Source of the DNA: Streptomyces antimycoticus
Lineage (GTDB): Bacteria; Actinomycetota; Actinomycetes; Streptomycetales; Streptomycetaceae
Reading direction: 5' to 3'
Assembly: GCF_005405925.1 (NCBI RefSeq)
Contig: NZ_BJHV01000001.1
Span: 5,952,001-6,016,000 of the forward strand
DNA: 64,000 nt
Shown here: positions 1 to 64,000 of the stretch, one piece after another
Position numbering within the stretch: position 1 is the stretch's first letter
Layout: the number at the start of each line of letters is the position of its first letter
Position numbers and translations under genes: made by a program
Notes under the pieces: model-generated
What the model saw: only the letters and a program-made list of their open reading frames with translations
Told to the model about the DNA's origin: nothing
Databases searched by the model: none

Positions 1-382
1 CAGCGCCGCGGCGGTCACCGGCGGGACGATGGTGGTGCTGCTGATCGGGGTCGCGCTCGCCTGGGCGCAGTACGGACGCCGGCCGGTGCCGCGCACCGCC
101 CCCCGCGGCTCCCTGCTCACCCGCGCCGCCCGGCGCGATCTGCTGCAGGACGACTTCAACCATGTCGCGCTCGTCAAACCCGGCCAGTACCTGACCCGCG
201 GGCTGGTCTATGTCGACCACAAGCTGGTCGACGGGGTGGTCAACGGCACCGCGGCCGGAGTCGGCGGACTCTCCGGCCGGCTGCGGAAGCTGCAGAACGG
301 CTACGCCCGTACATACGCGGTCTCGATGTTCGGCGGTACGGCGGTGCTCATCGCCGCGACCCTGCTGATGAGGGCGGTCTGA
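1..382 (+). CDS. nuoL: NADH-quinone oxidoreductase subunit L, C-terminal end (partial)
   Basis: This is the 3' end of nuoL, read from base 2; the start lies upstream of the window. NuoL is the distal antiporter-like membrane subunit of complex I and pumps protons. About 126 residues are visible: a soluble stretch, then a C-terminal membrane helix ending in [16 protein letters not shown], a typical NuoL ending. The stop is 3 bases before the nuoM start, so the genes are one transcriptional unit. The identification rests on the tail sequence plus the following nuoM and nuoN. Confidence 0.93.
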
Positions 383-385
383 GTC

Positions 386-2050
386 ATGTCATTTCCCCTG
401 CTGACGGCCACGGCCGTGGTGCCCGCGCTCGGCGCGGTCGTCACCGCCGCCGTGCCCGCCGCCCAGCGCGCCGCCGCCAAGTGGGTGGCGCTGGGCTTCT
501 CCCTGCTCACGCTCGCCCTCGCCGCGGTCGTGCTGGTCCGCTTCGACCCCGGCGGCGCCCGCTTCCAGCTCACCGAATCCCACGCCTGGATCAAGGACTT
601 CGGCGTCCGCTACGAACTGGGCGTGGACGGGATCGCGGTCGCGCTGATCGCGCTCACCGCGGTGCTCATCCCCTTCATCATCCTGGCGGGCTGGCATGAC
701 GCCGATCCGTTGGAAGGCGCCCGGCCCAACAGCCGCTGGCGGCCGACCCAGGGCTTCTTCGCGCTGATCCTGATGGTCGAGGCGATGGTGGTGATCTCCT
801 TCGAGGCCACCGACGTCTTCCTCTTCTACATCTTCTTCGAGGCCATGCTGATCCCGATGTACTTCCTCATCGGGGGCTTCGGGGACCGGGCCGGGGGCCG
901 CTCCGAGGAGGAGACGGCCACTCAGCGCTCCTACGCCGCGGTGAAGTTCCTGCTCTACAACCTGGCGGGCGGGCTGATCATGCTGGCCGCGGTGGTCGGT
1001 CTGTACGCGGTCACCGCCGATCAGCTCGGCACCGGCACCTTCTCGCTGCAGGAGATCGTCCAGGCGCGGGCGGGCGGCCATCTGGACATGGCGTCCAGCA
1101 CCGAGCGGCTGCTGTTCCTCGGCTTCTTCTTCGCCTTCGCGGTGAAGGCGCCGCTGTGGCCGCTGCACACCTGGCTGCCCAACGCGATGGGGGAGTCCAC
1201 CGCCCCGGTCGCCGTGCTGATCACCGCGGTCGTCGACAAGGTCGGCACCTTCGCGATGCTCCGCTTCTGCCTCCAGCTCTTCCCGGAGGCCAGCAAGTGG
1301 GCCACCCCGGCGATCATGATCCTGGCGCTCATCAGCATCATCTACGGGGCGCTGCTGGCGATCGGCCAGCGGGACATCAAGCGGCTGATCGCCTATGCCT
1401 CGATCTCCCACTTCGGCTTCATCATCCTGGGCATCTTCGCGATGACCACCCAGGGCCAGGGCGGCGCCACGCTCTACATGGTCAACCACGGCGTCTCCAC
1501 GGCCGCGCTGATGCTGGTGGCCGGGTTCCTGATCACCCGGCGCGGTTCGCGGCTCATCGAGGACTACGGCGGTGTGCAGAAGGTCGCCCCGGTGCTCGCC
1601 GGCACCTTCCTGATCGGTGGGCTCGCCACCCTCTCGCTGCCCGGACTCGCGCCGTTCATCAGCGAATTCCTGGTCCTGGTCGGCACGTTCAGCCGCTACC
1701 CGGTGTTCGGCGTGATCGCGACCGTCGGAATAGTGCTGGCGGCGCTGTACGTCCTGATCCTCTACCAACGCACCATGACCGGTCCGGTGAAGGCCGAGGT
1801 GCGCTCCATGCCCGATCTGCGGGTGCGTGAGCTGGTCGTCGTGGCCCCGCTCATCGCGCTGCTGATCTTCCTCGGCGTCTACCCGAAGCCGCTGGCCGAC
1901 ATCGTCAACCCGGCGGTCGACCACACGATGTCCGTGGTGGACAAGAAGGATCCCAGGCCCGATCACCCCGTCACCGACGCGGGCTGGTTCAACTACGGCC
2001 CGAAGTCCGAGGGTGCTTCCCACGACGGTGCTTCCGGAGGTGCCAAGTGA
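386..2050 (+). CDS. nuoM: NADH-quinone oxidoreductase subunit M
   Basis: NuoM is one of three antiporter-like proton-pumping subunits in the membrane arm of complex I. The 554 residues are hydrophobic throughout. The key charged residues are present: the helix-5 glutamate in FYIFFEAMLIPMYFLIGG and the lysine in AVKAPLWPLHTWLPNAM, with a second lysine in GQRDIKRLIAYASISH. The ATG at 386 follows the nuoL stop by 3 bases. The stop overlaps the next gene's GTG start (GTGA), indicating translational coupling. This copy belongs to the main 14-gene nuo operon and is intact, unlike the second nuoM at 35.4 kb. Confidence 0.97.
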   Translation: MSFPLLTATAVVPALGAVVTAAVPAAQRAAAKWVALGFSLLTLALAAVVLVRFDPGGARFQLTESHAWIKDFGVRYELGVDGIAVALIALTAVLIPFIILAGWHDADPLEGARPNSRWRPTQGFFALILMVEAMVVISFEATDVFLFYIFFEAMLIPMYFLIGGFGDRAGGRSEEETATQRSYAAVKFLLYNLAGGLIMLAAVVGLYAVTADQLGTGTFSLQEIVQARAGGHLDMASSTERLLFLGFFFAFAVKAPLWPLHTWLPNAMGESTAPVAVLITAVVDKVGTFAMLRFCLQLFPEASKWATPAIMILALISIIYGALLAIGQRDIKRLIAYASISHFGFIILGIFAMTTQGQGGATLYMVNHGVSTAALMLVAGFLITRRGSRLIEDYGGVQKVAPVLAGTFLIGGLATLSLPGLAPFISEFLVLVGTFSRYPVFGVIATVGIVLAALYVLILYQRTMTGPVKAEVRSMPDLRVRELVVVAPLIALLIFLGVYPKPLADIVNPAVDHTMSVVDKKDPRPDHPVTDAGWFNYGPKSEGASHDGASGGAK

Positions 2051-3699
2051 CCCACGCGGCCACTGTCCACAGCCTGTGGACAACAGCGGCGGCGGCGCCC
2101 GACAAGATCCCGTCGCCCGATATCGAGTACGGCCAGCTGTCGCCCACGCTGATCGTGCTCGGCGCCGCGATCGTCGGCGTCCTGATCGAGGCGCTGTTGC
2201 CGCGCCGCCAGCGGTATGTCGCGCAGGTGTTCGTCTCCGTGGTCGCCCTGGCCGCGGCCTTCGCCGCCGTCATCGGCCTCGCCGCCGGGGACTACGGCAC
2301 CAGTAAGGCCCACGTCGCGGCCATGGGCGCGATCGCGGTCGACGGACCGGCGCTCTTCCTCCAGGGGACCATTCTCCTGGTGGCGCTGGTGGCGGTGTTC
2401 ACCTTCGCCGAGCGGCGGCTGGACCCGCTGGTGCACGGCAACCGCGTCGACTCCTTCGCGGCGCAGGCCGCCGCCGTGCCCGGCGGCGACGCGGAGAAGG
2501 CCGCCGTCAAGGCGGGCTTCACCACCACCGAGGTCTTTCCGCTGGTCCTCTTCGCGGTCGGCGGCATGCTGGTCTTCCCGTCCGCCAACGATCTGCTGAC
2601 GCTCTTCGTGGCGCTGGAGGTCTTCTCCCTGCCGCTGTACGTGCTGTGCGCGCTCGCCCGGCGCCATCGCGCGCTGTCGCAGGAAGCCGCCGTCAAGTAC
2701 TTCCTGCTGGGCGCCTTCTCCTCGGCGTTCCTGCTCTTCGGCATCGCCCTGCTGTACGGCTACGCGGGCACGGTCACCTACTCCGGGATCGCCGACGTCG
2801 TCGACGGCCAGGTCAGGAACGTCTCCCCGGCGCTCGCCGGGACCATGGGCAATGACGCCCTGCTGCTGATCGGCGGGGCGATGGTGCTGATGGGGCTGCT
2901 GTTCAAGATCGGCGCCGTGCCGTTCCACATGTGGACGCCCGACGTCTACCAGGGCGCCCCCACTCCCGTCACCGGCTTCATGGCGGCGGCCACCAAGGTC
3001 GCGGCCTTCGGCGCGCTGCTGCGGCTGCTGTATGTCGTACTGCCGGGGCTGCGCTGGGACTGGCGGCCGGTGATGTGGGGCGTCGCCATCGTCACCATGC
3101 TGGGCGGTGCGATCGTGGCCGTCACCCAGACCGATGTGAAGCGGCTGCTCGCGTACTCGTCGATCGCCCACGCCGGGTTCATCCTGGCCGGTGTCATCGC
3201 CACCACGCCCGACGGCGTCTCCTCCGTCCTCTTCTACCTCGCCGCCTACTCCTTCGTGACCCTCGGCGCCTTCGCGGTGGTCACGCTGGTGCGGGACGCG
3301 GGCGGCGAGGCCACCCACCTGTCCAAGTGGGCCGGGCTCGGCCGCCGTTCGCCCCTGGTGGCCGCCGTCTTCGCGGTCTTCCTGCTGGCCTTCGCCGGTA
3401 TCCCGCTGACCAGCGGCTTCGCCGGGAAGTTCGCGGTCTTCAAGGCGGCGGCCGACGGCGGGGCGGGCGCGCTGGTCGTGATCGGTGTGATCTCCTCGGC
3501 GATCGCCGCGTTCTTCTACATCCGGGTGATCGTGCTGATGTTCTTCAGCGAGCCGCGCACGGACGGCCCGTCCGTGGCCGTGCCGTCCCCGCTGACCTCG
3601 TCGGCCATCGCGATCGGCGTGGCGGTCACGCTCGTCCTGGGCGTCGCCCCGCAGTACTTCCTGGACCTGGCGAGCCAGGCGGGGGTCTTCGTCCGCTAG
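2047..3699 (+). CDS. nuoN: NADH-quinone oxidoreductase subunit N
   Basis: NuoN is the antiporter-like subunit nearest the quinone module and the last gene of the main nuo operon. The protein has 550 residues with about 14 membrane segments. The conserved glutamate is in TLFVALEVFSLPLYVL and the lysine in LFKIGAVPFHMWTPDVYQG; QTDVKRLLAYSSIAHAGF is the typical helix-8 region. It starts at GTG 2047, overlapping the nuoM stop. No clear terminator follows directly; the next 130 bases lead into an intergenic repeat block. Confidence 0.97.
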   Translation: MTHAATVHSLWTTAAAAPDKIPSPDIEYGQLSPTLIVLGAAIVGVLIEALLPRRQRYVAQVFVSVVALAAAFAAVIGLAAGDYGTSKAHVAAMGAIAVDGPALFLQGTILLVALVAVFTFAERRLDPLVHGNRVDSFAAQAAAVPGGDAEKAAVKAGFTTTEVFPLVLFAVGGMLVFPSANDLLTLFVALEVFSLPLYVLCALARRHRALSQEAAVKYFLLGAFSSAFLLFGIALLYGYAGTVTYSGIADVVDGQVRNVSPALAGTMGNDALLLIGGAMVLMGLLFKIGAVPFHMWTPDVYQGAPTPVTGFMAAATKVAAFGALLRLLYVVLPGLRWDWRPVMWGVAIVTMLGGAIVAVTQTDVKRLLAYSSIAHAGFILAGVIATTPDGVSSVLFYLAAYSFVTLGAFAVVTLVRDAGGEATHLSKWAGLGRRSPLVAAVFAVFLLAFAGIPLTSGFAGKFAVFKAAADGGAGALVVIGVISSAIAAFFYIRVIVLMFFSEPRTDGPSVAVPSPLTSSAIAIGVAVTLVLGVAPQYFLDLASQAGVFVR

Positions 3700-3770
3700 C
3701 CCACCTCTACCCCGACCCCCCGGCCGGGCACGGACACCACGACGGTGCCCGCGCCCGGCCGGAGCGTTTC

Positions 3771-3908
3771 CAGCGCCTCCGGTGTTTGCGGAGCGGGGTC
3801 CAGGGCGGGGCAATTTCAGCCCCTCCGGCGATTGCGGAGCGGAGTCCGGGGCGGAGCCCCGGCCGGGGCTGGGGCGCAGCCCCTGATGCGGGAAAGGGGC
3901 GGAGTGGG
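3771..3908. repeat. Streptomyces-type GC-rich intergenic repeat element, one unit tandemly doubled
   Basis: Two 31-bp direct copies at 3771-3801 and 3817-3847 differ at four bases and share CTCCGG and TTGCGGAGCGG. They are followed to 3908 by a stretch with GCGCAGCCCCTG and GGGAAAGGGGCGG. From memory, this composition matches an element scattered between genes in many Streptomyces genomes. It abuts the 3' side of the GntR-like remnant and probably replaced part of it. Its function is unknown; it could form hairpins that end transcription from either side. Confidence 0.7.
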
Positions 3909-3909
3909 G

Positions 3910-4191
3910 AAGGCTCGGGTACTTCTCCGCGACGACGACCGTGCCCACCCCGGGCTGCCGCTCCACCAGGAGCTCGGCGCGCAGCAGGTCGAGCGCCTGG
4001 CGCACGGTGTTGCGGGAGGCGCCGTAGCCCTGGCCGAGCGCGTCCTCCAGGGGGAGTACGCCTCCGGGGAAGCCGCCGGTGAGGACTTGGTGGCGGAGCA
4101 GATCGGCGAGTTGCCGTGCCCGGTCGGCGCGCAGCCGGCGGCGCGCGGCGGCGACCGGCGGGGCGTGCTCGCGGGGGCGTTCGGCTGGCAT
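3910..4191 (-). pseudogene. GntR-type winged-helix regulator, truncated
   Basis: Read on the minus strand from ATG 4191, about 90 residues form a GntR-like winged helix: ARQLADLLRHQVLTG, GYGASRNTVRQALDLLR and ERQPGVGTVVVAEKYP. Full-length relatives continue after KYP with a ligand-binding UTRA domain. Here the frame instead runs straight into the GC-rich repeat and has no stop until 1993, far inside antisense nuoN. Close to nuoN, in another frame, is a short tail LRPGAGTVVVSVPGRG ending in a stop at 3696-3698, which may be a leftover C-terminus. I read this as a DNA-binding domain whose gene was broken by deletion or repeat expansion. A working short protein cannot be excluded. Confidence 0.55.
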
Positions 4192-4415
4192 CGGCCGGCT
4201 CCGGGGTTTGCTGGTCGGCGGGTCGTACGGGGACCATGCCGACGGGGCCGGGCCGATGGTGTTGCCGAAGTGTTGCGCCGCCTGGCGCCGGCCTTCGTAC
4301 CGCCGCTGCCTGCGGTTTCGCCGTCGCGGCGGCAAGATCTGCCACTGCGCGCGGCGGGCCCCCGGCGCGGTGGTGCGCCGGGGCCCGGGGCGCCGGACGG
4401 GGCCGGCGCGGTGGT

Positions 4416-4924
4416 TCAGCCGGTCGGGAGGTCGGTCGGGATGCCGCTCGGCAGATCGGTCGGGAGGCCGGAGGGGAGGGACGTCGGCAGGCCCGAGGGA
4501 AGGTCGCTGGGCGAGGTCGCCTTGACGAAGGTGTCGTTCTTGGCGAGCGCGTCCCAGTCGACCGTGAGGGTCTTGCCGTCCGCGCCCAGCGTGACCTTGC
4601 CCGCGCTGCGCTCGGTGTTGCCGTCGGCGCACTTGAGCATGAGCATCTTCCCGCCCATGTCGGCGTATTCGCCGTTGCAGATGTGCTTGCCGGCCATCAG
4701 GACGGCCTGCTTGCCGCTGATGGACAGGATGACGGCCTCGTCGCCGGACTTCGCCACATAGGTGCCGGAGACCTTCGCGTCCGCGCCCCCTCCGCCGGGG
4801 CGCTCGACGCGGAGGAGGGGCCGTTGGAGGTGTCCTTCTTGTCGTCGTCTCCGTCACTGCCACATGCGGTCAGTAGCAGGGCGGCCGCCGCCACCGTGCC
4901 GGCGATGCCCACTGCCTTGTTCAC
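4416..4924 (-). CDS. Small secreted lipoprotein with C-terminal LPSG/LPT repeats (apparent frameshift)
   Basis: Starts at ATG 4924 with a lipoprotein signal peptide: positively charged start, alanine/leucine core, lipobox LLTAC, then an acidic linker. The frame is lost in the G run read on the minus strand at 4786-4790. With one extra G it joins the downstream frame (DAKVSGTYVAKSGDEAVILS) and gives about 169 residues. The second part holds three cysteines and a compact domain, then a tail of alternating DLPSG and LPT motifs. I do not recognise a named family. The single-base loss in a homopolymer looks like a sequencing error, one of nine in the window. Confidence 0.7.
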
Positions 4925-4975
4925 GTGTCTCTCCTCGATCGTCAGGGCGGGAGCACGACAAATTAGCAGCCCGGG

Positions 4976-6229
4976 TCAGGGCGTGGCCGGGACGACCTGG
5001 CCGGTCACCTCGCCCAGCCCGATACGGACCCCCTGCGGGCCCGGCGCCCAGGCCGTGATGGTCACTTCGTCACCGTCCTCCAGGAACGTCCGGGTGGAGT
5101 CGGGGAGCCGCAGGGACCGGCGGCCTCCCCAGGTGAGTTCGAGGAGACAGCCGAGCTCGTCCGGGCGGGGACCGCTGACCGTGCCGGAGGCGAAGACGTC
5201 GCCGGTGCGCAGCGAGGCGCCGTTGACCGTCAGATGCGCGAGCTGCTGGGCCGCGGTCCAGTACATGGCGGAGAAGGGCGGGCGGGAGACCGTGTGGCCG
5301 TTGAGGGCGACCTCGAGACGCAGATCGAGCCCGCCGGGCTCGGCGGCGCTGTCGTCCAGGTAGGGGAGGAGCGGGACGTCGCGGGCGGGCGGGCTGGTGC
5401 GGGCCGCGGTGAGGGCCTCCAGCGGGGTGACCCACGCGGCGAGGGAGGTGGCGAAGGACTTGCCGAGGAACGGGCCGAGCGGGCGGTACTCCCATGCCTG
5501 GATGTCGCGTGCGGACCAGTCGTTGAGCAGACAGACACCGAAGACGTGGTCGTGGAACCCGGAGAGGCCCACCGGTGTATTCACAGTAGAAGGGGCGCCG
5601 ACGACGAAGGCCACCTCCGCTTCGAAGTCGAGGCGCAGGGAGGGGCCGAAGACCGGAGTGGGGGAGGAAGCGTGTGGTGGTGCGGAGGTATCGGCCGGGG
5701 GCAGGTGCTGGCCCTGCGGGCGGACGATGGGCGTGCCCGAGACGAGGAGGGTGCCGGCCCGGCCGTGGTAGCCGATCGGCATGTGCTTCCAGTTGGGGCT
5801 GAGCGCTTCGCCGTCGGGGCGGAAGATCCTGCCCGTGTTGGTGGCGTGGTGCTCGCTCGCATAGAAGTCGGCGTAGTCGGCCACCTCGAAGGGGAGATGG
5901 AGCGCGACGGTGGGGAGGGGATGCATCAGCGGCTCGATGGTCGACCGGTGCGCGGGGTCGGTGAGCCAGTCGAGCACCTCGGCGCGGACGGCCTGCCAGA
6001 CCGGGCGGCCCGCGGCCATCAGCGGGTTGAGGGTGTCGGCGCCCAGCTGTTCGGCGTGCGGAGAGGCGGCGGCGGCCGCGGCGGCGCCGGCGTCCAGCAC
6101 ATGGTTTCCGTAGCGCACCCCGATTTTCCGCAGATGAGGAGCGTGCGGCGTGGTGAAGACGCCATAGGGGAGGTTGTGCGGGCCGAAGGGGTCGCCTTCG
6201 GGCAGGTCCAGCGGGGATCGCTGCGGCAT
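4976..6229 (-). CDS. fahA: Fumarylacetoacetase
   Basis: Catalyses the last step of tyrosine and homogentisate breakdown, cleaving 4-fumarylacetoacetate to fumarate and acetoacetate. The 417 residues match the family length (about 420). Expected metal and catalytic positions are visible: D121 and H128 in DFYASEHH, E203 and E205 in DFEAEVAF, D237 in LLNDWSARD and K257 in GPFLGKSFA, each aligning with the mouse enzyme residues. The ATG at 6229 is preceded by GAAGGCGAGG on the minus strand. It is transcribed divergently from the ATP-grasp gene, with a 222-bp gap containing an AT-richer stretch near 6300-6360 that probably holds its promoter. No other tyrosine-degradation gene is in the window. 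Confidence 0.95.
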   Translation of the reverse strand: MPQRSPLDLPEGDPFGPHNLPYGVFTTPHAPHLRKIGVRYGNHVLDAGAAAAAAASPHAEQLGADTLNPLMAAGRPVWQAVRAEVLDWLTDPAHRSTIEPLMHPLPTVALHLPFEVADYADFYASEHHATNTGRIFRPDGEALSPNWKHMPIGYHGRAGTLLVSGTPIVRPQGQHLPPADTSAPPHASSPTPVFGPSLRLDFEAEVAFVVGAPSTVNTPVGLSGFHDHVFGVCLLNDWSARDIQAWEYRPLGPFLGKSFATSLAAWVTPLEALTAARTSPPARDVPLLPYLDDSAAEPGGLDLRLEVALNGHTVSRPPFSAMYWTAAQQLAHLTVNGASLRTGDVFASGTVSGPRPDELGCLLELTWGGRRSLRLPDSTRTFLEDGDEVTITAWAPGPQGVRIGLGEVTGQVVPATP

Positions 6230-6451
6230 CGGGGCTGCCTCGCCTTCTCCTGGTCACTGCTGGGGGTGCAGCACACCCTAAGGCGAGGGGAGTGCGGGGA
6301 GAAAAGAAAGGTGGCACCGTGTCGGCTACCCCCTAAAGAGATGGCAATGTCCGGAAAATCCTTGCTGGAGGCGGCGATTCCGAAGTAGCGTCCTTGCTCG
6401 GGGTCACGCACAGTGGGGGGGCCACTGCGCTGCGGTGACCAAGGGGGGCTC

Positions 6452-7690
6452 GTGGCGAGCAGTGCCGTGCCATTCGCGGTGGACCGTTCCGTACCCGCTC
6501 TGGTCGTGAAGATCGGCCACTATCCGCTGCATCACGGTGGCGTCGGGGCCATCCGTTCCCTGGGGCGTCTCGGGGTCCCCATGTACGCGGTCACCGAGGA
6601 CCGTTGGACCCCGGCGGCGCTCTCGCGCTATCTGGCGAGGGCCTTCATCTGGCCGACCACCGGCAGCGAGCGGCCGGAGCGGCTGGTGGAGGGGCTGCTG
6701 CGGATAGGGCGGGCGATCGGCCGGCCGACGGTCCTGCTGCCGACGGACGAAGAGGCGGCGGTGCTGATCGCCGAGCACGCGGATCGGCTCGCCGGGGAGG
6801 GCGGCTTCCTCTTCCCGCGCGCCGAGCCGGAGTTGCCCAGGCGGCTGGCGAGCAAGCAGGGGCTGCACGAGCTGTGCGTCAAGCACAGGGTGCCCACGCC
6901 CGAGGGCGTCTTCCCCGACACCTATGCCGACGTCAAGGCCTTCGCGGCGAGCGCGCGGTTCCCGGTGGTCGCCAAGAACCGGGAGGCGTTCGAACGGCGG
7001 AAGAAGCCCGCGGTGGGCGGCACCACCCGGATCGAGGGCCCAAGGGAGCTGATGGAGCTGGCGCGGCGGTGGGGACCGCGGCCCGGGGTGGTGCTGCAGG
7101 AGTATCTGCCGCGCGAGGAGGCCGAGGACTGGATCGTGCATGGGTACTTCGACGCGGGGAGCACACCGCTGGCGATGTTCACCGGGGTCAAGGTGCGGTC
7201 CTGGCCGCCGCACGCGGGGATGACGGCCTGCGCCTATGTGGTGGATAACGAGGAGCTGGCGCGGATGGCGGCTCAGTTCGTCCAGCGGATCGGCTTCAGC
7301 GGCATCGTCGATCTGGACTGGCGCTTCGACCGGCGCGACGGGCGGTACAAGCTGCTGGACTTCAATCCGCGGATGGGCGCCCAGTTCCGGCTCTTCGAGA
7401 GCGCGATGGGGATCGATGTCGTCCGGGCCCAGCATCTCGATCTGACGGGGCGCGCGGTCCCGGGGGCCGGGCAGCGGCCGGACCGCCGGTTCACGGTCGA
7501 GAACATCGACCTGCCCGCGCTGCTCGCCTATCGCCGCAGTGGATACACCACCCCGCACGCCCCGGCGAGGGCGAGCGGGACCGAGCTCGCCTGGGCCGCG
7601 CGGGACGACATGAAGCCGTTCTTCACCATGCTGGCCCGCTCGCTGCGGCCCGGCGCGGCCCAGCTCTACCGGCTGTGGCGCGCCAAGTGA
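6452..7690 (+). CDS. ATP-grasp ligase of unknown substrate
   Basis: ATP-grasp enzymes join a carboxylate to an amine or thiol through an acylphosphate. About 412 residues: an N-terminal Rossmann-like part (VVKIGHYPLHHGGVGAIRSL), a central ATP-grasp fold with FPVVAKNREAFER and VVLQEYLPREEAEDWIVHGY, and metal ligands in IVDLDWRFDRRDGRYKLLDFNPRMGAQF. GTG 6452 was chosen because AAGGGGGGC precedes it; an upstream GTG at 6413 in the same frame lacks a good site. The flavoprotein gene begins 23 bases after the stop, so the two probably act in one pathway. It resembles the family annotated carboxylate-amine ligase; the substrate cannot be read from the sequence. Confidence 0.82.
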   Translation: MASSAVPFAVDRSVPALVVKIGHYPLHHGGVGAIRSLGRLGVPMYAVTEDRWTPAALSRYLARAFIWPTTGSERPERLVEGLLRIGRAIGRPTVLLPTDEEAAVLIAEHADRLAGEGGFLFPRAEPELPRRLASKQGLHELCVKHRVPTPEGVFPDTYADVKAFAASARFPVVAKNREAFERRKKPAVGGTTRIEGPRELMELARRWGPRPGVVLQEYLPREEAEDWIVHGYFDAGSTPLAMFTGVKVRSWPPHAGMTACAYVVDNEELARMAAQFVQRIGFSGIVDLDWRFDRRDGRYKLLDFNPRMGAQFRLFESAMGIDVVRAQHLDLTGRAVPGAGQRPDRRFTVENIDLPALLAYRRSGYTTPHAPARASGTELAWAARDDMKPFFTMLARSLRPGAAQLYRLWRAK

Positions 7691-7713
7691 ACGCTGAACA
7701 CCTTGGGGGATTC

Positions 7714-8911
7714 ATGAACGATCCGGTAGTGGTCATCGGGGCCGGTCCGTACGGTCTGTCGACCGCCGCTCATCTGCGCGCCCGCGGGCTGCCGGTCCGT
7801 GTCTTCGGGGATCCGATGGTGAGCTGGCGCGAGCGGATGCCCGCGGGCATGCTGCTCAAGTCCACACCGGTCGCCTCGAACATCGACGCACCGCAGCCCG
7901 GGCACACCCTGCTGGACTTCTGCCATGCGATGGGCGGCCCGCGCTATGAGTCGGACTGGGACCTGATCCCCGTCGAGACCTTCTCCGCCTATGGACTGTG
8001 GTTCCAGGAGCGGCTGGTGCCGGAGCTGGAGCGGGTGCGGGTGGTCTCGGTCGACCGGCGGGGCGGCCGGTTCGAGCTGAAGCTGGACTCGGGGAGCAGG
8101 TCACGGCGCGCGCCGTCGTCGTCGCCAGCGGCCTCAGCGGGCTCGCCCACTCCCCCGTGAGCTGGCCGCCGCCGTACCGGACGGGCCCGCTCCCGGCGGC
8201 CCCGTCTCGCACAGTTCGCAACACCGTGACCTCGGGCGCTTCCAGGGGCGTGAGGTGGTGGTCGTCGGGGCCGGGCAGTCGGCGCTGGAGAGCGCGGTGC
8301 TGCTGGCCGAGGCGGGCGCCGCCGTGCGGGTGGTGGCCCGCGGGCCGCGCGCGGTCGCCTTCGGCGCCCCGCCGGACCACCAGCCCAGGCTGCGGCCCGA
8401 GTCGCCGTTCGGCCGCGCCTGGTCGCTGTACGCGCTGTCGCACCACGCCGTGGGCTTCCGGCGGCTGCCCGCACCGGCCCGGGAGTATCTGGTCCGCAGG
8501 GTGCTGGGGCCCAAGGGCGCCTGGTGGCTGAGGGATCGGTTCGCCGGGCGGGTGCGGGTCACCCAGGGGCGGCAGATCAGCCGGGTCACGGTGCGGGCCG
8601 ACGGCCGGCCGGTGGTCAGCCTGCGCGGGGGCGGCCGGGTCGGTGAGCTGGCCGCCGACCATGTGATGGCCGCGACGGGCTACCGGATGAGCGTCGCCGC
8701 GCTGGACTTCCTCGGGCCCGGGCTCCGCTCCGAGTTGGTCACCGGCGCCGGGGGACCCTGGCTCGATGCCGGATACGGCTCCGCGGTCCCCGGGCTGTAC
8801 TTCACGGGGCTGCCCGCGGCGGCGAGTTTCGGCCCGGTGATGCGGTTCGTCTGCGGCACGGAGTACGCGTCGCCACGGCTGGCGAAGGCGGTGGCCGCCG
8901 CGCACGGATGA
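7714..8911 (+). CDS. FAD-dependent NAD(P)-binding oxidoreductase (two apparent frameshifts)
   Basis: ATG 7714, preceded by GGGGG, opens with VVVIGAGPYGLSTAAHL, an FAD-binding Rossmann motif. A second dinucleotide motif, VVVVGAGQSALESAVLL, lies near residue 180, giving the two-Rossmann layout of single-component flavin monooxygenases. The C-terminal part contains MAATGYRMSVAALDFLG. Two single-base losses break the frame: in GGGG at 8091-8094 (restoring G gives SGEQVTARAVVVASG) and in CCCCC at 8152-8156 (restoring C gives AHSPRELAAAV). Repaired, the protein has 399 residues, normal for the family. It follows the ATP-grasp gene by 23 bases. Both breaks look like homopolymer errors rather than decay. 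Confidence 0.8.
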
Positions 8912-9348
8912 GCGGCCGCCGAGCCCGCGGCCATCGGCCCGCCCCGGCCGATGGCTTGCCCTGGGGGATGGCCCGCCCTGGCGGATGGCTTGCCCTGGTC
9001 TCTGGCCCGACCCGGCCCCTGGCCCGACCCGGCCGTTGGCCTTCCCCGGCCGACGCCCGTCCCCGGTGCGGCCCGTGCCCGTGCCCGGGCCCGTTGACCG
9101 GTCAGCGGGCCGGGCCGGTTGACCCGTCAGCGGGCCGGGTTGGCCGACTTGTCGGGGGCCGGAGGATGAATGATCTGCTGCGATCGCGGTACTGCGATGT
9201 GAAGTAACCGGTTCGGGAGAGAACGGTGAGAGGCGCACAAGGCGGGAAGGCGCCCACAGTGATCGATACCCGACCGGATACGCTGCCTGTTGGTGGAGGC
9301 AGCGACACGTCGACATTCGCGTCATTCGTAGGCAGACAGGAGTACCCC
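8912..9348. other. Gene-free stretch with degenerate GC-rich direct repeats
   Basis: No convincing gene lies between the flavoprotein and the polyprenyl synthase. From about 8935 to 9150 the DNA is made of short imperfect direct repeats: GATGGCTTGCCCTGG twice, CTGGCCCGACCCGGCC twice, and GTCAGCGGGCCGGG twice. The stretch 9160-9348 is less repetitive and probably holds the promoter of the downstream gene. The reading frame extends upstream of that gene's chosen start to 9226, but that part lacks conserved sequence. Confidence 0.6.
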
Positions 9349-10359
9349 GTGAGCTTCGTCGGGCCCTTGGGGCTGAGCGTGCGGGACCGGACTCTGGAAG
9401 CCGACACCCAGGCCGGGCTGACGGCGGTCGAAGAGGGCCTGCTGGAGGCCACCAAGAGCGATGTGCCCTTCATCACCGAGGCCGCCCAGCATCTGGTGCG
9501 GGCCGGTGGGAAGCGGTTCCGGCCCCTGCTGGTGCTGCTGGCCGCACAGTTCGGCGATCCTCACGCACCCGGAGTGGTGCCCTCGGCCGTGGTCGTCGAG
9601 CTCACCCATCTGGCGACGCTCTACCACGACGATGTGATGGACGAGGCGGAGGTGCGCCGCGGCGTCTCCAGCGCCAACGTCCGCTGGGGCAACTCGGTGG
9701 CGGTCCTCACCGGCGACTTCCTCTTCGCCCGGGCCTCGCACATCCTGGCCGACCTGGGCCCCGAGGCGGTGCGGATCCAGGCCGAGGCGTTCGAGCGGCT
9801 GGTCACCGGCCAGATCCTGGAGACGGCGGGCCCCCGCGACGGCCGTGACCCGGTTGAGCACTATCTGGATGTGCTGGCCGGCAAGACGGGCTCGCTGATC
9901 GCCGTCTCCGGCCGGTTCGGCGCGATGATGTCGGGCGCCGACGAGTCCATCGTCAACATCCTCACCCAGTACGGCGAGCGGCTCGGCATGGCCTTCCAGC
10001 TCGCCGACGATGTGCTGGACATCGCCAGCGACAGCCATGAGTCCGGCAAGACCCCCGGCACCGATCTGCGCGAGGGCGTGGCCACTCTGCCCGTGCTCTA
10101 TGTGCGGGAGCGGGCCGAGGCGACCGGTTCGGCCGAGGACCGCGAGCTGTGCGAGCTGCTCGCGGGCGATCTCAGCGATGACGCGCGCCTCGCCGAGGTG
10201 CTGCGGCGGCTGCGCGCCCATCCGGCGTTGGAGCAGGCCCGCCGGGTCACGGTCCGTTACGCGGCGGAGGCCCGTTCGATGCTGGCGCCGCTGCCCGAGG
10301 GCCCGGCGAAGGCGGCCCTCGAGGGGCTGTGCGACGCGGTGGTCCACCGGGCCGGCTGA
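9349..10359 (+). CDS. Long-chain polyprenyl diphosphate synthase
   Basis: Trans-prenyltransferase that adds isopentenyl units to an allylic diphosphate; in actinomycetes this type makes the menaquinone side chain. The 336 residues carry both aspartate-rich motifs: DDVMDEAEVRRG (first, near residue 94) and FQLADDVLDI (second), plus GGKRFRPLL for diphosphate binding. GTG 9349 was chosen because conserved sequence begins there (SFVGPLGLSVRDRTLEAD); the frame is open back to 9226. Residues before the first aspartate motif are small, consistent with a long product, though length cannot be fixed by eye. Its nearness to two complex I operons, which reduce menaquinone, fits the role. Confidence 0.88.
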   Translation: MSFVGPLGLSVRDRTLEADTQAGLTAVEEGLLEATKSDVPFITEAAQHLVRAGGKRFRPLLVLLAAQFGDPHAPGVVPSAVVVELTHLATLYHDDVMDEAEVRRGVSSANVRWGNSVAVLTGDFLFARASHILADLGPEAVRIQAEAFERLVTGQILETAGPRDGRDPVEHYLDVLAGKTGSLIAVSGRFGAMMSGADESIVNILTQYGERLGMAFQLADDVLDIASDSHESGKTPGTDLREGVATLPVLYVRERAEATGSAEDRELCELLAGDLSDDARLAEVLRRLRAHPALEQARRVTVRYAAEARSMLAPLPEGPAKAALEGLCDAVVHRAG

Positions 10360-10376
10360 CGCCCGGCCTCCCGCCC

Positions 10377-10560
10377 ACCGGTCGGCTGACACCCCGCCCA
10401 GCCCCGCCCATCGGCCCGGCTGACGCCCCCGCCCATCGACCCGGCTGGCCCCCGCCCGCCCTCGCGCACCGGTTGGCTGACACCCCGCCCAGCCCAGCCC
10501 ATCGGCCCGGCTGACGCCCCAGCCCATCGGCCCGGCTGACGCTCCACCCAGCCCCTGCCC
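10377..10560. repeat. 91-bp-period degenerate tandem repeat downstream of the polyprenyl synthase
   Basis: A block of about 53 bp beginning ACCGGTCGGCTGACACCCCG at 10377 recurs at 10468 with few changes. The core CATCGGCCCGGCTGACG occurs three times (10409, 10500, 10525). The strand is extremely C-rich. Open frames across it in several phases encode proline/arginine-rich low-complexity peptides and are not genes. It fills most of the gap before the LolA-like gene; 10561-10793 shows nothing I can name beyond a presumed promoter. Confidence 0.65.
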
Positions 10561-10793
10561 AGGCCCCCGCTCCGCTCCGACCGGCCCCGGCTCCGGGGAG
10601 TCGACCCTGACTCCCGGAGGAGCGGTGTCATCCCCGAGCAGTACACCTAGGTGATCCTGCGGGCTGACGCGCCACGTCACACGATTTGGTGGGATGAAAA
10701 GACCACCACATGGCGGGATCGGGTGACAATGGCCCGAGAGGGTGGACGAGTGCAAGCTGACGAACCGCCGCCGACGACGGAGGTAGAGCACAC

Positions 10794-12032
10794 ATGGCAC
10801 GGATCCGACCGACACAGGTCGCCGACGACGGCTTCTGGGATGACGAGCGGCCATCCCGGGGGAAGAAGGTCGCCCGGTACGCCGCCCCGGTCGCGGTCGC
10901 GGGCATCGCGGCGGCGACCATAGGACTGGTCCCGGCGCTGGCCAGCACCGGTGACCCCGACCTGCCGAAGATCTCGGCACAAGAGCTGATCAGCAAGATG
11001 GCGGCATCGGACGCCCAGCAGATGTCCGGTTCGGTGAAGATCACCACCGATCTGGGCATCCCCTCGCTCCCCGGCGGCGGCTCCCTCGCCGACCTCGGCG
11101 GGGCGCAGGGCGGCGAGGAGTCCGCCTCGCCCGAATCCCGGCTGATGGAGCTGGTCTCCGGCTCCCACACCCTGCGGGTGGCCACCGACGGCCCCGGCAA
11201 GCAGCGGGTGTCGATCGTCGAGAACGCCGCCGAGTACAGCATGATCCACAACGGCGACGAGATCTGGGCGTACGACAGCGGGAGCAACTCCGCCTACCAC
11301 GCCACCGCCCCCGAGGAGGCGAAGGCCAAGGGCGGCCACCGGCAGGAGCTGCCCAAGGACCTGCGGGGCGCCACGCCCCAGGAGATCGCCAAGACCGTGC
11401 TCAGCTCCGTGGACGACACCACGGATGTGACGGTCGACGGCACCTCCCGGGTCGCCGGACGGGACGCGTACGACCTGCTGATCAAGCCCAAGGCGGACAG
11501 CGACTCCACGATCGGATCCGTCCGTATCGCGGTGGACGCGGACAACGGTGTCCCGCTGAAGTTCACGCTCTCCCCGAAGAGCGGCGGCAAGGCGGCCATC
11601 GACGTGGGCTACACCAAGGTCGACTTCGGCAAGCCCAAGGCCGGCACCTTCGACTTCACCCCGCCCAAGGGCGCCAAGGTCACCGAGGAGCCCAAGGCCG
11701 ACCGGCCCGAGGCCAAGGACTTCGGCACCAAGGACTTCAAGGACGCCCAGGGCGCCCTGTCCGGGCTGAAGGTCGTCGGTGACGGCTGGGACTCGGTCGC
11801 CCGGCTCGACACCCCCGGCGGCGCGGCGTCCACGACCCCCGGCGGCGACAGCGGCCCGGGTGCGGCGTCCGGACTCCTCGGCGGCTTCGGCAAGGAGGTC
11901 AAGGGCGACTTCGGCTCCGGCACCGTGGTCAGCACCCGTCTGGTCAACGCGCTGCTCACCGACGACGGCAAGGTGTTCGTCGGTGCGGTCGACAAGGACG
12001 CCCTGGTCAAGGCCGCCAACGCGGCCAAGTGA
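10794..12032 (+). CDS. LolA/RseB-like outer-envelope protein
   Basis: 412 residues with an uncleaved or late-cleaved N-terminal membrane helix (ARYAAPVAVAGIAAATIGLVPAL in part, residues 27-50). A large extracellular region follows with the beta-rich pattern of the LolA-like superfamily: SGSVKITTDLGIPSL, QRVSIVENAAEYSMIHNGDE, YDSGSNSAYHA and GRDAYDLLIKP. Such proteins bind lipid tails or sense envelope stress. The ABC exporter genes follow within 50 bases on the same strand, suggesting the three products work together, perhaps delivering or exporting a lipid-like compound. Substrate unknown. ATG 10794 directly precedes the conserved start MARIRPTQ. Confidence 0.78.
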   Translation: MARIRPTQVADDGFWDDERPSRGKKVARYAAPVAVAGIAAATIGLVPALASTGDPDLPKISAQELISKMAASDAQQMSGSVKITTDLGIPSLPGGGSLADLGGAQGGEESASPESRLMELVSGSHTLRVATDGPGKQRVSIVENAAEYSMIHNGDEIWAYDSGSNSAYHATAPEEAKAKGGHRQELPKDLRGATPQEIAKTVLSSVDDTTDVTVDGTSRVAGRDAYDLLIKPKADSDSTIGSVRIAVDADNGVPLKFTLSPKSGGKAAIDVGYTKVDFGKPKAGTFDFTPPKGAKVTEEPKADRPEAKDFGTKDFKDAQGALSGLKVVGDGWDSVARLDTPGGAASTTPGGDSGPGAASGLLGGFGKEVKGDFGSGTVVSTRLVNALLTDDGKVFVGAVDKDALVKAANAAK

Positions 12033-12082
12033 GGCGCTGGGTGCGCACGGCGTAGAACACGACGCATAACGAAGGGGAGCCC

Positions 12083-13052
<970 letters not shown>

Positions 13053-13066
<14 letters not shown>

Positions 13067-14009
13067 GGAACTGGGGCCGCGGGCCGAGAGCGCAGGAACG
13101 GTTGACCTCGGCGCACCGGCCACCCGTACGGGGGAGAGAGCCCCGAACGCGCCCCGCCCGAACCCCCTGTGGGCCCTGGCCCTCTTCCGCTCCGAGCTGA
13201 CCACCACCCTCCGCCGCTGGCGGACCCTGGCCCTCCTCGGGGTGCTCGCACTGATCCCGATCCTCATCGGCGTCGCCGTGAAGATCGAGACGAGCGACGG
13301 CGACGGCCTCGGCGGCGGCCGTGGCGGAGACGTGCAGGGCCCCGCCTTCTTCTCCCAGATCACCAACAACGGGATCTTCCTGGTCTTCGCGTCACTGGCG
13401 GCGACGCTGCCCGTCTTCCTGCCGATGGTGATCGGTGTGATCACCGGTGACGCCATCGCCGGTGAGGCGGGCGCCGGAACGCTGCGCTATCTGCTGGTCG
13501 CCCCCGCCGGGCGGACCCGTCTCCTGCTGGCCAAATTCACCACGTCCATGGCCTTCTGCCTGATCGCGACCCTGATCGTGGCGCTCTCGGGCCTGGTGAC
13601 GGGGGCGCTGCTGTTCCCGCTCGGCGATGTCACGCTGATCTCCGGCATCACCGTCTCGTTCGAGGAAGCCCTGCTCCGGGCGCTCGGTGTGGCGGCCCTG
13701 GTGGCCCTGTCGCTGGTGGGGATCGCGACGGTGGGGCTGTTCATCTCCACCCTCACCAACAGCGGGATCGCGGCCATGGCCACGACCGTGGGGTTGGTCG
13801 TCACCGCGCAGATCCTCGACAGCATCCCGCAGCTCCACGCGATCCACCCGTATCTCTTCCCGCACTACTGGCTCAGCTTCGCCGATCTCCTGCGCGAGCC
13901 GGTCTACTGGGACGAGCTGGTCAAGAATCTGGGGCTGCAGGGGCTGTACGTCGCCGTGTTCGGCTCGGCGGCCTGGGCCCGGTTCACCGCGAAGGACATC
14001 ACGGCCTGA
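13053..14009 (+). CDS. ABC transporter permease (ABC-2 type)
   Basis: 318 residues with a 35-residue cytosolic N-terminus, a first membrane helix (TLALLGVLALIPILIGVAV), a periplasmic loop and five further helices, the ABC-2 layout. LPVFLPMVIGVITGDAIAGE followed by GTLRYLLVAPAGRTRLL is the coupling region seen in bacterial ABC-2 permeases. The start overlaps the ATPase gene. It is convergent with the aminopeptidase gene 59 bases downstream. Substrate unknown. Confidence 0.9.
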
Positions 14010-14068
14010 GCCGGTTGGGGCCGAACACCGAGCCGAGCACCGAGCCGAACACGGCACGTCATCCGGGA

Positions 14069-15250
<1,182 letters not shown>

Positions 15251-16348
15251 TCACCCGCCGGATATCGATCCCGGCCGGGCATCGGGCGCGGCGGCATCCG
15301 ATACGGCGACGTCCGATACGGCGACGTCCGCTATGACAGTCTCCGGAACGAGACCGGCTTCGGGAACGAGACCGGCCTCCGGAACGACAACGGCCTCCAC
15401 TGTCGCCGACAGCGCGGCCGCCCGCGCGGCGGCGTCGGCCAGCTCCCGCCGTGCCCGCCGGGCGGTGCGCAGCGCGTCCCAGGTGAGCAGCGCGAGGGCG
15501 AGCCAGACGAGGGCGAAGCCTGCCCACCGTTCGGGTGGCATCGTCTCGTGGAAGACGGTGATGCCGAGGGCGAACTGGAAGGTCGGCGCCACGTACTGCA
15601 GCATCCCGATCGTCGACAGCGGCAGCCGCACCGCCGAGGCCCCGAAGCAGATGAGCGGCAGCGCCGTGACGAAGCCACAGCTCGCCAGCAGCGCCGCATG
15701 TCCGGCGCCCTCACTCGCGAACGTGCTGTCGCCGCGCGCCCCGAGCCAGATCAGGAAGCCCAGCGCGGGCAGGAACTGTACGGCGGTCTCGGCGGCCAGC
15801 GACTCCAGCCCGTCCAGCCCGACCCGCTTCTTGGCCAGGCTGTACGTCGCGAAGCTGAAGGCGAGGGTGAGCGCGATCCACGGCAGCTTGCCGTAACCCA
15901 CCGCCAGCACGGCCACGGCCACCGCCCCGACGCCGACCGCAGCCCACTGCGCGGGCCGCAGCCGCTCCCGCAGCAGCAGCACCCCGAAGGCGATGCTGAC
16001 CAGCGGGTTGATGAAGTATCCGAGTGCGGCCTCCACCACGTGACCGCTGTTGACGCCCCAGATGTACAGGCCCCAGTTGATCGAGATCACGGTCGCGGCG
16101 AGCGCGATCATGCCCAGCCGCCGGGGCTCCCGCAGCAGCGGCCGTATCCAGCTCCAGCGGCGCAGCGTCAGCAGCAGCAGACCGACGGCCGCCAGCGACC
16201 ACACCATCCGGTGGGCGAGGATCTCCACCGCGCCGGCGGGCTCCAGCAGCGGCCAGAAGAGCGGCACCAGCCCCCAGAAGGCGTATGCCGCGAAGCCGTA
16301 GAGGAGACCGGAGCGATCGGCCCGGTCCTGCTGGTCCTGCGGCGTCAC
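15251..16348 (-). CDS. rarD: RarD-type EamA-family transporter
   Basis: Ten membrane helices in two EamA repeats; GLLYGFAAYAFWGLVPLFWP and INWGLYIWGVNSGHVVEAALGY are RarD hallmarks. RarD was first noted in chloramphenicol permeability, but its natural substrate is unresolved. The 365 residues exceed the usual 290-310 because of a cytosolic Ala/Val-rich tail with tandem peptides (VPEAGL twice, DVAVS twice), matching short DNA repeats at 15300-15375. GTG 16348 is preceded by GGGGAGGG on the minus strand. Stands alone between qorB-like and aminopeptidase genes on the same strand. Confidence 0.88.
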   Translation of the reverse strand: MTPQDQQDRADRSGLLYGFAAYAFWGLVPLFWPLLEPAGAVEILAHRMVWSLAAVGLLLLTLRRWSWIRPLLREPRRLGMIALAATVISINWGLYIWGVNSGHVVEAALGYFINPLVSIAFGVLLLRERLRPAQWAAVGVGAVAVAVLAVGYGKLPWIALTLAFSFATYSLAKKRVGLDGLESLAAETAVQFLPALGFLIWLGARGDSTFASEGAGHAALLASCGFVTALPLICFGASAVRLPLSTIGMLQYVAPTFQFALGITVFHETMPPERWAGFALVWLALALLTWDALRTARRARRELADAAARAAALSATVEAVVVPEAGLVPEAGLVPETVIADVAVSDVAVSDAAAPDARPGSISGG

Positions 16349-16482
16349 GGCACCCTCCCCGACGGCATGGCGAGCCCAGGCGGCCCGTTCCGAGGGTCCG
16401 AAGGTAGCGCTGGTGAGGCCCGCCTGTCATTCCCGTATCGGGATACGGTCATGACAGGTGGGCCGTGATGCTACGGGGCCGG

Positions 16483-17340
16483 TCAGCCCTTCAGCGCGAC
16501 CGCGACCGAGTCCGCGATGGGCGTGGTCGGGCGGCCGATGAGCCGGGACAGATCGCCCGGGGTGGCGGCCAGCCGGCCGCGCTCGATGGCCCCCTCGACG
16601 TCGGAGAGGATCACTGCGAGCGGCTCGGGGACGCCCGCGCCGGTGAGGATGGTCTGGTACTCCGCCGGGGAGACGGCGCCGTAGACGATCTCCTTGCCGG
16701 TCTGCTCCGCGATCACGGCGGCGTACTCGGCGAAGCTCCAGGCGGTGTCGCCGGACAGCTCGTACGCCTTGCCCTCGTGGCCCTCGCCGGTCAGGACGGC
16801 GACGGCGGCCGCGGCGTAGTCGGCGCGCGAGGCGGAGGCGACCCGGCCCTCGCCCGCGGCGCCCACGACGGCGCCGTGCTCCAGGACCGGGGCGAGGTTC
16901 TCGGTGTAGTTCTCGTGGTACCAGCCGTTGCGCAGCAGGACGTACGGCAGGCCGGAGTCGGTGACCGCCTTCTCGGTGATGTGGTGCTCGTCGGCCAGGG
17001 TGAAGTCGGCGGCCGGGCCGCCCAGAACGCTGGTGTAGGCGAGCAGCGCGACACCGGCCTCCTTGGCGGCGTCAATGACCGCCTGGTGCTGCGGACCGCG
17101 CTGCCCGACCTCGCTGCCGGAGATCAGCAGCACCTTGTCGCCCGCGGCGAAGGCGCCGGCGAGGGTCTCGGGCCGGTTGTAGTCGGCCTCATGCAGCCGT
17201 ACACCGCGGTCGGCGAAGTCGGCGGCCTTCGCGGTGTCGCGCACGACCGCGGTGATCTGGTCGGCGGGAACCTTCTCCAGCAGCCCCTCGACGACGAGTC
17301 GGCCGAGGTGGCCGGTGGCTCCGGTGACGACAATGCTCAT
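16483..17340 (-). CDS. NmrA-like NAD(P)-dependent reductase (QorB type)
   Basis: 285 residues of an atypical short-chain reductase: SIVVTGATGHLGRLVVEGLL is the dinucleotide motif, followed by ITAVVRDTAKAADF. The helix with [20 protein letters not shown] and the LRNGWYHENY segment match E. coli QorB quinone reductases. ATG 17340 was chosen because it follows AGGAGAG; the frame is open to 17397 with no conserved residues. The upstream 70 bases are unusually AT-rich for this genome, include CCTTAAGG and probably form its promoter and operator. QorB genes are often controlled by a divergent HxlR regulator, but none is present here. Confidence 0.88.
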   Translation of the reverse strand: MSIVVTGATGHLGRLVVEGLLEKVPADQITAVVRDTAKAADFADRGVRLHEADYNRPETLAGAFAAGDKVLLISGSEVGQRGPQHQAVIDAAKEAGVALLAYTSVLGGPAADFTLADEHHITEKAVTDSGLPYVLLRNGWYHENYTENLAPVLEHGAVVGAAGEGRVASASRADYAAAAVAVLTGEGHEGKAYELSGDTAWSFAEYAAVIAEQTGKEIVYGAVSPAEYQTILTGAGVPEPLAVILSDVEGAIERGRLAATPGDLSRLIGRPTTPIADSVAVALKG

Positions 17341-17344
17341 AGGT

Positions 17345-17415
17345 GTGACTCTCCTGTTCGGGATCGGCACACCTACCTTAAGGGAAGCGCTAACCAATAG
17401 AAAGGTACTTCCGGT
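17345..17415 (-). promoter_or_regulatory. Probable promoter/operator of the QorB-type reductase gene
   Basis: This short gap is locally AT-rich. It holds the self-complementary CCTTAAGG and related half-sites GTACCT and AGGTAGGT on the minus strand, next to GGTTAGCGC. HxlR-type redox regulators bind such short inverted sites in front of qorB genes elsewhere, so an operator is plausible. No -10/-35 pair stands out clearly. Confidence 0.35.
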
Positions 17416-17482
17416 TAAGTAAGTGTGTTCATCCGGGTCCGGGCCGGGGCCGGGTCCGCGGCGGAATCGGCGGGGGTTCGCG

Positions 17483-19446
17483 TCACTCCGGGACCTCGCT
17501 CTCCCGTGCCGCGAGGCTGACGGCGAACGGCAGGATCGTCACCGCGACACCCGGCAGGTCCTCCAGCGCCTTCGCCAGCGACTCCGCCGTGCCCCGGTGC
17601 AGCAGCTTGCCCAGCGGGGAGGTATAGGTGCGGCGCGGCACCAGCAGGGTCAGCGCGGTCTGCCCGTCCTCGGTGGTACGGGCCGCCAGCTCCATCACCG
17701 CATGGCGCAGCCGCCGGTCCGGGCACGCCACGACCTCCAGCGCCACCGTCACCCCCGCCGTCGCCTCCCACCGCGCCATCAGCCGGCGGGCATGGCTCTC
17801 GTCCACCATGAAGTGCACCGCGCGGACCTCGTCGGGCCGCAGCTCATGGGCGTAGCGCAGCGCCTTGACCGTCGCGAGGTCGATGCTGTCCGCCAGGACG
17901 AAGACGACATGGCGCCGCCAGCGCGGGACGTCGTCCCCCGGACGCGGCACCGCCTCCAGGGCGGCCGCCTCCGCGCGGTACTCGCGGTTGATCCGGATCA
18001 GCGCCCAGACTCCCAGCGGGAAGACCACCACGACCAGCCAGGCGCCCTCGGTGAACTTGGTGATCCCGAAGATCAGCACCACGGCGGCGGAGACGGCCGC
18101 GGTGGTGAGGTTGACCGCGATCTTCCAGCCCCGGCCCGGCTCCCGCCGCCGCAGGTGATAGGCGGTCAGCCCGGCCCCGGCCATGGTGAAGGCGGTGAAC
18201 ACGCCGATCGCGTACAGCGCCACCAGCCGGTCCACATTGGCCTCGGTGACCACCAGCAGCGCCAGCGCCACCACGGCCAGCGCGATGATCCCGTTGGAGA
18301 AGGCCAGCCGGTGGCCGCGCCGGGTGAGCTGCCGGGGCAGAAAGCGGTCCTCGGCCACGAAGCTGGCCAGGAAGGGGAAGCCGGTGAACGGCGTGTTGGC
18401 GCCCGTGTAGAGGATGAGCGCGGTCGCCAGCTGGACGAACGCCAGCCCCAGGGCGCCCACCGCCCCGTCGCCGAAGACCAGATGGGCCTCCTGCGCGAGG
18501 ACGGTCGGGGTGCCGTCCCGGTACGGGATGGCGTGGGTGAAGTGGGCGAGGGCGGAGACCCGAGGACCAGCGTGCCCAGGATGCAGCTCATCGTGATCAG
18601 CGTGCGGCGGGCGTTGTGGCCCTTGGGGTCGCGGAAGACCGAGACGCTGTTGGAGATCGCCTCCAGACCGGTCAGCGAGGAGCCGCCGTTGGCGAACGAG
18701 CGCAGCACGATGAAGAGCGAGGCGCCGTAGAGCCAGCCGCCGTCCGGGGTGCCGAGGTGGACGGCGCCCGCGGCGTGCACATCGGCGTGCGGAAGCCGCC
18801 CGGTGAGCCCGCGGACCACGCCGACCACCAGCATCAGGCCGATGGCGACGATGAACAGATAGGCGGGCGCCATGAAGACCCGCCCGGCCTCGCGCAGTCC
18901 GCGCAGATTGCCATAGGCGAGGATCAGGATCACCAGGGCGCTGAGGGGCAGTTGGAGATGGTCGATACCGGTCCAGGTGCCGCCGACGAGATGGGCGAAC
19001 GAGATGATCGCGTTGGTGCCCGCCGAGACCTGGACCGCGACGGTGACGATGTAGTCCACCAGCAGTGCCACGGAGGCGATCTGGGCGATGTCCGGGCCGA
19101 AGTTATCCCGCGCCACGACATACGAGCCGCCCGCCCGGGTGTAGATCATCACCACATCGCTGTAGCAGAGCGTGACCAGCAGCAGCACCAGCAGAATCGT
19201 CCCGGTCACCGGAAGGATCAGGGAGAACGCCGCGACCCCGATGACCGGCACCAGCACCCGCAGCATCTCCTCGCTGCCGTACGCCGTCGAGGAGATGCAG
19301 TCGGAGGCCAGCACGCCCAGCGCGGCCGGGTTGCCCAGCTTCTCGCGCCGGATCCGCTCGGTGACCAGGGGCGGGCCGAGCAGCAGCCGCTTGAGTCGGT
19401 AGGCGGGGCGGTCGGGCGGCTGGATCGGGGCGGCGGGGTCGGCCAT
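17483..19446 (-). CDS. KimA/YdaO-like APC-family permease (apparent frameshift)
   Basis: Twelve-helix permease whose N-terminal half (NPAALGVLASDCISSTAYGSEE and YTRAGGSYVVARDNFG, in parts) closely follows Bacillus KimA, a high-affinity K+/H+ symporter. The last 200 residues are cytosolic and resemble the regulatory domain of that family. The frame breaks in the C run 18559-18561; restoring one base (minus-strand GGGG) gives LVLGVSALAHFTHA and a 654-residue protein, normal for the family. This is probably a sequence error. It lies 130 bases downstream of korB on the same strand. General amino-acid transport remains an alternative to potassium. Confidence 0.75.
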
Positions 19447-19576
19447 GCGGATAGCAGAGCGGGTGCCCGGCCGGAGCGTGGTCAGACGCTCCGGCCGGGC
19501 ACCCGCCTGTGCCCGTATGTACGAATGTGCCCGCCGACGGTACGAAGGTGCCCGTCGGCGGGGCGGGCCGCTGAGG

Positions 19577-20651
<1,075 letters not shown>

Positions 20652-20659
<8 letters not shown>

Positions 20660-22604
20660 CGATGGCCTCCTTGAGGGCGGTGGCAAGCTGTTCGGCCTTG
20701 AAGGGCAGCCCGCGGACCTGGGTGAAGGAGCGGGTGTCGACCAGATAGCGGGCGCGCAGCAGCGTCGCCAGCTGACCCAGGTTCATCTCCGGCACCACCA
20801 CCTTCTCGTAACCCTCCAGCACCTTGCCGAGGTTGGCGGGGAAGGGGTTGATATGGCGCAGATGGGCCTGGGCGATCCGGTCGCCCGCGGTGCGGACGCG
20901 GCGCACCGCGGCGGTGATCGGGCCGTACGTCGACCCCCACCCGAGGACCAGGGTGCGGGCGTCGCCGGTCGGGTCGTCCACCTCGATGTCCGGCACGGTG
21001 ATGCCGTCCACCTTGGCCTGGCGGATGCGGACCATGTGCTCGTGGTTGGCCGGGTCGTAGGAGATGTTCCCCGAGCCGTCCTGCTTCTCGATGCCGCCGA
21101 TCCGGTGCTCCAGACCGGGTGTTCCCGGCACGGCCCAGGGGCGGGCCAGGGTCTCCGGGTCGCGCTTGTACGGCCAGAAGACCTCGGTGCCGTCGGCCAG
21201 CACATGGTTGGTCCCGGTCGCGAACTGGACGCGGAGGTCGGGCAGCTCGTCGACGTCCGGCACCCGCCAGGGCTCCGAGCCGTTGGCCAGATAGCCGTCC
21301 GACAGCAGGAAGACCGGGGTGCGGTAGGTCAGGGCGATCCGGACGGCGTCGAGCGCGGCGTCGAAGCAGTCGGCCGGGGTCTTCGGGGCCACGATCGGCA
21401 CCGGGGCCTCGCCGTTGCGCCCGTACATGGCCTGCAGCAGATCGGCCTGCTCGGTCTTGGTGGGCAGCCCGGTGGAGGGGCCGCCGCGCTGGATGTCGAT
21501 CACCAGCAGCGGCAGCTCCAGCGACACCGCGAGCCCGATGGTCTCCGACTTGAGCGCCACGCCCGGGCCGGAGGTGGTGGTCACGGCGAGGGAGCCGCCG
21601 AAGGCAGCGCCCAGTGCTGCGCCGATCCCGGCGATCTCGTCCTCGGCCTGGAAGCTGCGCACACCGAAGTTCTTGTGCTTGGACAGCTCGTGCAGGATGT
21701 CCGAGGCCGGGGTGATCGGATACGACCCCAGGAACAGCGGCAGATCCGCCTGGCGGGAGGCCGCGATCAGCCCGTACGACAGCGCCAGGTTTCCGGAGAT
21801 GTTCCGGTAGGTGCCGGTGGGGAAGGCCCTGGTGGCCGGGGCGACCTCGTAGGAGACCGCGAAGTCCTCGGTGGTCTCGCCGAAGTTCCAGCCCGCCCGG
21901 AAGGCCGCCACGTTCGCCTCGGCGATCTGCGGCTTCTTCGCGAACTTCTGCCGCAGGAACTTCTCGGTGCCCTCGGTCGGCCGGTGGTACATCCACGACA
22001 GCAGCCCGAGCGCGAACATGTTCTTGCTGCGCTCGGCCTCCTTGCGGGACAGGCCGAATTCCTTCAGCGCCTCGATGGTCAGCGTGGTGAGCGGCACCGG
22101 GTGGACGTGATAGCCGTCCAGCGAGCCGTCCTCCAGGGGGCTTTGGTCATAGCCGACCTTGGCCATCGGGCGCTTGGTGAACTCGTCGGTGTTGACGATG
22201 ATCTCCGCCCCGCGCGGCACATCGGGGAGGTTGGCCTTCAGTGCGGCCGGGTTCATCGCCACCAGTACGTTCGGCGCGTCACCTGGTGTGAGGATGTCGT
22301 GATCGGCGAAGTGGAGCTGGAAGCTCGACACTCCGGGCAGGGTGCCTGCGGGGGCACGGATCTCCGCCGGGAAGTTCGGCAGGGTCGACAGGTCGTTTCC
22401 GAATGACGCCGTCTCCGAGGTGAACCGGTCACCCGTGAGCTGCATACCGTCACCCGAGTCGCCCGCGAACCGGATGATCACCCGGTCCAGACGGCGGACC
22501 TCTTTACCGCCCTCTGCTGTTCGCTGCCCCCCGGCGGGCGTCTGCCCGCCCTGCTGATCGGCTGGTTCGGCCTGCTCGGCCGGGCTGCTGACCTGGCTGG
22601 TCAC
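20652..22604 (-). CDS. korA: 2-oxoacid:ferredoxin oxidoreductase, fused gamma-alpha subunit
   Basis: 650 residues. The N-terminal third is the gamma domain (VIIRFAGDSGDGMQLTGDRF) and the rest the alpha domain (GSYPITPASDILHELSKHKN, GAAFGGSLAVTTTSGPG and PLLVIDIQRGGPSTGLPTK). This is the fused two-gene form found in actinobacteria. GTG 22604 was chosen over a more upstream frame opening because GGGAGGTC precedes it. The first 35 residues are a Gln/Ala-rich linker. With korB it supplies reduced ferredoxin, which may feed the incomplete complex I encoded 6 kb away. Confidence 0.94.
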
Positions 22605-22731
22605 TGCTTCGGACCTCCCTTGAGGCGGCGCTCCCGGACAGTCGGTGCCGACCGGTTGTTGTCCCATGACCATCGTACGTCGGTAAGGGTGGCCTTCCTT
22701 GGCCGGATCACATGGTGGACGCCCAAAGAAG

Positions 22732-22750
22732 AACCATATATGTCATGGTT
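22732..22750 (-). promoter_or_regulatory. Candidate operator upstream of korAB
   Basis: AACCATATATGTCATGGTT is a 6-bp inverted repeat (AACCAT/ATGGTT) with a 7-bp spacer. It lies about 130 bases before the korA start in an AT-rich patch that contrasts with the 70% GC surroundings. It could be a binding site for a regulator of korAB. No cognate protein can be named. Confidence 0.4.
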
Positions 22751-22839
22751 TGGCATAACTCGTCCCATCCCCCGTGCTGCCATTTCCGGTGATCCCCCGT
22801 TCAGCCTTTGGCCCCGCTTTGGCCCGCGGAAGTCTGCTT

Positions 22840-23532
22840 TCAGGAATTGAGATACGTGAGGACGGCGAGCACCCGACGGTGATCCCCGTCACTCGGCGAC
22901 AGGCCCAGCTTCAAGAAGATGTTGCTCACGTGCTTCTCGACCGCGCCGTCGCTCACCACGAGCTGCCGGGCGATGGCCGAATTGGTCCGCCCCTCGGCCA
23001 TCAGCCCCAGGACCTCCCGCTCCCTCGGGGTGAGCCCGGCCAGCACATCCTGCTTGCGGCTGCGGCCCAGCAGCTGGGCGACCACCTCCGGGTCGAGCGC
23101 CGTACCGCCCTCGGCGACCCGCACCACCGCGTCCACGAACTCGCGCACCTCGGCCACCCGGTCCTTGAGCAGATAGCCGATGCCCCGGCTGTTCCCGGCC
23201 AGCAGCTCCGTGGCGTACTGCTCCTCCACGTACTGCGACAGGACCAGCACCCCCAGGCCCGGATGGTCACGGCGGAGCCGGATGGCCGCCCGCACCCCCT
23301 CGTCGGTGTGCGTGGGCGGCATCCGTACGTCGGCCACCACCACATCCGGCGGCACGCCCTCGTCGGCCAGCTCCCGCACCGATTTGATCAGCGCCTCCGC
23401 GTCCCCGACGCCCGCGACCACCTCGTGGCCCCGGTCGGTCAGCAGCCGGGTCAGCCCCTCCCGGAGCAGCACCGAATCCTCGGCGATGACCACCCGTACT
23501 CTGTCCGGCACGATGCTCGGCCCCCGTTTCAC
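22840..23532 (-). CDS. NarL/LuxR-family response regulator
   Basis: 230 residues: an N-terminal receiver (RVVIAEDSVLLREGLTRLL, phospho-aspartate in VVVADVRMPP, lysine in GYLLKDRV) and a C-terminal LuxR helix-turn-helix (LTPREREVLGLMAEGRTN, VSDGAVEKHVSNIFLKL). It lies directly downstream of three sensor kinases on the same strand and is their obvious partner. GTG 23532 gives the longest form; GTG 23511 (VPDRVRVVIAED) is a possible alternative, since a 16-bp direct repeat including CTCGGCCCCCGTTTC covers the start region and blurs the ribosome site. Confidence 0.93.
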   Translation of the reverse strand: MKRGPSIVPDRVRVVIAEDSVLLREGLTRLLTDRGHEVVAGVGDAEALIKSVRELADEGVPPDVVVADVRMPPTHTDEGVRAAIRLRRDHPGLGVLVLSQYVEEQYATELLAGNSRGIGYLLKDRVAEVREFVDAVVRVAEGGTALDPEVVAQLLGRSRKQDVLAGLTPREREVLGLMAEGRTNSAIARQLVVSDGAVEKHVSNIFLKLGLSPSDGDHRRVLAVLTYLNS

Positions 23533-23662
23533 TCGGCCCCCGTTTCGCTTGTTCCGTGGGGACCAGCATCCCAGGGTTGGGCCGCCCGCGTCGCGCAGAA
23601 CCGGACGTATGCGACCGGTGGGGTCGTGCGCCCTCAGCGTCGGCCGTTTGGGTCGTGCGCCC

Positions 23663-25006
23663 TCAGCGCCAGGGGAGCTCGGCGGTCACGGTGGTCGGCC
23701 CACCGGGCGGGGAGTTGACGACGAGGATCCCGTCCACCGCGTCGATCCGCTCGGCCAGCCCGGCCAGACCCGAACCGGCGGAGGTGCCGGCCCCGCCCCG
23801 CCCGTCGTCCGTGATCTGCAGCAGCACCCGGTCCTCGGTGCGCCAGACATCGACCTCGGCGGTGCGGGCGCCGCTGTGCTTGCTGATGTTCTGGAGCAGT
23901 TCGGAGACGGTGAAGTAGGCGATTCCCTCGATCGCGGGCGCGGGCCGCTGCGGAAGGTCGACGCTCACGGTGACGGGGACGGTGCAGCGGGCCGAGAGGG
24001 CGGAGAGGGCGGGGCCCAGGCCGCGGTCGGTGAGGATCGCGGGATGGATGCCGCGGGCGAGGTCGCGCAGTTCCTGGAGGGCGAGTTTCACCTCGCCGTG
24101 GGCCTCGTCGACCATCTTCGCGGCGGCTTCCGGGTCCTCCTCCAGCTTCTCCTTCGCCAGACCGAGCCCCATGGCGAGGGCGACCAGCCGGGCCTGGGCG
24201 CCATCGTGGAGATCGCGCTCGATCCGGCGCAGATCCGCGGCGGCGGTGTCGACCACCGTGCCCCGGTCCGACTCCAGCTCCCAGACCCGGCTCGCCAGCC
24301 GGGACGGACCGAGCAGCCCGGCCACCATGATCCGGTCGACCGAGGTCAGCGCCCGCATCACCCACGGGGTCAGCAGCAGGACCAGCACACCCACGACACA
24401 GGTCGCGGCGATCTCGAACGGGGTGTCCAGATAGAACGCGCGCCCGTGGTCGTCCCCGAAGATCTGCAGGCCCGGCTCGTCCATGTACCGGGGGAAGACC
24501 CAGCGCCACAGCGGATAGGTCGCGAAGCCCCAGCCGTAGCTGGTGAAGGCGATCGCGAAGGTGAAGGAGAAGAGCGCCCACGGCAGATGGATCAGCGCGT
24601 AGATCACATGACGCCAGGAGGTGCCGCTCCTGAGCAGCGCGCCCACCCAGGCGACCGGCCCGCGCTTGCCCCCGCGGCCGCCCTTCCGGCCGAGGACGGG
24701 CTCGGGCTCGGCCACCTCCAGCCGCAGCAGGGCACGGGCGCGGGCCCGCTCGACGACGCCGAGCGCCCGGCAGCCCGCGAGGGCGGCGCCGAGCACCGGG
24801 ACGCCGAGGAAGGTGATCAGCAGCCCGGCGCCGAGCGCGAGCATCGTGATCGTGTAGACGAAGGTGAGGACGGCCATCGGCAGGCTGATCACGAGATAGA
24901 GGAACTCACGCCAGACCCGGGCCTGGAACGGCGCCTTCAGCGCCGCGGGCACCAGATGGCCACGGGGCTCGGTCCCCGGCTCGTAGGGTCGATATGCGGT
25001 GGCCAT
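23663..25006 (-). CDS. Sensor histidine kinase A, membrane sensor type
   Basis: 447 residues. The N-terminal 250 residues hold a four-helix membrane sensor domain (VWREFLYLVISLPMAVLTFV, PLWRWVFPRY). HisKA_3 follows with phosphorylated H267 in [19 protein letters not shown], then a GHKL ATPase with [12 protein letters not shown] and DDGRGGAG. This is the copy with its own distinct C-terminal end (GSGLAGLAERIDAVDGIL). Bases 23828-24280 are identical to the equivalent parts of the other two kinases, and everything upstream of them is identical to kinase B. The response regulator gene follows 130 bases downstream. Confidence 0.92.
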   Translation of the reverse strand: MATAYRPYEPGTEPRGHLVPAALKAPFQARVWREFLYLVISLPMAVLTFVYTITMLALGAGLLITFLGVPVLGAALAGCRALGVVERARARALLRLEVAEPEPVLGRKGGRGGKRGPVAWVGALLRSGTSWRHVIYALIHLPWALFSFTFAIAFTSYGWGFATYPLWRWVFPRYMDEPGLQIFGDDHGRAFYLDTPFEIAATCVVGVLVLLLTPWVMRALTSVDRIMVAGLLGPSRLASRVWELESDRGTVVDTAAADLRRIERDLHDGAQARLVALAMGLGLAKEKLEEDPEAAAKMVDEAHGEVKLALQELRDLARGIHPAILTDRGLGPALSALSARCTVPVTVSVDLPQRPAPAIEGIAYFTVSELLQNISKHSGARTAEVDVWRTEDRVLLQITDDGRGGAGTSAGSGLAGLAERIDAVDGILVVNSPPGGPTTVTAELPWR

Positions 25007-25139
25007 CGTCTCGTCCGTCCTCCGGGGCCTGGTGGGTCACGCGATCCGGGTCAGCAGGGTGGGTCGCGTTCTCTGCGTACACCCAGCGTCCCGGAGCGAG
25101 GTCGGCCCGACCATCGGGCGGATCGGCCTCTTCACCGGG

Positions 25140-25149
25140 GGGTTAGCCC
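25140..25149. promoter_or_regulatory. Candidate GGGTTAGCCC operator before kinase A
   Basis: GGGTTAGCCC followed by TACC lies 134 bases upstream of the kinase A start. It is one mismatch from the perfect palindrome GGGCTAGCCC found before kinase C. Probably an autoregulatory site for the neighbouring response regulator; this is inference from position and symmetry. Confidence 0.4.
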
Positions 25150-25271
25150 TACCTTCCGGGGGTGTGCAGGCGCCTTGCGGGAGCTGGCTCTTCGCCCCGG
25201 GGGGCTGGCTGCCTCCCTGGGGCTCGTTCTGCACTTCGGGGGGCTGGCTCTGCACTCCGGCGTCAGGCGCC

Positions 25272-26660
25272 TCACCGGGAATGCGCCACCGCCGTGCCCG
25301 CCGCCGACCCCGTCCGGTGGCGCCAGGGCAGCTCGGCGGTCACGGAGGTCGGCCCACCGGGCGGCGAGTCCACCGCGAAGAGCCCGTCGACCGAGCCCAG
25401 CCGATCCGTCAGCCCCGCGAGCCCCGTGCCCCCGTCGGTGGTCGCCCCGCCGTGTCCGTCGTCCCGTACCTGGATCAGCAGCCGGTCCTCGGTGCGCCAG
25501 ACATCGACCTCGGCGGTGCGGGCGCCGCTGTGCTTGCTGATGTTCTGGAGCAGTTCGGAGACGGTGAAGTAGGCGATTCCCTCGATCGCGGGCGCGGGCC
25601 GCTGCGGAAGGTCGACGCTCACGGTGACGGGGACGGTGCAGCGGGCCGAGAGGGCGGAGAGGGCGGGGCCCAGGCCGCGGTCGGTGAGGATCGCGGGATG
25701 GATGCCGCGGGCGAGGTCGCGCAGTTCCTGGAGGGCGAGTTTCACCTCGCCGTGGGCCTCGTCGACCATCTTCGCGGCGGCTTCCGGGTCCTCCTCCAGC
25801 TTCTCCTTCGCCAGACCGAGCCCCATGGCGAGGGCGACCAGCCGGGCCTGGGCGCCATCGTGGAGATCGCGCTCGATCCGGCGCAGATCCGCGGCGGCGG
25901 TGTCGACCACCGTGCCCCGGTCCGACTCCAGCTCCCAGACCCGGCTCGCCAGCCGGGACGGACCGAGCAGCCCGGCCACCATGATCCGGTCGACCGAGGT
26001 CAGCGCCCGCATCACCCACGGGGTCAGCAGCAGGACCAGCACACCCACGACACAGGTCGCGGCGATCTCGAACGGGGTGTCCAGATAGAACGCGCGCCCG
26101 TGGTCGTCCCCGAAGATCTGCAGGCCCGGCTCGTCCATGTACCGGGGGAAGACCCAGCGCCACAGCGGATAGGTCGCGAAGCCCCAGCCGTAGCTGGTGA
26201 AGGCGATCGCGAAGGTGAAGGAGAAGAGCGCCCACGGCAGATGGATCAGCGCGTAGATCACATGACGCCAGGAGGTGCCGCTCCTGAGCAGCGCGCCCAC
26301 CCAGGCGACCGGCCCGCGCTTGCCCCCGCGGCCGCCCTTCCGGCCGAGGACGGGCTCGGGCTCGGCCACCTCCAGCCGCAGCAGGGCACGGGCGCGGGCC
26401 CGCTCGACGACGCCGAGCGCCCGGCAGCCCGCGAGGGCGGCGCCGAGCACCGGGACGCCGAGGAAGGTGATCAGCAGCCCGGCGCCGAGCGCGAGCATCG
26501 TGATCGTGTAGACGAAGGTGAGGACGGCCATCGGCAGGCTGATCACGAGATAGAGGAACTCACGCCAGACCCGGGCCTGGAACGGCGCCTTCAGCGCCGC
26601 GGGCACCAGATGGCCACGGGGCTCGGTCCCCGGCTCGTAGGGTCGATATGCGGTGGCCAT
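25272..26660 (-). CDS. Sensor histidine kinase B, chimera of kinases A and C
   Basis: 462 residues. The sensor half (residues 1-242) is identical to kinase A, and the ATPase end ([20 protein letters not shown] and the tail [15 protein letters not shown]) is identical to kinase C. The joint falls within the 453-bp core (25482-25934) that all three share. Phosphorylated H267 and the ATPase motifs are intact, so it should be a working kinase with sensor A on catalytic end C. It arose by a tandem duplication of 1,654 bp; an assembly duplication is the main alternative. Confidence 0.85.
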   Translation of the reverse strand: MATAYRPYEPGTEPRGHLVPAALKAPFQARVWREFLYLVISLPMAVLTFVYTITMLALGAGLLITFLGVPVLGAALAGCRALGVVERARARALLRLEVAEPEPVLGRKGGRGGKRGPVAWVGALLRSGTSWRHVIYALIHLPWALFSFTFAIAFTSYGWGFATYPLWRWVFPRYMDEPGLQIFGDDHGRAFYLDTPFEIAATCVVGVLVLLLTPWVMRALTSVDRIMVAGLLGPSRLASRVWELESDRGTVVDTAAADLRRIERDLHDGAQARLVALAMGLGLAKEKLEEDPEAAAKMVDEAHGEVKLALQELRDLARGIHPAILTDRGLGPALSALSARCTVPVTVSVDLPQRPAPAIEGIAYFTVSELLQNISKHSGARTAEVDVWRTEDRLLIQVRDDGHGGATTDGGTGLAGLTDRLGSVDGLFAVDSPPGGPTSVTAELPWRHRTGSAAGTAVAHSR

Positions 26661-26793
26661 CGTCTCGTCCGTCCTCCGGGGCCTGGTGGGTCACGCGATC
26701 CGGGTCAGCAGGGTGGGTCGCGTTCTCTGCGTACACCCAGCGTCCCGGAGCGAGGTCGGCCCGACCATCGGGCGGATCGGCCTCTTCACCGGG

Positions 26794-26803
26794 GGGTTAG
26801 CCC
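26794..26803. promoter_or_regulatory. Candidate GGGTTAGCCC operator before kinase B
   Basis: Exact copy of the site at 25140, carried along by the tandem duplication and again 134 bases upstream of a kinase start. If the site is functional, kinase B inherited kinase A's control. Confidence 0.4.
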
Positions 26804-26924
26804 TACCTTCCGGGGGTGTGCAGGCGCCTTGCGGGAGCTGGCTCTTCGCCCCGGGGGCTGGCTGCCTCCCTGGGGCTCGTTCTGCACTTCGGGGGGCTGG
26901 CTCTGCACTCCGGCGTCAGGCGCC

Positions 26925-28157
26925 TCACCGGGAATGCGCCACCGCCGTGCCCGCCGCCGACCCCGTCCGGTGGCGCCAGGGCAGCTCGGCGGTCACGGAG
27001 GTCGGCCCACCGGGCGGCGAGTCCACCGCGAAGAGCCCGTCGACCGAGCCCAGCCGATCCGTCAGCCCCGCGAGCCCCGTGCCCCCGTCGGTGGTCGCCC
27101 CGCCGTGTCCGTCGTCCCGTACCTGGATCAGCAGCCGGTCCTCGGTGCGCCAGACATCGACCTCGGCGGTGCGGGCGCCGCTGTGCTTGCTGATGTTCTG
27201 GAGCAGTTCGGAGACGGTGAAGTAGGCGATTCCCTCGATCGCGGGCGCGGGCCGCTGCGGAAGGTCGACGCTCACGGTGACGGGGACGGTGCAGCGGGCC
27301 GAGAGGGCGGAGAGGGCGGGGCCCAGGCCGCGGTCGGTGAGGATCGCGGGATGGATGCCGCGGGCGAGGTCGCGCAGTTCCTGGAGGGCGAGTTTCACCT
27401 CGCCGTGGGCCTCGTCGACCATCTTCGCGGCGGCTTCCGGGTCCTCCTCCAGCTTCTCCTTCGCCAGACCGAGCCCCATGGCGAGGGCGACCAGCCGGGC
27501 CTGGGCGCCATCGTGGAGATCGCGCTCGATCCGGCGCAGATCCGCGGCGGCGGTGTCGACCACCGTGCCCCGGTCCGACTCCAGCTCGGCGATCCGCCGC
27601 TCCAGCTCATCGGAGGGGAACAGCAGCCCGCGCACCATCGCCCGATCCGCATGCGTCAGCCCCCGGGCGATCCACGGCAGCACCGGCCAGGCGACGAACA
27701 GCGAGGTCAGGGTGAGCGCGAAGGTGACCACCGCCCACGGCAGCCGGATCAGGGCGTACAGCGTGGCGCGCCAGCCCACCGGGTCCCGCAGACTCGTCCA
27801 CAGCCGGCTGAGGAAGCCACTGCCCGGCCGGTACGGCAGGGGGCTGGGCTCATCGATGTGCACCGAGAGCAGCGCCCGGGCGCGGTTCCGCTCGAACCGG
27901 CCGAGGAGCCGGCTGAAGCGCAGCCCCAGGGCCAGCAGCGGCAGCCCCACCACCGTGACGGACAGCCCCAGCCCCACGGCCAGCCAGACCAGGGTGAGGA
28001 TGAAGCAGACGATGCCCACCGGCAGATTGGCCAGGAGATAGGCGATCTCCTTCCAGGTCTGCGCGGGAAAGGCGAACGCGGGCGGCCGCGGCAGCCGCTC
28101 GTCGCCGCGGCCACGGCCGCCGCCGTCGGGGCCGTGGACGGGGGAACTGGAGGTCAT
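26925..28157 (-). CDS. Sensor histidine kinase C, membrane sensor type
   Basis: 410 residues. The sensor half is unlike that of kinases A and B in sequence but has the same four-helix plan ([40 protein letters not shown]). The HisKA_3 core with H215 is identical to the others, and its C-terminal end is shared with kinase B. It is the first gene of the minus-strand kinase/regulator run and is divergent from nuoA of the second complex I operon, with a 180-bp gap between the starts. Confidence 0.92.
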
Positions 28158-28191
28158 GGCAGCAAGACTGCCCGGCCCGGCGGGGGGACCG

Positions 28192-28216
28192 CCATGGGGC
28201 TAGCCCTACCGCATGG
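28192..28216. promoter_or_regulatory. Nested palindromes between kinase C and the second nuo operon
   Basis: A perfect 10-bp palindrome, GGGCTAGCCC (28197-28206), is enclosed by CCATG (28192-28196) and CATGG (28212-28216). It sits 40 bases before the kinase C start and about 130 bases before nuoA, so a bound regulator could influence both directions. Near-copies precede kinases A and B. The response regulator at 22.8-23.5 kb is the natural candidate to bind it. Confidence 0.5.
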
Positions 28217-28337
28217 CGGACGGGCCGCCCGGGCGGGCGGCGGCAGGGCCTAGACTTCCCGTCCGTACGGATCGTCGAACACGCGAGGTCGACGAGGAGC
28301 AGGCAGGGACCACGAGACCAGGGAGCGAGGGGCGGAC

Positions 28338-28760
28338 GTGCCGGAGGCGACGACCGTACACACCACGAGTGGCGCCGGCGTCCAGCTCGCGGACGGCTAC
28401 TTCCAGGGCTATACGGTGGTCGGACTGCTGGCGGCGATCGGCGTGATCTTCGTCGCCGTGGCCTTCGGGGCCGGGCGACTGCTGCGGCCGGTGGTGCCGA
28501 CGCCCGAGAAGCTGCTGACCTACGAGTGCGGAGTGGACCCGGTGGGCGAGGGCTGGGCCCACACCCAGGTCCGTTACTACGTCTACGCTTTTCTGTATGT
28601 GATTTTCGCGGTGGACTCGATCTTCTTGTTCCCGTGGGCGACGGTCTTCGCGGCACCCGGCTTCGGGGCCGCCACGCTGGTGGAGATGTTCATCTTCCTC
28701 GGGTTCCTCGCCGTAGGTCTGCTGTACGCATGGAAGAAGGGCGTCCTGGAGTGGACGTGA
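28338..28760 (+). CDS. nuoA: NADH-quinone oxidoreductase subunit A, second operon
   Basis: 140 residues and three membrane helices. The conserved segment [20 protein letters not shown] with [20 protein letters not shown] (in part) identifies NuoA, whose loop with the YECG cysteine lines the quinone-site entrance. GTG 28338 follows GGGGCGGAC. First gene of the incomplete second complex I operon. The stop overlaps the nuoB start (GTGA). Confidence 0.94.
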
Positions 28761-29425
28761 CACCGAACCCCACGCCGACACCGACACCGGCCGCCGCGCC
28801 GGTCCCCGCCTCCGCTCCGGTGGACCTGCCGGAGCCGCGCCGTCTCGGCACGCTGGCCCGGCTGGCTCCCGAGCCGATGAAGGTCGTCCTGAACTGGGGC
28901 CGCCGCTACAGCCTGTGGGTCTTCAACTTCGGGCTCGCCTGCTGCGCGATCGAATTCATCGCCGCGTCGATGGCCCGCCACGACTTCATCCGGCTCGGCG
29001 TGATCCCCTTCGCGCCGGGGCCGCGCCAGGCCGACCTGATGGTCGTCTCCGGCACGGTCACGGACAAGATGGCGCCCGCGGTCAAGCGGCTGTACGAGCA
29101 GATGCCGGAGCCGAAGTACGTGATCTCCTTCGGGGCCTGCTCGAACTGCGGCGGCCCCTACTGGGACTCGTACGCCGTGACGAAGGGCGTCGACCAGATC
29201 ATCCCCGTCGACGTCTACGTGCCCGGCTGCCCGCCCCGGCCCGAGGCGCTGCTGCAGGGCATCCTCAAGCTCCAGGAGAAGATCGCGCGCGAGTCGTTGG
29301 GTGAGCGCTACGCCGATTCCGGGCAGGGGCGCGGGAGCACCGCGTCCACGGCGGCGGGCCGCCCGTCCGCGGCCGCGCTGCGCAGCGGGCTGGTCACGCC
29401 GCCGGGGCGGAAAGACACGACATGA
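28757..29425 (+). CDS. nuoB: NADH-quinone oxidoreductase subunit B, second operon
   Basis: NuoB carries the terminal N2 [4Fe-4S] cluster that passes electrons to quinone. The 222 residues include all four ligands: the paired cysteines in [10 protein letters not shown], one in [14 protein letters not shown] and one in [18 protein letters not shown] 28757, preceded by GGAG and overlapping the nuoA stop, was chosen; GTG 28751 in the same frame is possible. The N-terminal 25 residues are Pro/Thr/Ala-rich and not conserved. ATGA overlap with nuoC. Confidence 0.94.
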
Positions 29426-30762
29426 CCGAGCCGAACGAGCCGAACGAGACGCCGGAGCGGACCGGGGCGGCGGAGTCCGCAGAGGTCGAGCCCGCGGAGG
29501 TGGCGGAGCCCGCAGAGGTGGAGCCTGCAGAGGCGGAGCCCGCTGCGGTGGCCGCGCCGCCTGTGGGCTGGCTGCCGCGTTCCGCCACCGAGCTGTTCGG
29601 CGAGGGCGCCACGGCGGAGGAGGCGTACGACCTGCTCACCGTCGACGTCCCCGCCGACTCCTGGATCGCGTCGCTGGAGACGGCCCGCGACACCCTCGGC
29701 TGCACCTACTTCGACTGGCTGAGCGCGGTCGACGAGCCGGGCACCGGCTTCCGGGTGGCCGCGTACGTCGTCGCCCTCGGCGGAGGCGGGGGCGCGGGCG
29801 GGCGCGCGGTGCGCTGTCTGCTGGTGCGCACCACCGTGCCGCACGACGCGGCCGCGCTGCCGACCGCGACCGGCGTCTACGCCGGGGCGGCCTGGCATGA
29901 GCGCGAGACCCACGAGATGTTCGGCATCGGCTTCACCGGCCACCCCGGTCTCGCGCCGCTGCTGCTCCCCGACGGCTTCGAGGGGCATCCGCTGCGCAAG
30001 GACTTCGTGCTGGCGGCCCGGGTCGTCAAGGCGTGGCCGGGCGCGAAGGAGCCGGGGGAGTCGGGCACCGGCCACGGCCCCAAGCGCCGGCAGATGCTGC
30101 CGCCGGGCGTCCCCGACCCCAACGAGTGGGGCCCTCTCAAGGGCCAGCTGCCCCCTGCCCCGACCCGCCCGGCCCGCGGCGCCCGCGCGGCAGGCGCCGC
30201 CGCGGGCGACCGCCCCGCCCGCCGCACCCGCACCGCGACGGCCGGCTCCGCGAGCCAACGCCCGGCCGGCGCGGAGCCGACGGCGGACGCCCCGACTCCG
30301 GCGTCCGAACGCGCGGCACGGCGCTCGCGCAGCGTGAGCGAGGGGTCCGCGAGCCAGCGTCCGGCGGGTGCGGAGCCGACGGCGGAAGCCTCGGCCCCGG
30401 ACGCCGCCGCCAGTCGGCGGGCCGTGGCCGATGAGCCCTCGGCCGCCGCCGCGCCACCGGCACCCGAAGCCCCCGCGGCCGATGACGCCACCGGGGCCGA
30501 GTCGCCCGCATCCGCGGCCCGGGCGCACCCGCGCCGCCCCGCGCCGCGGACCCGCTCGTCCGATGCCCCCTGGCATCATGCGCGCCCCGCGCGGGACGAG
30601 GATGCCGAGTCCCCGCGCGAGCCGGAGGCGCCGAAAGCAGCGGAGGCCGAGGCGGACGGAGACGGACGCGGGGGCGAGGAACCCGGTCCCGCCTCCGAGA
30701 CGCCCGACACCCCTGACGCCCCCGACACCAACTCCGACGACCAGCCAGGAGGCACCGCGTGA
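29422..30762 (+). CDS. nuoC: NADH-quinone oxidoreductase subunit C with a long disordered tail, second operon
   Basis: Residues 50-215 form the 30-kDa subunit domain: [40 protein letters not shown] and [19 protein letters not shown] 230-residue tail rich in Ala, Pro, Arg and Glu follows, with repeated [12 protein letters not shown], and has no recognisable fold. Usual NuoC proteins are about 170-240 residues. The N-terminus also has a Glu/Pro/Ala repeat. The next gene is nuoH, so the nuoD normally found here is absent. Overlaps both neighbours by 4 bases. Confidence 0.88.
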
Positions 30763-31724
30763 ACGACGTCCTCGACGTCGCGCTGCGACTGCTCGCCCTC
30801 CTGCTCGCCTTTCTCGTGCTGCCCCTGCTTGTGGGGCAGACCGAGCACAAGGTCATGGCCCATATGCAGGGCCGCCTCGGGCCGATGTACGCGGGCGGGT
30901 TCCACGGGTGGGCCCAGCTGGTCGCGGACGGGGTGAAGTTCGCGCAGAAGGAAGACGTCGTACCCACCGGCGCCGACCGGCGGATCTTCCAGCTCGCGCC
31001 CGCCGTCGCCCTGCTGCCGTATCTCCTCGTCCTCGTCGTGATCCCGGTCGGCCCCGCCGAGGGCGCCGTCGGCCAGGTCGTGGACGCGGGCATCTTCTTC
31101 GTGCTCGCCGTGATGGGCGTCGGGGTGCTGGGTTCGCTGATGGCGGGCTGGGCCTCGGCGAACAAGTTCTCCCTCCTCGGGGGCCTGCGTACGGCCGCCC
31201 AGCTCATGGCGTACGAGCTGCCGATGCTGCTCACCGCCGCCTCCGTGGCGATGGCGGCGGGCACGGTCTCGCTGCCCGGCATCCTCGAGGCGTTCGAGTG
31301 GTGGTGGGTGCCGTGGCAGGTCGTCGGCGGGGTGGTGTTCTTCACCGCCGGTCTCGCCGAGCTGCAGCGCCCGCCGTTCGACGCGCCGGTCGCCGACTCC
31401 GAGATCATCTTCGGTGCGTACACCGAGTACACCGGGCTGCGGTTCGCGCTCTTCCTGCTCGCCGAGTACGCGGGCATCGTCATCCTGTGCGGGCTGACCA
31501 CCGTCCTGTTCCTCGGTGGCTGGCACGGTCCGTTCTCCGACGGCCTCGGCTGGCTGTGGACGCTGCTGAAGACGGCCGTCCTCGCCTTCGTCGTGATCTG
31601 GCTGCGGGTCAGCTATCCGCGGTTGCGCGAGGACCAGCTGCAGCGGTTCGCCTGGACCTGCCTCATTCCGCTCTCACTGGCCCAGATCGCCCTCACCGGC
31701 GTTGTCAAGGTGGTGATCTCCTGA
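30759..31724 (+). CDS. nuoH: NADH-quinone oxidoreductase subunit H, second operon
   Basis: 321 residues and eight membrane helices. NuoH forms the quinone chamber with NuoB and NuoD. Diagnostic segments are [60 protein letters not shown] and the glutamate-rich E-channel loop. GTG 30759 overlaps the nuoC stop; the stop overlaps the nuoI ATG. Intact. Confidence 0.96.
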
Positions 31725-32391
31725 TGGGCATCCCCGGATCCGGCCTGGCCAAGGGCCTGGCCGTCACCCTCCGCACGATGACCCGGAAGTCGCACACCGC
31801 GCAGTATCCGGACGCGCAGCCCGAGCTGCCGCCCCGCACCCGCGGGGTGATCGGGCTGTTCGAGGAGAACTGCACGGTCTGCATGCTGTGCGCCCGCGAA
31901 TGCCCTGACTGGTGCATCTATATCGACTCGCACAAGGAGACCGTCCCCCGGCCGCTCCGGGCGGGCGCGAGCGCAGCCGCAATGTGCTGGACCGGTTCGC
32001 GATCGACTTCGCCCTGTGCATGTACTGCGGTATCTGCATCGAGGTGTGTCCTTTCGACGCGCTCTTCTGGTCGCCGGAGTTCGAGTACGCGGAGGAGGAC
32101 ATCCGCGATCTCACCCATGAGCGGGACAAGCTCCGCGAGTGGATGTGGACGGTGCCCGCGCCGCCCGCGCTGGACCCGCGTGCGGAGGAGCCCAAGGAGG
32201 TCGGTGCCGCCCGTAAGGCCGCCGACAAGCTCGCCGCCGCGGAGGCCGCGGCCGCCGCCGAGGCGGAACGCGCCTCCGGCACGAGCGACGGGCCCAACGC
32301 GACCAACGGGCCCAACGCGACCAACGGGCCCAACGCGAGCGACGGCACCAACGCCACCGACGGATCCGACGGAAACGGAGCCGCCACGTGA
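31724..32391 (+). CDS. nuoI: NADH-quinone oxidoreductase subunit I, second operon (apparent frameshift)
   Basis: Ferredoxin-like subunit with two [4Fe-4S] clusters: [15 protein letters not shown] and [15 protein letters not shown]. The frame breaks in CCCCC at 31945-31949, between the two clusters. One added C gives [20 protein letters not shown] and a 222-residue protein. Since both halves are fully conserved, a sequencing error is the likely cause. The C-terminus carries Asn/Gly/Thr-rich repeats (PNATNG) encoded by an 18-bp tandem repeat. ATG 31724 overlaps the nuoH stop. Confidence 0.88.
32287..32346 (+). repeat. 18-bp tandem repeat in the 3' end of nuoI
   Basis: The unit GGGCCCAACGCGACCAAC occurs three times, the last copy with one change, and a weaker fourth follows, giving [18 protein letters not shown] and TNATDG in the protein. 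Copy number probably varies between strains by replication slippage. Confidence 0.75.
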
Positions 32392-32972
32392 GTCCCGCGG
32401 TCCACCTGGCCGCCACCGGCCACGGGTTCCTGTCGCCGACCGGCGTCGAGATCGCCTTCCTGCTGGTGGGCATCGCGACCCTCGGCGCGGCCGTCCTCAC
32501 CGTCACCACCAAGCAACTGGTGCACGCCGCCCTGTGGCTGGTGGTGGCGCTCGGCGGCATCGCCGTGGAGTACCTCCTGCTCACGGCGGAGTTCATCGCC
32601 TGGGTGCAGGTGCTGATCTACGTCGGCTCCGTCGTCGTCCTCCTCCTCTTCGGGCTGATGCTCACCAAGGCGCCCATCGGCCCTTCCCCGGACGCCGATT
32701 CGGGCAACCGCCCGGCCGCGCTCGCGGTGGCCGTGGCCGCCGCGGGCGTCCTGGTGTGGGTGGTCGTGGACGCCTTCCGAACCACCTGGATCGAGCTCGA
32801 CAAGGGCGTCCAGGGCTCCACCGCCGTCTCCGGTGAGAGCCTCTTCCGCCACTGGGTGCTGCCGTTCGAGGCGCTGTCCGTGCTTCTCCTCGCCGCGCTC
32901 GTGGGCGCGATCGTCCTGTCCCGTAAGACCGCCGAACCCCGGGACGCCCTGAGCGGCAAGGAGAAGCGCTGA
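32388..32972 (+). CDS. nuoJ: NADH-quinone oxidoreductase subunit J, second operon
   Basis: 194 residues with five membrane helices. [20 protein letters not shown] and [20 protein letters not shown] match NuoJ, which links the quinone module to the antiporter subunits. GTG 32388 overlaps the nuoI stop and the stop overlaps the nuoK ATG. The C-terminal tail is short and polar. Intact. Confidence 0.93.
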
Positions 32973-33372
32973 TGCATCTCGCCTACCCCGCCGTGCTCGC
33001 CGTCCTCCTCTTCTGCACCGGCCTGTACGGCGTCCTCGCCCGCCGCAACGCGATTCTGATGCTGATGTCGGTCGAGCTGATGCTCAACGCCGTCAACCTC
33101 AACCTCGTCGCCTTCGACGTCTGGCTCCGCGACACCCTGCACGCGGGCCAGGCACTGACCCTCTTCACCATCGCCATCGCCGCCGCCGAGATCGGCATCG
33201 GCCTCGCCATCGTCCTCCTCGTCCACCGCAACCGCGGCACCGCCGACGTCGACAAGCTCCGGGACCTGGCCGACCCCCCGTCGGACGGCCAGGACCCGAT
33301 GGACGACAGCATGGCAGCCCCCCTGACAACGACGCCGACCAGGCACGACGCGCCCGGAGGCAGACCGCGTGA
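32972..33372 (+). CDS. nuoK: NADH-quinone oxidoreductase subunit K, second operon (apparent frameshift near the end)
   Basis: The first 95 residues are a normal NuoK: three helices, with the two conserved glutamates in [20 protein letters not shown] and [19 protein letters not shown]. In the sequence as given the frame runs on to 33607 through the start of nuoL, giving 211 residues with an arginine/proline-rich end. Adding one C to the six at 33318-33323 instead gives [17 protein letters not shown] and a stop overlapping the nuoL GTG (GTGA), matching every other junction in the operon. The break is in a poorly conserved tail and would not destroy function even if real. Confidence 0.88.
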
Positions 33373-35387
33373 CGACCACGACCGCCGCCGTTCTCGTCCC
33401 CCTCCTGCCCTTCCTCGGCGCCGCCGCCGGGCTTCTGCTGGGCCGCCGCGCCCCCGGTTTCGTCCGCCCCCTCGCCGTGCTGCCGACCCTCGCCGCGGCC
33501 GGTCTCGCCGTGCTTGTCGCCGTACGGCAGGGCGGGGGAGCGGGTGGCGGTACGGCCCCGCTCACCGCCGCGACCCGGCTCGCCGACACCGGCTCGGTCC
33601 CCATTGACCTCGCCCTGCAGGTCGACGGGTTCGCCGCCCTGGTCGCGGTCCTCGTCGCCGTCGTCGCCTGCTGTGTGCAGATCTACTCGACCGGCTATCT
33701 GCGGGACGACCCCCGCTACCCCTCCTACGCCGCGCTCGTCTCCCTTTTCACCGCCGCGATGCTCCTGGTCGTCTACGCCGACGACCTGATCGTGTTGCTC
33801 ATCGGCTGGGAGATCATGGGCATCTGCTCGTACTTCCTGGTGGGCCACTACTGGGAGACCGCGGCCGCGCGCTCGGCGTCCCTGAAGGCGTTCCTGGTCA
33901 CCAAGCTCGGCGACGTCCCGTTCCTGATCGGCATCTTCGCGCTCGCGGGCGACACCGGCACGTTCCGCATCAGCGAGATCCACACCCGGCTGACCTCCGA
34001 GACCGCCGGGGTGCCACTGGACCACCCCACCCTGATCGCGCTGCTGCTGCTGGCCGGGGTCGCGGGCAAGTCCGCGCAGTTCCCGCTGCACACCTGGCTG
34101 CCGGACGCGATGGCCGGCCCCACACCGGTCTCCGCGCTGATCCACGCGGCCACCATGGTCGCCGCCGGTGTCTTTGTCGTGGCCCGGCTGCTGCCCGTCT
34201 TCGCCTCCTCCGCCGCCGCGCTCGCCGTACTGGCCGCCATGGCGGCCGTGACGATGGTCGGCTCGGCGCTCGCCGCGCTCGCCCAGGACGACATCAAACG
34301 CGTCCTCGCCTACTCGACCGTCGGTCAACTCGGCTATATGACGGGCGCGCTGGCCGTCGACGACCGCGGCGCAGCCGTCTTCCACCTCATCACCCACGGT
34401 GCGTTCAAGGCGCTGCTCTTCCTCGGCGCGGGCGTGGTGATCCACGCCGCGGGCAGCAACTCCCTCGCTGCCATGTCCCGGATGAGCGGCCTCTCCCAGC
34501 GCATCCCCGACGCCTTCTGGACGATGACGGTCGCGCTGCTCGCGCTCGCCGCCATCCCGCCCTTCGCGGGCTTCTTCTCCAAGGAGGCCGTCCTCGGCAC
34601 GGCCGAGCACGCCGCGACCGGCCACACCCCCGGCGTCCCGACGGGCGTCGGCTGGACCGTCCTCCTCGCCGGTCTCCTTACCGCGCTCCTCACCGCGGGA
34701 TACGCGGCCCGGCTGTGGCTGCTCGCCTTCCGCGGCCGGGGCGAGCCCGTCCCCGACCACGGCAAGCAGCCGGTGGCCATGAACGTCGTCCTGTGGGTGC
34801 TGTTCATCCCCACGGCCGCCCTCGGCCTCGCCTACGGCACGCTGCCCGACTGGTTCGACGGCGAGACGCTCACCCCGACCCTCACCACCTCCGTCCTCGG
34901 CACCGGGCTGGCCCTGGTCGGCGTCCTCGTCATGTACGGCGCCTGGCGGCACCGCTCGGCCCGGGCCGCCCGCGTCCCGCTCGGCGCGGTGGCCGCCCAC
35001 CCCGAAGCCGCCGACGCCGTCTCCGAGGCCGAGGCCATCGCCACCCACGAGGCGGCCTACGGCTCCATCGCGGGCGCCAGCGACCCCGCCGACCCCGGGC
35101 GGCTGCTCCTGGGCCCGCTGCACCGCCACGCGGCCGTCGGCTTCCACCTCGACGCCGTCTACAGCGCCCTGTTCGTCCGGCCCGTGCGGGCCGCCGCCCG
35201 GCTCGTCCGCTTCCTCGACCGCGAGGTCGTCGAGACGTATGTACGCGGCGCGGGGGGTGCGCCCCGCCTGCTCGGCGCGGCCGTCCGCCGCGCCCAGACC
35301 GGCAATGTGCAGACCTACCTCGGCGCGCTGCTCGCGGGCTCCCTCGTCCTGGCAGTGGCCGCCGTCCTCGTCGCAGCGGGAGCCTGA
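33369..35387 (+). CDS. nuoL: NADH-quinone oxidoreductase subunit L, second operon
   Basis: 672 residues. Antiporter-like subunit with the long lateral helix near the C-terminus. Conserved charged positions are present in [20 protein letters not shown] and [20 protein letters not shown], plus [22 protein letters not shown] 33369 is followed by [20 protein letters not shown]. The C-terminal 30 residues form the last membrane helix. Intact; three bases separate it from nuoM. Confidence 0.96.
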
Positions 35388-35390
35388 CCC

Positions 35391-37003
35391 GTGAACCACA
35401 CCGTCCAGCAACTCCTCCTCGCCGCCCTGGTCGTGCTCCCCCTGCTCGGCAGCGCCGCCGCCCTGCTCCCGGCCCCGCCCGGGCTGCGCGGCCGCGGGCC
35501 GGACCAGGCCGTGCTGCGCCACGGCGTGACCGTCACCGGAGTGGTGCTCGCCGCCGCCATCGCCCTGGCCGCCGGTTTCGACCACGACCACCCGGCCAGG
35601 ATGCAGGCCCAGACGGACATCGGCTGGATCCCGGCGCTGGACATCCGCATCCACCTCGGCGTCGACGGCGTCTCGCTGCCGCTGCTCGTGCTGACCGCGC
35701 TGCTGACCTTCCTCAGCGCGCTCTACGCCTACTTCAACCGGCCCTCCGGGCCGTCCCCCAAGGCCTTCGTCGCGCTGCTGCTGCTCCTGGAGTCCGGCAC
35801 CCTGGCCAGCTTCGCGGTGCTGGACCTGATGCTGTTCTTCCTGGCGTTCGAGATGGTCCTCATCCCGATGTACTTCCTCATCAACCGGTGGGGCAGCGGC
35901 GAACGGGAGCGCGCCGCCTGGCGGTTCATCCTCTACACGCTGCTCGGCTCCGTCGTCATGCTGCTCGGCCTCCTCCTCGTCGGACTGGGGGGCGGCACCT
36001 TCGACATGGTGGCGCTCGCCACCACTGCATCCGATAGCACCTCCGGCGCGGGGGCTCCGGGCTCAGCCACACCACCCAGCTGATCGCGGCCCTCGCCATC
36101 ATCGTCGGACTCGCCGTCAAGGCCCCCATGTGGCCGCTGCACAGCTGGCTGCCCGACGCCCATACCGCCGCCCCCACCGTCGGCTCGGTGCTGCTGGCGG
36201 GCGTGCTGCTCAAGATGGGCACGTACGGGCTGGTCCGCATCGTGCTGCCGATGACCCCCGGGGCGGCCCACACCTACGCGCCCTACCTCGCCGCGTTCGC
36301 CGTGGTCGGCATCATCTACGGATCGCTCGCCTGCCTCGCCCTGGCCCGTACCGGCGCCAAGGGCGACCTCAAGCGCCTGATCGCCTACTCCTCCGTCGGC
36401 CATATGGGCTTCGTGCTGCTGGGTATCGCGACCCTCACCCCCACCGGGGTGAACGGCGCGCTCTTCGCCAACATCGCCCACGGCCTGATCACCGGCCTGC
36501 TCTTCTTCCTCGTCGGCGCCCTCAAGGACCGCTCCGGCACCACCGACCTCGACCAGCTCGCGGGCACCAGCGGCGCCGCCCTGTACGGCAGGGCGCCGCG
36601 CCTGGGCGGACTGCTCGCCTTCGGCGCCGTGGCCTCCCTGGGGCTGCCCGGACTCGCCGGGTTCTGGGGCGAGATGCTCGCCATGTTCGGGGCTTTCGAC
36701 CCCGCGGACGGGCTCAGCCGCCCGGCGTATCTCACCTATATGGCGCTCGCCGGCCTCGGCACCCTGCTCACCGCCGCCTACATGCTCATCGTCGTACGGC
36801 GCGTCTGCATGGGCGACCATCCGATCGAGCCCCGCATCGGCACCGAGCCCGAGCGGCCCGCACTCGCCGACGTCCACGGCCATGAATTCGCCGCCTGGAG
36901 CCCCCTGGTGGCGCTCACCGTCCTCGCCGGACTGTGGCCCGCGGCCCTCCTCGGCCTCACCGACCCGGCCGTGCAGCAGCTCCTCGCGGGAGGCAACCGA
37001 TGA
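35391..37003 (+). CDS. nuoM: NADH-quinone oxidoreductase subunit M, second operon (apparent frameshift)
   Basis: The N-terminal part has the helix-5 glutamate (MLFFLAFEMVLIPMYFLINR); the C-terminal part has the lysine (AVKAPMWPLHSWLPDAHTAA) and GDLKRLIAYSSVGHMGF. They are in different frames. Adding one G to the five at 36050-36054 joins them through GAGGSGLSHTTQLIAAL, giving 537 residues, the normal length. Without repair the first frame stops at 36083. GTG 35391; the stop overlaps the nuoN ATG. Confidence 0.88.
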
Positions 37004-38559
37004 CTGCGAACGCCACGAGCCTGGCCACCAGCCTCGTCCAGTCCGTCGACTGGCTCGCCGTCGCACCGCCCACGATCGCGGCCCTGGCCGGCCTCGCCGT
37101 CCTCGTCGCGGACCTCTTCCTGCCCGAGCGCAGGAAGCATCTGCTGGGCTGGGGAGCGATAGCGGGACTGGCCCTGGCCGCGCTCGCCCTGCTGCCGCTG
37201 CTGGACGGCGACCGCTCCACCTTCTGCCTGACCAGCGGCGCCCACGCCTGCAGCTATACGGCCGACACCTTCGCCCTCGTCATCCAGTTCCTCGTGCTCG
37301 GCGGGGCGCTGCTCACCGGGCTGCTGTCCTTCAGCTCCCTCGACGATCTCAAACTTCCCGCGGGCGAATTCTGGTTCCTGCTGCTGTCCTCGGCCGCCGG
37401 GGCGGCCCTGCTGCCCGCCTCCCGCGATCTGGCGACCCTGGTCATCGCCCTCGAAGTGGCCTCGCTCCCGGCCTTCGCCCTGGTGGGCCTGCGCCGCGGC
37501 GACCGCCTGTCCTCCGAGGCCGCGCTGAAGTTCTTCCTCTCCTCGGTCACCGCGACCGCCGTGATGCTGCTCGGCGTCAGCTTCGTCTACGCCGCCACCG
37601 GCAGCCTCCATCTGTCCCGGATCGCGGATGCCCTCACCCATGTCGACCCACGGCTCGACACGCTCGCCCAGGCGGGGGTCGTGCTCACCCTGGTGGGCTT
37701 CGCGTTCAAGACCGCCGCCGTGCCCTTCCACTTCTGGGTGCCCGACACCTACGTCGGCGCCCCCGTGCCCGTCGCGGCGTATCTGTCCGTCGTCGGTAAG
37801 GCGGTCGGCTTCTCCGGCCTCATCCTGGTGACCGTCCTCGCCTTCCCCTCCTACGCCGATGTGTGGGGCCCGGCCGTCGCCATCCTGGCCGCCCTCACCA
37901 TGACCGCGGGGAACGCCGCGGCGCTGCGCCAGCGCCCGGAGCGCGCCTTCAGCGCCGTGCGCCTGCTCGCCTGGTCCTCCGTCGCCCAGGCGGGCTATCT
38001 GTTGGTCCCGATCGCCGCGGCCGGCTACGCCGACTCCGGCAAGGACGCCTCCCGCGCCATCGGCTCCACCGTCGCGTACGCCCTGATGTACGCGGCCGTG
38101 AACCTCGGCGCGTTCGCCGTGGCCGCCCTGGTGGCCCGTACGAGCCCGGCCAACCGCCTCACCGACTACCGCGGGCTGTACGCGGCCCGCCCGGCCGCCG
38201 CCCTGGCCCTGGCCTTCTTCCTGCTGTGCCTGGCCGGGCTGCCCCCGGGCGTCATCGGGCTCTTCGCGAAGGTGACCGTCTTCTCGGCGGCCGTGGACGC
38301 GGGGCTGGGCTGGCTCGCGGTGGTGATGGCGCTCAACGTGGTCGTGGCGCTCTACTACTACCTCCAGTGGACGGCGGTGCTCTTCCGCGCCCCCGAGCCC
38401 GCCGCCGGGGCGGAGCCCGCACCCGCGGCCGGGGCGGCCGTCGCCCGCCCGCGCGCCGTTCCCCTTACGGCCGCCATCGGCCTCACCGCGGTCGCCGGCA
38501 TCGCCCTCTCCGGCGCCCCGCAGCTCGTCCTGCGGTTCGCCTCGGAGAGCCTGCTGTAA
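37000..38559 (+). CDS. nuoN: NADH-quinone oxidoreductase subunit N, second operon
   Basis: 519 residues, last gene of the second complex I operon. The glutamate is in [20 protein letters not shown] and the lysine in [36 protein letters not shown] is the helix-8 region. ATG 37000 follows GGGAGG and overlaps the nuoM stop; an open frame back to 36934 belongs to the nuoM overlap and is not used. The protein is clearly diverged from the nuoN at 2.0 kb, so the second operon is an old paralogue, not a recent copy. Confidence 0.95.
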
Positions 38560-38761
38560 CCGCTCCCGCGACGCCGTAACCGCTCCCGCGTCCGCGTCCG
38601 CCTCACGGCCGCCATGGGCCTCAACACCGGCCGCGCGGCCGCACCCGTGTGCACAAGGGAACTGGTGCCCTTCGCCTGGCGTTGACTTTTTCAGGAGGGT
38701 CCACTGGAAGGTGGAGACACCAGGCAAAGCGTTCCCCTGCGGCACAACGGGAGGGCACACA

Positions 38762-39625
38762 GTGCACCGCCGGCACAACGGGCTGAAGACCGCCGTACTC
38801 CTCGGTGGTCTGTCCGCGATCATCATCCTCATCGGCAGTCTCTTCGGCCGTACCGGGCTGATCATCGCGGTCGTCGTCGCACTCGGGACCAACGCGTACG
38901 CCTACTGGAACAGTGACAAGCTGGCCCTGCGCGCGATGCGCGCCCGCCCCGTCAGCGAGTTCGAGGCACCGGCTCTGTACCGCATGGTGCGCGAGCTCTC
39001 CACGGCCGCGCGCCAGCCGATGCCCCGGCTCTACATCTCCCCGACCGAGGCCCCCAACGCCTTCGCGACCGGCCGCAACCCCCGTAACGCGGCGGTCTGC
39101 TGCACGGACGGCATTCTGCGGCTGCTGGACGAGCGCGAGCTGCGCGGGGTCCTCGGCCATGAGCTCAGCCATGTCTACAACCGCGACATCCTGATCTCCT
39201 CGATCGCGGGCGCGCTCGCCAGCGTCGTCATGTTCCTGGTGAACTTCGCCTGGCTGATCCCGATGGGCCGGTCCGACGACGACGAGGGCCCCGGCTTCGT
39301 CGGCATGCTGCTGATCATGCTTCTCGGGCCGCTCGCGGCCTCCATCATCCAGCTCGCCGTGAGCCGCTCCCGCGAATACGAGGCCGACGCCTCCGGCGCC
39401 CAGCTCACCGGCGACCCCCTGGCCCTCGCCAGCGCCCTGCGCAAGCTCGAAGCCGGTACGAAGCAGCTTCCGCTGCCGCCCGAGCCCCGCCTGGAGACCG
39501 CCAGCCACCTGATGATCGCCAACCCGTTCCGGGCCGGTGAGGGCATGGCCAAGCTCTTCTCGACCCACCCGCCCATGCGGGAGCGCATCGCCCGACTCGA
39601 GCAGATGGCAGGACACCAGCCGTGA
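38762..39625 (+). CDS. htpX: HtpX-type membrane zinc metalloprotease
   Basis: 287 residues. The zinc site is LGHELSHV (H133, E134, H137) with a third ligand in [13 protein letters not shown]. Two N-terminal helices ([20 protein letters not shown] in part) and two more around residue 165-200 anchor it. HtpX degrades misfolded membrane proteins. GTG 38762 was preferred because GGGAGG lies just upstream and the conserved start [12 protein letters not shown] begins there; an ATG at 38711 in frame adds 17 unconserved residues. Overlaps the next gene by 4 bases (GTGA). Confidence 0.92.
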
Positions 39626-40013
39626 AAACCCTCCTGAACCTCATCTGGCTGCTCTTCGCCGGCCTCTGGATGGCGATCCTCTACGTCTTCGCCGGGGTGC
39701 TCCTCTTCCTGACGATCATCGGCATCCCCCTCGCGTTCGCCTCCTGGCGCATCGCCGGCTTCGCCCTGTGGCCCTTCGGCCGCACCGCCGTCCCCCGTCC
39801 CGGCGCCGGAGCCCCCTCCTGCGTCGGCAACGTCCTGTGGCTCATCCTCGCGGGCTGGTGGCTGGCGCTCGGCCACCTGCTCACCGGCGTCGCCCTCTGC
39901 GTCACGATCATCGGCATCCCGCTGGGCCTGGCCAACTTCAAGCTCATCCCGATCTCCCTGGCCCCCTCGGCGTCGACATCGTCCCCACCGACCAGCCCTT
40001 CGGCCACCGCTGA
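39622..40013 (+). CDS. YccF-domain membrane protein (apparent frameshift near the end)
   Basis: Two repeated YccF units with four helices: [59 protein letters not shown] and [20 protein letters not shown]. The family's function is unknown. As given, the frame continues to 40095 with an unrelated Ser/Pro-rich end. Adding one C to the five at 39962-39966 gives [18 protein letters not shown] and a stop at 40011-40013, the expected 130 residues. GTG 39622 overlaps the htpX stop, so the two are co-translated. Confidence 0.85.
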
Positions 40014-40085
40014 CCTGCCCGCCGATAACGCCAGGGGCGGCACGGCCACGCCGCACCGCCCCTGCCGCACCGGTCCGAGTGCTGC

Positions 40086-40574
40086 CTACCGGTAGTTCAC
40101 GAACTGCACCGCGAAGTCCAGGTCCTTGCCCTTGAGCAGGGCGATCACGGCCTGCAGGTCATCCCGGCTCTTGGAGGTCACCCGCAGCTCCTCGCCCTGC
40201 ACCTGCGCCTTGACGCCCTTGGGCCCCTCATCGCGGATGATCTTGGCGACCTTCTTCGCGTTCTCCTGCGAGATCCCCTCCTGCAGCGAGGCGAAGATCT
40301 TGTACTCCTTGCCCGACGCCTGCGGCTCGCCCGCGTCCAGGGCCTTCAGCGAGATCCCGCGCTTGACCAGCTTGGACTGGAAGACGTCGAGGATCGCCTT
40401 GACCCGCTCCTCGGAGTTGGCTCGCATCTCGATCCGCTCGCCCGACCACTCGATCGAGGCGCCGACGTTCTTGAAGTCGTAGCGCTGGGAGATCTCGCGG
40501 CTCGCCTGGTTCAGAGCGTTGTCGACCTCCTGCCGCTCGACCTTCGAGACGATGTCGAAACTGGAGTCGGCCAT
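40086..40574 (-). CDS. yajQ: YajQ-family nucleotide-binding protein
   Basis: 162 residues: [20 protein letters not shown] at the start, [19 protein letters not shown], then [24 protein letters not shown] and VNYR at the end are all standard for YajQ. YajQ proteins bind nucleic acid or cyclic di-GMP; the role in Streptomyces is unclear. ATG 40574 is the conserved start; the frame is open to 40688 without conservation. Convergent with yccF. Confidence 0.93.
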
Positions 40575-40763
40575 CTTGAGTTGGCTCCTCGTACGTAGAT
40601 CCGTCAGTGGCACGGCCCAGCGGACCGCTCCAGCCAGCCTAGCGATCTCGGCCATGATCCAGAGGCGATCAACCGGGTGGCGAAGCACCCCCGCGCATCA
40701 GGTATTGTTTACGTCGTTGCCAGGGAGCAGCACCGCGAGAGCGGGGCACCTGGCCACATCCCA

Positions 40764-40846
40764 GGCGGTGTGCCCGAGTGGCCAATGGGAGCGGACTGTA
40801 AATCCGTCGGCTTAGCCTACCCAGGTTCGAATCCTGGCGCCGCCAC
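40764..40846 (+). tRNA. tRNA-Tyr (GTA)
   Basis: The acceptor stem GGCGGTG pairs with CGCCGCC. The anticodon GTA is at 40798-40800 in ACTGTAAAT. The T arm is GGTTCGAATCC, and a long variable arm is present as expected for bacterial tRNA-Tyr. The 3' end of a tRNA-Tyr gene next to yajQ is, from established work, the integration site of the S. coelicolor element SLP1; here the site is unoccupied. Confidence 0.96.
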
Positions 40847-40851
40847 AGTGG

Positions 40852-40893
40852 AAAACGGCCCCGAGCTGCGGAAACGCAGCCAGGGGCCGTTTG
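40852..40893. terminator. Hairpin terminator between tRNA-Tyr and the glycosidase
   Basis: AAACGGCCCC at 40853 pairs with GGGGCCGTTT ending at 40892, enclosing a second stem GCTGCG-GAAA-CGCAGC. The T/A flanks on both sides suit a bidirectional terminator for the tRNA (plus) and the convergent GH30 gene (minus). Confidence 0.8.
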
Positions 40894-40933
40894 CTGTGTC
40901 AGGGGGGAGCGGGGACGCGGCCTCGCGCCGGGC

Positions 40934-42448
40934 CTAGGACTGGGTGCCGGTCCAGGTGAAGGTGGCGGAGGCCCGGGCGGGGAGCTGGTAGCTGAAGGAC
41001 TGGCTGCCCCAGTTGACCTTCAGGGTCTGCTGGCTGCCGGTGTCGTTGTAGGCGATCAGCGCCTTGGAGCCGTCCGGGTTCTTCCAGGCCACGTTCGGCA
41101 CCGTGGAGCTGGCGCTGGAGTCGATGCGGCGGGCTCCGGGCTTCACGAACTTCGTGAGGTGGCCCATCGTGTAGTACTCGACGGTGTAGTCCACCCGCCC
41201 GCTCTGGTTGTCGCCGTTGTGCACGGTGACCAGGCCGGTGCAGGTGTCGCAGCCGCCGTTGTGCGGGCCCTTGTTCTGGTCGACGGCGAGGCTCCACTTG
41301 ATCCAGCTCTTGCCCCAGTTGCGGGTGTAGTCGATCAGGTTGTGCATGTCCTCCTGCTGCTGATTGGCGATCCAGGTGCCGCCGGAGTGCTCGGTGTCGA
41401 AGGCGTCCACGTTCGGGTACTGGTTGTGGACGGTCGTCTGCTGGCCGACGTTGCCGCCGTAGCCGTGCCAGGCGATGCCGCCGAAGTTCGGGTGGTTGCG
41501 GATGGCGGCGTCGTCCACGACGGGCGCGCCGAAGCCCGCCCACTGGTCCCAGTTCCAGTCGAGGGCGAGCACCTTGGTCTTCAGGCCCGCGTTCGCCAGC
41601 TTGGGCAGCAGCTCACTCTTGGTGAAGTAGTTGAGCCCGGAGCCGTTCCACTGCATGGAGGGGTAGCCGGGGCAGCAGGTGGGCTCGTTCTGCACGGTCA
41701 CATAGTCGATCGGCACACCCCGGCTCTGGTACTCCTGGATGTACTTCACGAAGTAGTTCGCGTACGTGCCGTAGTACTGCGCCTCCAGCCAGCCCTGGTT
41801 GAGCTGGTCGTTGTCCTTCATCCAGGCCGGGGCGGTCCAGGGCGAGGCCATGACCTTCAGGGCCGGGTTGAGCTGCTTGGCCTGCTTGGTCAGCGGCAGG
41901 ACGTCGGCCAGGTCGTGGTCGATGGAGAACCTGGTGAGGCCGGGGTCGGTCTGCCCGGCCGGCACATCGTCGAAGGTGTAGCCGAAGCGGGCCAGGTCGG
42001 AGCCGCCGAGCGGGTTGCGCAGGAAGCTCACCCCGATGCCGTCCGTGGGCGAGAAGAGCTTGCGCATCACCTCGTCGCGGGTGCTCTGGCTCAGTGCGCC
42101 GCTGCTGTTGAACAGCCATGCGGCGGTGTCCGTGAACGACGCCCCGGCGCCCGAGAACTCCTGGTACGTCCTGGATTCGTCGACGGTGACGCTGCCACCC
42201 CCGCCCGAGCCGAACCGGGTGGGCGCCTGCTGCTCCAGGCCCTTCACGACGGTGCGGCCGTCGGAGCCGGAGGTGGTGGTCAGATAGACGTTGACGGTCT
42301 CGCCGGCCTTGGCCGAGCCGGCCTCGGCGGTCGTGGCGTCGGCCGGGGAGGTCAGCCATGGGCCGACGGCCACGGCGACCGCGGCCAGGGCGCTCACCAG
42401 GGCGGTGCGCGTCGTGCGGGGGGAACTCACGGATCTGAGGGATCTCAT
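40934..42448 (-). CDS. Secreted GH30-family glycoside hydrolase
   Basis: 504 residues with a signal peptide (basic start, Ala/Val-rich core, end near PADATTAEA). The fold is a (beta/alpha)8 barrel plus a beta domain. The acid/base glutamate is in DYVTVQNEPTCC and the nucleophile glutamate in DAFDTEHSGGTW; SPWTAPAWMKDNDQLNQGWL is typical of GH30 glucosylceramidase-like enzymes. A C-terminal beta segment (KVNWGSQSFSYQLPARASAT) closes the side domain. Likely substrates are beta-1,6-glucan or glucosylceramide, which sequence alone cannot settle. ATG 42448 follows GGAAAGG. Confidence 0.9.
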   Translation of the reverse strand: MRSLRSVSSPRTTRTALVSALAAVAVAVGPWLTSPADATTAEAGSAKAGETVNVYLTTTSGSDGRTVVKGLEQQAPTRFGSGGGGSVTVDESRTYQEFSGAGASFTDTAAWLFNSSGALSQSTRDEVMRKLFSPTDGIGVSFLRNPLGGSDLARFGYTFDDVPAGQTDPGLTRFSIDHDLADVLPLTKQAKQLNPALKVMASPWTAPAWMKDNDQLNQGWLEAQYYGTYANYFVKYIQEYQSRGVPIDYVTVQNEPTCCPGYPSMQWNGSGLNYFTKSELLPKLANAGLKTKVLALDWNWDQWAGFGAPVVDDAAIRNHPNFGGIAWHGYGGNVGQQTTVHNQYPNVDAFDTEHSGGTWIANQQQEDMHNLIDYTRNWGKSWIKWSLAVDQNKGPHNGGCDTCTGLVTVHNGDNQSGRVDYTVEYYTMGHLTKFVKPGARRIDSSASSTVPNVAWKNPDGSKALIAYNDTGSQQTLKVNWGSQSFSYQLPARASATFTWTGTQS

Positions 42449-42822
42449 GGAACCGGTGCCTTTCCTGTGCGGGCAGGCTCGGGCCGGTGTGGTCACGGCC
42501 GGAGGGAAGGAATGGGGGGAACTCCGGTCACCGGTGTGTTCACGGCAACGGAGTGGCGGAGCAGCGGTGCGGCTGAGCGGCTGAGCAGCGGTGCGGCTGA
42601 GCGGCTGAACAGCGAGGCACCGGTGTGTTCACGGTGCTCGGTGACTGTGATGATCCGAGGCGCGCCGCCGGGCGTCAAGCCTCGCGGACGACTTATCTCA
42701 TGCCGTGGATTAAGTGCGACCCCCTGCCGCCGTACGGGCGGCCGTCGCCGTGGCGCGCCCTGGGCTCCGTGGACCGCTCCTAGGGTGGTGATTCCCCCGT
42801 ATCAGGACAGAGAGGGCGGATC
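42449..42822. other. Gap with 24-bp direct repeats upstream of the glycosidase
   Basis: The divergent promoter region between GH30 and the channel gene. A 24-bp unit beginning GAGCAGCGGTGCGGCTGAG occurs twice head to tail at about 42559-42606. The 16-bp ACCGGTGTGTTCACGG occurs near 42531 and again near 42618, on either side. These paired sites could be operators for the glycosidase gene or slippage products. No gene is seen. Confidence 0.55.
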
Positions 42823-43251
42823 GTGCTCAGGGGCTTCAAGAACTTCCTCATGCGCGGTGATGTCATTGTTGTCGCCATCGGCCTGGTCACAGCGCTGGCG
42901 TTCTCGACGCTGATCAAGGCGTTCACCGACTCCGTGATCAACCCGATCATCGCCCGGCTCCAGGGCGGCAAGGCGGTCGGGCTCGGCTGGCAGCTCGGCC
43001 AGGAGGGGAACAACGCGACCTACATCAACATCGGGTCGTTCATCGGCGCCCTGATCTACTTCATCATCTTCATGGCCGTCATCTACTTCCTGATCGTCAT
43101 GCCGTACAAGTACACCCAGGCCCGCCGGGGCGCCGAGGTCTTCGGCGAGCCGGGACCGGTAAAGACCTGCTCGGAATGCCTCGCCGACGACATCCCCGAG
43201 GCGGCGCGCAAGTGCCGTTACTGCGCCTCGGATCGGCCACGCATGGAGTAG
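42823..43251 (+). CDS. mscL: MscL-family channel with C-terminal zinc ribbon
   Basis: 142 residues. LRGFKNFLMRGDVIVVAIGL is the MscL N-terminal helix and first membrane segment; FIGALIYFIIFMAVIYFLIV is the second, followed by the basic PYKYTQARRG. After residue 115 the usual charged helix is replaced by CSECLADDIPEAARKCRYC, a Cys-x2-Cys-x11-Cys-x2-Cys zinc ribbon. MscL relieves turgor on osmotic downshock; the ribbon may tune gating or bind a partner. GTG 42823 follows AGAGGGCGG. Convergent with the amidohydrolase gene. Confidence 0.85.
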   Translation: MLRGFKNFLMRGDVIVVAIGLVTALAFSTLIKAFTDSVINPIIARLQGGKAVGLGWQLGQEGNNATYINIGSFIGALIYFIIFMAVIYFLIVMPYKYTQARRGAEVFGEPGPVKTCSECLADDIPEAARKCRYCASDRPRME

Positions 43252-43288
43252 CCGCCGGGCCGATCAGTCGCCTGGCCGCCCGCCCCGG

Positions 43289-44509
43289 CTACCGCGCCCC
43301 GTCGAGGTCCAGCTCCAGCATGCGGATCGCGTTGCCGCGGAGGATCTTGTACGTGACCTCGGGGGAGAGCCCGGCCACATGCTCGGCGGCGATGCGGCGG
43401 GTGTGCGGCCAGGTGGAGTCGACGTGGGGGTAGTCGGTCTCGAAGGTGGCGTTGTCCACGCCGATCGTGTCCAGCGAGGCGACCCCGTGCTTGTCGCGGA
43501 AGAAGCAGCAGTAGATCTGCCGGTAGTAGTACGTGGACGGCGGCTCGGGGATGAGATCGCGGACGCCGCCCCAGGCGCGGTGCTCCTCCCAGACGTCGTC
43601 GGCGCGCTCCAGGGCGTAGGGGATCCAGCCCATCTGGCCCTCGGCATAGGCCAGCTTGAGGCGCGGGAAGGAGACCAGGACGCCGCTGAAGAGGAAGTCC
43701 ATCATCGAGGCCATGGCGTTGTTGAAGCTCAGGGCCGCCTGGACGGCCGGCGGGGCGTCGGGGGAGGCGGCGGGCATCTGGGACGAGGAGCCGATGTGCA
43801 TGCACACGACCGTCCCCGTGGCCTCGCACTCGGCGAAGAAGGGGTCCCAGTAGCCGCTGTGGATGCTGGGGAGCCCGAGGTAGGTGGGGATCTCGCTGAA
43901 GGTCACCGCGCGGACGCCGCGGGCCGCGTTGCGGCGGATCTCCTGGACGGCGAGGTCGACGTTCCACAGGGGGATCAGGCAGAGCGGGATGAGGCGGCCG
44001 CCGCTGTCGCCGCACCACTCCTCGACCATCCAGTCGTTGTACGCCCGGACGCAGGCCAGCCCGACCTCCTTGTCGTTCGCTTCGGCGAAGGTCTGGCCGC
44101 AGAAGCGGGGGAAGGTCGGGAAGCACAGTGACGCCTCGACATGGTTGAGGTCCATGTCGGCGAGGCGCTCCTTGGGGTCCCAGCAGCCGCGGCGCATCTG
44201 CTCGCGGGTGATGCCGTCGAGGGTCATCTCGTCGCGGGAGAAGCCGACGGCGGCGATGATCCGCTTGTAGGGGAAGAGGTCGCCCTCGTAACTCCACCAG
44301 TCGGTGAGCTGGCCGTCCGGGTCGGTGGTGAACTTGTACTTGCCGCCGACGTAGGCGAGTTCGCCGATCCCGGCCGTCAGCGGCTTGGGACCGCGGTCCC
44401 GGTACTTGGCGGGGAGCCAGGTCTCGAAGAGGTGCGCGGGCTCGATCACATGGTCATCGACGCTGATGACCCGAGGCAGCTCGGTCGTGCCGTTCGTCTC
44501 GTCGGTCAT
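43289..44509 (-). CDS. Amidohydrolase-2 family metal-dependent hydrolase
   Basis: 406 residues of the PF04909-type barrel: ISVDDHVIEPAHLFETWLP holds the first metal motif, VVCMHIGSSSQM the next histidine, and FETDYPHVDSTWP a late aspartate/histidine motif. Members hydrolyse or decarboxylate carboxylated rings and lactones; the substrate is not evident. ATG 44509 follows GGGGAG. A near-perfect TetR-type operator lies 50 bases upstream, so expression is probably induced by a ligand, though no TetR gene is adjacent. Confidence 0.87.
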   Translation of the reverse strand: MTDETNGTTELPRVISVDDHVIEPAHLFETWLPAKYRDRGPKPLTAGIGELAYVGGKYKFTTDPDGQLTDWWSYEGDLFPYKRIIAAVGFSRDEMTLDGITREQMRRGCWDPKERLADMDLNHVEASLCFPTFPRFCGQTFAEANDKEVGLACVRAYNDWMVEEWCGDSGGRLIPLCLIPLWNVDLAVQEIRRNAARGVRAVTFSEIPTYLGLPSIHSGYWDPFFAECEATGTVVCMHIGSSSQMPAASPDAPPAVQAALSFNNAMASMMDFLFSGVLVSFPRLKLAYAEGQMGWIPYALERADDVWEEHRAWGGVRDLIPEPPSTYYYRQIYCCFFRDKHGVASLDTIGVDNATFETDYPHVDSTWPHTRRIAAEHVAGLSPEVTYKILRGNAIRMLELDLDGAR

Positions 44510-44556
44510 CTCGCCATCTCCCCGGTCTTCTCGTGGTGATCCTGTGGCTCCATCCG

Positions 44557-44575
44557 ATCTGACGGTTCGTCAGAT
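44557..44575. promoter_or_regulatory. TetR-type operator before the amidohydrolase gene
   Basis: ATCTGACGGTTCGTCAGAT is a perfect 8-bp inverted repeat with a 3-bp centre, 48 bases upstream of the amidohydrolase ATG and about 100 before the DUF1206 gene. Motifs of the form TGACG-N3-CGTCA are bound by TetR repressors of CoA-linked catabolism in actinomycetes. The repressor must be encoded elsewhere. Confidence 0.65.
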
Positions 44576-44676
44576 TCTGGCGGCAGAGTAGGGCGGATCG
44601 CTTCAACCAACAAGAGAAAGTCCCGTTTCTGCACCTACGTCCAGGGCACACGATGTGCGACAACCGGGAGGAAACG

Positions 44677-45543
44677 GTGAACGCATCGTCGATCGCACGC
44701 GGACTGGGTTCGGCAACGGGCACACGTACCCCACGCGAGGCGGGCAGCCGGGCCATCGAGGCGGCGGCCCGCTGGGGGCTGGCCACCCGCGGGGTGCTCT
44801 ATCTGCTCATCGGCGTCCTGGCGCTGCGCATCGCCCTGGGCGACCGCGGCGAGCAGGCCGACCGGGGCGGGGCCCTCCAGGTCCTCGCCCAGCAGCCGTT
44901 CGGCGCGGCGCTGGTCTGGGCGGTCGGCATCGGGCTGGTCTGCATGGCGCTGTGGCGGCTGTCCGAGGCGGTCTTCGGGGCCGCGGGGCCGGACGGGGGC
45001 GCGGCACGCAAGCGGCTGGCGGGGGCGGCCCGCGCGGTCTTCTACGGCGTCGTCGCGTACTCCGTGCTCTCCTTCGCCACCGGCGAGCAGGGCAGCGGCT
45101 CCAGCGACCGGCAGTCCCAGGACGTGACGGCCCGTGCGCTCGACCTGCCGTACGGCCGGTGGCTGGTCGCCGCCGCCGGGGCCGCGGTGGCCGCGGCCGG
45201 GGCCGCGGTGGCCGCGGCCGGGGTGTGGATCGCCGTACGGGCGCTGCGGCGCGGCTTTTGCAAGTACCTCAAGCTGGGCGCGATGTCCCGGCGGACGCGG
45301 CGGGCCGTGGAGGCGCTGGGGGTCTGCGGCGGGGCGGTCCGCGGGGCCGTGTTCGCGGTGGCGGGCGGCTTCGCGCTCTCGGCCGCCGTGCGCTACGACC
45401 CGGACAAGGCGAAGGGCATCGACGACACGCTGCGGACCTTCGCCGGGACGGCGGCGGGGCCCTGGCTGCTGATGGCGGTGGCGCTGGGGCTGGCGCTCTT
45501 CGGGGTGTTCTCGTTCGCGATGGCCCGGTGGCGCCGGGTCTGA
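44677..45543 (+). CDS. DUF1206 membrane protein
   Basis: 288 residues with three repeated two-helix units (GLATRGVLYLLIGVLALRI, ARAVFYGVVAYSVLSFATG, GGAVRGAVFAVAGGFALSAA), the DUF1206 pattern. Function unknown. GTG 44677 follows GGGAGGAAA; an upstream frame opening at 44653 lacks a ribosome site. A 21-bp tandem repeat at 45178-45219 encodes GAAVAAA twice within a helix, lengthening it. Confidence 0.85.
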   Translation: MNASSIARGLGSATGTRTPREAGSRAIEAAARWGLATRGVLYLLIGVLALRIALGDRGEQADRGGALQVLAQQPFGAALVWAVGIGLVCMALWRLSEAVFGAAGPDGGAARKRLAGAARAVFYGVVAYSVLSFATGEQGSGSSDRQSQDVTARALDLPYGRWLVAAAGAAVAAAGAAVAAAGVWIAVRALRRGFCKYLKLGAMSRRTRRAVEALGVCGGAVRGAVFAVAGGFALSAAVRYDPDKAKGIDDTLRTFAGTAAGPWLLMAVALGLALFGVFSFAMARWRRV

Positions 45544-45657
45544 GCGCGATTCTTGTTCACGTACCCCTTGGCACGCCCCCGCGCCTCGCGCGTCTCGCAC
45601 GGATGTGCCCCGTAAGGCGGTCTTCCCCGGGGTTCCGGGCGCCGGGACCATCGGACG

Positions 45658-46167
45658 ATGCCGACACCGAAGCCCACCGCGCCGACCGTGCGGCCCCGCG
45701 TGCCGACCATGAAACCGCGCGCCCGTATAGCCGCCTTGGGGGCGGCCTTCGCCCTCGCCGCCGCCACCCCCGTCGCCGCGTACGCCGCGCTGGACGACCC
45801 GCCCGCCGCCGCGGCCTCCGCCGCCGTGGACCGCGGTAAGCCCTACGTCGAGACCCGGCTGTTCTTCGGCACCGAGCGCCCCGACGGCGGGCCGCCCGTC
45901 ACCGAGAAGCAGTTTCTGGCCTTCGTGGACCGGCAGATCACCCCGCGCTTCCCCGCCGGCCTGACGATCCACGACGGCCGGGGGCAGTGGCGGGACCAGA
46001 ACGGGACGATCGAGCGGGAGCGCTCGTACGAGGTGATCTTGTTCTACCCCACGTCCGAGGCCCCGACGCAGGACCCGCGGATCGAGCGGATCCGGACGGC
46101 GTACGAGCGGCGGTACGCCCAGGAGTCCGTGGCCCGGGCCGATGCCCCGGCCCGGGTGGACTTCTGA
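45658..46167 (+). CDS. Secreted DUF3574 protein
   Basis: 169 residues with an N-terminal signal peptide (ARIAALGAAFALAAATPVAA) after a Pro-rich start. YVETRLFFGTERPDGGPPVT, ITPRFPAGLTIHDGRGQW and RSYEVILFYPT are typical of DUF3574. Function unknown. ATG 45658 is taken; ATG 45709, just before the hydrophobic core, is an alternative start. Stands alone on the plus strand. Confidence 0.75.
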   Translation: MPTPKPTAPTVRPRVPTMKPRARIAALGAAFALAAATPVAAYAALDDPPAAAASAAVDRGKPYVETRLFFGTERPDGGPPVTEKQFLAFVDRQITPRFPAGLTIHDGRGQWRDQNGTIERERSYEVILFYPTSEAPTQDPRIERIRTAYERRYAQESVARADAPARVDF

Positions 46168-46223
46168 GCCATCGGCCGGAACCGGCCAACCGGCTGACCG
46201 GCCACCCCGGCCGCTCCCGCGCC

Positions 46224-46892
46224 TCAGCCCCGCTCGGCGGCGATCACCCGCACCGCCTCCGCCACCGGCGTGTCGCCGTTGATCAGCTCCAGCGTGCGGC
46301 CCGCCGTACGGGGCTCGTCCAGGAGGGCGGCCAGGACCGCCGCCACATCGTCGCGGGTGATCTCGTCCCGGCCCGTGTGTTCGGCCAGCTTCACCCGGCC
46401 GGTGCCCGGGTCGTTCGTCAGCCGGCCCGGGCGCAGCACCGTCCAGTCGAGGCCGTCCCGGGCGCGGATGTCGTCGTCCGCCGCGGCCTTGGCGCGCAGA
46501 TAGGCGGCGAAGACCGGGTCGGTGTCCGGTGGCGGCTCGTGGGACGCGCCCATCGAGGAGACGATCAGGAACCGCCGGGCCCCCGCCCGTTCGGCCGCGT
46601 CCGCGAAGAGCACCGCGGACCGGTGGTCGACGGTCTCCTTACGGGCGGCACCGCTGCCGGGGCCCGCGCCGGCCGCGAAGACGGCCGCGTCCGCGTTCTC
46701 CAGATGCTTGACCACGTCCTCCAGCGAGGCCGACTCGAGGTCGCAGACGACGGGTTCGGTGCCCGACGCCAGCAGGTCGCCCGCCTGTTCCGGCTTGCGG
46801 ATGATGCCCGCCACTTCGTCTCCGCGCGCGGTGAGCAACTGCTCCAGCCGCAGTGCGATCTGTCCATGTCCACCAGCGATGACAATGCGCAT
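46224..46892 (-). CDS. NAD(P)H-binding SDR-like protein
   Basis: 222 residues, one Rossmann domain: MRIVIAGGHGQIALRLEQLL, IIRKPEQAGDLLASG, CDLESASLEDVVKHLENADA, then FLIVSSMGASHEP and WTVLRPGRLTNDPGTGRV. It belongs to the NAD(P)H-binding (YwnB/HSCARG-like) group that lacks the classical Tyr-Lys catalytic pair. Probably a redox sensor or epimerase-like enzyme. ATG 46892 is the conserved start. The amidohydrolase gene lies just upstream on the same strand with a 24-bp gap, suggesting co-transcription. Confidence 0.85.
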   Translation of the reverse strand: MRIVIAGGHGQIALRLEQLLTARGDEVAGIIRKPEQAGDLLASGTEPVVCDLESASLEDVVKHLENADAAVFAAGAGPGSGAARKETVDHRSAVLFADAAERAGARRFLIVSSMGASHEPPPDTDPVFAAYLRAKAAADDDIRARDGLDWTVLRPGRLTNDPGTGRVKLAEHTGRDEITRDDVAAVLAALLDEPRTAGRTLELINGDTPVAEAVRVIAAERG

Positions 46893-46916
46893 GATCCCGA
46901 CCGTACGCCGTGTGCC

Positions 46917-48203
46917 CTACTGTTGCTCGCCGCCGCTCTGCGACCGCGCCTGCCGGGGCAGATCCAGCGCCACCGCGGCCGCCGAGTCGCAGTACTCCCG
47001 CACCGCGCTGGTACGGGCCACCACCCGGCCCCGGTGCACCACGACCCGGCTGTACGCGAGCGAGAGCACCCCCGCGAGCCCGTCCCCGCGCACCGCGAGC
47101 AGCTCCGCCGGGAAACCGGCCTCCACCCGCACCTCGGCGAGCCCCATCGCGGCCCGCGCCCGCCCGCACACCGCCTCGTACGCCTCCTCCGGCCGCAGCC
47201 CGCCCCGGGACGCCAGCAGGAAGGCGGCCTCCAGGGGATCGCCCCGGCCCACCGGGTTGACCGCGTCCCGCAGCGCCCCGCTGCCCGCGGCCACCCGGAC
47301 GCCCGCGGCGCGCAGCAGCCGCACCGGCGCGCAGGCGCAGGTGCCCGCTCCCCGCCCGCCTTGGTGCTCCAGCCCGGCGCAGTCGCCCTGGGGGAGGCAG
47401 ACGACGGTCACCCCGGCCGCCGCCAGCCGCTCGGCGATCCTTCGCGCGCTCTCCAGGGGCAGCCGGGACAGCCCGCCGCAGGGGCCGATGGTGACGCCCG
47501 GCCGCAGGCCCCCGGCCATCGCCGCGAGCCGGGCGAGGCGGGCCGGGTCGTCACCGTCCGTGTGCAGATCGACGGCGCAGCCATGGCGGGCGGCGAGGTC
47601 GAGGACGGCCTCGGCGTGGCCGGTCGGATCCGGGTCGAGGTCGGGGCAGCCGCCGATGACCGACGCGCCCATCCCCACCGCATCCCGCAGCATCGCCAGA
47701 CCGTCCGCCCCGGTCGCGCCGGTCAGCACCCGGGGCACCGCCACCGCGCTCAGCTCCGTGAGCCCGCGCAGGGTCCGGCCGGCCTCCAGGACGGCCTCCA
47801 GGGAGCGCAGCCCGTGCACCCCGCCGATGCGGACATGGGTGCGCAGCGCGGTCGCCCCGTGGCCCAGCTGGAGCAGCGCGGCCTCGACGGTGCGGCGCTG
47901 GATGTCCCCGGGGGCGTACGGGACCGGGCCCACCATGTCGGCCGTAAGGGCGGTGTCGCAGTGGGCGTGGGGTTCAGCGGGGGCGGGCAGCAGCAGATAG
48001 CCGCCGAGGTCCAGCCGGGTGCCGGGGACGAGGCTGCCCGCCGTGCCCACGGCCTCGATCCGCCCGCCGCTGAGCCGGACGTCCACGGTGCGCCCGTCGG
48101 CGAGCTGGACGCCGCCGAGCACCAGAGCGGTGGGCTCGGGGGCCGCGCCGCCGTTCCTGGGCGGCTGCTGAGGCTGCTGCGGCTGCTGCTGGCTCTCGGG
48201 CAT
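46917..48203 (-). CDS. Cytosine-deaminase-like amidohydrolase
   Basis: 428 residues. AEPHAHCDTALT is the first metal motif of the CodA-like group; CAVDLHTDGDDP, VTIGPCGGLSRLP and AAGSGALRDAVNPVGRGDPL are later motifs. Relatives deaminate cytosine, isoguanine or similar rings. One expected motif reads VAAGSGALRD where CodA-type enzymes usually have a metal aspartate in GxDN, so activity may be altered. ATG 48203 follows AGGAG; the frame is open to 48314 without conservation. The N-terminal 20 residues are Gln/Pro-rich. Confidence 0.78.
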   Translation of the reverse strand: MPESQQQPQQPQQPPRNGGAAPEPTALVLGGVQLADGRTVDVRLSGGRIEAVGTAGSLVPGTRLDLGGYLLLPAPAEPHAHCDTALTADMVGPVPYAPGDIQRRTVEAALLQLGHGATALRTHVRIGGVHGLRSLEAVLEAGRTLRGLTELSAVAVPRVLTGATGADGLAMLRDAVGMGASVIGGCPDLDPDPTGHAEAVLDLAARHGCAVDLHTDGDDPARLARLAAMAGGLRPGVTIGPCGGLSRLPLESARRIAERLAAAGVTVVCLPQGDCAGLEHQGGRGAGTCACAPVRLLRAAGVRVAAGSGALRDAVNPVGRGDPLEAAFLLASRGGLRPEEAYEAVCGRARAAMGLAEVRVEAGFPAELLAVRGDGLAGVLSLAYSRVVVHRGRVVARTSAVREYCDSAAAVALDLPRQARSQSGGEQQ

Positions 48204-48526
48204 CGCACTCCTGGGATTCGCAGGGCGTACGCGGGGCGCACAGGGGCGCGCGACGGTTGCATGACGAGGTGCGGTGGCAGTGACGCCAGGGCGCCACGGG
48301 TACGCGCCGGGCACGCGAGGGGTAAGGCGACGAGCAACGCGCCGGGCACGTGTCGGATACGTGCGCAGCCAAGATCACGCGGGTGCGATCCGAAGCCTAG
48401 GACGCGGTGGGGGCGGCTTCGCGGAGGAGCCGAATAGTCGTACCGGTGTGGTGCCTGAGCCCAGGGTGACGGGGGGCGATACGGATTTCACCTTCGGCGG
48501 CCGACCGTGTAATGTCTTCATCGCTC
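48204..48526. other. Gap upstream of tRNA-Thr
   Basis: No gene is seen. CGCGCCGGGCACG occurs twice, near 48307 and 48338. TAATGT at 48510-48515, with TTTCAC 18 bases before it, is a weak candidate promoter for the tRNA-Thr to rpmG run. The rest has no recognisable structure. Confidence 0.45.
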
Positions 48527-48599
48527 GCCCCAATAGCTCAGTCGGCAGAGCGTCTCCATGGTAAGGAGAAGGTCTACGGTTCGATTCCGTATTGGGGCT
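48527..48599 (+). tRNA. tRNA-Thr (GGT)
   Basis: Acceptor GCCCCAA pairs with TTGGGGC; anticodon loop ATGGTAA gives GGT at 48560-48562; the T arm is CGGTTCGATTCCG. First of two tRNAs leading into rpmG, a conserved actinobacterial order. Confidence 0.96.
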
Positions 48600-48659
48600 C
48601 TGATGTGTGAGGTTTCCCGTTCGGCTACGCTGAGTCGAGCGGGGAGTCACTCGCATCAC

Positions 48660-48732
48660 AGCGGTGTAGCTCAGTCGGTAGAGCAAGCGGCTCATAATCG
48701 CTGTGTCACCGGTTCAAGTCCGGTCACCGCTA
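48660..48732 (+). tRNA. tRNA-Met (CAT), elongator type
   Basis: Acceptor AGCGGTG pairs with CACCGCT; anticodon CAT at 48693-48695; the T arm is CCGGTTCAAGTCCGG. The paired first base and lack of the three G-C pairs in the anticodon stem mark it as the elongator form, not the initiator. Confidence 0.95.
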
Positions 48733-48818
48733 CTGACAGTAGCCGATTGCGGGGTCGGTCCTTCGATCGGCTACTCTTTCTGCGTTAATCCTTTATCCGT
48801 TCGTCAAGGAGCACTCAC

Positions 48819-48983
48819 GTGGCTGCCACCGACGTCCGCCCGAAGATCACGCTGGCCTGCGTGGAGTGCAAGGAGCGGAACTACATCACCAAGAAGAACC
48901 GGCGCAACGACCCGGATCGTCTTGAGATCAAGAAGCACTGCCCGCGTTGCAACGCGCACACCGCGCACCGTGAGACGCGATAG
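48819..48983 (+). CDS. rpmG: 50S ribosomal protein L33
   Basis: 54 residues starting at GTG 48819 with AAGGAG upstream: [20 protein letters not shown] through [15 protein letters not shown]. The two CxxC pairs form the zinc-ribbon (C+) version of L33, so this is the zinc-dependent copy; Streptomyces usually keep a zinc-free one elsewhere under Zur control. Followed by a strong terminator. Confidence 0.96.
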
Positions 48984-48999
48984 CAATAAGCTCTCATTC

Positions 49000-49034
49000 G
49001 AGGCCGCCCCCACTCGCGGGGGCGGCCTCGTTTC
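49000..49034 (+). terminator. Terminator after rpmG
   Basis: GAGGCCGCCCCC pairs with GGGGGCGGCCTC around a short ACTCGC loop, followed by GTTTCGTT. A strong hairpin with a short T-rich tail. Confidence 0.85.
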
Positions 49035-49066
49035 GTTGGTAATTCAATCGCAGGAGGTGTGCGCCG

Positions 49067-49537
49067 ATGGCGCTCGACCAGTCCTTCGTGGGGCGGACCT
49101 ACCCGCCCACCGCGGCGTACGAGGTCGGCCGGGAGAAGATCCGGGAATTCGCCGAGTCCCTGGGTGACACCAATCCGGTCTACACCGACCCCGAGGCGGC
49201 CAGGGCCCTCGGCTACCCCGACGTGATCGCCCCGCCGACGTTCATTTTCACGATCACCTTCAAGGCGGCCGGGAAGCAGGTTGTCGAGGACCCGCAGCTG
49301 GGGCTGGACTACAGCCGGGTGGTCCACGGCGACCAGCAGTTCGAGTACACCCGCCCGGTCCGCGCGGGGGACCACCTCTCGGTCACCTCGATCATCGATT
49401 CGATCAAGTCGCTGGCCGGCAACGACATCCTGTCCGTCCGCGGCGAGGTCCACGACAAGGCGGGTGATCATGTAGCGACGTCGTTCACGACGCTGGTGGC
49501 CCGCGCCGCCGACGCAGAGGTGGAGGAGAGCAGATGA
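49067..49537 (+). CDS. MaoC-like dehydratase subunit, HadA type
   Basis: 156 residues of a single hot-dog fold: RTYPPTAAYEVGREKIREFA, YPDVIAPPTFIFTITFKA and DYSRVVHGDQQFEYTRPVRA. It lacks the catalytic Asp/His of hydratase-2 and, as in mycobacterial HadA, would be the stabilising partner of the next gene's product. Mycobacterial hadAB sit in the same place after rpmG and make the dehydratase of long fatty-acid elongation; Streptomyces lack mycolic acids, so the acyl substrate here is unknown. ATG 49067 follows AGGAGG. ATGA overlap with the next gene. Confidence 0.87.
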   Translation: MALDQSFVGRTYPPTAAYEVGREKIREFAESLGDTNPVYTDPEAARALGYPDVIAPPTFIFTITFKAAGKQVVEDPQLGLDYSRVVHGDQQFEYTRPVRAGDHLSVTSIIDSIKSLAGNDILSVRGEVHDKAGDHVATSFTTLVARAADAEVEESR

Positions 49538-49971
49538 CGACGGCCAAGATCTCGTACGACACCGTGGAGGTCGGCACCGAGGTGCCGATGCGCGAGTTCC
49601 AGGTGAACCGCGCCGACCTCGTGCGGTACGCGGGCGCGTCGGGCGACTTCAATCCGATCCACTGGAACGAGAAGTTCGCCAAGGAGGTCGGCCTCCCCGA
49701 CGTCATCGCGCACGGCGCCTACACCATGGCCCAGGCGGCCCGCGTGGTGACCGAGTGGGCCGGCGACCCCGGCGCCCTCGTCGAGTACGGCGTCCGCTTC
49801 ACCAGGCCGGTCGTGGTCCCCAACGACGACAAGGGCGCGCTCATCGAGATCGGCGCCAAGGTCACCGCCAAGCTGGACGACGAGGCCCGCACGGTGCGCC
49901 TCGACATCACGGCGACCAGCGCCGGCCAGAAGGTGCTGGGCCGGGCCCGCGCCGTGGTACGGCTCGCCTGA
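49534..49971 (+). CDS. MaoC-like dehydratase subunit, HadB type
   Basis: 145 residues. The hydratase-2 motif is intact: YAGASGDFNPIHWNEKFAKE with catalytic Asp and His, then VGLPDVIAHGAYTM. It forms the active half of a heterodimeric (3R)-hydroxyacyl dehydratase with the preceding product. ATG 49534 overlaps its stop. Followed by a 164-bp gap before murB. Confidence 0.88.
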   Translation: MTTAKISYDTVEVGTEVPMREFQVNRADLVRYAGASGDFNPIHWNEKFAKEVGLPDVIAHGAYTMAQAARVVTEWAGDPGALVEYGVRFTRPVVVPNDDKGALIEIGAKVTAKLDDEARTVRLDITATSAGQKVLGRARAVVRLA

Positions 49972-50135
49972 GCCCTCGACCGCGCCCGAGCGGCCCCCAG
50001 GCGGATGAGAGCACGCCACAGCGTGTGAAGCCCGTCTGAGCGGTTTACGGGCCACACGCCCGTCGGCCCCCGGACTCCCCACACCGGGGGCGGCCACCCC
50101 AGGGCCCCAGGGGGCGCCCCCGTAGTCTTGAGCGC

Positions 50136-51191
50136 GTGCAGGAACTCCACGACGCCCCTCTCGCGCCCCTCACCACCTTCCGCCTCGGCGGACCGGCCAA
50201 CCGGCTGATCACGGCCACGACCGACGACGAGGTCATCGCCGCGGTCCGGGCGGCCGACGCGGCCGGGACCCCGCTGTTGGTGATCGGCGGCGGCAGCAAT
50301 CTGGTCATCGCCGACAAGGGCTTCGACGGCACCGCCCTGCAGATCGCGACCAGCGGCTTCACGCTCGACGGCACCCGCCTGGAGCTCGCCGCGGGCGAGA
50401 ACTGGTCGGACGCCGTGGCCCGTACGGTCCGGGCGGGGCTCGCGGGCATCGAATGCCTCGCCGGAATCCCCGGCTCCGCGGGGGCCACGCCGATACAGAA
50501 CGTCGGCGCCTACGGCCAGGAGGTCTCCGCCACGATCACCGAGGTGATCGCCTACGACCGCCGCGCCGACGAGGTCGTCACGATCCCGAACGCCGACTGC
50601 GCCTTCTCCTACCGCCACAGCCGCTTCAAGGCCGACCCCGACCGCCATGTGGTGCTCCGGGTCCGCTTCGAGCTGGAGGACGCGGGCGGCCTCTCCGCGC
50701 CCGTGCGGTACGCCGAGACCGCGCGGGTGCTCGGCGTCGAGGTGGGGGACCGGGTGCCGGCCGCCGTCGCCCGCGAGACCGTCCTGGGACTGCGCGCGGG
50801 CAAGGGCATGGTGCTCGACCCCGAGGACCACGACACCTGGTCCGCGGGGTCGTTCTTCACCAACCCGGTGCTTGACCAGGACGCCTACGCCGCCTTCCTG
50901 GCCCGTGTCGCCGACCGCCTGGGCCCGGGCACCGCGGCGCCCGCTTTCCCGGCGGGCGACGGCCTGATCAAGACCTCCGCGGCCTGGCTGATCGACAAGG
51001 CGGGCTTCACCAAGGGCTACGGCACCGGCCCGGCCCGGATCTCCACCAAGCACACGCTCGCCCTCACCAACCGGGGCGAGGCCACGACCGAGGATCTGCT
51101 GGCGCTGGCCCGCGAGGTGGTGGCCGGGGTCGAGGGGGCGTTCGGGATCCGGCTGGTCAACGAGCCGGTGACGGTCGGCGTGAGCCTCTGA
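50136..51191 (+). CDS. murB: UDP-N-acetylenolpyruvoylglucosamine reductase
   Basis: Reduces the enolpyruvyl group in UDP-MurNAc synthesis, with FAD and NADPH. The 351 residues match type I MurB: PLTTFRLGGPANRLITA, LLVIGGGSNLVIADKGFDG for FAD, IPGSAGATPIQNVGAYGQEV, FSYRHSRFK, and the proton-donor serine in AGSFFTNPVLD with a final glutamate in the LVNEPVTVGV region. GTG 50136 is the best start although the ribosome site is weak. Convergent with the adenosine deaminase gene; the stops are six bases apart with no room for a terminator. Confidence 0.96.
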   Translation: MQELHDAPLAPLTTFRLGGPANRLITATTDDEVIAAVRAADAAGTPLLVIGGGSNLVIADKGFDGTALQIATSGFTLDGTRLELAAGENWSDAVARTVRAGLAGIECLAGIPGSAGATPIQNVGAYGQEVSATITEVIAYDRRADEVVTIPNADCAFSYRHSRFKADPDRHVVLRVRFELEDAGGLSAPVRYAETARVLGVEVGDRVPAAVARETVLGLRAGKGMVLDPEDHDTWSAGSFFTNPVLDQDAYAAFLARVADRLGPGTAAPAFPAGDGLIKTSAAWLIDKAGFTKGYGTGPARISTKHTLALTNRGEATTEDLLALAREVVAGVEGAFGIRLVNEPVTVGVSL

Positions 51192-51197
51192 CCCAGA

Positions 51198-52229
51198 CTA
51201 CTCACGTGAGGAGTCCGGGCCCGCCAGCCAGTCGTCGATATCCGCCAGCATCCGCGTCCGGACCTCCTCCGGCGCGGCCGACCCGCGCACCGACTGACGC
51301 GCCAGCTCGGCCAGTTCGGCGTCCGTGAAGCCGTGGTGCTCGCGCACCAGCTCGTACTGCGCCGCCAGCCGTGAGCCGAAGAGCAGCGGGTCGTCCGCCC
51401 CGAGCGCCATCGGCACCCCCGCGTCGTACAGCGTCCGCAGCGGGACGTCCTCCGGCTTCTCGTAGACGCCGAGCGCCACGTTCGACGACGGGCACACCTC
51501 GCAGGTCACCTGGCGCTCGGCGAGCTTGGCGAGCAGCCGTGGGTCCTCCGCCGCGCGCACCCCGTGGCCGACCCGGGCCGCGCCGAGGTCGTCCAGGCAG
51601 TCCCGCACGCTGCCGGCGCCCGACAGCTCGCCGCCGTGCGGCGCCGCCAGCAGCCCGCCCTCCCGGGCGATGGCGAAGGCCCGGTCGAAGTCACGGGCGA
51701 ATCCGCGCCGCTCGTCGTTGGAGAGGCCGAAGCCGACCACGCCGCGGTCCGCGTAGCGCACCGCGAGCCGGGCCAGGGTGCGCGCCTCCAGCGGATGCTT
51801 CATGCGGTTGGCGGCGACCAGCACCCTGATGCCAAGGCCGGTGTCCGCGGAGGCGCTCTCGACCGCGTCCAGGATGACCTCCATCGCCGGGATCAGCCCG
51901 CCCAGGCGCGGGGCGTACGAGGTGGGGTCGACCTGGATCTCCAGCCACTGGGCCCCGTCCCGCACGTCCTCCTGGGCCGCCTCGCGCACCAGCCGCCGGA
52001 TGTCGTCGGCGTCCCGCAGGCAGGACCGCGCGATGTCGTACAGCCGCTGGAAGCGGAACCAGCCGCGCTCATCGGTGGCCCGCAACTTCGGCGGCTCACC
52101 GCCGCTCAGTGCCTCGGGCAGGTGGACGCCGTACTTGTCGGCGAGTTCCAGGAGGGTCGCGGGGCGCATGGAGCCGGTGAAGTGAAGGTGCAGATGCGCT
52201 TTGGGGAGCAGGTGTACATCGCGTGCCAT
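51198..52229 (-). CDS. add: Adenosine deaminase
   Basis: 343 residues: LLPKAHLHLHFTGSM (zinc HxH), AAPHGGELSGAGSVRD (zinc His and catalytic Glu region), ARVGHGVRAAEDP (His) and MALGADDPLLFGS (zinc Asp pair). These match the adenosine deaminase family; the motif set is complete, though the Streptomyces group with FTGSMR (not LDGS) may prefer a modified nucleoside. ATG 52229 is the conserved start; its ribosome site is poor. Purine salvage is the expected role. Confidence 0.87.
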   Translation of the reverse strand: MARDVHLLPKAHLHLHFTGSMRPATLLELADKYGVHLPEALSGGEPPKLRATDERGWFRFQRLYDIARSCLRDADDIRRLVREAAQEDVRDGAQWLEIQVDPTSYAPRLGGLIPAMEVILDAVESASADTGLGIRVLVAANRMKHPLEARTLARLAVRYADRGVVGFGLSNDERRGFARDFDRAFAIAREGGLLAAPHGGELSGAGSVRDCLDDLGAARVGHGVRAAEDPRLLAKLAERQVTCEVCPSSNVALGVYEKPEDVPLRTLYDAGVPMALGADDPLLFGSRLAAQYELVREHHGFTDAELAELARQSVRGSAAPEEVRTRMLADIDDWLAGPDSSRE

Positions 52230-52362
52230 CTGCAGATACTGCCGTACGACCGGACCCGCCGGTACCGCTTTCCCCGAACGGGGAGGTGCACACATGAGGA
52301 AGGGCCGGATCCGCTCCCCGCGGATTCCGGCCCGTTCCCTGCGTGCGTGCGACCCGTGCGCC

Positions 52363-53600
52363 TTACGCGCTCGCCTCGCCCAGCAGCTTCTGCAGCCGGG
52401 AGACGCCCTCGACGAGGTCCTCGTCGCCCAGCGCGTACGACAGCCGCAGATAGCCCGGGGTGCCGAAGGCCTCACCCGGCACCACCGCGACCTCGGCCTC
52501 CTCCAGGATCAGCTCCGCCAGCTCGACGCTGGTCCGCGGCCGCTTGCCGCGGATCTCCCTGCCGAGCAGCCCCTTGACCGAGGGGTAGGCGTAGAAGGCG
52601 CCCTCCGGCTCCGGGCACTCGACGCCGTCGATCTCGTTCAGCATCCGCACGATGGTGCGGCGGCGGCGGTCGAACGCCTCGCGCATCGTGGCCACGGCGT
52701 CCAGGTCGCCCGAGACGGCGGTCAGCGCGGCGACCTGAGCGACATTGCTCACATTCGAGGTGGCGTGCGACTGCAGGTTGGTCGCGGCCTTGATGACGTC
52801 CTTGGGGCCGATGACCCAGCCCACCCGCCAGCCGGTCATCGCGTACGTCTTCGCGACACCGTTGACCACGATGCACTTGTCGCGCAGCTCGGGCACCACG
52901 ACCGGCAGCGAGTGGAACTCGGCGTCGCCGTAGACCAGGTGCTCGTAGATCTCGTCGGTCAGCACCCACAGCCCGTGCTCGGCGGCCCAGCGGCCGACCT
53001 CCTCGATCTGCTCACGGCTGTAGACCGCGCCGGTGGGGTTCGAGGGGGAGACGAAGAGCAGCACCTTGGTGTGCTCGGTGCGGGCCGCCTCCAGCTGCTC
53101 GACGGAGACGCGGTAGCCGGTCGTCTCGTCGGCGACGACCTCCACCGGGACACCGCCGGCCAGCCGGATCGACTCCGGGTAGGTGGTCCAGTAGGGCGCG
53201 GGGACGATGACCTCGTCGCCCGGGTCCAGGATCGCGGCGAACGCCTCGTAGATCGCCTGCTTGCCGCCGTTGGTCACCAGGACCTGGGCCGCCTCGACCT
53301 CGTACCCGCTGTCGCGCAGCGTCTTCGCTGCGATCGCGGTCTTGAGCTCGGGGAGCCCGCCGGCCGGCGTGTAGCGGTGGTACTTCGGTTCGCGGCAGGC
53401 CGCCGCCGCGGCGTCGACGACGTAGTCGGGCGTGGGGAAGTCGGGCTCACCGGCGCCGAAGCCGATCACCGGACGGCCGGCGGCCTTGAGGGCCTTGGCC
53501 TTGGCGTCGACGGCGAGGGTCGCGGACTCGGAGATCGAGCCGATCCGGGCCGATACCCGCCGGTCGGTCGGGGACTGTACGGGGGAGTAGCAGCGGTCAT
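52363..53600 (-). CDS. aspC: Aspartate aminotransferase, class I/II (apparent frameshift near the start)
   Basis: PLP enzyme exchanging amino groups between aspartate and 2-oxoglutarate. [53 protein letters not shown] and the Schiff-base lysine in [17 protein letters not shown] identify the Streptomyces-type enzyme. The N-terminus [10 protein letters not shown] begins at ATG 53600, but the frame changes in the run 53570-53573 (GGGG on the plus strand). Restoring one base gives [20 protein letters not shown] and 412 residues, as in relatives. The intact portion alone starts at 53469 and would lack essential N-terminal residues. Confidence 0.88.
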
Positions 53601-53781
53601 AGATGCATCGTCGCAGACGGGCGAAATGGGTGGCACATGGGTTTGCGGAGACTTCGCGCGCTTCTCGTTCGACGCCCGGCCGTCAAGCACGTACACTCAA
53701 CCGTCGTTGGCCGATCAACAGCCGCATCCGACCGCACACTCCGTGCAGCCGGATGTATGCGGTAGGTTGGTGGTGCCGCGA

Positions 53782-53854
53782 AGGGTCGTAGCTCAATTGG
53801 TAGAGCACTGGTCTCCAAAACCAGCGGTTGGGGGTTCAAGTCCCTCCGGCCCTG
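53782..53854 (+). tRNA. tRNA-Trp (CCA)
   Basis: Acceptor AGGGTCG pairs with CGGCCCT (one T-G pair); anticodon CCA at 53815-53817 in CTCCAAAAC; the T arm is GGGGTTCAAGTCCC. Its place directly before secE is conserved across actinobacteria. Confidence 0.96.
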
Positions 53855-53961
53855 CTACACGCACTTTGATCAGGGTGCGTGCATGCGTACGCAAGGACAA
53901 GCACCGCTGTGCGGCCGGGCCGGACGCGGCACGGCCACGACCCGGATTCAGGTGAGGACGA

Positions 53962-54255
53962 GTGACGGAAGCCCTTGGCTCCACCGCGACGCCTGAGAGC
54001 GGTCGTCCCGACGAGGACGAGGTGGCGACCAAGCGGGGTCGCCGTGGTGGCAAGCGCGCGAAGAAGGGGCCCTTCGGCCGCCTCGCGCTCTTCTACCGCC
54101 AGATCATCGCTGAGCTGCGGAAGGTCGTCTGGCCCACCCGCAGTCAGCTGTCGACGTACACCAGTGTGGTGATCGTTTTCGTCGTCATCATGATCGGCAT
54201 CGTGACCGTGATTGACTATGGGTTCAATAACGCCATCAAGTACGTCTTTGGCTGA
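53962..54255 (+). CDS. secE: Preprotein translocase subunit SecE
   Basis: 97 residues. A charged N-terminus (KRGRRGGKRAKKGPFGRLAL) is followed by the amphipathic FYRQIIAELRKVVWPTRSQL and one membrane helix (VVIVFVVIMIGIVTVIDYGF), the single-helix form of SecE that clamps SecY. GTG 53962 follows GGTGAGGA. Co-directional with nusG, 83 bases downstream. Confidence 0.96.
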   Translation: MTEALGSTATPESGRPDEDEVATKRGRRGGKRAKKGPFGRLALFYRQIIAELRKVVWPTRSQLSTYTSVVIVFVVIMIGIVTVIDYGFNNAIKYVFG

Positions 54256-54338
54256 GACCCACGCGAAAGGCGGCCGCCGTCCCGGCGTCGCCTCTTTCGC
54301 ACGTTCCACCCCTTTGAAGCCAGGAAGAAGCAGCCACA

Positions 54339-55205
54339 GTGTCTGACCCGAACCTGAACGACGCCGCCGAGCCCGTCGAGTCCCGTGAGGACGAGCTCGA
54401 CATCGTTGAGGCGGCGGACTCCGACCAGGCTGAAGCAGCCGACGCCGCGGCGGGCGTGCCCGCCGAGGAGGACGCGCTGCGCGTCGAGGGCGAGGACGCC
54501 CTCGAGGCCGATGCGGCCCCCGCGGCCGAGCCGGACGGGCTGGACGAGGCAGAAGACGCGGCCGAGGCAGAGGCCGAGACCGAGGTCGTCGACCCGGTCG
54601 AGGCGCTCCGCCAGGAGCTGCGCGGACTGCCCGGTGAGTGGTACGTGATCCACACCTACGCGGGCTACGAGAAGCGCGTGAAGGCCAACCTGGAGCAGCG
54701 TGCCGTCTCGCTGAACGTCGAGGACTTCATCTATCAGGCCGAGGTCCCCGAGGAAGAGATCGTCCAGATCAAGAACGGCGAGCGCAAGAACGTCCGGCAG
54801 AACAAGCTGCCCGGCTATGTGCTCGTCCGCATGGACCTGACCAACGAATCGTGGGGTGTCGTCCGCAACACGCCGGGCGTCACCGGCTTCGTGGGCAACG
54901 CCTACGACCCGTACCCGCTGACCTTGGACGAGATCGTCAAGATGCTCGCCCCCGAGGCCGAGGAGAAGGCCGCGAAGGCCGCCGCCGAGGAGAGCGGCAT
55001 GCCGGCGCCGAGCCGCAAGGTCGAGGTCCAGGTGCTGGACTTCGAGGTCGGCGACTCGGTCACGGTCACCGACGGCCCGTTCGCGACCCTGCAGGCGACG
55101 ATCAACGAGATCAACGCCGACTCGAAGAAGGTCAAGGGCCTGGTGGAGATCTTCGGCCGGGAGACCCCGGTCGAGCTGAGCTTCGACCAGATCCAGAAGA
55201 ACTGA
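54339..55205 (+). CDS. nusG: Transcription termination/antitermination protein NusG
   Basis: 288 residues. The first 98 are an acidic Asp/Glu/Ala-rich extension, then the NGN domain ([20 protein letters not shown]) and the KOW domain ([20 protein letters not shown]). NusG binds RNA polymerase and links it to the ribosome or Rho. GTG 54339 follows AGGAAG. The extension is much longer than in E. coli (181 residues in total) but common in Streptomyces. Confidence 0.97.
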
Positions 55206-55228
55206 GTCTCCTCAACGGAACTTCCGAA

Positions 55229-55270
55229 CAGGTCAGACGGGCTTTCGCGGCCGGTCTGACCTGCTCGGTT
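55229..55270 (+). terminator. Stem-loop between nusG and rplK
   Basis: CAGGTCAGAC (55229-55238) pairs perfectly with GTCTGACCTG (55254-55263), with a 15-base loop and GGTTTT after. Either the secE-nusG terminator or an attenuator ahead of rplKA. Confidence 0.8.
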
Positions 55271-55370
55271 TTAAGGCGCACACCTATACCCGTTATCGTT
55301 GTGCGGTATGCCTCCATCCGGATGATCCGGTTCGGAGGCGAACCACCTCTCACTAGGACCCGGAGAGAGC

Positions 55371-55805
55371 ATGCCTCCCAAGAAGAAGAAGGTCACGGGG
55401 CTGATCAAGCTCCAGATCCAGGCCGGCGCCGCGAACCCGGCCCCGCCGGTCGGCCCCGCGCTGGGCCAGCACGGCGTCAACATCATGGAGTTCTGCAAGG
55501 CCTACAACGCCGCGACCGAGTCGCAGCGTGGCATGGTCGTGCCGGTGGAGATCACGGTCTACGAGGACCGCTCCTTCACCTTCGTGACCAAGACCCCGCC
55601 GGCCGCCAAGCTGATCCTCAAGGCCGCGGGCGTGGAGAAGGGCTCCGGCGAGCCTCACAAGACCAAGGTCGCCAAGATCAGCCGCGACCAGGTGCGTGAG
55701 ATCGCCACCACCAAGATGCCCGACCTGAACGCCAACGACCTGGACGCCGCCGAGAAGATCATCGCCGGCACCGCCCGTTCCATGGGCGTCACGGTCGAGG
55801 GCTGA
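55371..55805 (+). CDS. rplK: 50S ribosomal protein L11
   Basis: 144 residues: [40 protein letters not shown] and the C-terminal RNA-binding domain with [21 protein letters not shown]11 forms the GTPase-associated centre and is the thiostrepton site; its N-terminal prolines are present. ATG 55371 follows CGGAGAG. Confidence 0.98.
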
Positions 55806-55899
55806 CACCTCCACGGCGAGGGCCCACAGCCCCCGCAGCCACGTGTGGCAGGGCCAAGCGCTGGCCCGGACCACGAACTCCACACCAACAGGAGCAACA

Positions 55900-56619
55900 G
55901 TGAGCAAGCGCAGCAAGACTCTCCGCGCTGCGGACGCCAAGATCGACCGGGAGCGCAACTACGCCCCGCTCGAGGCCGTCCGTCTCGCGAAGGACACCTC
56001 CGCGACCAAGTTCGACGCGACCGTCGAGGTCGCCATGCGCCTGGGTGTCGACCCGCGCAAGGCCGACCAGATGGTCCGCGGCACCGTGAACCTGCCGCAC
56101 GGCACCGGTAAGACCGCCCGGGTCCTGGTCTTCGCGACCGGTGACCGTGCTGCGGCCGCGGAGGCCGCCGGCGCCGACATCGTCGGCTCCGACGAGCTCA
56201 TCGACGAGGTGTCCAAGGGGCGTCTGGACTTCGACGCCGTCGTCGCCACCCCGGACCTCATGGGCAAGGTCGGCCGCCTCGGCCGGGTGCTCGGTCCGCG
56301 TGGTCTGATGCCGAACCCGAAGACCGGAACCGTCACCCCGGACGTGGCCAAGGCCGTCACGGACATCAAGGGCGGCAAGATCGAGTTCCGCGTCGACAAG
56401 CACTCCAACCTGCACTTCATCATCGGCAAGCTCTCGTTCGACGAGACCAAGCTGGTGGAGAACTACGCCGCGGCGCTCGAGGAGATCAACCGTCTCAAGC
56501 CGTCCGCCGCGAAGGGCCGCTACATCAAGAAGGCGACCCTGACCACCACGATGGGCCCCGGCATCCCGCTGGACGCCAACCGCACCCGCAACCTGCTGGT
56601 CGAGGAAGAGGCCGTCTGA
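55900..56619 (+). CDS. rplA: 50S ribosomal protein L1
   Basis: 239 residues: [40 protein letters not shown] and [18 protein letters not shown]1 forms the mobile stalk at the ribosomal E site and commonly represses its own operon. GTG 55900 after AGGAGCAAC is preferred over an open frame to 55843. Confidence 0.98.
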
Positions 56620-56655
56620 GGCCGCCTCTGACCCAGCGCACCACGGTGTGCAACC

Positions 56656-56700
56656 GCCGGGCCCCCGCACCGCGTCGAAGGTGCGGGGGCCCGGCGTCTT
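56656..56700 (+). terminator. Terminator after rplA
   Basis: GCCGGGCCCCCGCACC (56656-56671) pairs with GGTGCGGGGGCCCGGC (56680-56695), a perfect 16-bp stem, followed by GTCTT. One of the strongest hairpins in the window. Confidence 0.88.
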
Positions 56701-56768
56701 CCGTTGTCGGCCCCCTCCGCTAAAGTCACTCTGCAGACGTAAAAGAGACATAAAAATAAGGGGGAGCC

Positions 56769-57656
56769 GTGCGCGGTACTCATGTCGGTGCGCGTTGGGC
56801 TATAGCCGCTGGAAGCGTCGTCCTCATGGTCGGCCTCACCGCGTGCGGGAGCGAGAAGTCCGACGAGGACAAGGCCGGTGAGAAGACGGGCGACAAGTCC
56901 GGCCAGTCCGCGATGAGCCCGCTGGCGGCGCTCAAGCTGGCCTCGCAGCGGACGGACCAGAAGAACTCGGCCAAGGTCGAGGGCACCACCAAGATGGGCG
57001 AGCAGAACTCGCAGATGTCCGGCGACATGGACTGGGCCAACGGCATCCGGGCCAACATGTCCATCACCCAGAGCGGCGGTGCCATCGCCTCCTCCCCGAT
57101 CGAGGGCAAGGCGATGGACGCGCGCTACACCCCGGACGCGATGTTCCTGAACATGGGCGACGAGTTCGCCGCGCAGGCCGGTGGCGGCAAGCACTGGGTG
57201 AAGTACGACTACGACGTGCTGGCCCAGAAGGCGGGCCCCTCGGGCGCCTTCCTGAAGGACCAGATGCAGAACAACAACCCGTCGCGCTCGGTGGAGCTGC
57301 TGCTCGCCACCGGCAAGGTCAAGAGCGTGGGTTCCGAGGACGTGAAGGGCGTCAAGGCCACGCACTACACCGGCACGGTCAAGGTCTCCGAGATCGCCAA
57401 GATGCAGTCCAAGGAGCTCAGCCAGTCGGATCTGGACGCCCTGCAGAAGCAGCTCGAGACCTCCGGCATGGACACCGAGACCATCGACCTGTGGGTCGAC
57501 GGCCAGAACCTGCTGGTCAAGAAGCGTGAGCAGGCCCAGAGCAACAACGGGTCCTACGACTCCACCGTCTACTACTCGGACTACGGCACCGCCGTGACGG
57601 TCGAGGAGCCGACGTCCTCGGACACCGTGGACTTCCAGGACATGCTCCAGCAGTAG
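56769..57656 (+). CDS. Lipoprotein of the LolA/LppX-like fold
   Basis: 295 residues: GTG 56769 after AAGGGGGAG, signal peptide with lipobox VGLTAC, then an acidic linker and an extracellular beta-rich domain (VKYDYDVLAQKAGPSGAF, KSVGSEDVKGVKATHYTGTV, IDLWVDGQNLLVKKREQAQS). It resembles lipid-binding LppX/LprG-like proteins of actinomycetes. It sits between rplA and rplJ with its own AT-rich promoter region (AAAAGAGACATAAAAATAAG at 56740), so it is a separate unit inside the ribosomal cluster. Also similar in plan to the protein at 10.8 kb. Confidence 0.85.
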   Translation: MRGTHVGARWAIAAGSVVLMVGLTACGSEKSDEDKAGEKTGDKSGQSAMSPLAALKLASQRTDQKNSAKVEGTTKMGEQNSQMSGDMDWANGIRANMSITQSGGAIASSPIEGKAMDARYTPDAMFLNMGDEFAAQAGGGKHWVKYDYDVLAQKAGPSGAFLKDQMQNNNPSRSVELLLATGKVKSVGSEDVKGVKATHYTGTVKVSEIAKMQSKELSQSDLDALQKQLETSGMDTETIDLWVDGQNLLVKKREQAQSNNGSYDSTVYYSDYGTAVTVEEPTSSDTVDFQDMLQQ

Positions 57657-57689
57657 AGCCGATTTGCCTGGCCGCGGCCCGTTCGCGTA

Positions 57690-57930
57690 ATCTCCTACAG
57701 AAGCCAAAGACCGCTGGTTGTCGCTGTGCCCCCGTAAGGGGTCCGGTGGCTGAAGGATCCGCTAGCTGCGGGCGACCTGCGTAGGTGTATGTGGTTGAAC
57801 TCCCGAACGGGCCGTGAGCCCCGCCGGTCGAGTTACGCCCCGAGCGCCTGCGCCGGGGCGTTTTCGCATTGTCCAGTCTCCTTCCTTCAGGCCGAAGCGG
57901 TCCTCATCACCCGGAAGGAGGCCGAGGCTC
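57690..57930 (+). promoter_or_regulatory. L10 leader with attenuator, upstream of rplJ
   Basis: The 270-base leader before rplJ contains several paired segments, GTAGGTGTATGTGG, and a terminator-like hairpin ACGCCCCG/CGGGGCGT at 57835-57861 followed by TTTT. By position and shape it is the ribosomal L10 leader, where the L10-L12 complex binds its own mRNA to limit rplJL expression. Exact folding was not computed. Confidence 0.72.
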
Positions 57931-58491
57931 ATGGCGAGTCCTGACAAGGTCGCAGCCGTCGACGAGATGCGGGAGAAGTTCCGCAACTCCAACGCGGCTG
58001 TCGTCACCGCGTACACCGGTCTCACCGTTGCGCAGCTCAAGGAGCTGCGCCGTTCGCTCGGTGAGAACGTTCAGTACCGTGTGGTGAAGAACACGCTGAC
58101 CAAGATCGCGGCCAACGAGGCCGGGATCAACCAGCTCGACGACCTGTTCGCGGGTTCGTCGGCCGTCGCCTTCGTGACCGGTGACCCGGTCGAGGCGGCG
58201 AAGGGTCTCCGTGACTTCGCCAAGGAGAACCCCGCTCTCGTCATCAAGGGCGGTGTCCTTGATGGCAAGGCGCTGTCCGCCGACGAGATCAAGACGCTCG
58301 CGGACCTCGAGTCCCGTGAGGTGCTGCTCGCCAAGCTGGCGGGTGCGATGAAGGCCAAGCAGTCCCAGGCTGCCGCGCTCTTCCAGGCCCCGCTGTCCAA
58401 GTTCATCCGGACCGCCGAGGCGCTCCGGCAGAAGCAGGCCGAGCAGGGCGGTGCCGAATCCCCGGCTCCCGCCGAGGCCGAGTCCGAGTAA
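57931..58491 (+). CDS. rplJ: 50S ribosomal protein L10
   Basis: 186 residues: [40 protein letters not shown] and [17 protein letters not shown], with the C-terminal helix that carries L12 dimers. L10 forms the base of the stalk. ATG 57931 follows GGAAGGAGG; the frame is open to 57814 inside the leader but the conserved start is here. Confidence 0.98.
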
Positions 58492-58575
58492 TCAGGCTCC
58501 GGTCGCAGCGGGCCGGGAAGCCCGCCGACATGTACATCCGGCACCACCTGCCGAATTAGTGGAAGGACCGCCATC

Positions 58576-58965
58576 ATGGCGAAGCTCAGCCAGGACGACC
58601 TGCTCGCGCAGTTCGAGGAGATGACCCTCATCGAGCTCTCCGAGTTCGTGAAGGCCTTCGAGGAGAAGTTCGACGTCACCGCCGCCGCCCCGGCCGCCGT
58701 CGTGGCCGCCGCCCCGGGCGCCCCGGGTGCCGCTGCCCCGGCCGAGGAGGAGAAGGACGAGTTCGACGTCATCCTCACCGGCGCCGGCGACAAGAAGATC
58801 CAGGTCATTAAGGTCGTGCGTGAGCTGACCTCCCTGGGTCTGAAGGAGGCCAAGGACCTCGTCGACGGCACCCCGAAGCCGGTCCTCGAGAAGGTCAACA
58901 AGGAGCAGGCCGACAAGGCCGCCGAGTCCCTCAAGGGCGCCGGCGCCTCCGTCGAGGTCAAGTGA
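58576..58965 (+). CDS. rplL: 50S ribosomal protein L7/L12
   Basis: 129 residues: the N-terminal dimerisation part ([20 protein letters not shown]), an Ala/Pro hinge and the factor-binding domain ([20 protein letters not shown]). Present in several copies per ribosome and recruits GTPase factors. ATG 58576 with GGAAGGA upstream. Same transcript as rplJ. Confidence 0.98.
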
Positions 58966-59024
58966 CCTCTCGGCCCGCCGCCACACGCCCGTAGGACGTC
59001 CGGCGGCGCGGCCCGGTTCCAGCC

Positions 59025-59060
59025 AAGGGCGATCACCCGTTCGGGTGGTCGCCCTTCGGC
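59025..59060 (+). terminator. Terminator after rplL
   Basis: AAGGGCGATCACCCG (59025-59039) pairs with CGGGTGGTCGCCCTT (59042-59056), one mismatch, minimal loop. It probably attenuates read-through from rplJL into rpoBC. Confidence 0.8.
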
Positions 59061-59363
59061 GTTCCCGTCACGGCTACATTGTCTTACGGGGTTGTGGAGG
59101 TAGGGTGATCTTCGTTGCCTGTCGCCACGCCCTGTGACGATCTCGCCGGAGTGGGGGGCCTTGACGAACGGCACGCAGCGCGCAATTCTCAGGACGCGAC
59201 GCCACATCGATCCAAAAGTCCGAGGCATGGATCGTCGGCGAAGCGGGCAGTATCGATATGCGCATCGAGCGCGCGGGCTGCCGACAGGGCGGATGAAGAC
59301 AACGAGGGGCACGCCCCTCACCGGAGGGAGAGATTGGCACTGCCGGTCTCAGAAACTCGGCGC

Positions 59364-59392
59364 TGGACATCAGTGTGCCAAGTGGCTACACT
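59364..59392 (+). promoter_or_regulatory. Probable housekeeping promoter of rpoBC
   Basis: TGGACA (59364-59369), a 17-bp spacer and TACACT (59387-59392) closely match the major vegetative sigma consensus TTGACA-N17-TANNNT. It lies 160 bases before the rpoB start. The remainder of the 490-bp gap (59061-59553) shows nothing else I can name. Confidence 0.6.
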
Positions 59393-59553
59393 GACCCTTT
59401 GCGCTGCCTGTTAGCTGCTCCCTGCCCGTCACCAGGGGCATACCTACCTTCGAGCACTACTGATGGAAACACCCTGACCAGGGATTTCATCCATGGGCTC
59501 TCGGTAGGACCGGTACGCGCGTAGTGAGTCCGAGCCCTCGGAAGGACCCCCTC

Positions 59554-63036
<3,483 letters not shown>

Positions 63037-63128
63037 CGGGTCTGGCCGGGGCGCTTCCACCAAGGTGCCCCGGCCTCTCCCCGGACCCCCAGTCAGACCC
63101 GAAGACACGACCCTGAAAGAGGGATTGA

Positions 63129-64000
<872 letters not shown>

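Follow-up and report, generated by a model that had tools for sequence, protein, structure and literature searches.

The AbrC locus of Streptomyces antimycoticus

The window, the whole 64-kb stretch of S. antimycoticus DNA that was analyzed, carries three sensor kinase genes followed by one response regulator gene, in the order C, B, A, regulator, with all four on the minus strand. These genes and the two landmarks that flank them are as follows.

28338..28760, plus strand: nuoA homologue, flanking landmark on the kinase C side (locus comparison)
28157-26925, minus strand: kinase C, AbrC1 orthologue, 410 aa (Pfam; 97% identical in G408)
26660-25272, minus strand: kinase B, chimera, 462 aa, reading frame open throughout (ORF, self-comparison, Pfam)
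25006-23663, minus strand: kinase A, AbrC2 orthologue, 447 aa (Sensor PF13796, HisKA_3, and HATPase_c)
23532-22840, minus strand: response regulator, AbrC3 orthologue, 230 aa (Pfam Response_reg and GerE/LuxR)
20652..22673, minus strand: 2-oxoacid:ferredoxin oxidoreductase alpha homologue, flanking landmark beyond the regulator (locus comparison)

Co-directional PF13796/HisKA_3/HATPase_c kinases followed by a single LuxR-type regulator are the make-up of the known AbrC system, and the locus is this system, with kinase C being AbrC1, kinase A being AbrC2, and the regulator being AbrC3; the variation lies in the presence of three kinases, not two. The position of the kinases between the landmarks, which from their sequence we take to be nuoA and 2-oxoacid:ferredoxin oxidoreductase alpha, is shared by the window and most relatives compared. 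The nuoA homologue adjoins the kinases in G408, S. coffeae, G069, G198, G214, and G272, and the AbrC genes of S. coelicolor presumably have the same neighbors (nuo and ferredoxin oxidoreductase genes). Kinase A proteins are 93 to 97% identical in G408, G055, G165, and G096, and the regulator protein is 100% identical in G408, where it adjoins two kinases. For HATPase_c, B (25.0) and C (25.6) score slightly below the Pfam cut-off of 26.4. All three kinase cores contain an RDLHD motif, whose histidine, as counted on the translations, is H267 in A and B and H215 in C.

The AbrC system is reported to control antibiotic production and differentiation in S. coelicolor. That organism likewise has both kinase types and one regulator, from which the window differs by its chimeric third kinase. 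The available text of PMC4428217 gives AbrC1, AbrC2, and AbrC3 as SCO4598, SCO4597, and SCO4596, describes both kinases as autophosphorylating, and places the phosphorylated histidines at H214 in AbrC1 and H270 in AbrC2.

Kinase B joins parts of kinases A and C

Kinase B consists of residues 1 to 393 of A followed by the end of C (B residues 394 to 462, the last 69 residues), the C-derived part comprising the last 54 residues of the ATP-binding end and a 15-residue extension. This residue comparison agrees with the initial annotation, which had read B as the sensor half of A joined to the catalytic end of C. The start of B and the GGAGG upstream of it are those of A.

Exact self-comparison of the window showed that positions 23828-25203 are identical to 25482-26857 (offset 1654; 1376 bp, zero mismatches), 25200-25934 to 26853-27587 (offset 1653; 735 bp), and 23828-24280 to 27135-27587 (offset 3307; 453 bp). 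It follows from these three matches that a core of 453 bp is identical in all three kinase genes, and the junction in B lies inside it, as had been claimed. The resulting elements are listed below.

23828..25481, minus strand: unit copy 1, 1654 bp, made up of A core, A sensor half, intergenic stretch, and B tail
25482..27134, minus strand: unit copy 2, 1653 bp, made up of B core, B sensor half, intergenic stretch, and C tail
23828..24280, minus strand: 453-bp core in A, residues 243-393, with linker, DHp with RDLHD motif, and N-box
25482..25934, minus strand: 453-bp core in B, with the exchange point somewhere within
27135..27587, minus strand: 453-bp core in C, residues 191-341
25199..25204: run of six G, the sole difference between the unit copies (five G at 26853-26857)

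Pfam places HisKA_3 at residues 260-323, inside the A core. The layout is core, unit, core, unit, core; one more copy of the homology closes the array, as expected of a tandem duplication by recombination between direct repeats. As read from the assembled sequence, the 1654-bp segment (C tail, intergenic stretch, A sensor half, and core) is thus present twice in tandem, which would have created B as a complete third kinase gene. No further directly repeated 40-mer was found on the forward strand of the window. The two copies had been said to differ by one G in a run, and apart from the six versus five G, which lie ahead of A and B in the intergenic DNA, they are indeed identical. Compared with the unit, the same stretch has 73 mismatches in the near relative G408 and 74 in G055, plus gaps, versus 0 substitutions within the window, so that the repeat goes far beyond chance. 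The same numbers bear on the source of B. Streptomyces recombine between strains, and B might have arisen from a segment imported from another strain, but with zero mismatches to the resident A and C, against the 73 and 74 in G408 and G055, we reject a foreign origin as extremely improbable.

The gene order and the junctions are as predicted by one exchange between an A core and a C core, which bears out the proposal of an unequal crossing-over. Homologous recombination between two kinase cores would have led to the triplicate state; the route may have been an unequal sister-chromosome exchange, a template switch, or the return of a circle excised earlier. The further proposal that the duplication is recent is likely to be right but does not follow strictly, since conversion among the copies could also maintain their identity. 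The three-kinase array is probably young and unstable.

Kinase number across the genus

The expectation that relatives carry two kinases here was confirmed in 7/7 of the closest genomes examined and at 117 of 120 loci (11 of the 120 repeat an already counted genome); two of the three remaining loci lie at contig ends, and in the third, L156, the core is broken by a run of N. An A-type sensor was found in 361/392 genomes of the genus. Two A-type sensor matches were present in 10/392, and only in the window's genome do they lie in tandem. In 8 of the 9 others the double match reflects a remote paralogue (40-46%), and G404 carries its second A-type copy on a separate 31-kb contig; all were rejected as further tandem triplicates.

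Proteins combining an A sensor with a C end were sought among the best 120 of 5688 protein matches, with a tail-score cut of 8. Kinase B was absent from these 120, among which clustering at 90% could hide it. Twenty of the 120 had a tail score below 8, most of them near zero and ambiguous, and among those best 120 only P0062 (-16.9) and P0063 (-21.1) had C-like scores, the score of B being -25.3. The tail score of P0063 is that of L120, where the C-like end lies within a two-kinase locus, so an exchange of the kinase end need not involve the gain of a third gene.

We considered that the third kinase could be an assembly artifact. In a two-kinase genome, two identical 453-bp cores would give a graph loop of exactly one unit (C tail, intergenic stretch, A sensor, and core), and walking this loop twice would duplicate the unit and yield just the near-perfect identity that the copies have. 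Contigs do end inside or just past the core in the fragmented assemblies G034, G126, G133, G152, and G156, and the core of L156, from S. atratus, holds 158 N. The assembly of the window's genome (G000), however, comprises 3 contigs and 11.17 Mb, and repeats longer than 453 bp were resolved in it, since the window's 10.9-Mb contig bears six complete 16S genes. The one-G difference between the copies points the same way but is weak evidence, because a permease-like gene of the window, at 18166-19446, has a change of frame, perhaps from a sequencing indel. We judge an artifact to be improbable and retain the tandem duplication as the preferred reading.

Recurrent conversion of the kinase core

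The likeness of the cores is older than the duplication in the window, as it is also found between both kinases of two-kinase relatives. We analyzed it in 109 selected genomes (the 120 loci minus the 11 repeats). Mean core identity was 86.9% between A and C of the same genome, compared to 81.9% for A-A, 82.1% for C-C, and 80.3% for A-C pairs from different genomes, and the own A-C pair exceeded the mean orthologue in 83/109 genomes, for A and for C alike. At third codon positions, the identity within the own genome minus that to other genomes lay between +8 and +24 points in all 12-residue bins of the tract 248-391 and stayed within -6 to +6 in the filled bins beyond it. As in concerted evolution, own paralogues are more alike than orthologues predict, silent sites included, over a bounded tract. 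In 41 genomes the regions flanking the core also showed a small own-genome excess (sensor half, 58.5 versus 57.7; tail, 73.2 versus 71.8), and it was reached in 1 and 0 of 5000 shuffles, respectively.

Trees gave the same picture. The fewest A/C switches required were 35 for the core, 1 for the sensor half, and 4 for the tail, and the own A and C were sister tips in 24/109, 0/109, and 3/109 genomes, respectively, with weak support for two of the 24 core pairs (L123 and L170). A single clade of all A cores was rejected (p-AU 1e-69; 24 chosen genomes). The own C was the best match of all C cores in 61/109 genomes, and in only 19/109 did A lie closer to its own C than to every other A. The 35 switches in the core tree, against 1 in the sensor tree, indicate that AbrC kinase cores are recurrently homogenized within a genome by gene conversion; the process is recurrent and not constant, since own A and C cores are non-sister in 85/109 genomes.

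A kinase contacts its regulator through the DHp helices, which are contained in the core, and the protein identity of the core is high. Purifying selection on the surface contacting AbrC3 might thus account for the likeness in place of DNA copying. Yet the excess within the own genome is equally present at silent-prone third positions, where it breaks off sharply close to residues 248 and 391, and selection on the protein cannot favor silent-site matches within a genome over those to other genomes, so it is rejected as the sole cause and has very little probability in our estimation. Genome-wide codon bias is excluded as the main cause because the excess in the sensor half is close to zero.

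In this genus, gene conversion repeatedly overwrites the DHp-to-N-box core between the kinases while the sensor halves stay divergent and the ends mostly distinct. As a result of repeated core conversion, many genomes hold two very similar stretches of ~450 bp that lie ~1.5-1.7 kb apart, which makes rearrangements like B possible. Core identity alone does not lead to expansion, since G232 (L077 among the loci) has two kinases with 100% identical cores and is without the duplication. Diagnostic sites in the window core are mixed, with three C-like sites at 280-281 and four A-like sites at 350-355, and either homogenization or duplication may therefore have come first. Taken together, these data make it very probable that the window holds an expanded AbrC locus whose chimeric kinase B arose by recombination between conversion-homogenized cores. 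Neither gene conversion between AbrC kinases nor a natural three-kinase AbrC locus was found in the titles or abstract openings of the open-licence PMC articles listed, and the words "gene conversion" and "recombination" are absent from the main text of the review PMC9739842.

One-kinase fusions

The opposite exchange between cores would produce one-kinase fusions. A C-type search covered 27 genomes, namely 20 of the 31 without an A-type match together with G230, G242, and G266, for which another scan gave no match, and G043, G113, G135, and G272; 20/27 had a C-type sensor match, and kinase tails were classified in 13 genomes. In G069, a near-complete genome of 2 contigs, the sensor of the single kinase is C-type (88% to S. 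coffeae C) and the tail of that kinase is A-type (94% to S. coffeae A). With nuoA and the regulator in place as well, we firmly assign to G069 the reciprocal product, an AbrC1 sensor with an AbrC2 end. G145, G198, and G017 are fusion-like (tail scores of 12.0, 14.6, and 33.0) but are less surely reciprocal fusions, as their assemblies of ~80, 790, and 1140 contigs may have collapsed the locus; the kinase stretches of G145 and G017 yielded no nuoA. Tail scores were near zero in G113, G135, and G073. G214 and G272 combine a C sensor with a C-like tail, G272 also having a sensor remnant before the regulator, and for both, given the C-like tail, a plain loss of A is equally likely.

A laboratory counterpart exists in LinR, which the available text of the review PMC9739842 describes as an in-frame AbrC1-AbrC2 fusion of S. 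coelicolor, caused by a deletion that takes out part of each gene and reported to have a strong phenotype. With the two genes co-directional, LinR should keep the front of AbrC1 and the end of AbrC2. This is the architecture of G069 and the reciprocal of B, which has an A front and a C end and is an additional gene: LinR is a deletion that leaves one kinase, whereas the window has a duplication and three.

Predicted consequences for signaling

The three kinase genes are probably transcribed together, and their products could pair into mixed dimers. According to the initial annotation, a sensor had been moved onto another catalytic end. This holds for the ATP-binding end; the phosphotransfer domain is unchanged. 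Because A, B, and C have one and the same DHp/N-box part, nothing here implies a switch to a different regulator. With the same DHp surface, all three kinases should address AbrC3. B may act as a second AbrC2-type input through an AbrC1-type ATP-binding end and should then shift the balance of AbrC3 phosphorylation. From S. coelicolor, the authors of PMC4428217 infer, in its available text, that of the two kinases AbrC2 phosphorylates AbrC3 more effectively and AbrC1 may act as a phosphatase.

Alternatively, B may leave signaling unaffected, as a neutral and short-lived product of recombination; this view concerns function and does not conflict with the duplication. Further recombination should in time remove a long perfect tandem repeat, and zero substitutions between the copies leave no sign of selection on B. 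Against this, B is an open gene with the upstream GGAGG of A, and the other known AbrC fusion, LinR, has a strong phenotype according to the review cited above. We regard neutrality as quite conceivable, if somewhat short of an even chance.

The usual account of paralogous kinases has them diverge at their regulator-facing surface, which here is kept alike. We tentatively suggest, at somewhat less than even odds, that AbrC may be a natural recombination hot spot at which conversion would keep a common regulator-facing core and crossovers would shift the locus among one-, two-, and three-kinase states, which would give Streptomyces a recurring and possibly selected means of resetting antibiotic control. 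If this picture holds, AbrC shows in nature how the copying of DNA can help two sensors to stay connected to a single regulator, and the permitted rearrangements are predictable, namely a sensor-end swap with gene gain (the window) or with gene loss (G069 and LinR). The natural chimeras could be used to ask which part of an AbrC kinase sets the kinase/phosphatase balance in a system by which the well-studied S. coelicolor controls its antibiotic production.

The solved structures closest to the catalytic half of B are those of DesK (7ssj and 3gig), with residues 257-441 aligning at an E value of 7e-13; to our knowledge, no paralogue exchange has been described for DesK. Recombination likewise changes copy number or drives conversion at two-component loci in Burkholderia thailandensis, where a 208.6-kb duplication between insertion sequences changes a two-component system (PMC12124856), and in Ehrlichia, where ntrX conversion stems from an inverted segmental duplication (PMC9937504). 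Unlike AbrC, neither case, in the available text of these two papers, involves recurrent homogenization of a kinase core with natural chimeras. For the AbrC1/AbrC2 pair of S. coelicolor, the corresponding text of PMC4428217 gives identities of 83% at the nucleotide level and 57% at the amino-acid level, and a nucleotide value above the protein value would be expected of a local match to the core alone.

A chimeric third kinase in the AbrC locus

On the minus strand between 22840 and 28157, the window encodes three kinases and a single regulator, with the genes ordered C, B, A, regulator:

26925..28157, minus strand: kinase C, AbrC1 orthologue
25272..26660, minus strand: kinase B, the third, chimeric kinase
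23663..25006, minus strand: kinase A, AbrC2 orthologue
22840..23532, minus strand: regulator, AbrC3 orthologue, with receiver and LuxR-type DNA-binding domains (Pfam)

Pfam matches to a PF13796 sensor, HisKA_3 and HATPase_c were obtained for each kinase, those to HATPase_c in B and C scoring under the cut-off. Exact self-comparison of the window gave 1376 identical bp at offset 1654, 735 bp at offset 1653 and 453 bp at offset 3307. The arrangement is core, unit, core, unit, core, where the core is the 453 bp from DHp to N-box shared by all three kinases and the unit is a 1654-bp segment. The two unit copies differ solely by a single G within a run that precedes the start codons of A and B, and the GGAGG upstream of B is the same as that upstream of A. 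The sequence of B is that of A to residue 393 and that of C thereafter to the stop. The initial annotation had described B as the sensor half of A on the catalytic end of C, produced by tandem duplication; its coordinates, lengths and single-G difference were all correct, the chimera and the duplication are confirmed, and its interpretation, unequal exchange between kinase cores, is supported and sharpened here.

The neighbouring genes point to the S. coelicolor tags SCO4596-4598, known in the literature as AbrC1/C2/C3. The S. coelicolor AbrC genes presumably sit between nuo and ferredoxin oxidoreductase genes; the window's kinase genes do so, an arrangement that neighbour comparison found to be common to relatives. 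The closest names among the matches listed, including S. antimycoticus, S. yatensis and S. samsunensis, place the strain near the S. violaceusniger group. At 30202-30399, within a long open frame that follows the nuoA/nuoB-like genes and that we take to be a nuoC-like gene, lies a 99-nt direct repeat (76%). In S. coelicolor, AbrC1 and AbrC2 both autophosphorylate, abrC1 and abrC2 share one transcript, and strains deleted for abrC1 make more antibiotic; the authors infer AbrC2 to be the better kinase of the pair and AbrC1 to be a possible phosphatase (PMC4428217; further AbrC sources are PMC3098853 and PMC9739842).

Kinase number in relatives and age of the duplication

The third kinase could instead be an assembly loop of one unit, made by two identical cores, and this explanation deserves weight. 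However, the 10.9-Mb contig holds six complete 16S genes, which speaks for reads spanning longer repeats. The single G between the copies is weak evidence against a loop, because a permease-like gene (18166-19446, minus strand) changes frame towards its end; this may reflect a disrupted gene or an indel from sequencing, and it matters for the trust placed in single-base differences within the window. Among the other Streptomyces genomes (G-numbers), contigs stop within the AbrC kinase core or shortly beyond it in G034, G126, G133, G152 and G156, and the core of locus L156 holds an N run (4843-5000). Because assemblies break or carry N at this core, kinase number is unreliable in fragmented genomes.

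The initial annotation had given two kinases for related strains and proposed checking this, and the comparison bears it out. Two kinases were found in 7/7 nearest genomes (G408, G055, G165, G096, G396, G381 and G384, ranked by A-type sensor match), one A and one C in all 40 loci of a first set, and C then A in 117/120 loci (the 40 plus 80 more, 11 of which repeat genomes of the first set). The exceptions were two loci cut by contig ends and L156, with its N run. An A-type sensor was detected in 361 of 392 genus genomes; ten had two matches, in tandem only in the window. G404 carries a second A kinase and regulator copy on a separate 31-kb contig (L246, C3:24000-31263). In L245 (G043), the C kinase apparently lacks ~57 core residues at 4460-4481, where no N occurs, through either a deletion or an assembly error.

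The window's unit copies show zero substitutions over about 2100 compared bases (divergence below about 0.14% by the rule of three), versus 73 and 74 mismatches and gaps between the window's 1654-bp unit and those of G408 and G055. Given this low divergence, the duplication would be much younger than the split from G408/G055, as the description "recent" had implied, unless conversion among the copies kept their likeness.

Reciprocal fusions

In G069, assembled in two contigs, the AbrC locus has one kinase, flanked by nuoA and the regulator, and no A-type sensor match. Its sensor is closest to S. coffeae C (88%) and its tail, the last ~54 residues, to S. coffeae A (94%), with A providing 20/20 best tail matches. 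Of the sites whose A/C difference is shared by S. coffeae and strain NEAU-Y11, all but one are A-like; they span residues 382 to 438, and the preceding part of the core has none, which bounds the exchange point but does not fix it. G145, G198 and G017, whose assemblies are fragmented, show the same composition by tail score (12.0, 14.6 and 33.0). As described in the review PMC9739842, LinR is an S. coelicolor deletion that creates an in-frame AbrC1-AbrC2 fusion and alters lincomycin resistance, actinorhodin production and differentiation; its geometry suggests the same architecture as in G069. The window's B is the mirror product of such fusions. Judged from sequence, both products of unequal exchange, B and the G069 kinase, appear to exist in nature.

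In the three-kinase array, the DHp and N-box part common to A, B and C would present the same face to AbrC3, and B would couple an AbrC2-type input to an ATP-binding end of AbrC1 type. Were the end to set the kinase/phosphatase bias, B would behave like AbrC1 while responding to AbrC2's signal; were the sensor half to set it, B would simply double AbrC2. Co-transcription is assumed by analogy with S. coelicolor abrC1/abrC2, and mixed dimers may form. The same recombination could return the array to two kinases or collapse it to one.

Recurrent conversion of the kinase core

Of wider interest than the chimera alone is the repeated conversion of the kinase core throughout the genus, which has one- and three-kinase outcomes in nature; we found no report of it among the listed titles and abstract starts of open-licence PMC papers. 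For 109 genomes (the window plus 108 loci, after 16 of 124 loci were dropped, 11 as duplicates and 5 as incomplete), we compared A along its length with C of its own genome, using C from the other genomes for control. This set is non-random, comprising 40 best matches to A, four close relatives and, for the rest, named loci best matching B. The own-genome third-position excess was +8 to +24 points in every bin over residues 248-391, and -6 to +6 outside the core, where the -6 bin rests on 28 filled rows only and bins 164-211 are empty. The converted tract has sharp borders, close to residues 248 and 391. Mean core identity was 86.9% within own A-C pairs, against 82% between orthologues and 80.3% when A and C came from different genomes; in the sensor half, own pairs shared 58.9% versus 73-74% for orthologues. 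Own-pair core identity was at least 95% in 10/109 genomes and 100% in two, the window and L077. The L077 locus (G232) has two kinases, with A and C cores identical including silent sites, without duplication.

On trees of 218 tips, the minimum number of A/C switches was 35 in the core, 1 in the sensor half and 4 in the tail, and own A and C were sister tips in 24/109, 0/109 and 3/109 genomes, respectively (two of the 24 core pairs being weakly supported). A 55-genome run gave switch counts of 25 and 1; the trees of both sizes were of the quick kind. Holding A cores as one clade was rejected (p-AU 1e-69, 15 switches) for 24 genomes hand-chosen for closeness or high core identity, with two sets of identical rows left free. 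In 19/109 genomes no other A was as close to A as its own C, and in 24/109 no other C was as close to C as its own A; conversion is far from universal among the 109. Across 41 genomes, the own-genome excess was 87.1 vs 80.5 in the core, 58.5 vs 57.7 in the sensor half (reached by 1/5000 shuffles) and 73.2 vs 71.8 in the tail (0/5000), the latter two being small, between roughly one tenth and one fifth of the core's.

Sensor halves and tails mostly retain their A or C type. Within the tail, type is told most clearly by positions 428 (L in 108/109 A, F in 104/109 C), 409 and 407. Although it lies next to the converted tract, the tail rarely switches type (4 switches), and selection and lower homology are two candidate causes of this barrier. 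In the two-kinase locus L120 (S. smaragdinus), the A kinase has a C-type end, a sensor-end exchange without a third gene; exceptions such as this show that the kinase end, too, is convertible.
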